From a virus: DNA of 23,692 nucleotides. The notes below the pieces were generated by a model. It saw only the letters and a list, made by a program, of their open reading frames with translations, had not been told where the DNA came from and searched no databases. This document shows positions 1 through 23,692 of this stretch, in pieces. Position 1 is the first letter of the stretch. Each line of letters starts with the position of its first letter. Location of the stretch: positions 1 to 23,692 of the IMG/VR virus record IMGVR_UViG_3300032242_001027. One strand, 5' to 3'. The translations under genes and the position numbers were made by a program.

Positions 1-392
1 CTGGATTATTAGTTCTTGCAAGACAAACAACAGATGCAACCGCTACAGTTCTTACAAGCGATACATCAGCCGCAAGTGGAACAAACCAAATCATCCTACC
101 TAATAACTCTGCTTATTACTTTAAAGGCGAAGTTGTATCAGGAGTAACTGGCGGTGGAGATTCTAAAGGTTGGGAAATATCAGGTTTAATTAAGCGTGGT
201 TCTGGAGTAGGAACTACAACCCTTGTAGGCTCTACAGTAACTTCCCTTTATGCTGATGCTGGCGCAGCAACATGGTCAATAGCATTAGCGGCAGATACTA
301 CCAACGGTGGTTTAAAAGTTACTTTTACTGGACAAGCATCAACAACAATCAGAACAGTTTGCCAAATCCGCACAACTGAAATGACTTATTAA
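1..392 (+). CDS. C-terminal part of a phage structural/appendage protein (5' end outside window)
   Basis: The frame is open from the left edge (first full codon at 3) to TAA at 390-392, giving 129 visible residues. The fragment is Thr/Ser/Ala/Gly-rich and probably beta-structured. It has the pattern KGWEISGLIKRGSG, then TWSIALAADTTNGGLKVTF and a closing TVCQIRTTEM. From memory this 'W-E-hydrophobic-G-hydrophobic-I-x-R ... W...ADTTNGxLxV' signature recurs at the end of many phage fibre-like or head-decoration proteins. I cannot name the family or tell tail from head. It is followed after 16 bases by a small gene with a strong ribosome binding site, so it is probably the upstream member of the same late operon. 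That it is a real coding region is well supported; the specific role is inference. Confidence 0.8.
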   Translation, partial: GLLVLARQTTDATATVLTSDTSAASGTNQIILPNNSAYYFKGEVVSGVTGGGDSKGWEISGLIKRGSGVGTTTLVGSTVTSLYADAGAATWSIALAADTTNGGLKVTFTGQASTTIRTVCQIRTTEMTY

Positions 393-408
393 CAAAAGGA
401 GTAACATC

Positions 409-678
409 ATGGCATTAAAACTTAACCTAGCATCAACCCAGTTTGGCGTACCAGCCCCAGAGGCATACGCTCGTATTACTAACTTCTTTGGCACAAAAGA
501 CAACATCCAAGTCCAAGTAGCCATCTACTTTAACGAAGATGCTCGTCAGGGTAACCTCGCTACAGTAAAAGAAAACGCACATTACATTGCTATTGCTGAC
601 TTACATGGCGATATTATTCCAGCAATCTATGAAGTGCTCAAGACTTTTGCTGAATACCAAGGCGCAGAAGACGCTTAA
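409..678 (+). CDS. Small conserved-type phage protein of unknown function (89 aa)
   Basis: The ATG is preceded by a strong AAAGGAG ribosome binding site about 8 bases upstream. The protein has 89 residues, is soluble and mildly acidic, with no signal peptide or membrane segment. It opens with MALKLNLASTQFGVPAPEAY and ends in an acidic tail after a predicted helix (AIYEVLKTFAEY). Small proteins with an 'LKLN...TQFGV...Y.(R/K)I' opening often sit between fibre genes in aquatic phages, in my recollection, but have no known function. It lies 16 bases after the truncated appendage gene and 14 bases before a fibre gene. That context suggests a fibre-associated or assembly role, which is inference only. 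Confidence 0.82.
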   Translation: MALKLNLASTQFGVPAPEAYARITNFFGTKDNIQVQVAIYFNEDARQGNLATVKENAHYIAIADLHGDIIPAIYEVLKTFAEYQGAEDA

Positions 679-692
679 TTTAAGGAAACATC

Positions 693-1886
693 ATGGCACA
701 ATCCGGCTACACACCGATACAACTATACTCCAGCTCCACGGCCACCAATATACCGACAGCTGGAAACCTTAGCGCTGGTGAGTTGGCGATCAACACCGCA
801 GATGGTAAGCTGTATTTTAAAAACAGCTCTGGGGTAGTTACCCTACTAGCGTCATCTGCAACGGTAGCGCCGGTAACCACCTTCTCAGCAGGCACCACGG
901 GTTTTACACCAAACACAGCCACTTCAGGCGCAATTACCCTCGCTGGTACGTTGCTTACAACTAACGGCGGTACTGGTCTAGCTTCTTACTCTGCCGGCGA
1001 TTTGCTTTATTATTCCTCCGGTACAGCATTATCAAAATTAACTATTGGTGCGACAAACTATGTTCTAACCGCTGGCGCATCTGCCCCTCAGTATGTTGCT
1101 CAATCAACATTATCGGTTGGTTCATCAACCAACCTTGTTGGTGGTGCTAATGGTTCTTTACCTTATCAAACTGGTAGTGGGGCAACAACCTTTTTGGCAG
1201 CAGGAACCAATGGCTATGTATTAACGCTTGCCGGTGGTGTGCCAACATGGGCCTCTGCCACATCTGGCACAGTTACTGCAATATCAGTCGTATCTGCAAA
1301 TGGATTTACAGGAACATCTAGTGGTGGTGCAACCCCAGCGCTTACTTTAGCAACATCCGTAACTGGTGTAGTTAAAGGAAACGGTACCGCAATTAGCGCA
1401 GCAACAGCCGGTACTGACTATGTGGCGCCAAGTACAGCAACTACATTTACAGCAACCCAAACTTTTAACGGCACATCAGCTACTGAGGCGCTTAAAGTTC
1501 TTAATATTGCTGAGTCAGCATCCGTAAGTGCGACAGCACCAACAGCAACAACAAACTTTTATGTTAACACTGGCGCGGTACAGTATCTTACAAGCAACAC
1601 AACAACCAACTGGACGCTCAACTTTGCATTTAGTTCTGGTACCAGCTTGAACACCGCGATGGCAACTAACGATGCTATTTCCTTGACCTTAATGGTGACT
1701 AACAGCACAACCGCATATTACCCAACAGCATTTACAATTGATGGTACTAGCGTTACACCAAAATGGCAAGGTGGTACAGCGCCAACTAGCGGTAACATCA
1801 GCTCAATAGATATTTACAATTTTGTTATTATTAAAACAGCCTCTGCGACATATACCGTATTGGCATCTCAGTCACAGTTTAAATAA
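693..1886 (+). CDS. Tail fibre / phage appendage protein (397 aa)
   Basis: The start has an AAGGA ribosome binding site. The N-terminus (about residues 6-52: YTPIQLYSSS, PTAGNLSAGELAINTADGKL, YFKNSSGVV) is the opening typical of many phage fibre proteins, where 'LxxGElAiNxaDGklYyKnssG' forms a virion-proximal beta module. The rest is a Thr/Ser/Gly/Ala-rich shaft with repeated GTxYVxxxG- and GTNGYVL-type motifs (about residues 120-190). A C-terminal beta-rich region (about 285-397) ends in YTVLASQSQF. No intramolecular chaperone or enzymatic domain is visible, so trimerisation is probably autonomous or helped by a neighbour. The stop overlaps the next gene's ATG by one base (TAATG), which implies translational coupling to the glycine-rich protein. 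Fibre identity is well supported; receptor and exact location are unknown. Confidence 0.82.
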   Translation: MAQSGYTPIQLYSSSTATNIPTAGNLSAGELAINTADGKLYFKNSSGVVTLLASSATVAPVTTFSAGTTGFTPNTATSGAITLAGTLLTTNGGTGLASYSAGDLLYYSSGTALSKLTIGATNYVLTAGASAPQYVAQSTLSVGSSTNLVGGANGSLPYQTGSGATTFLAAGTNGYVLTLAGGVPTWASATSGTVTAISVVSANGFTGTSSGGATPALTLATSVTGVVKGNGTAISAATAGTDYVAPSTATTFTATQTFNGTSATEALKVLNIAESASVSATAPTATTNFYVNTGAVQYLTSNTTTNWTLNFAFSSGTSLNTAMATNDAISLTLMVTNSTTAYYPTAFTIDGTSVTPKWQGGTAPTSGNISSIDIYNFVIIKTASATYTVLASQSQFK

Positions 1887-2752
1887 TGCCTAGACCATCA
1901 ATAATTGGAGCAGCAAGCTCAAGAGCTTTCGGGCTTTTTGGGGGTGGCAAAGGTCCCTATACAATTACTTACCTAAATATTGCTGGGGGCGGTGGTGCTG
2001 CACCACAAAACCAAGGAACCGCTGGAGGCGGCGGTGGTGGTGGTTTACTAACTTCTACATATACCGCAACACCCGGTACTGTTTACACAATTACAGTTGG
2101 TGGTGGGGGATCTACTTCTGCTCAAGGCTCTAGTTCTTCCATTTCTGGAACTGGATTAACTACAGTTACTGCAATTGGTGGTGGGCAAGGCGGTGGAGAA
2201 AGCGGTGCTGGTGGCTCGGGCGGATCTGGTGGCGGTGGTGGTGGTGGTGCTTTCAGTCCCGCTGGAGGCGGAGGCGCTGGCACCGGAGGGCAAGGCAATT
2301 CTGGCGGTAGCGGTGGTTACGCGGCTTCTCCTCGTAGTTGTGGTGGTGGAGGCGGAGGTGGTGGAGCCGGTGCAATTGGAGGAAATGCTGCTCCATACGG
2401 TCCCGCTGGTAATGGTGGCGCAGGTTTAGCTTCTTCAATTACAGGCGCAAGTGTAACCTACGCTGGAGGTGGTGGTGGTAATGGGGGAGCCACCGGAGCA
2501 GGAAACGGAAACCCTGGTTCTGGCGGCGCTGGCGGCGGTGGTAATGGAGCCGCATCTAACGGGATTGGTGGCAATGGCGGAATCAACTCTGGCGGTGGCG
2601 GCGGTGGTGCTGTTGCTTCTGGTGGATCAGGTGTTGTTATATTATCAGTACCTACGGGTAGCCTTGGAACATATACTGGCTCACCTACAGTTACAACTTC
2701 CGGACCAAACACCATTCTTAAATTTACATCTAGCGGTACGTATACAGCTTAA
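1886..2752 (+). CDS. Glycine-rich adhesin-like appendage protein (288 aa)
   Basis: This protein overlaps the preceding fibre stop by one base. After a short N-terminal segment (MPRPSIIGAASSRAFGLFGG) and a beta strand (YTITYLNIAGGGG), about 190 residues are dominated by runs of Gly broken by Ala, Ser and Asn. This includes the TVYTITVGGGG pattern of the glycine-rich domain found in many phage fibre-tip proteins. It closes with a non-glycine beta segment (SGVVILSVP, then ILKFTSSGTYTA). By analogy, T-even-type adhesins such as Salmonella phage S16 gp38 carry polyglycine sandwich domains that present receptor-binding loops. Position directly after a fibre gene and coupled translation fit a tip or adhesin role, but receptor binding is inference. 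The G-rich DNA is repetitive and prone to slippage or recombination. Confidence 0.8.
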   Translation: MPRPSIIGAASSRAFGLFGGGKGPYTITYLNIAGGGGAAPQNQGTAGGGGGGGLLTSTYTATPGTVYTITVGGGGSTSAQGSSSSISGTGLTTVTAIGGGQGGGESGAGGSGGSGGGGGGGAFSPAGGGGAGTGGQGNSGGSGGYAASPRSCGGGGGGGGAGAIGGNAAPYGPAGNGGAGLASSITGASVTYAGGGGGNGGATGAGNGNPGSGGAGGGGNGAASNGIGGNGGINSGGGGGGAVASGGSGVVILSVPTGSLGTYTGSPTVTTSGPNTILKFTSSGTYTA

Positions 2753-2763
2753 CGGAAAAATAA

Positions 2764-3216
2764 ATGCCTTACTTTGCAAAAATTCAACCAACTTCAGATG
2801 CGACTAAGTTTGATGTAACCGATGTGATTCGGATTACGTCAGATGAAATTGCTATGGGTAACTGGGGGGATCCTGCAACTTGGATACAGGGCGACTACAA
2901 TACCTATGGTAACGTACATTATGCTCCATCTCCTCCTGCAGAGCCAATGACCCCAGACGGCGGTACACCGATTCGTGCTAACTATCCTGGCATCGGATAT
3001 ACATACGACACTAGCTATACAGTTGGTGATTATGTTGGTGTGTTCTATGCACCACAGCCATATCCGTCTTGGGTGTTAAATACTTCTACATTTTTGTGGG
3101 AAGCTCCAACACCTCCAGGCCCTATGCCAACAACAGGCGGTCCCTGGTATTGGGATGAGGCAACTAAGTCTTGGTTATTATCACCAACAGCAACCCCAAT
3201 TGTAACTATTCCATGA
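2764..3216 (+). CDS. Small fibre-associated protein of the type found in cyanophages (150 aa), function unknown
   Basis: This 150-residue protein is rich in aromatics and Pro. It has a recognisable series: FAKI at the start, WIQGDYNTYGNVHY (about 40-53), GGTPIRANYPGIGYTYD (about 66-82), FYAPQPYPSWVLN (about 94-106), then WEAP and WYWDEATKSW near the end. From memory this 'YNTYGgvH...LRxNYaGIGytYD...FipPqPyPSWxLd...W.aP' layout is a common unassigned family in T4-like cyanophages and other aquatic phages, usually near tail or fibre genes. No enzymatic motif or membrane segment is seen. The ribosome binding site is weak (CGGAAAAAT). Its TGA shares ATGA with the next gene's start, so the cupin-like protein is probably translated by reinitiation. 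Confidence 0.82.
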   Translation: MPYFAKIQPTSDATKFDVTDVIRITSDEIAMGNWGDPATWIQGDYNTYGNVHYAPSPPAEPMTPDGGTPIRANYPGIGYTYDTSYTVGDYVGVFYAPQPYPSWVLNTSTFLWEAPTPPGPMPTTGGPWYWDEATKSWLLSPTATPIVTIP

Positions 3217-3554
3217 CATCTCAAACTTATGAAATGGGCTTTTTTGGAAATGTATGGGTTCGCCAGCATAAATTAGAAAAAGCTGGTGATGTTGTAGATA
3301 CTCATGAACATCAGTTTGACCATGTAAGTTTACTAACAAACGGAACTGCTAGGATAGAAGTAGAGGGCTATGAGCCAAAAGAGTTTGTGGCCCCCACTTT
3401 TATCATCATTAAAAAAGAACACAAACACAAATTAATTGCAGTTACTGATGATGTTAATTGGTACTGTGTGTTTGCATTAAGAGACATTGATGGTGAAGTT
3501 GTAGACCTTTATCAAAATAAACATGACCCAACAACTCTTATAAAAAATTATTAA
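3213..3554 (+). CDS. Cupin-fold protein with His-rich metal site (113 aa)
   Basis: I chose the ATG at 3213 (ATGA overlap with the previous stop). An in-frame upstream ATG at 3171 would overlap the previous gene by 46 bases and add a low-complexity segment. Residues 25-44 match cupin motif 1, G-x5-H-x-H-x3-(E)-x6-G, exactly in spacing: G25, H31, H33, G44, with His37 in the usual Glu place. Motif 2 is represented by P61 and the H70-K-H72 pair. A single small beta-barrel binding a divalent metal is therefore likely. Cupins range from oxygenases and isomerases to non-catalytic binding proteins, so the substrate cannot be named. A metal-binding cupin translationally coupled to a fibre-region gene might modify a surface sugar or a virion protein; that is inference. 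Confidence 0.78.
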   Translation: MTSQTYEMGFFGNVWVRQHKLEKAGDVVDTHEHQFDHVSLLTNGTARIEVEGYEPKEFVAPTFIIIKKEHKHKLIAVTDDVNWYCVFALRDIDGEVVDLYQNKHDPTTLIKNY

Positions 3555-3568
3555 TATTTAAAGATGTA

Positions 3569-3596
3569 TTGGGGTAACAAATAATAGTAATATAAT
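3569..3596 (+). promoter_or_regulatory. Candidate host sigma70-type promoter for the lysis cassette
   Basis: A perfect -10 hexamer TATAAT at 3591-3596 lies 16 bases after TTGGGG at 3569-3574, a poor -35 (TTG conserved). It falls in one of the few real intergenic gaps (3555-3629) and would start transcription near 3603, about 27 bases before the first lysis-cassette gene. The region is AT-rich, so a chance match is possible. Confidence 0.4.
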
Positions 3597-3629
3597 TTTA
3601 ACTCAAGCAGTATTTACACAGCATAAACT

Positions 3630-3860
3630 ATGAACTTTCAAGAATTTTTTAACATGATACTGCCACTAGTTTTTGTGGCAATTGGATGGTTTTTAAAGGA
3701 GCTTTGGACAGCGGTTCAGTCGCTCAAGATTGACTTGCATGATCTTCGCACCCACTTGGCCGAGAACTATATGCACAAGGACGACTTCTCAGATCGCTGG
3801 GAAGAAGTGCTTAAAGCCGTTCATAGAATCGAAGATAAGCTAGATCAGATACGCAAGTGA
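3630..3860 (+). CDS. Small membrane protein with coiled-coil tail, lysis cassette (76 aa)
   Basis: One N-terminal membrane segment (about residues 8-24, MILPLVFVAIGWF) is followed by a charged, probably coiled-coil cytoplasmic or periplasmic region. That region contains LKIDLHDLRTHLAENYMHKDDF and ends with IEDKLDQIRK. Proteins of this shape, with the 'LRxxLAENYvxKdDF' signature, are common beside holins and endolysins in phages of Gram-negative hosts, and are often loosely annotated as holin-like. No clear Shine-Dalgarno sequence is present, and the gene is the first after a candidate sigma70-like promoter. Its stop overlaps the GTG start of the next gene (GTGA). A holin, pinholin or antiholin function cannot be assigned from sequence alone. 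Confidence 0.75.
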   Translation: MNFQEFFNMILPLVFVAIGWFLKELWTAVQSLKIDLHDLRTHLAENYMHKDDFSDRWEEVLKAVHRIEDKLDQIRK

Positions 3861-4093
3861 AAGACGTACTAAAACAACTTCTTACAGGAAAAGATAATGT
3901 TACTTATGACATTGGCCGTGTTACTTGGCTGCTTGGGTTTATTGCTGTTATATCTTTGGCTGTATATGAGGTAATGCACACCAATATCAATCTACGTGAG
4001 TTTGCTGAAGCCCTTGGTATTGTCACTGGCGCCAGTGGCGCTGCTGTGGCCATGAAGTCGAGGACTGAGCCGGGTGAGGCGGATAAAGAGTAA
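3857..4093 (+). CDS. Putative holin (78 aa, GTG start)
   Basis: Translation starts at GTG 3857, within the GTGA that ends the previous gene, suggesting coupled translation. The 78-residue protein has a hydrophobic segment at about 18-37 (WLLGFIAVISLAVYEVM). A second, weakly hydrophobic Ala/Gly-rich helix lies at about 48-67 (FAEALGIVTGASGAAVAMK). A charged C-tail (RTEPGEADKE) follows. The opening LTGKDNVTYDIGRVTWL closely resembles a family of small phage proteins located immediately before endolysin genes. Two helices plus cassette position support a class II-like holin, but the second segment is short and topology is uncertain. Next comes an HNH endonuclease, with no base between stop and start. 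Confidence 0.62.
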   Translation: MKDVLKQLLTGKDNVTYDIGRVTWLLGFIAVISLAVYEVMHTNINLREFAEALGIVTGASGAAVAMKSRTEPGEADKE

Positions 4094-4552
4094 ATGCCAT
4101 ATAAAGACCCAGCTAAAAACGCGGCTTGTAAAAAAGCCTATTCGGAAAAGAATAGAGAACAAGAGCGCATTCGTTTAAAAAAATGGCGAGAAGATAATCC
4201 AGAAAAAGTAAAAAAAGCATCTGCTCAATGGAGAAAAACCAATAAAGATAAAAAAGCAGAACAGTCTAAAAGTTGGAGAGAAAACAACCGCGCTGAATAC
4301 AATGCTTTACAGGCAAAAAGAAGAGCAATTAAATTGCAAGCAACGCCTAATTGGTTGACAAAAGAGCAACGCCAAGAAATAGTTGAATTTTATAAGATGG
4401 CAAAAGAATTGGAAAAAGTGTTTCCGTGGAAACAACATGTTGATCACATTATTCCATTAAATAACGAAAATGTATGCGGTTGGCATGTGCCTTGGAATTT
4501 GCAAATACTAAGCGTTTTTTCTAATCAAAGCAAAGGTAATAGTTTAATATAA
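4094..4552 (+). CDS. HNH homing-type endonuclease (152 aa) inserted in the lysis cassette
   Basis: The C-terminal HNH nuclease core is clear: H115-V-D117-H118-I-I-P-L, then N135 and the SNQSKGN segment with N144 and N149. This beta-beta-alpha metal site cleaves DNA. The N-terminal half (residues 1-80) is highly charged, with short repeats of the type 'Y/W-x-x-x-N-(R/P)-E' (YSEKNREQ, WREDNPEK, WRKTNKDK, WRENNRAE), as is usual in free-standing phage HNH genes and likely used for DNA contact. The gene sits exactly between the holin candidate and Rz: it abuts the upstream stop and shares TAATG downstream. It looks more A/Lys-rich than its neighbours. This is typical of a mobile 'moron' homing gene rather than a lysis factor. 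Confidence 0.88.
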   Translation: MPYKDPAKNAACKKAYSEKNREQERIRLKKWREDNPEKVKKASAQWRKTNKDKKAEQSKSWRENNRAEYNALQAKRRAIKLQATPNWLTKEQRQEIVEFYKMAKELEKVFPWKQHVDHIIPLNNENVCGWHVPWNLQILSVFSNQSKGNSLI

Positions 4553-4965
4553 TGTTCCCACTACCCATATCATCTTACATTATGATTGCCCTATCTGTAG
4601 CCGCCCTCGGTGGCTTAGGCTATGGCAAATATGAATCAGCCAAGTACGACGCCTATGTGGCTAAACAAGAACTTGCCGCCAAAGAGCAAGAACTCCAAAA
4701 TGAGTCTAAAGCTAAAGAAGCAGCACAAGTTAACGAAAAGGTAAAAAACGACTATGAAAATCGCCTCGCTCTTATTAAGCATACTTATGGTGGGATGCGC
4801 CTCCCCAGTACCAACCAAGCAGGCACAGTTCCCAACACCTCCGGCAGCCTTGATGGCACCCCCTCCGACCCTGCCTTTATTGAAAAGTGTGCAGTGACTA
4901 CCCAGCAGCTCGTTAGCCTACAAGGTTGGCTGGCTGAACAGGTTGGCATATTTAACGCCAAATAG
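4552..4965 (+). CDS. Rz: Rz-like inner-membrane spanin subunit (137 aa)
   Basis: An N-terminal signal anchor (about residues 8-24, SYIMIALSVAALGGLGYG) is followed by a long Ala/Glu/Lys-rich helix with heptad character (about 33-78, containing AKQELAAKEQELQNESKAKE). A Ser/Thr/Pro/Gly linker and a C-terminal helix with CAVTTQQLVSLQGWLAEQ follow. This is the architecture of i-spanins, which span the periplasm and join an outer-membrane lipoprotein partner to fuse the two membranes as the last lysis step. Support comes from its place before the endolysin and, decisively, from an embedded Rz1 lipoprotein frame at 4754-4897. Rz-type genes are usually downstream of the endolysin, so the order here is reversed relative to lambda. 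Confidence 0.83.
   Translation: MFPLPISSYIMIALSVAALGGLGYGKYESAKYDAYVAKQELAAKEQELQNESKAKEAAQVNEKVKNDYENRLALIKHTYGGMRLPSTNQAGTVPNTSGSLDGTPSDPAFIEKCAVTTQQLVSLQGWLAEQVGIFNAK
4754..4897 (+). CDS. Rz1: Rz1-like outer-membrane spanin lipoprotein, embedded in Rz in another frame (47 aa)
   Basis: I translated the frame one base ahead of Rz by hand: ATG 4754 to TGA 4895-4897, 47 codons. The N-terminus MKIASLLLSILMVGC is a textbook lipoprotein signal: Lys2, a hydrophobic core of about 10 residues, and a lipobox M-V-G-C with Cys15 as the lipidated residue. Ala follows Cys, which favours outer-membrane sorting. The mature 33 residues contain 9 prolines (PTPP, APPPTLP), the hallmark of Rz1-type o-spanins. 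A purine-rich AAAAGG lies about 12 bases upstream. The gene lies wholly inside Rz, the embedded arrangement known from lambda. It is short enough for most gene callers to miss. An alternative is a chance frame, but lipobox plus proline richness inside an Rz gene makes that unlikely. Confidence 0.87.
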   Translation: MKIASLLLSILMVGCASPVPTKQAQFPTPPAALMAPPPTLPLLKSVQ

Positions 4966-4973
4966 TCTATAAT
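4943..4973 (+). promoter_or_regulatory. Possible sigma70-type promoter upstream of the endolysin
   Basis: TTGGCA at 4943-4948 and a perfect TATAAT at 4968-4973 are separated by 19 bases, longer than the usual 17. A transcript would start near 4980, just before the strong AAGGAG ribosome binding site of the endolysin (start 4994), leaving a leader of about 14 bases. It would allow endolysin expression independent of the upstream cassette. The long spacer and overlap with the Rz coding end keep confidence modest. Confidence 0.35.
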
Positions 4974-4993
4974 CCCCTAAAAAGGAGAAAACT

Positions 4994-5512
4994 ATGAATC
5001 GGTTTGTAGTTATAGCCTTATGGCTATTGGGCATCTTTGCGGTCATTCACTTAACCAATAAGTTTACCCATATCGAAGAAAATATCATGGCAATTGCAGA
5101 ATCCACATTATCTTTTATCACCAAAGAAGAAGGTGCCCGCAATAAGGCGTACCACGACTCTAAGGGACTATTAACTATAGGCGTGGGCCATTTAATCCGC
5201 GCAGATGAACCCCACCTAGTTAACACAGTATTAACAGACGAACAGATTAAAAACCTGCTTAAAAGCGATTTAAAGCGGTGTAGCGAGGCCGTAGAGGCTG
5301 CGGTGAAGGTACCACTTAACCAGAACCAATATGACGCCCTATACAGCCTATGCTTCAATATTGGCCCTACTGCTTTTAAGAACTCTACCGTGGTTCGTAA
5401 AATCAATGAAAACGACCTCAAAGGCGCAGCAGATGCCATCCTCATGTGGAATAGGCCAGCTGTCCTCCAAAAACGCAGAGAGCGCGAAAGAGACTTGTTT
5501 TTAAGGGCGTAA
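4994..5512 (+). CDS. T4-type lysozyme endolysin (GH24) with N-terminal membrane anchor (172 aa)
   Basis: The muramidase triad is visible with exact family spacing E-x8-D-x5-T: Glu46, Asp55, Thr61, in KEEG...YHDSKGLLTIGVGH. Later family segments follow: LNQNQYDALYSLCFNIGP and the Arg-rich end WNRPAVLQKRRERERDLF. The enzyme hydrolyses the glycan backbone of peptidoglycan. Residues 4-20 (FVVIALWLLGIFAVIHL) form a single membrane segment, so the protein is probably exported by the host Sec system as a signal-anchor (SAR) endolysin or with an uncleaved anchor. The ATG at 4994 has a strong AAGGAG site. An in-frame ATG at 5087 (Met32) has its own GAAGAA and would give a soluble 141-residue enzyme. 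Its leader resembles that of the gene at 5585, so a dual start is possible. Confidence 0.92.
   Translation: MNRFVVIALWLLGIFAVIHLTNKFTHIEENIMAIAESTLSFITKEEGARNKAYHDSKGLLTIGVGHLIRADEPHLVNTVLTDEQIKNLLKSDLKRCSEAVEAAVKVPLNQNQYDALYSLCFNIGPTAFKNSTVVRKINENDLKGAADAILMWNRPAVLQKRRERERDLFLRA
5051..5090 (+). repeat. Translation-leader-like direct repeat, copy 1 (inside endolysin gene)
   Basis: TTAACCAATAA at 5051-5061 followed by TCGAAGAAAATATCATGG at 5073-5090, ending at the in-frame ATG 5087. It matches the leader in front of the gene at 5585 (copy 2): the first block is identical over 11 bases, and the second block matches in all but two positions plus one gap. The spacer between blocks is 11 bases here. 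Confidence 0.6.
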
Positions 5513-5524
5513 ATGCTCAATTTA

Positions 5525-5545
5525 GCGTATTAGTAGATGTAGGGA
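5525..5545 (+). promoter_or_regulatory. Candidate phage promoter motif, copy 1
   Basis: The motif GCGTATTAGT-AGATGTAGGGA is 17/21 identical to the site at 11902-11922. It lies in the 72-base gap after the endolysin stop, 39 bases before the ATG at 5585. The 3' end TGTAGGGA resembles the TATAGGGA initiation region of T7-type single-subunit RNA polymerase promoters. Both copies occupy the only sizeable intergenic gaps downstream of the lysis genes, at the head of operon-like blocks. No phage RNA polymerase gene is in this window, so polymerase type is inference. Confidence 0.5.
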
Positions 5546-5557
5546 TTGATCACCCAT

Positions 5558-5588
5558 TTAACCAATAAACCTCGAGGAAATACCATGG
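5558..5588 (+). repeat. Translation-leader-like direct repeat, copy 2 (upstream of 5585 gene)
   Basis: TTAACCAATAA at 5558-5568 followed by TCGAGGAAATACCATGG at 5572-5588. It contains the GAGGAAA ribosome binding site and ATG 5585 of the lysine-rich gene. See copy 1 at 5051-5090. The spacer between blocks is only 3 bases here, against 11 in copy 1. Confidence 0.6.
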
Positions 5589-6364
5589 ACGGCTTTAAAT
5601 CTAACCCCAAAATGCAATGCTTTAAAGAAGGCGGCTCAGTAAAGTATGAGACCCGCAAGCAACACAAAGAAGAAGTGTCTTCTGACATTGCCCAAGATAA
5701 AAAGATTATCAAAAAAGCATTTAAAATCCATGATGAGCAAGAGCATAAAGGTGAACACACAAACCTTTCTAAATTGCGCAAAGGTGGCCGTGCTAAAAAA
5801 GATTGCGGCACAGTTAAAAAATACAAAGCCGGTGGTTCTGTAACCAACGTTTACGAAGCCAAAAAATCTTCTGGTGATTTGGATAATATTCAAAAAACTA
5901 AAGACATCAAACCAGGTAAAGCAGCTGCCCCATCTAAGGCTGCGATTAAGCCGTCGTTTGTCGGTTCTGATGTAGCTAAAGAAAAAAGCAAGCCATCTGG
6001 ACACAAAGACCCGTACATCAAGAGCAAGCAATCAAACAAAGCTGCAGCAGCCCCATCTGGTGCTAAAGGCCCGGATAAGTATTGTGGTGGCAGGTCTGTA
6101 CGCAAAATGGCTGTTGGTGGTTCAACCGGCGCGGAACAAGCTGCCCTTCTTAATGCTCTTCCAGGTAAAGTAAATGAAATTGAGCGTCAGCGTATGGCTG
6201 CCCGTGCCCGTAATGCTATGAATTACTTAGGGCCAGCACAGCAGTCTCAGTTTGTAAACCAAGGTGGTATGAATCCAACACCAGCACCAACTAACGTTGG
6301 AGCACCCGCTGGATCAACCATTCCCGCACAAAAACGCGGCGGTAAAGTCAAAAAGGCTTGCTAA
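5585..6364 (+). CDS. Lysine-rich GG-motif protein, probable virion component (259 aa)
   Basis: I chose ATG 5585 (GAGGAAA ribosome binding site). A TTG at 5546 in the same frame would run through the leader repeat and overlap the promoter-like motif. The protein is strongly basic, rich in Lys, Ala, Gly and Ser, low in hydrophobics, and looks largely disordered. A short motif recurs about seven times: E/K/A-x-GG-x-V/A-K. Examples are CFKEGGSVK (16-17), RKGGRAKK (67-68), YKAGGSVTN (83-84), CGGRSVRK (168-169), AVGGST (178-179) and [10 protein letters not shown] at the C-terminus. Three repeats lie next to Cys residues (Cys12, Cys167, Cys259). The same GG motif occurs in four ejection-type proteins downstream. 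A DNA-condensing or virion-internal role is plausible from charge and neighbours, but no known domain is recognised. Confidence 0.8.
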
Positions 6365-6365
6365 T

Positions 6366-6533
6366 ATGCCAATCAAATCTAAAGCACAGCAAGGCGCTAT
6401 GTACGCCGCTGCAGCCGGCAAATCAACTCTAGGCATTCCTAAAAAGGTAGGCAAAGAGTTTGTAAAAGCAGGCCCAGCCTCAAACAAACTACCAAACAAA
6501 GTACCTAAGCGAGCCGCTGGCCGAGGACGTTAA
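6366..6533 (+). CDS. Small basic phage protein of the 'KSKAQQ' type (55 aa)
   Basis: I chose ATG 6366, one base after the previous stop; the longer in-frame ORF from 6297 overlaps the preceding gene. The N-terminus [20 protein letters not shown] with the following [13 protein letters not shown] matches a small protein family frequent in phages ('MPxKSKaQQrxMya...Gvp..VGKEF'). It is very basic and ends in PKRAAGRGR. No catalytic or membrane feature is seen. It abuts the next ATG with no gap (stop 6531-6533). Function is unknown; the charge suggests nucleic-acid contact, perhaps with packaged DNA together with the lysine-rich protein upstream. Confidence 0.8.
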
Positions 6534-7601
6534 ATGGCGTATTCAAACACCACTGGTCAGACCACGGTCAATGTTGACCAACTGATTTCTTTTGCGTTTC
6601 GTGATGCTGGTAAGACAGCAGAGGAAATGACGCCCGAGTATATTGCGGCAGCCAAACAGGCATTGTTTTACAATTTACAAAACCTATCTAATTTAGGTGT
6701 TAATCTTTGGCTTTTAGAAAACCAACTATACGGTGCTCTTACAGCTCAGCAACAATTAGTGTTGCCAAAAACAACAATTGATGTGCGTGAAGCAAACTGG
6801 GTTTATATTATTAACTCAGCAGCTGCCGAGTATTTGCCAATCAGTAATCCAAGCTCACCAGCTGTATTTAATCAAAACTTAGAATTGGTATCGACCTCTA
6901 CTGTCGGTGCTAATTATTTTGGATTAAAGTATCAGGCTTCTCAACCAGTATTTTATGTTGGCTTTAATGGCTATGCAACAGGTGGTGGTACTACTACCTA
7001 TAACTTTGCATACGAAGTTAGTAATGATGGTATTACTTGGAAAACAATCCAACAGTTCCCAGCAACCACATTATCAGATAAACAATGGGCCTATTTTAAT
7101 ATATCCATTACTCCTCCTTATAAATATTATCGTCTGCGCGAGACTGTAGCAACTACATTCTCTATTCGCCAGATTGTGTTCTCCACCAGTCAGCAAGTTA
7201 TTCCATTAGCACGCCTAAACCGTGACGATTACTGGAACCTGCCAAATAAACAATTTCCATCGGTTCGCTCATTGCAGTATTGGTTTGACCGTACCATTGA
7301 GCCTTCAATATATTTGTGGCCCGTGCCCAACAACGATTTTCAAATGTTTCAGTTGTTAGTTGAAAAACAAATGGAAGATGTGGGTTCGTTAACCAATCAA
7401 ATTTACATTCCAGATCGTTGGATTAATTCAGTTCAAGCGTCTTTGTCTCATCGCATGGCATTGCAATTACCTGGCGTGGATCAAACGCGTATCCAATATT
7501 TAGAGGCACTCGCTGATAAATACTTCATGCAGGCAAACAATGAAGAGCGCGATAAATCCCCAATTTACTTCCAACCCAATATAAGTTACTATACACGATG
7601 A
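6534..7601 (+). CDS. Neck / tail-tube-type structural protein with inserted discoidin-like domain (355 aa)
   Basis: A GAGGA ribosome binding site precedes the ATG. Residues 10-65 form a helical segment (VDQLISFAFRDAGKTAEEMT, then AAKQALFYNLQNLSNLGVNL). The C-terminal third carries FPSVRSLQYWFDRTIEPSIYLWPVP, LVEKQMEDVG, IPDRWINSVQASLSHRMAL and ends with EERDKSPIYFQPNISYYTR. From memory this pattern is a widespread virion protein encoded next to adaptor genes in podovirus-like genomes. Between them, about residues 105-218, lies a beta-rich insert resembling a discoidin/F5-8C carbohydrate-binding module (YEVSNDGITWKTIQ, WAYFNI, YYRLRET, IRQIVFS). The core probably helps join portal and tail. The insert may bind polysaccharide on the virion exterior. 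Its stop overlaps the next start (ATGA). Confidence 0.75.
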   Translation: MAYSNTTGQTTVNVDQLISFAFRDAGKTAEEMTPEYIAAAKQALFYNLQNLSNLGVNLWLLENQLYGALTAQQQLVLPKTTIDVREANWVYIINSAAAEYLPISNPSSPAVFNQNLELVSTSTVGANYFGLKYQASQPVFYVGFNGYATGGGTTTYNFAYEVSNDGITWKTIQQFPATTLSDKQWAYFNISITPPYKYYRLRETVATTFSIRQIVFSTSQQVIPLARLNRDDYWNLPNKQFPSVRSLQYWFDRTIEPSIYLWPVPNNDFQMFQLLVEKQMEDVGSLTNQIYIPDRWINSVQASLSHRMALQLPGVDQTRIQYLEALADKYFMQANNEERDKSPIYFQPNISYYTR

Positions 7602-8212
7602 GCGTTATAATGACCTACAATTCGCTGGTTTTAAATGTCCAGCAATATATGGAGCGAACAGACGCAGACTTTATTGCGCAGATTCCAAACCTGATTGCGT
7701 TAGCTGAATCGTCTATCGCCGCCGAGTTAAAAACCTATCTTCAACTGATTGTTGTTGAGACAAACCTTGCACAAAATCAGACGGTATTGAACAAACCATC
7801 ACGTTGGCGTAAAACCGTTAGTATGAAAGTTAATGGCGCACCTGTTTTACTTAGAAGCCAAGATTATGTAGCACAGTACTTATCGGAATCTTCCGGTGGT
7901 CTACCGCTGTATTACGCCGATTATGATTACAGCAACTGGAACTTTGCGCCAGCTCCAAATCAAGCGTATCCGGTTGAAATTATTTATTATGCGGAAATCC
8001 AACCTTTAGATGCTTCTAATCAACAAAATCTTTGGACAGCCATTGCTCCACAGGCTATGCTATTTGGTACGCTCCTACAAGCACAAGGCTATTTAAAAGC
8101 ACTTGATAAGTTGCCAGTATGGAAACAATATTATACAGACGCGATTACAGCGCTCAAAAAAGAAGATAACTCGCGTCGTATCGACCGTAACACAACGATT
8201 CAGGAACCTTAA
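7598..8212 (+). CDS. Head-tail adaptor protein, SU10-type (204 aa)
   Basis: The start at ATG 7598 forms an ATGA overlap with the previous stop; a second in-frame ATG at 7610 is possible. The sequence opens with a helical bundle (YNSLVLNVQQYMERTDADF, IPNLIALAESSIAAELKTYL). A beta region follows (KPSRWRKTVSMKV, LYYADYDYSNWNFAP, PVEIIYYAEIQPLD). It closes with helices (LWTAIAPQAMLFGTLLQAQGYLK, WKQYYTDAITALKKEDNSRR). This helix-strand-helix pattern is that of the phage adaptor family known from Escherichia phage SU10-like podoviruses, whose ring docks under the portal. Length is about normal for the family. The nearby nozzle gene supports assignment to the neck. Confidence 0.8.
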   Translation: MSVIMTYNSLVLNVQQYMERTDADFIAQIPNLIALAESSIAAELKTYLQLIVVETNLAQNQTVLNKPSRWRKTVSMKVNGAPVLLRSQDYVAQYLSESSGGLPLYYADYDYSNWNFAPAPNQAYPVEIIYYAEIQPLDASNQQNLWTAIAPQAMLFGTLLQAQGYLKALDKLPVWKQYYTDAITALKKEDNSRRIDRNTTIQEP

Positions 8213-8215
8213 AAC

Positions 8216-9484
8216 ATGACTACTCCGGTCTATACATCGCCTTTTACTGGTACTGTTGTTACCCCAACAGATGTATCATACTATGCATTATCTTTTAATA
8301 CAAACCAGACATTGTATTGGCCCGCCACGGTCAATGGTCAGCAAGTTCCTGCTGCTCGTATTATTGATTGCGTTGCCACCACTACAGGATTATCTATTGC
8401 TTTGCCTCCTGGCAGTCAAGGTTCTGTTGGTTCTGATATTTTGTTCCGCAACCTTGGTGCTAATCCATTTACTATCACAGATAGCGCCGGATTAAATTCA
8501 TTTACCGTACCCGTTGGTATATCTAAGTATGTGTACCTTACTGATAATGCAACTACCGCAGGCACTTGGAATAATGTTACTTTTGCAGCAGGCACATCTG
8601 TTGCGGATGCTGCATCATTAGCTGGATCAGGATTAACTACAGTTAGTGGAAAATTAGCTACAACACAAAACATTGTAGATATTACCTCTGCGCCAACAAT
8701 TAACGACTCTAGCCGCGCAGCTACGTTTGTATGGATTGGTGGTTCTGGAACAATTACATTACCAGTTGCTTCTTCTTTATCAACCGGTTGGTTTATTGGT
8801 TTTAGAAATAACGGTACTGGTGCGTTAATTATTAACCCAACGTCACCAGCACTGTTAAATGGATTGGCTACAATTACCACAAACCCAGGTGACTCCGGAT
8901 TTATTTTCTATGATTCATCAACTTCTAATTTTTATACGGTTGGTTTTACAGCACCTTCTAATATTACTTTTACAGCAGCAACATATGACGTAGATGCTAT
9001 TCCGGGTACTTCCCTTAACTTAACATCTTTTGCACCAATTATTCAGACTTATATTGCACAGTCTGGCACAAGATCAACTACGCTAAATGTTACGTTACCT
9101 GCCATTACACAGCTGTACGTATTGTCTAACAATACTTCGCATACTAACTACAACATTACTTTCCAAAACCAAGGTAGTAGTTCTCCAGCGTTGGTATTAA
9201 CCGCGGGTACTATTTTGACCGTATTGAGTGACGGCACAAATCTTTACTCTTTAACACAAGCATCCACTGGTATTTTTTATGCAACCAATGGCTCCGCATC
9301 AGTTCCGTCTTTTTCTTTTAGTGCGGATACTAACACTGGTATGTATTTAGTGGGCACAAGTATTTTGGGATTAACGGGTAACGGCGTTCAAATTATGAAA
9401 TTAGATAATTCTAATTTATCTCAACCATTGGTTACTGTTAACGGTCGTCTTACTGCAACATCGATTAGTGGTGGAACGTTCTAA
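8216..9484 (+). CDS. Fibre-like structural protein encoded between adaptor and nozzle genes (422 aa)
   Basis: An AGGAA ribosome binding site precedes the ATG. The protein is Thr/Ser/Gly-rich and beta-structured, with three similar blocks each containing a 'sitLPxxxxxGxxxxFxNxGxxxxxItxxxg' pattern. The blocks are around residues 55-110 (LSIALPPGSQG, FRNLGANPFTI), 168-215 (GTITLPVASSL, GFRNNGTGALII) and 290-335 (LNVTLPAITQL, TFQNQGSSSPALVL). The C-terminus (PSFSFSADTNTGMYLVG, LTGNGVQIMKL) is the 'SFSxDTNTGmY...' segment that normally precedes an intramolecular endosialidase chaperone, but the gene ends about 45 residues later with no chaperone domain. The location suggests a fibre or spike attached to the neck. 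The stop overlaps the next ATG (TAATG). Confidence 0.78.
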   Translation: MTTPVYTSPFTGTVVTPTDVSYYALSFNTNQTLYWPATVNGQQVPAARIIDCVATTTGLSIALPPGSQGSVGSDILFRNLGANPFTITDSAGLNSFTVPVGISKYVYLTDNATTAGTWNNVTFAAGTSVADAASLAGSGLTTVSGKLATTQNIVDITSAPTINDSSRAATFVWIGGSGTITLPVASSLSTGWFIGFRNNGTGALIINPTSPALLNGLATITTNPGDSGFIFYDSSTSNFYTVGFTAPSNITFTAATYDVDAIPGTSLNLTSFAPIIQTYIAQSGTRSTTLNVTLPAITQLYVLSNNTSHTNYNITFQNQGSSSPALVLTAGTILTVLSDGTNLYSLTQASTGIFYATNGSASVPSFSFSADTNTGMYLVGTSILGLTGNGVQIMKLDNSNLSQPLVTVNGRLTATSISGGTF

Positions 9485-11631
9485 TGGCTGCGGATAACGC
9501 ACAACAAGATACTTCACAGTTTACATCTATTTATTCTCTGGCAATACCGCCAGGAATTAAGCGCGATGGTACTGTGTTTCAAGCCGATGAGTTTACTGAC
9601 GGTGTGTGGTGTCGTTTTCAACGTGGCGATGCCAAAAAAATAGGTGGATATCGCACACTGTTTCAAAGTTTATCTGGCATTTACCGTGGTATGATTTCCC
9701 AGCCGTCAGCTGGTGTTAACTACATTTTTGCTGGTAATTATAATGAGCTTGATGTATTTACCACTGGTATTAACTACGGTTCAGGAAGTGGTCCATTTAA
9801 AGCTAATATGTTGTTGGGTACAACCTATGTTCCAGTGGCGTCTAATACTACAACATCATTTACTGTAGTAGGAAATGTTACAACAATTTTCCCAGCAGGC
9901 ACAAAAGTTATATTTTCTCAGTCAACTAGTCCAACAATTTATACAGTGTCCACTTCTACCTATGGTGGAACAAACACAGTAGTAAATTTTTCTCCGTCTT
10001 TTGGCGGAACTGCTACACAGGCTTGGGTAGCCAATTCTATTTTTACTCCGGACCCAGCCGCTGGACCCTATCGACTACTGTGGCAGTTTGACTCTCAATT
10101 TAGCCCCCAGGGTGGACAACTACAAATCATTGCCCACCCAGGATACAACTTACAGAACATCGATAACGGTGCTGTAAGTCAAGTTTTAGTAGGTAATATT
10201 ACCCCCGATGCAAATGACCAGTGGAACTTTACTGGATTATCTGATAGCGCCGGATCAAACCCAACATATAAACCTATTACCGTTGACGGTGGTGTTTGTG
10301 TACTTTATCCATTTATTTTTGTGTATGGATCAAATGGTTTTATTGCAAACAATAATGTTAATTTAGGTATAACAAATTATAGCACTCAGAATTTTTACGA
10401 TTGGAATGGTGCTTTTGCTAACCAGACTAACGTAGCCTCATCCAAAATAGTTAAGGGCATGACCATGCGTGGTGGTACCAACTCACCATCTGGTTTATTC
10501 TGGGCAACTGATAGTCTAATTCGTGTCACCTTCACTGGCACAGCTCCGTTGTATTGGAGATACGATATTATTTCCAGCCAAATTTCGATTATGTCATCAT
10601 CTGCTATTGTTGAGATGGATGGTGTATATTTCTGGATGGGTGTTGATAGATTTTATTTGTACAACGGTCAAGTTAGTGTAGTATCAAATGATAAAAATGT
10701 AAACTGGCTATTTGACAATTTAAACTATCAACAGCGCCAAAAAGTATGGGCGACCAAGGTTCCGAGATATAACGAAATTTGGTTTTTTTATCCTAGAGGA
10801 ACTGCAACAGAATGTACCGATGCTATTATCTATAACGTTAAAGATAAACTTTGGTATGACGCTGGTTCTGCAGTTGGTGCGCAACGCTCTTGTGGATATA
10901 CTACTGAGATTTTCCCAACACCGATCTGGGCTGATTGGAATTACAATCCTATTATTGATATACCAGTTAAAGTTATTGCCACACCAACAGGCCAATCTGC
11001 TCCTGCTGCAAACCAGTTTTATGTCAGTGGAAACCAAACACCAACATTTAGTCCCGGTAGTTCACTTACTTTAAAACCAACAAATAGTTATCAGGCAACT
11101 TATACTGTAACTTCTAGTACCAATATATACAACACCACCATTGGAACCCCTGGCGTTACATTGGTAACTTGCAGCACAAATTTTACCTCTGCACTTGCAG
11201 CGGGAACTTTGGTATATCCTGTCGCTGGTGGTTTTAATATTTGGCAGCATGAGTTTGGTACAAACCAGATTAACTTAAATACAGAAAATGCTGTGTATTC
11301 CAGCATTACAACCAGTGACATTAGCTGGCTAACTGGTAATCCAAGCCAAGACGCAAAGCAAGGTATTAATCGCCGTATGCATTTACGTCGTGTTGAGCCT
11401 AACTTTTTACAAAGCGGCAATATGTCTTTGACCATTTTAGGTCGTAAGTTTGCTGGTGGCCAAAATGAACAAGATTCTGGACCTTATTATTTTAACCAAG
11501 ATACTGGTAAAATTGACTTACGTGTTGAATACCGACTGGTTAGGTTAAAGTTTGAATCTAATGAAATTAACGGCAATTATGAAATGGGTCGTAATTTGAT
11601 TACTTGCGAGTTTGGTGATGAGCGCCCCTAG
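9484..11631 (+). CDS. Tail nozzle / hub-like protein (715 aa)
   Basis: Start is at TAATG, coupled to the fibre gene. The N-terminal pattern IPPGIKRDGTVFQADEFTDG-VWCRFQRGDAKKIGGY (residues 21-56) and the later segments YDWNGAFANQTN, SGLFWATDSLIRV, YWRYDIISSQISIMSSSAIV, YFWMGVDRFYLYNG and VPRYNEIWFFYPRG belong to a widespread nozzle-type family in podovirus-like phages (P22 gp10 / T7 gp12-like in role). These are beta-propeller rings closing the short tail. Two inserted beta modules of similar layout are seen at about residues 118-182 and 495-585 (for example TSFTVVGNVTTIFPAGTKV against NQFYVSGNQTPTFSPGSSL). The C-terminus (IDLRVEYRLVRLKFESN, EMGRNLITCEFGDERP) is also family-typical. Assignment is by remembered pattern, not alignment. 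Confidence 0.77.
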   Translation: MAADNAQQDTSQFTSIYSLAIPPGIKRDGTVFQADEFTDGVWCRFQRGDAKKIGGYRTLFQSLSGIYRGMISQPSAGVNYIFAGNYNELDVFTTGINYGSGSGPFKANMLLGTTYVPVASNTTTSFTVVGNVTTIFPAGTKVIFSQSTSPTIYTVSTSTYGGTNTVVNFSPSFGGTATQAWVANSIFTPDPAAGPYRLLWQFDSQFSPQGGQLQIIAHPGYNLQNIDNGAVSQVLVGNITPDANDQWNFTGLSDSAGSNPTYKPITVDGGVCVLYPFIFVYGSNGFIANNNVNLGITNYSTQNFYDWNGAFANQTNVASSKIVKGMTMRGGTNSPSGLFWATDSLIRVTFTGTAPLYWRYDIISSQISIMSSSAIVEMDGVYFWMGVDRFYLYNGQVSVVSNDKNVNWLFDNLNYQQRQKVWATKVPRYNEIWFFYPRGTATECTDAIIYNVKDKLWYDAGSAVGAQRSCGYTTEIFPTPIWADWNYNPIIDIPVKVIATPTGQSAPAANQFYVSGNQTPTFSPGSSLTLKPTNSYQATYTVTSSTNIYNTTIGTPGVTLVTCSTNFTSALAAGTLVYPVAGGFNIWQHEFGTNQINLNTENAVYSSITTSDISWLTGNPSQDAKQGINRRMHLRRVEPNFLQSGNMSLTILGRKFAGGQNEQDSGPYYFNQDTGKIDLRVEYRLVRLKFESNEINGNYEMGRNLITCEFGDERP

Positions 11632-11878
11632 TATTGAACCGTTTTTTCCCATAAATCCATACTACATGGACTGGGAATCTTGGAACGGCAATTTTATAAT
11701 TTATTATGGCCAAGAAAATATTACCTATCACCCAGAAATTGAGTGGCAGTTAATGGCAAAGAACGTGGCGCAGTCTCCTACCTTTGCATCGTATCCAATA
11801 CCGGACCCAGATGATTTTGATAACTGGCAGGATTGGGCTTTTGAAGTAACAACAATTATTAACGGGCCTAGCTATTAA
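11618..11878 (+). CDS. Small acidic aromatic-rich phage protein, function unknown (86 aa)
   Basis: I favour ATG 11618, overlapping the nozzle gene's 3' end by 14 bases; in-frame TTG 11612 and GTG 11615 are also possible starts. The 86-residue protein is acidic and aromatic-rich (PFFPINPYYMDWESWNGNF, YYGQENITYHPEIEWQLMA), with a Pro/Asp segment YPIPDPDDFDNWQDWAF and no membrane segment or known domain. Its overlap with the nozzle gene suggests coupled expression and perhaps a role as nozzle or tail partner. Proteins of this size and composition recur at this position in related phages in my recollection, but no function can be given. Confidence 0.75.
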   Translation: MSAPSIEPFFPINPYYMDWESWNGNFIIYYGQENITYHPEIEWQLMAKNVAQSPTFASYPIPDPDDFDNWQDWAFEVTTIINGPSY

Positions 11879-11901
11879 TTAGGCCAAAAAACCTAAAAAG
11901 C

Positions 11902-11922
11902 GCGTATTAGTGTATATAGGAA
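11902..11922 (+). promoter_or_regulatory. Candidate phage promoter motif, copy 2
   Basis: GCGTATTAGT-GTATATAGGAA matches the site at 5525-5545 at 17 of 21 positions, including an identical first ten bases. It lies in the 67-base gap between the nozzle block and the ejection block, 23 bases before ATG 11946. A small imperfect terminator-like hairpin (TTAGG 11879-11883 with CCTAA 11892-11896) precedes it but lacks a T tract. Confidence 0.5.
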
Positions 11923-11945
11923 CATCTTAACTTAGGAGCAATAAA

Positions 11946-12095
11946 ATGCACGGATTACAGACTATGAAATACCTCAACGAGCAAGCTGCTGCGCAGGCTA
12001 TTTTAGCAAAACATGAAAAGGTTGACATTGACCCAGCTTTTGAAAAAGCTGTTCAAGAAGCATTGGCTGCTAGAGCAAAAGCAATCTCAGAGTAA
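11946..12095 (+). CDS. Short helical protein upstream of the ejection genes (49 aa)
   Basis: ATG 11946 has a good AGGAG ribosome binding site 8 bases upstream; TAA is at 12093-12095. The 49 residues (MHGLQTMKYLNEQAAAQAIL, then HEKVDIDPAFEKAVQEALAA, ending RAKAISE) are Ala/Glu/Lys-rich and predicted to form two helices. There is no signal or membrane segment. It is the first gene after the promoter-like motif and ends three bases before the next ATG, so it is positioned as leader of the ejection operon. No homologue is recognised; it may be a small virion or chaperone-like protein. It is short, so many annotations would omit it. Confidence 0.75.
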   Translation: MHGLQTMKYLNEQAAAQAILAKHEKVDIDPAFEKAVQEALAARAKAISE

Positions 12096-12098
12096 TTA

Positions 12099-14978
12099 AT
12101 GGGCTGGGGCGAAAACGGCTATTTTGAGGATGCGCCAACACCTGCACCAGCTGTGGATGCGGGTGCTGTCGTTACTCAAATGTACGAGGCTATCTTAGGC
12201 CGTGCGCCCGATGCCAGTGGTTACCAAGCCTTTGTAGATGCAATTAACAATGGTGCAGATGTGGGCTCATTAGCCCAGTCTATGGCTAGTAGCCAAGAGG
12301 CACAGAATAATGCTTCTAGCGGCAAAGGTCCTAGCCAAGAACAAGTACAAAACGTGGTACAACAGGCCTCCTCCGATCCGGGGGCTTTTATGCAACAAGC
12401 TACACAATCAAAAACCCCAACGTTAGCAAAATTTGGTATTGATGTTAATAGTTTAGATCAGAATAAGTTTTTTCAAGATGGTGGTGTGTTTCTTGTAACA
12501 CAAAAAGACGGTTCGGTTCTTCATGCCGATGGATCCGGAAATATAATTGGCTACGAGGCACCGCTTTCTACCTACGGTAATGATCCTTCTTTGATAAGCA
12601 AGGGTTACAGAAACATACCTTACGCTAATACATCCATGATAAATCAAATGGATGCAAATGGTATGGTAACTGTTAACGGTTTAAAAGTACCGCTGATAGG
12701 AAAAGAAGTTGCGTTAAATAGTAAAGGAAAACCTTTAGTAGATTCATCAGGCCAAACTGTTGCTATTCAAGCACTAAGCCCAAAACCTACAGAAAGCGGC
12801 CTTACAAGTTTTGCGTATGCCGCAATGCCAGCTATTATGTTGTCTATTGCAACCGGTGGAACTGGTATGGCCGCGGGTCTTGGTGGTATGGTTTTAGGTA
12901 GTTCCACTGCAGCGGGCGCCGCAACATTAGGTTCAGCAATGTTGGGAGCTACTACATCAGCTTTGATGGCGGGTATTAGTGGTGGTGATGTTGGTAAGGC
13001 AGCTTTAATCGGTGCTATCGGTGGTGCTATTGGAGCTAACTCAGTAGACATTGCAAATGGTTTAGTTGGTGAGGATACAATTAAAACTATTGCAGCGGCA
13101 ACACGTCAAACACAAGCTCAAATTTCTAATTTAATTACTAACTCAATATCAACCGGAGTATCCGCTGCAGCAGCTGGTAAAGGTGATATTGCTACGTTGA
13201 TTGCTAATAACTTGGCGTCAACTGCAGTAGGCAATTACACAGGTAACATAATGCGTAGTTTAGATTCAGACCTTATGAACAAGGTTGCTGGATCTGTTTC
13301 TACAGTTGCACGTATTGGCACAACAGCCGCATTGAATAACAAAGACCCACAACAGGCTATTAATAATAGCGTGGGTCAAATTATCGGTAACCTAGTATCA
13401 CAAAATTTAATTCAGCCGGGTGTTACTGCTGTTAAAGATGCAATTAAGAACGATAATACTTTAACACCAACTGAAAAAACAGACGCACAAAAGAATGCAC
13501 AATTGGTTGATGACGGTTTTAAACAGATTGTTCAGCAATTTGCACAATCAACCGGCACTAATATTACTCCTGAAGAGATTGACCAATACATAGCTACGGC
13601 TGGCGCTAAAGATTTACCGCAGTATTATAATACTGCAGCAAATGTAACAGTTCAACAGGCGCCTAAAGAATATACTGATGTTGGTTTAACAAACCCATTG
13701 GTTAAAAAAGATATAACAACTTCGGCGTTAACTCCAGAAGAGATTGCACAACAAGACGCTGAAATTGCTGCCGCAGATAAAGCAGCAGCCGCTGATGCCG
13801 CAATTAATCCTAATCAAACCCAATTAGATAAATTGTGGCAAGATTATATGACTGGTTTAAAAGGCGCTAAAGGTACAAGCCCAACATATTCTTTAGATGG
13901 ATTATCCGGGACTAGCTTTTTGGGAACGCCCGAAGTAGCAACAAATGGACCTGGCGAAGGTGAAATATTAAAAACACCTATACCGTTGGTGAAACCATCG
14001 GATACAAGTAATTCTGCTGCAGCAACTGGTGTACCAATTGCTCCGGCTCCTGTTCCAACTAAGCCAACGCCCACTGGCGCTACTCCTGCTATTGCACCAG
14101 GAATTACTACAACAGGAAAAACCGGGGCAGTATCTGGAACCGGAGGTGGTGCTACTCCAATAATTAGCACCATACCGTCTTTAACCACTGTTAACCCTAT
14201 ACGAGACTTGACACCAGGTTTAGTAAAAGGGTCATCATTTCAATTTGCCAATCAGCCCACATTTACAGAGCAGGTAAACCAAGTGCCAACAAATCAGCCG
14301 TTTGATTACTCCAAGGAAATTTTAAATGCCGCTACCGGCGGTTCTACAACTGCAGATTATATACCCATTCAAGATTTGACTCCGGGTCTTACAAAAGGCT
14401 CTCAGTTTGGGTTTGCACATAAACCTTCTTTTGTAGAAGCATTAAATCAAATAGCTAATCCTGTACCCACGGATTACACTCAACAAATTCTAAATGCTGC
14501 ACAAGGCGGCTTAATTGGTTCTTACGCCGAAGGTGGTGATATTGTTGACAACCCGTTGCCCACACTACAGGCAAGACAAATGCATGGCCGCGCTTTTCAA
14601 CCAATGGGTCATTTTGAGGGTGCACGTTTTGCTGGATATCAACCAAAACAATATGCAACCGGTGGTGATGTAGAAGAGCACAACCCTGAATTTTTTAGTG
14701 TTGGCGGTTTAGAATCAATGGAAAACACTTACGTCAAAGGTGATGGCGATGGTACCAGTGATAGTGTACCAGCTATGCTTGCTAATGGTGAATTTGTTAT
14801 TCCTGCTGATGTAGTATCTAAATTAGGTAATGGCAGCAATGATGCCGGCGCTCATGTATTAGATGGCTTTTTAGTTTCAATTCGTGAACATGCACAAAAT
14901 CACGATCCCAAAAAATTACCGCCCCAAAGTAAGGGCCCTCTCGCATATTTATTAGACGCAAAACGTAAGGTAGGCTGA
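12099..14978 (+). CDS. Large ejection/internal virion-type protein with DUF4214-like N-terminus (959 aa)
   Basis: Residues about 24-68 (VVTQMYEAILGRAPDASGYQ, DAINNGADVGSLAQSMASS) match the DUF4214 helical repeat, a module of bacterial surface and secreted proteins. Residues about 235-330 are Ala/Gly-rich and moderately hydrophobic (YAAMPAIMLSIATGG, AALIGAIGGAIGANS), the sort of segment that could insert in membranes during DNA delivery. A Pro/Thr-rich part with a 56-residue tandem repeat follows (700-805). Then come GG motifs (AEGGDIVDN, YATGGDVEEH) and a conserved C-terminal motif, DGDGTSDSVPAMLANGEFVI with PADVVSKLGNGSNDAGA, known from many phage internal or tape-measure-like proteins. Together with four similar large neighbours this suggests a DNA-ejection protein. 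The start is at 12099 with a weak ribosome binding site, close after the 49-aa gene. Confidence 0.8.
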   Translation: MGWGENGYFEDAPTPAPAVDAGAVVTQMYEAILGRAPDASGYQAFVDAINNGADVGSLAQSMASSQEAQNNASSGKGPSQEQVQNVVQQASSDPGAFMQQATQSKTPTLAKFGIDVNSLDQNKFFQDGGVFLVTQKDGSVLHADGSGNIIGYEAPLSTYGNDPSLISKGYRNIPYANTSMINQMDANGMVTVNGLKVPLIGKEVALNSKGKPLVDSSGQTVAIQALSPKPTESGLTSFAYAAMPAIMLSIATGGTGMAAGLGGMVLGSSTAAGAATLGSAMLGATTSALMAGISGGDVGKAALIGAIGGAIGANSVDIANGLVGEDTIKTIAAATRQTQAQISNLITNSISTGVSAAAAGKGDIATLIANNLASTAVGNYTGNIMRSLDSDLMNKVAGSVSTVARIGTTAALNNKDPQQAINNSVGQIIGNLVSQNLIQPGVTAVKDAIKNDNTLTPTEKTDAQKNAQLVDDGFKQIVQQFAQSTGTNITPEEIDQYIATAGAKDLPQYYNTAANVTVQQAPKEYTDVGLTNPLVKKDITTSALTPEEIAQQDAEIAAADKAAAADAAINPNQTQLDKLWQDYMTGLKGAKGTSPTYSLDGLSGTSFLGTPEVATNGPGEGEILKTPIPLVKPSDTSNSAAATGVPIAPAPVPTKPTPTGATPAIAPGITTTGKTGAVSGTGGGATPIISTIPSLTTVNPIRDLTPGLVKGSSFQFANQPTFTEQVNQVPTNQPFDYSKEILNAATGGSTTADYIPIQDLTPGLTKGSQFGFAHKPSFVEALNQIANPVPTDYTQQILNAAQGGLIGSYAEGGDIVDNPLPTLQARQMHGRAFQPMGHFEGARFAGYQPKQYATGGDVEEHNPEFFSVGGLESMENTYVKGDGDGTSDSVPAMLANGEFVIPADVVSKLGNGSNDAGAHVLDGFLVSIREHAQNHDPKKLPPQSKGPLAYLLDAKRKVG
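14196..14510 (+). repeat. Tandem 56-codon duplication inside the 959-aa protein
   Basis: Two consecutive units begin at codons 700 (base 14196) and 756 (base 14364). They share the order PI-x-DLTPGL-x-KGS-x-F-x-FA, P-x-F-x-E-x-x-NQ, P-x-x-x-(D/x)Y-x-x-x-ILNAA-x-GG. The protein identity is clear while the DNA has drifted, so the duplication is old and probably maintained. Confidence 0.75.
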
Positions 14979-14980
14979 CC

Positions 14981-16072
14981 ATGGCTGGATTAAATAATTT
15001 AATTTCTGATTCACAAACAACACAGACAACGCTACCGGCGTGGTATGATACCGCGCAACAAAATGTTGTAACACAAGGTAACCAAGCATACGCCGCAGCT
15101 CCCCAGCTTGGTCAAACAACTGCGCAAGGCGCGATTAATACACTACAAGGTCCAGCCAACCCATTTACCCAAGCACAGGGAACACTGCAACAAATTTCAT
15201 CTGGCGCAGCTAATCCTTGGATTACTGATGCCTCTGGTAAAATAACACCAAATACCAGTACAGCTATGGGTGGTTTGTTTGCTGCCCAACGTGATCAATT
15301 AAATCAATTACTACCAAACTATACAGCTCCGGTGGAAGGAGCCAATATTGGCTCCGGTAACTTTGGCAGCCTACGTGGTCAGACAGCGGTTGATAAAGCT
15401 AAGGCCGATGCGTTTGCTAATCTTAATGCACAACAATTACAAGCTGCATTGACTAACCAACAAACTGGTGTTCAAGGCGCTGCTCAATTAGGCAATGTTG
15501 GCCAACAAGGTATTAACGCTGCAATGAACGTTGGTACGGCACAACAAAACGCACCATTCCAAAACATTGGAAACTTAGCTTCTTTGTTAGGTACAATCAA
15601 TGCTCCAACAACAGTAACAAGTCAAAGACAATTATCTCCTCTAAGCCAAGCAGCTACATTAGCAAATACACTTACCGGAAGTGGTGGAAGCGGGATATTG
15701 CAGGCATTAGTCGGCAAAGGCGGTTTAAGTTCATTGACTGGCTCGGGTGGCATATTAGGTGCTTTAGCTGGCGGTTTAGGTTTAAATTCTTTATATAAAT
15801 CATTAACCGGCGGTTCTGATACAAGTGCAACTGGATCTCCTCAAGGCAATTATGATTTACAGGGTGGTGGAACACTAACAATTAACCCAGATGGCAGCCA
15901 ATATATTAAAAATCCCGATGGCACAGGGACATATTATGATCCGCAAGGTAATCCATCAACCGGTCCTACATATGATCCAAATAATCCTCCCCCAACAATT
16001 GATGCATCTGTTCCAACAGATTTAACCGGTGGTGGTTATAATGATACAACCGGCGAATCAGCAGGTAGCTAA
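14981..16072 (+). CDS. Internal virion / DNA ejection-type protein (363 aa)
   Basis: AAGGTAGG precedes the ATG, two bases after the previous stop. The protein is Gln/Ala/Asn/Gly-rich and probably helical to about residue 220. It carries the conserved run SGNFGSLRGQTAVDKAKADA (about 125-144), then LNAQQLQAALTNQQTGVQGA and NVGTAQQNAPFQNIGNLAS. From memory this is a pattern seen in a widespread family next to ejection proteins of short-tailed phages. Residues about 228-275 are Gly/Leu-rich and hydrophobic (GILGALAGGLGLNSLY), a possible membrane-active segment. The C-terminal 75 residues are a Gly/Asp/Pro/Thr tail with GTLTINPDGSQYIKNPDGTG. There is no enzymatic motif. Role as an ejected pore or channel subunit is inferred from composition and neighbours. 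Confidence 0.77.
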   Translation: MAGLNNLISDSQTTQTTLPAWYDTAQQNVVTQGNQAYAAAPQLGQTTAQGAINTLQGPANPFTQAQGTLQQISSGAANPWITDASGKITPNTSTAMGGLFAAQRDQLNQLLPNYTAPVEGANIGSGNFGSLRGQTAVDKAKADAFANLNAQQLQAALTNQQTGVQGAAQLGNVGQQGINAAMNVGTAQQNAPFQNIGNLASLLGTINAPTTVTSQRQLSPLSQAATLANTLTGSGGSGILQALVGKGGLSSLTGSGGILGALAGGLGLNSLYKSLTGGSDTSATGSPQGNYDLQGGGTLTINPDGSQYIKNPDGTGTYYDPQGNPSTGPTYDPNNPPPTIDASVPTDLTGGGYNDTTGESAGS

Positions 16073-16090
16073 AGAATAATAGGATAAATT

Positions 16091-18001
16091 ATGGCATTAG
16101 AAACTATTGATAGCGGCGAAGTTACCGTAAAAGCTCCTCAAACAAAAGGCGGCTTAAATGTGCAAGGTAATATTGCATTAGATCCTACGCAAACAGAAAC
16201 AATTTTGCAGAATATGCAAAAAATTATTGAAGAGCGCGAAAATCCACTGTCTCAAATTGCTGGCGGTTTAAGCCGAGGCATGGCAACAGCAGCAGGTCCA
16301 AGTTCTTTAATTGCTTATGACAGACAAAAACAGCTCGAAGAAAAAGAGATGATGGACTACCGCACTCAAATGGCGGGATACAGAGCTGCTCAGGCACAGG
16401 CCGCTGAACAAGCTAAAAGATTACAAGCTGGTTTTGGTGGCACTGCTCCTACAACTGGTGGCACAGCTCCTACAACCGGTGGTTTAACATACAATGGCGT
16501 TTCAGTACCACCAACGGTTCAAGCTCAATTAAATAGCGTTGGTACTGCAGCGGAAAAAGAAGCCATCATTCAAGATTGGCTAAAAACCGAACGCAATGAA
16601 TCTATCAAGAAAGCAAATGCTCCAGCGTTAGCTGATGTAGTTGAAATTTATATTCCAGGTCAAGGCAATGTGCAGATGACCAAGGCCATGGCCGAGCAAT
16701 ATCTTAACAAATTGCCAAATCTTAAAGCCGTTGTTAATGGTAAACAAGTTCCTGCAGCTCAAGTATTGGCACCAACAACTGCTGATACTTCCACAAAAGC
16801 AGCAATGCCAAAAACTGAAGTACCATTGGAAAACTTGTCAACGCCATTTTACGCACAAGAAAGCTCTTCCGGCAAAGCCGATACCAGCAAGCCAGGTATT
16901 CAAGGCGCGCAAGGCCCGATGCAAGTTACTAAGGATACTTTTGATACCTACAAATCTAAAGGTATTATTCCTAAAGACTACGATCTCAATGACCCTGGTC
17001 AAGCCTATGCTTCTGGTATTTTAATTCTTAATGACTTGCATAAAAAACATGGTAAAGACATTAACAAAGTTGCTGCAGAATACTTTGGTGGCCCTGGTGC
17101 GATTAATGCTGATGGTTCTATTAATGTTGGTCGTGCTGATGCAACTGGTAAAACTGTTGGCTCTTATGTAAATGACATACGTACTCGTATGGGTTTACCA
17201 AAAGTTGATTTAGCTGCCGCTCCTGCAGAAACGGCTACAACCACAACGGCTGCAGCTCCAGCAACTCGCGCTGAATACGAACAGCAACAAAAAGAACAGC
17301 AAGATATTATTGCCTCCCGTGTTAAAGAAGGTGAAATTAAACGTACTTCAGTATTAGATGCTCGCGAACAATCTATTGAAACAGGTAACGCGCTTAATCG
17401 TATTGAATCTACACTTAATACCCCAGAAGGTATCAAGGCGGTTGGTGTATTCCAAAAACCAGGTGTTGTCTCCATGTTTGGTAAGATCCTACAAAATGGT
17501 ATTCAGGCCGGTAACTTTGGTGCTGTATCATTTAAAGATTTGGATGATGCAATTCGCGCCGGTGGTGGTGATCAGAAGACTATTGATGCAGCTCAACGCC
17601 TTGCCCGTGACTTTGCTCAAATGCAATTAAATATTGCTAAGCGTGACCTCAAGGGTCAGGGTGCTGTGTCTGATAACGAACGCCGCATTGTTGAACACGT
17701 CACTGGAAGTACTGCTAACTCACCTGCTGTATTAAAAGACTTTGTACGTTGGAATAAAACGCGTAATGAGTTTGATAAGCAAGTTGGTGATGCACTCCAA
17801 AATTGGGAAGAGAAAAATCCTAATAAGTCCTTTACTAAATTTAAAGAGACTAAAGAATACAAGAAAATGGAAGCTGATTATATTGCTAAGACAAATCAAA
17901 TGGCAAACACCATGGGCTTGTCTGGTGGCAAAGCCCCTAAAGGCGAAGACAAAACTGATGAGTATTTAAAACAATATTTGAATCCAGGGGCTAAAAAATA
18001 A
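16091..18001 (+). CDS. Ejection protein with lytic transglycosylase (SLT) domain (636 aa)
   Basis: An AGGA site precedes the ATG. After an N-terminal helical part (1-110) and a short duplicated linker (GGTAPTT twice, residues 116-129), residues about 250-370 form an SLT-type lytic transglycosylase domain. Catalytic Glu257 lies in AQESSSGKAD, followed by the family's GAQGPMQVTKDTF, then DPGQAYASGILILNDLHKKH and AAEYFGGPGAIN (the 'YNGGP'-like segment). Such domains cut peptidoglycan locally so that the ejected conduit can cross the cell wall, as T7 gp16 does. The C-terminal 250 residues are long charged helices (EQSIETGNALNRIESTL, DARDFAQ-type segments). The gene overlaps the next by one base (TAATG). 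The enzymatic domain is well supported; ejection is inference from context. Confidence 0.86.
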   Translation: MALETIDSGEVTVKAPQTKGGLNVQGNIALDPTQTETILQNMQKIIEERENPLSQIAGGLSRGMATAAGPSSLIAYDRQKQLEEKEMMDYRTQMAGYRAAQAQAAEQAKRLQAGFGGTAPTTGGTAPTTGGLTYNGVSVPPTVQAQLNSVGTAAEKEAIIQDWLKTERNESIKKANAPALADVVEIYIPGQGNVQMTKAMAEQYLNKLPNLKAVVNGKQVPAAQVLAPTTADTSTKAAMPKTEVPLENLSTPFYAQESSSGKADTSKPGIQGAQGPMQVTKDTFDTYKSKGIIPKDYDLNDPGQAYASGILILNDLHKKHGKDINKVAAEYFGGPGAINADGSINVGRADATGKTVGSYVNDIRTRMGLPKVDLAAAPAETATTTTAAAPATRAEYEQQQKEQQDIIASRVKEGEIKRTSVLDAREQSIETGNALNRIESTLNTPEGIKAVGVFQKPGVVSMFGKILQNGIQAGNFGAVSFKDLDDAIRAGGGDQKTIDAAQRLARDFAQMQLNIAKRDLKGQGAVSDNERRIVEHVTGSTANSPAVLKDFVRWNKTRNEFDKQVGDALQNWEEKNPNKSFTKFKETKEYKKMEADYIAKTNQMANTMGLSGGKAPKGEDKTDEYLKQYLNPGAKK

Positions 18002-20301
18002 TGAGCGGCTTACTAGAAGATCAATTAGCTGATGCCAAACAAGCGTTTAAAAACGCCCATGAAGCGGGAAATGCCCAAGCAGCTCAAGCGCTGGCTAATC
18101 GGGTATTTGAATTAGAAACGCAAGTTAATGCATTAAAAAAAGCCGAAGCCGAATCAACCGCCGCACAGACTAGCTATAAAAATCCAGCGGTTGCCGCCGG
18201 AGCTGGCGCTGTAGTTGGCGCCGTTGCCAATCCTATCCGTGGTGCTATTCATGATGTTATTACTCCTGCGGAAGCACCTTCTGCACCACGTACTCCAATC
18301 AGTCAAACTGGCACACCATACAATCCGCGTGGTAGAACTATTGAACAGAGCGTTGCAAACTGGACAAATTATGCTGATGCTCAAACTGAAGCAGCTAGAG
18401 GCGTTCGTAGAGATACTGGGTTATTGAAAAAATATCCTAATATGCAATTAGGGCCTTTGGGTTCTGCAAGTACTCCTACCTCAGAACCTACACCATTGAC
18501 ACCCGCTCAAAAAGGAATGGGGCTGTTAAAAGGTTTTGTTGCTGATCATCAACCTACACGTCCTATGGACATTGTTAAAGGTGCAAGCCGTGGTGCTGTA
18601 ACTGGTGCTGCGTTAGCTGATGTACCGCAACAAATAGAACAAGGTAACTACGGCACTGCAGCCTCAGACGTAGGTATCGCTGGCGGTAATGTTTTACATG
18701 GTCTGGCAAGAACTCCAAAATTAAAAGCATTAGGCGCGTTGCTTGGATTAGGTTCTGGTGTAACTAGGGCAGCACAGGGTATTGATGAAGTAATGCCAGA
18801 AGAACAAAAAGCTGACGGTGGTATGGTGCACATGGCTGGTGGCGGGGCATTAACAAATGCTTTGACTCAGACAGCAATTAATGCACCATTCATTGCTCCT
18901 ACGGGCGCTGGTATTGCAAAGAATGTTGGTAAAGGTGCGTATGCTCCTGCTATGGAAGATGCCGCTGGTTTGGCTTTAGCAGTAGCCCCGCTAAATCCAT
19001 TGACAGCAGCAATGAGTTTAATGGCTCCTGGTGAGGCTGGCGCCGGTTCTACTGTTGATGAATGGAATGCTAGAAAGGCTGCAGAAAAAGCAGCTATGGA
19101 ACGAGCACAACGTCAATATGAGCATGAGCAATTTATGCACCAAAAAGTTGGTGCCAATGCCCCTAAATTTTTAGAGCAATATAAAGCTAAACTTCAAGGT
19201 TATGCTCCTGGAGGTACTGTAGCAAAAAAGCTAGTTAAACCACTTTGGGAAAAATTTGGATATGATAATTACAAAATTGCACAAGATTATCCAGAAGTAA
19301 TTGCCCCAATGTTGGCAACTGATGCAAAGACTGGAAAAGAGTTTTTTCAAAAGCAATTAAGTCCTGAGGCATTGTCTGTTCAAAAAGCTCGTAAAGAGGC
19401 ACAAAAGCAAATTGAGGGTGGTAACTATTCGCCATTCTTTGATGTTGAAAAACGCTATTACGCTGATCCGTCGCACTACCCAACGGCTGGTTATACACAG
19501 ACAGACATCGTACCTAAGAAGGCGGAGACTATCGCCAAATATGAGGCATTAGCAAATAATCCCGAAAGTCTTGCTCGTTTACGTGGTGCGTTTGAAAAAG
19601 CCAAGGATCGTCCGGCTGCAAAAGATTGGTATGCAATGGGCCAATTAGAAAACGAATTTATAAAAGAATTAGGACCCGAAGAAGGTCGTCGACAGTTTAA
19701 GGCTAGATTTGCCGACGCCATGGCAGCTACCACTGGTGGTGCAGATCCTAATTCTAACTTAATGATGGCTGCGTATACTAACTATCAAAAGAATTTAGGT
19801 AAAGAGATTCCTACTGCGGCTGCGGATTTGCCTTTTCCAATTGGTGGTCGTTTTGTCAGTGGTAATATGGACCAAGCTCGCAAGTTAGCGGACGTTGGTC
19901 AGATCCCCGTAACTAATCCAAAGCGCCATAATTTTTCTGCTAACTTTTTAGGCCATCGTGATGTATCTACTCTTGACGAGCAAATGAGTCAATTGTGGGA
20001 TCCAAAGATGATGTCTCCTCCTCCGAACGCCTACGGTATTTACCAAGCCGCATTGGCCAAAGAGGCCGAAAAAGCTGGAGTAAATCCTGTTAACTTTCAA
20101 GACATCGCCTGGGCTGGTGCTAAAGATTATCCAGGTAAGCCAATGATGCAAGAGATTAATGAGATGATTGAGCGTACTCATCTTATTACTGGTCAGCCTA
20201 AAGAGGAAATCTTAAAAGGATTTATTCGCGCAGATAAACCAATGTATGGCGTTGCCGGATTGAGTGGTTTAACACAGTTACCCGAAGACGAAGAAAAGTA
20301 A
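18001..20301 (+). CDS. Ejection-type protein with C-terminal polyvalent-like domain (766 aa)
   Basis: The N-terminus (residues 1-50) is a coiled-coil helix with FKNAHEAGNAQAAQALANRV, a motif shared by phage internal proteins. Two hydrophobic Ala/Gly segments (about 61-83 and 197-255) could interact with membranes. GG motifs ADGGMVHMAGGGA (271-283) and YAPGGTVAKK (401-410) flank a segment with another hydrophobic stretch (about 320-345) and a charged helix. Residues about 405-750 form a separate soluble domain. It carries GGADPNSNLMMAAYTNYQ, LPFPIGGRFVSGNMDQARKL, PKRHNFSANFLGHRDVSTLD, DPKMMSPPPNAYGIYQAAL and NFQDIAWAGAKD. This 'tGp/Kr-x-F-x-x-NflG-x-x-x-x-vT-x-D-x-W' layout resembles a domain I recall from phage and plasmid large polyvalent proteins, activity unknown. 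Translation is coupled to the SLT protein by TAATG. Confidence 0.78.
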   Translation: MSGLLEDQLADAKQAFKNAHEAGNAQAAQALANRVFELETQVNALKKAEAESTAAQTSYKNPAVAAGAGAVVGAVANPIRGAIHDVITPAEAPSAPRTPISQTGTPYNPRGRTIEQSVANWTNYADAQTEAARGVRRDTGLLKKYPNMQLGPLGSASTPTSEPTPLTPAQKGMGLLKGFVADHQPTRPMDIVKGASRGAVTGAALADVPQQIEQGNYGTAASDVGIAGGNVLHGLARTPKLKALGALLGLGSGVTRAAQGIDEVMPEEQKADGGMVHMAGGGALTNALTQTAINAPFIAPTGAGIAKNVGKGAYAPAMEDAAGLALAVAPLNPLTAAMSLMAPGEAGAGSTVDEWNARKAAEKAAMERAQRQYEHEQFMHQKVGANAPKFLEQYKAKLQGYAPGGTVAKKLVKPLWEKFGYDNYKIAQDYPEVIAPMLATDAKTGKEFFQKQLSPEALSVQKARKEAQKQIEGGNYSPFFDVEKRYYADPSHYPTAGYTQTDIVPKKAETIAKYEALANNPESLARLRGAFEKAKDRPAAKDWYAMGQLENEFIKELGPEEGRRQFKARFADAMAATTGGADPNSNLMMAAYTNYQKNLGKEIPTAAADLPFPIGGRFVSGNMDQARKLADVGQIPVTNPKRHNFSANFLGHRDVSTLDEQMSQLWDPKMMSPPPNAYGIYQAALAKEAEKAGVNPVNFQDIAWAGAKDYPGKPMMQEINEMIERTHLITGQPKEEILKGFIRADKPMYGVAGLSGLTQLPEDEEK

Positions 20302-20302
20302 T

Positions 20303-21937
20303 ATGCCAAAGGTCCCAAGCATCGCTGAAGTCAAAGCGTTCCTAGATCGCGCTAAGGCGTATAAGGAGCAGTTCACCGGTGGCTTTTACCACGGCAGCCC
20401 ATCGCCTAACATCAATGCGTTTGATCCTAGTAAATCAGCAAAGGATCCAATGTATACAACGCCGCAAGCTACCTTTGTTACTAGAGATCCCGAATTTGCT
20501 GAGTCATTTTTGTCAATGAACAACAGTGGTAAAATTAAATCCGGTTCTACAATGTACCCGGTGAGTGTTAACTTAGGTAAACACTGGCACCCAGAAACAC
20601 CTGAGGGTCAACAACTTATTTCTGAGTTTATTGAAAAATATCCAAAGCGTGTTAATCTTGCAAAAAATTTAAAAAAGGGTGATTGGACCGCGGTAGAAAA
20701 TGCTGATTTTATCCGTCACCTACAAGATACAGGCCACGACACTTTTCATGTAATGGAGGGTGGTGTCCCTAACGTTGGCGTGTTTGAGCCGCAAAACATC
20801 CGTGGCAAGTTTGCTGACTTTAATCCAGACGAGGCGATGAACCCAGACTTTATGAAGGCCGAGGGTGGCCTGATTCACATGGCCCCTGGTGGTAAAGTTC
20901 CTGAGGCTGTTGTTAAGGCATACAAATTATTTAGGACCAAACCAAACGAGCCAGGGACGCTCTATCCGTTGTTTGTTAATGCTAATAAGCCTGTACCCCT
21001 AAACGAATGGGTTAGTGCCGAGGTGGGCCCTGTAGCGGCCTCTGGTAAGGTAAAATCAAAGCTAGGTGAGTTAGCCTATCGTCCGGGTTGGCACGCAGGT
21101 GATTTACCAATTGCGACACACATCGGCGGCAAATCTGATCCTACTCTAAAAGCACCAGACTATCGTCGTCCTGATGAGGTATGGGCTGAGGTAGAAATGC
21201 CTAACGATGTTGACTGGCAGACTATTGCCAACCAACGCGCCGAGCTAAATAAAGCTGGTAAAATAATCCCACGTACTGCCCATATCACTGATCAAATTCC
21301 TGAAGGTGGTCACTACCGTTACAAAACCAGTCCTAATATGCAAGGTAACTGGCTTATTGGTGGTGATATGAAAGTCAATAAAATTTTGACTGACGAGGAA
21401 GTACAGGCAATTAACGAGGCAGCTGGTATGGCAGACCTACCGCGTTTTACACCTTTGCCTGGGAAAGCAGCTGGTGGTGAAATTGTTAAAAAAGCCTTAG
21501 AGTTTGCTAAGTCTATTCCATTTGTACACTTTTCTAAAGCTGAGAATATCTCACGCTTAGAGCCTGCTATGTATGGTACTGGCATTAAGGGCGCTGAGGG
21601 TGTACGCCTACAAGACGCGCCGGATATTAAACCACGTTCATATTTTTATACTGATAGACCGGATGTTCGCCCAGAGCAGGGCCTAGGAAGTGTTAAGTAC
21701 AGCGGCGTATCACAGGCAAGCTATCCTTTGCATGAGGATCCCGCTGGATACTATAAAATAGCTAAAGAGTTAGCCAAGGACCCATACTTTGCTAAGCAGG
21801 GTGTTGAGATTATTGATCAACCTAAAATGCTTAACGAAGTAGAGCGTGCAATTAAAAATGCAGGCTACACAGGATACCACACTGATGATGCGGGTATCCT
21901 GTTTCACCCAACTGACGTTACTAAAGCTACAGACTAA
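20303..21937 (+). CDS. Multi-domain polyvalent protein with ADP-ribosyltransferase-like modules (544 aa)
   Basis: Three modules are separated by GG-motif linkers. Module 1 (about 27-180) has the ART-type pattern YHGSPSPNINAFDPS (His30), TFVTRDPEFAESF (Phe58-Thr60), YPVSVNLGKHW and GVFEPQNIRGKF (Glu162), as in polyvalent-protein ARTs. Module 2 (about 203-380) has LYPLFVNANKPVPLNEWV, AYRPGWHAGDLPIATHIGG, VWAEVEMPNDVDWQ and YRYKTSPNMQGNWLIGGDMK. It is a family often found in polyvalent proteins of phages and conjugative elements, activity unknown to me. Module 3 (about 405-544) has PFVHFSKAENISRLEP, MYGTGIKGAEGVRL, RSYFYTD, and AIKNAGYTGYHTD, another ART-like family. Linkers are AEGGLIHMAPGGKV (187-199) and KAAGGEIVKKAL (388-399). 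It is the last gene of the ejection cluster, one base after its neighbour, so delivery into the host with the DNA is inferred. Confidence 0.8.
   Translation: MPKVPSIAEVKAFLDRAKAYKEQFTGGFYHGSPSPNINAFDPSKSAKDPMYTTPQATFVTRDPEFAESFLSMNNSGKIKSGSTMYPVSVNLGKHWHPETPEGQQLISEFIEKYPKRVNLAKNLKKGDWTAVENADFIRHLQDTGHDTFHVMEGGVPNVGVFEPQNIRGKFADFNPDEAMNPDFMKAEGGLIHMAPGGKVPEAVVKAYKLFRTKPNEPGTLYPLFVNANKPVPLNEWVSAEVGPVAASGKVKSKLGELAYRPGWHAGDLPIATHIGGKSDPTLKAPDYRRPDEVWAEVEMPNDVDWQTIANQRAELNKAGKIIPRTAHITDQIPEGGHYRYKTSPNMQGNWLIGGDMKVNKILTDEEVQAINEAAGMADLPRFTPLPGKAAGGEIVKKALEFAKSIPFVHFSKAENISRLEPAMYGTGIKGAEGVRLQDAPDIKPRSYFYTDRPDVRPEQGLGSVKYSGVSQASYPLHEDPAGYYKIAKELAKDPYFAKQGVEIIDQPKMLNEVERAIKNAGYTGYHTDDAGILFHPTDVTKATD
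21869..21902. repeat. Perfect 10-base inverted repeat near the convergent gene junction
   Basis: ACAGGATACC (21869-21878) and GGTATCCTGT (21893-21902) are exact reverse complements with a 14-base loop. They lie within the last 25 codons of the 544-aa gene. Only three T residues follow on the plus strand, so it is not a classical intrinsic terminator. It could still slow polymerase or protect a transcript end, because the converging genes leave no other space. Confidence 0.5.
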
Positions 21938-23692
21938 TTACTTTCTGTAACGCTTGCCAAACCATCCCTCCGCAGCAAGAGGAAAATCGGGCGCCCACGC
22001 TGGTGGTGTAGTCATAATTTTAACTACATCGGCTAATGCGGACTCCCCGTTTTGTTCTTCAACTAGGAGTAGTACCTCATCATGGATGCTGTTGATCACC
22101 TCGTAACCGGCCTTCTCAAGGTTAAGCATAGCCACGGCAAGACAATCTCTAGCGGTACCCTGTACAGCGGATTGAAAAATAGAACTACCAATCAAAGCGT
22201 TCCTACTCCACTGCCTAGTGTAAGTGTTCTGGCTGTGGACAGTGACGCCAGTCTTTTGACTCCCCCAGGGTGTGGTGAGCAGCTCGAGCTGTGGCCGCTG
22301 CCAGCAAATGAGTCGTCCGCTGGGTAACTGCATCCACAATGCATTCTTGGCAACCTTCAAAACCAATCTATCACCCGCACGAAACGGGTTACCGGGATTC
22401 TGTGTTGCAAGAATTGCAGCGGTCTCGCATTGAGCCCACAACTCTTTTACCCGCGAGTAAGACGTTCGGTAATTATCTACTGCATTTTTTGCCTGTCCTT
22501 CTGACAGCTTGACTCCCATTCCTTCAGCATACTTGACAAGACCCTTAGCTCCTTGCCCAAACATCGCACCGAGGACTGCAGACTTACTAACTTGTCTCTG
22601 ATCTTTTGTGACCTCATCGTAGGGTACACGGTAAAGGCTTTCTGAAGCAAACACTTTATATTCATCTAATCCCTTTCTAAATAGTTCTACTTTGTCTTTT
22701 TGCCCAGCCAAGTAGACGCCAACTCGGTTTTCAATTGAGCTAAAATCCACGTCAACGAAGGTCTTGCCGTTCGGAGCGACGATTGATGATCGTACCAAAG
22801 AGGATAGCTCCCCCATGCTACCTGTTCCTTCATTAAATACTCTCGGTATCGCCAATTCAATTTGCTCATCGCTGATCGTGGGGCGTGCAATATTTTGTAA
22901 ATTAAGACCCCCACGCGATGCCCAACGACCAGTACTAGCGCCATGATATACCAGTGTATTCCTAATCTTTCCATCTCGTTGTATCTCCATCATCTTAGCG
23001 TACTTAGCCACGCTAGTTTGGCTTCCTTGTTGGCGTAACTCCAGCGCTTTTTTTACGCGCGTAGGAATGCTGCACTGCAGCATTTTTGAGACGCTCTCGG
23101 CGGTCAGGTCATCCATATTGACACCTTGGGCGTTTACCCAAGCCAGTAACTTAGCCCTCTCAGAAGGCTTACAACCGGTCAAGGCAAGGCATTCGTTGTC
23201 AATGGCATCTTGGGCGCGGCAGACTGCCCATACGGCATTGTGCAGCTCGTCATAATCGACCGGTACGCCTCTTAAATTGATCCGCTGGGTAAGGGTCCAG
23301 ACTTCCTGTTCGACGTCGCTAAGGGGCCTTAAAACGCTTCCTATGGCCATCTCTGTGCGTACGTCCTGTGCGCAATAGGCAAATAGCTCCTGCATTAACT
23401 CTGGATCCTCATTGAACTCACCCTTGGAATTGGGCTTAGAGAGCTTCATAATCAGGCGCTTACCTATAGCGTCTTTTTTGTGCTCAGAGTCCATAAAGGT
23501 ACCAGCGTCATCAAGGCTCTGGGGGATGTTGTTGGCCGCGGCGATGGCCATGGTGTCAATGCACTGCTCCAGCTTTAATGGCGGCCAGCCGTACTTAGGC
23601 ACACAGACACAGTTCCAGATGGCGTACTCAAACATGGCGTTCCATGCTTGGATCTTGCCACCGTTGAGAACCCAATCCAATAACGGATTAAG
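21938..23692 (-). CDS. Family A DNA polymerase with 3'-5' exonuclease domain (partial, N-terminus outside window)
   Basis: The minus-strand frame is open to the right edge. The apparent first residue at 23680 is an internal TTG (Leu), preceded by L-N-P-L, so this is not the start. Counting that TTG as residue 1, exonuclease motifs II (AWNAMFEYAIWN) and III (YCAQD, Tyr102/Asp106) are present; motif I must lie beyond the edge. The polymerase domain has TGRWASRGGLNLQNIARP, motif A VDFSSIENRV (Asp312, Glu317), motif B RQVSKSAVLGAMFG (Arg362, Lys366) and motif C HDE (533-535). All catalytic carboxylates are in place. Motif B aligns without gaps to E. coli Pol I and has Leu370 at the Phe762 position and Phe374 at the Tyr766 position. 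Phage replication is the expected role. Confidence 0.93.
   Translation of the reverse strand, partial: LNPLLDWVLNGGKIQAWNAMFEYAIWNCVCVPKYGWPPLKLEQCIDTMAIAAANNIPQSLDDAGTFMDSEHKKDAIGKRLIMKLSKPNSKGEFNEDPELMQELFAYCAQDVRTEMAIGSVLRPLSDVEQEVWTLTQRINLRGVPVDYDELHNAVWAVCRAQDAIDNECLALTGCKPSERAKLLAWVNAQGVNMDDLTAESVSKMLQCSIPTRVKKALELRQQGSQTSVAKYAKMMEIQRDGKIRNTLVYHGASTGRWASRGGLNLQNIARPTISDEQIELAIPRVFNEGTGSMGELSSLVRSSIVAPNGKTFVDVDFSSIENRVGVYLAGQKDKVELFRKGLDEYKVFASESLYRVPYDEVTKDQRQVSKSAVLGAMFGQGAKGLVKYAEGMGVKLSEGQAKNAVDNYRTSYSRVKELWAQCETAAILATQNPGNPFRAGDRLVLKVAKNALWMQLPSGRLICWQRPQLELLTTPWGSQKTGVTVHSQNTYTRQWSRNALIGSSIFQSAVQGTARDCLAVAMLNLEKAGYEVINSIHDEVLLLVEEQNGESALADVVKIMTTPPAWAPDFPLAAEGWFGKRYRK

Follow-up and report, generated by a model that had tools for sequence, protein, structure and literature searches.

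The window, by which we mean the whole stretch of DNA analysed here (a 23,692-base IMG/VR virus record), has the gene layout of a podovirus-like tail/ejection region, and the last gene of this region encodes a modular protein that we refer to as the cargo protein (Table 1). The cargo gene is one intact frame lying opposite a stop-rich antisense strand; it begins 1 nt past the TAA of ej766, the 766-aa gene upstream of it, and its stop codon abuts that of the convergent polA. Upstream of it are virion structural proteins that match phrog_2941 and phrog_3287, and the individual "ejection protein" labels, including that of ej766, were assigned from position and composition, without a family hit. 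When a promoter belonging to the cargo gene itself was sought, promoter- and terminator-like matches were no commoner than in shuffled sequences, and the PADLOC models of known defence systems gave no match. The upstream protein ej766 is also modular, with an Ala/Gly-rich N-terminal part followed, after a GG linker, by a C-terminal part (about residues 403-764) that may be another effector. Beside the lysis genes (5546-6364), the window also encodes a 272-aa Lys/Gly-rich protein that carries several GG motifs and has no family match.

Table 1. The cargo gene, its modules and linkers, and the neighbouring genes (coordinates in the window)
Feature	Coordinates	Strand	Basis or remark
Two cluster proteins: 959 aa (DUF4214, GG linkers) and 363 aa	12099..16072	+	Upstream of the slot, conserved
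Transglycosylase (SLT) cluster protein, 636 aa	16091..18001	+	PF01464, 2.1e-9
Upstream cluster protein ej766, 766 aa	18001..20301	+	GG linkers at residues 269-285 and 400, as in the cargo protein
Modular cargo (polyvalent-type) gene, 544 aa	20303..21937	+	ORF from ATG to TAA, translation; final gene of the virion/ejection cluster
Module 1 (residues 24-171), predicted ART fold	20372..20815	+	PF18760 and structural matches; conserved H30, F58, E152
Linker 1 (residues 174-196), NPDEAMNPDFMKAEGGLIHMAPG	20822..20890	+	Mostly disordered; pLDDT < 50 at 184-196
Module 2 (residues 203-382), unnamed family	20909..21448	+	phrog_30118, 1.3e-63
Linker 2 (residues 384-396), includes KAAGGEIV	21452..21490	+	Disordered, pLDDT < 50; GG motif
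Module 3 (residues 402-544), putative diverged ART-like domain	21506..21934	+	hhalign with module 1; conservation
Convergent DNA polymerase gene (polA), partial; fixed downstream border of the slot	21938..23692	-	phrog_17, 6.9e-89

An AlphaFold2 model of the whole protein, built on a 66-row alignment (mean pLDDT 82.6), comprises three folded blocks separated by two disordered linkers in which pLDDT drops below 50 (residues 184-196 and 384-396). The blocks and the gaps between them show that the division into three modules (27-180, 203-380 and 405-544) split by GG linkers, as given in a first-pass annotation of this DNA, is right to within a few residues. The division is further corroborated by the occurrence of the modules apart from each other: related phage loci provided 172 distinct full-length ORFs in which modules 1, 2 and 3 (M1, M2 and M3) occur alone and combined, in arrangements that include M2, M3, M1-M3, M1-M2, M2-M1, M1-M2-M1 and others. 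In one relative (L010), M1 is 54% and M3 94% identical to the corresponding module of the window, and such unequal identity within a single relative shows that the modules are shuffled. Each module is under purifying selection, with dN/dS values of 0.04-0.10 over the comparisons in which synonymous sites are unsaturated.

The linkers themselves share a motif, A.GG.[IVLMF], with 417 occurrences in 171 modular ORFs versus 31 in shuffles, and the same motif is present in the 766-aa and 959-aa cluster proteins of the window. Codons for the same residue are identical at a frequency of 0.61 in the linker versus 0.475 inside M1, a modest effect that would suit a recombination seam, and the GG motif may represent such a seam or a processing site. 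The segment PDFMKAEGG of linker 1 (20843-20869) is nearly identical in L071-L077, in which the module preceding it is ~25% identical.

Sequence profile and structural model, taken together, indicate that M1 is an ADP-ribosyltransferase (ART) fold, in line with its reading as ART-like in the first-pass annotation. The Pfam model ART-PolyVal (PF18760) matches residues 28-166 of the window protein (1.5e-5; 26.2 bits, below the curated cut-off of 31.2) and 10 of the 34 members of the M1 family (best 9.1e-21); relatives scoring 37-43 bits pass the cut-off, and in the alignment those that pass have F and E at the same positions as the window protein. Structural alignment of residues 17-171 retrieved AcrIF11 (Z 8.5 over 125 residues), MbcT (7.5), the A4 pre-ejectosome chain (7.4) and many PARPs (~7), and nearly all of the structural matches of M1 are ART folds. 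A Z of 7-8.5 would by itself be middling, and Foldseek, with PARP13 among its matches, gave none at E <= 0.001 for M1, so that the ART assignment rests on sequence and structure in combination.

The residues conserved in M1 are H30 (31/34 rows), F58 (25/34, Y in one) and E152 (89%). H30 is located in a predicted strand (residues 25-32 of the AlphaFold2 model), corresponding to the H in strand 1 of Tox-ART-HYD2, and the Y that this family has in strand 2 is replaced by F58. E152, a candidate for the acid that Tox-ART-HYD2 has in or near strand 5, ends strand 147-152, ahead of strand 155-160, and was assigned to the pocket by alignment. The T4 Alt-type R-S-E signature (Arg in strand 1, Ser in strand 2) is absent from M1, with H30 and F58 in its place. 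The motif reading offered previously had to be revised in part: the second pocket position is F and not Y, and "VFEP" was rejected as the catalytic motif of M1, E162 being variable (D, E, K, N or S). As published polyvalent ARTs are described as H-Y-D (PMC5512222), M1 is an H-F-E variant and a diverged subfamily.

M3 is supported as a diverged relative of M1, and hence as ART-like, by comparison of the two profiles: hhalign aligned M1 with M3 over 119 columns (P = 5e-5) with a score of 35.0, whereas none of 29 control families exceeded 21.7. The order of strands and helices of M3 in the whole-protein model is also similar to that of M1. Across 27 rows of M3, H409, R445, Y449 and R515 are invariant and Y447 is present in 26/27, R445 and R515 being away from the terminal acid region, and no acid in the last strands is invariant. 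The earlier designation of M3 as ART-like is supported by its profile similarity to M1, and M3 may be inactive, of altered chemistry, or a binder. A match of the Pfam model GerD to M3 was regarded as a chance match; members of the M2 and M3 families gave only chance-level Pfam matches, and there is no Pfam model for either.

M2 belongs to the unnamed family phrog_30118 and has no convincing Pfam match, which agrees with its previous description as an uncharacterised family. Relatives of M2 were found in 341 IMG/VR viral stretches in one scan, six relatives sit in MAG contigs, and R260, H264, H273, R288, W294, D302, W305, T342 and W350 are invariant across 63 rows. Folded alone with AF2, M2 gave a pLDDT of 91.2 and a pTM of 0.86, and Foldseek against the PDB yielded nothing below E = 0.3 for it. 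Structural re-alignment of ~600 candidates produced rows with Z >= 2 that are nearly all ART folds, all of them weak (best Z 4.6) and including RES toxin, Arr, cholix, ExoA and diphtheria toxin. The M2 profile showed no similarity to that of M1 or M3, and sequence searches of solved structures with the profiles of all three modules and with the whole protein returned nothing meaningful. Structure prediction, which had been put forward as the check for ART folds in each module, matched M1 to ART folds and gave weak ART matches (Z <= 4.6) for M2 folded alone; M2 probably represents an enzyme or a ligand binder whose fold is distantly similar to that of ARTs.

In a Foldseek search of predicted viral structures (BFVD), the matches ranked after the relatives of M2 include several rIIB-like and DUF7666 models with a probability of 0.6-0.9; the T4 rIIB C-terminal domain and DUF7666 have a predicted fold similar to that of M2. 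The hhalign scores of M2 against rIIB/DUF7666 (14.8-18.4) lie inside the range of 29 unrelated control families (up to 22), even when M2 was widened to 63 rows. Sequence homology between M2 and rIIB was therefore set aside as unsupported and retained as a lead only, and M2 was filed neither as rIIB-like nor as ART. By eye, the T4 rIIB C-terminus (L229:1466-2404), AWKVVRS...GLHVCSKSYIRHFG...RVVKVKVHPRDVV, can be placed beside AYKLFRT...GWHAGDLPIATHIG...EVWAEVEMPNDVD of M2 with a collinear G(W/L/F)H motif, without profile significance. None of the titles and abstracts listed links rIIB or DUF7666 to ART, and DUF7666 is not named in any of these papers; rIIB is not mentioned in PMC9503650. We consider it doubtful that M2, the T4 rIIB C-terminal domain and DUF7666 are strongly diverged ART-like domains belonging to a single superfamily. 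If they were, what the classic rII exclusion gene does at the molecular level could be tested as NAD- or ADP-ribose-related chemistry, and the cargo protein would hold three ART-fold modules.

The cargo gene occupies a fixed slot with exchanged contents in a podovirus-like ejection cluster, and the claim that it ends the virion/ejection cluster extends to its relatives. In related phages, the place between the ejection cluster and a convergent polA is taken by M1-, M2- or M3-bearing proteins, of which 28 are distinct; some of these are near relatives, so the 28 are not a tally of independent events. In 22 of the 28 the start is at most 70 nt from where the upstream cluster gene ends (within 5 nt in most of those 22), and in 25 the stop codon is back to back with that of polA, as in the window. 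The slot contents comprise seven architectures of 295-1299 aa, and the borders are constant. Parts of the neighbouring cluster protein are moreover fused to the modules in some relatives: the N-terminal part of ej766 to M1 (L067) and its C-terminal part (71% identical) to M2 (L172 and L173), with the order of the ej766 part and M2 reversed in L299.

On balance, we favor the view that the cargo gene encodes a compact polyvalent protein that is made late, goes into the particle together with the ejection proteins and enters the cell along with the DNA, and whose M1 modifies the host. On this view, the idea of the first-pass annotation is right with respect to M1 and plausible with respect to delivery, which would probably serve to disarm or reprogram the bacterium. 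From what was computed (gene, modules, M1 fold, relation of M3 to M1, shuffling, slot, fusions and selection), we infer late expression, packaging, injection, catalysis and a target. The modules would be independent effectors held on disordered GG linkers and swapped between phages by recombination; that M1, M2 and M3 shuffle independently argues for independent and not for joint action. Synthesis would occur late, together with that of the virion proteins, and the product would be packaged alongside the ejection proteins and then be threaded into the cell with the DNA. Such a particle-borne cargo has indirect support from the slot context, the ej766 fusions, the shared GG linkers, the precedent of gp27 of phage A-4L and the position of the M2-bearing gp38 of phage CRP-212 (see below). 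Once inside, M1 would most likely use NAD+ to ADP-ribosylate a host protein, for which a transcription, translation or defence complex would be a candidate, M3 might perform a similar but altered chemistry or bind substrate, and M2, which is under strong constraint, would act as a module apart.

Polyvalent proteins with ART-PolyVal domains are known (Iyer et al. 2017, PMC5512222; Pfam PF18760), and ARTs are the commonest protein-modifying domains in them (PMC5512222). Like these proteins, the cargo protein combines at least two separable domains in one polypeptide that are recombined in other phages, has an ART module, is phage-encoded in a late/virion gene context, and is predicted to be packaged and injected. 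By contrast, it is compact (544 aa, three modules), its M1 is of the H-F-E type, M2 and M3 are without Pfam models, and its gene lies in a fixed slot bordered by polA. The polyvalent kind is already known, and the compact form, the fixed cargo slot and the M2 family are new.

The closest precedent for delivery is PDB chain 9k3a_B, the full 1717 residues of gp27 of Anabaena phage A-4L, which is a chain of a cyanopodophage pre-ejectosome and whose ART (YHGT from residue 1423) accounts for the alignment with M1. Both are ART folds in podovirus ejection-cluster proteins, that of gp27 having been resolved in the pre-ejectosome; however, gp27 holds one ART inside a long ejection protein, whereas the cargo protein is encoded by a separate last gene, and the M1 and M3 HMMs had no match in phage A-4L. 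The ART of gp27 (L227 20116-25269, minus strand) is missed by Pfam, and the record annotates the product as a tail protein. The best structural match of M1, AcrIF11 (PDB 6kyf), is an anti-CRISPR ADP-ribosyltransferase whose activity is abolished by mutation of the H/Y pair or of acidic residues (PMC12421852). Unlike M1, AcrIF11 is a single-domain protein that is expressed in the cell and targets Csy1/Cas8f, and no sequence similarity between the two was detected. T4 Alt is an ART that the phage carries in its head and injects along with its DNA (PMC5512222), but it is a single enzyme of the R-S-E clade, and strand 1 of M1 has H and not R.

The delivered modules could instead be mainly non-catalytic, that is, ART folds that bind NAD/ADP-ribose or proteins and serve as decoys, sponges or inhibitors of defence complexes. 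Examples of ART folds that are diverged or inactive exist, PARP13 among them, and both the lack of an invariant acid in the last strands of M3 and the F in place of Y in M1 would be in keeping with such a role. We nevertheless judge it unlikely, because H30 and E152 are among the most conserved residues of M1 and because the M1 relatives that pass the PF18760 cut-off keep the same F and E.

It also seems improbable that the protein acts late in the cytoplasm as a non-virion effector after replication, for example in superinfection exclusion or lysis timing, with the late operon serving only for timing. The last position in the operon would need no packaging, and the structural likeness of M2 to rIIB would fit an exclusion role, but this scenario is at odds with the fusion proteins that join M1 or M2 to parts of ej766, with the GG linkers common to the cluster proteins and with the A4 pre-ejectosome precedent. 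Finally, a role of the modules as components of the ejection machine that help to build the conduit instead of acting on the host would suit the position in the ejection cluster, the fusions to the neighbour and the A4 ART resolved within the assembled pre-ejectosome, but is very improbable considering the near-invariance of the M1 pocket residues and the free variation in architecture and length between close relatives, which is unexpected for a load-bearing part.

The fixed slot of the cargo gene, with its stable borders, offers a small and clean system in which to test the idea of polyvalent proteins, and comparing the slot contents between close relatives could show the host processes that are attacked at entry. 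M2, with hundreds of IMG/VR stretches and dozens of nearly invariant residues, has no name; in the cultured roseophage CRP-212, it is borne by gp38, which is encoded between the portal and coat genes. Further recurrent modules without Pfam names are the HDYFGHG module of L010 and L011, which matches phrog_3170 (function unknown), the EEYLKGNISQEERIRIMNQYLP module of L043 and the C-terminal HWGSV module of L068. Among the giant M2-bearing proteins, that of L016:3143-8200 adds a GDSL lipase and an ASCH domain, and a weak GP88-like match is found in both L016 and L005:1860-6479.
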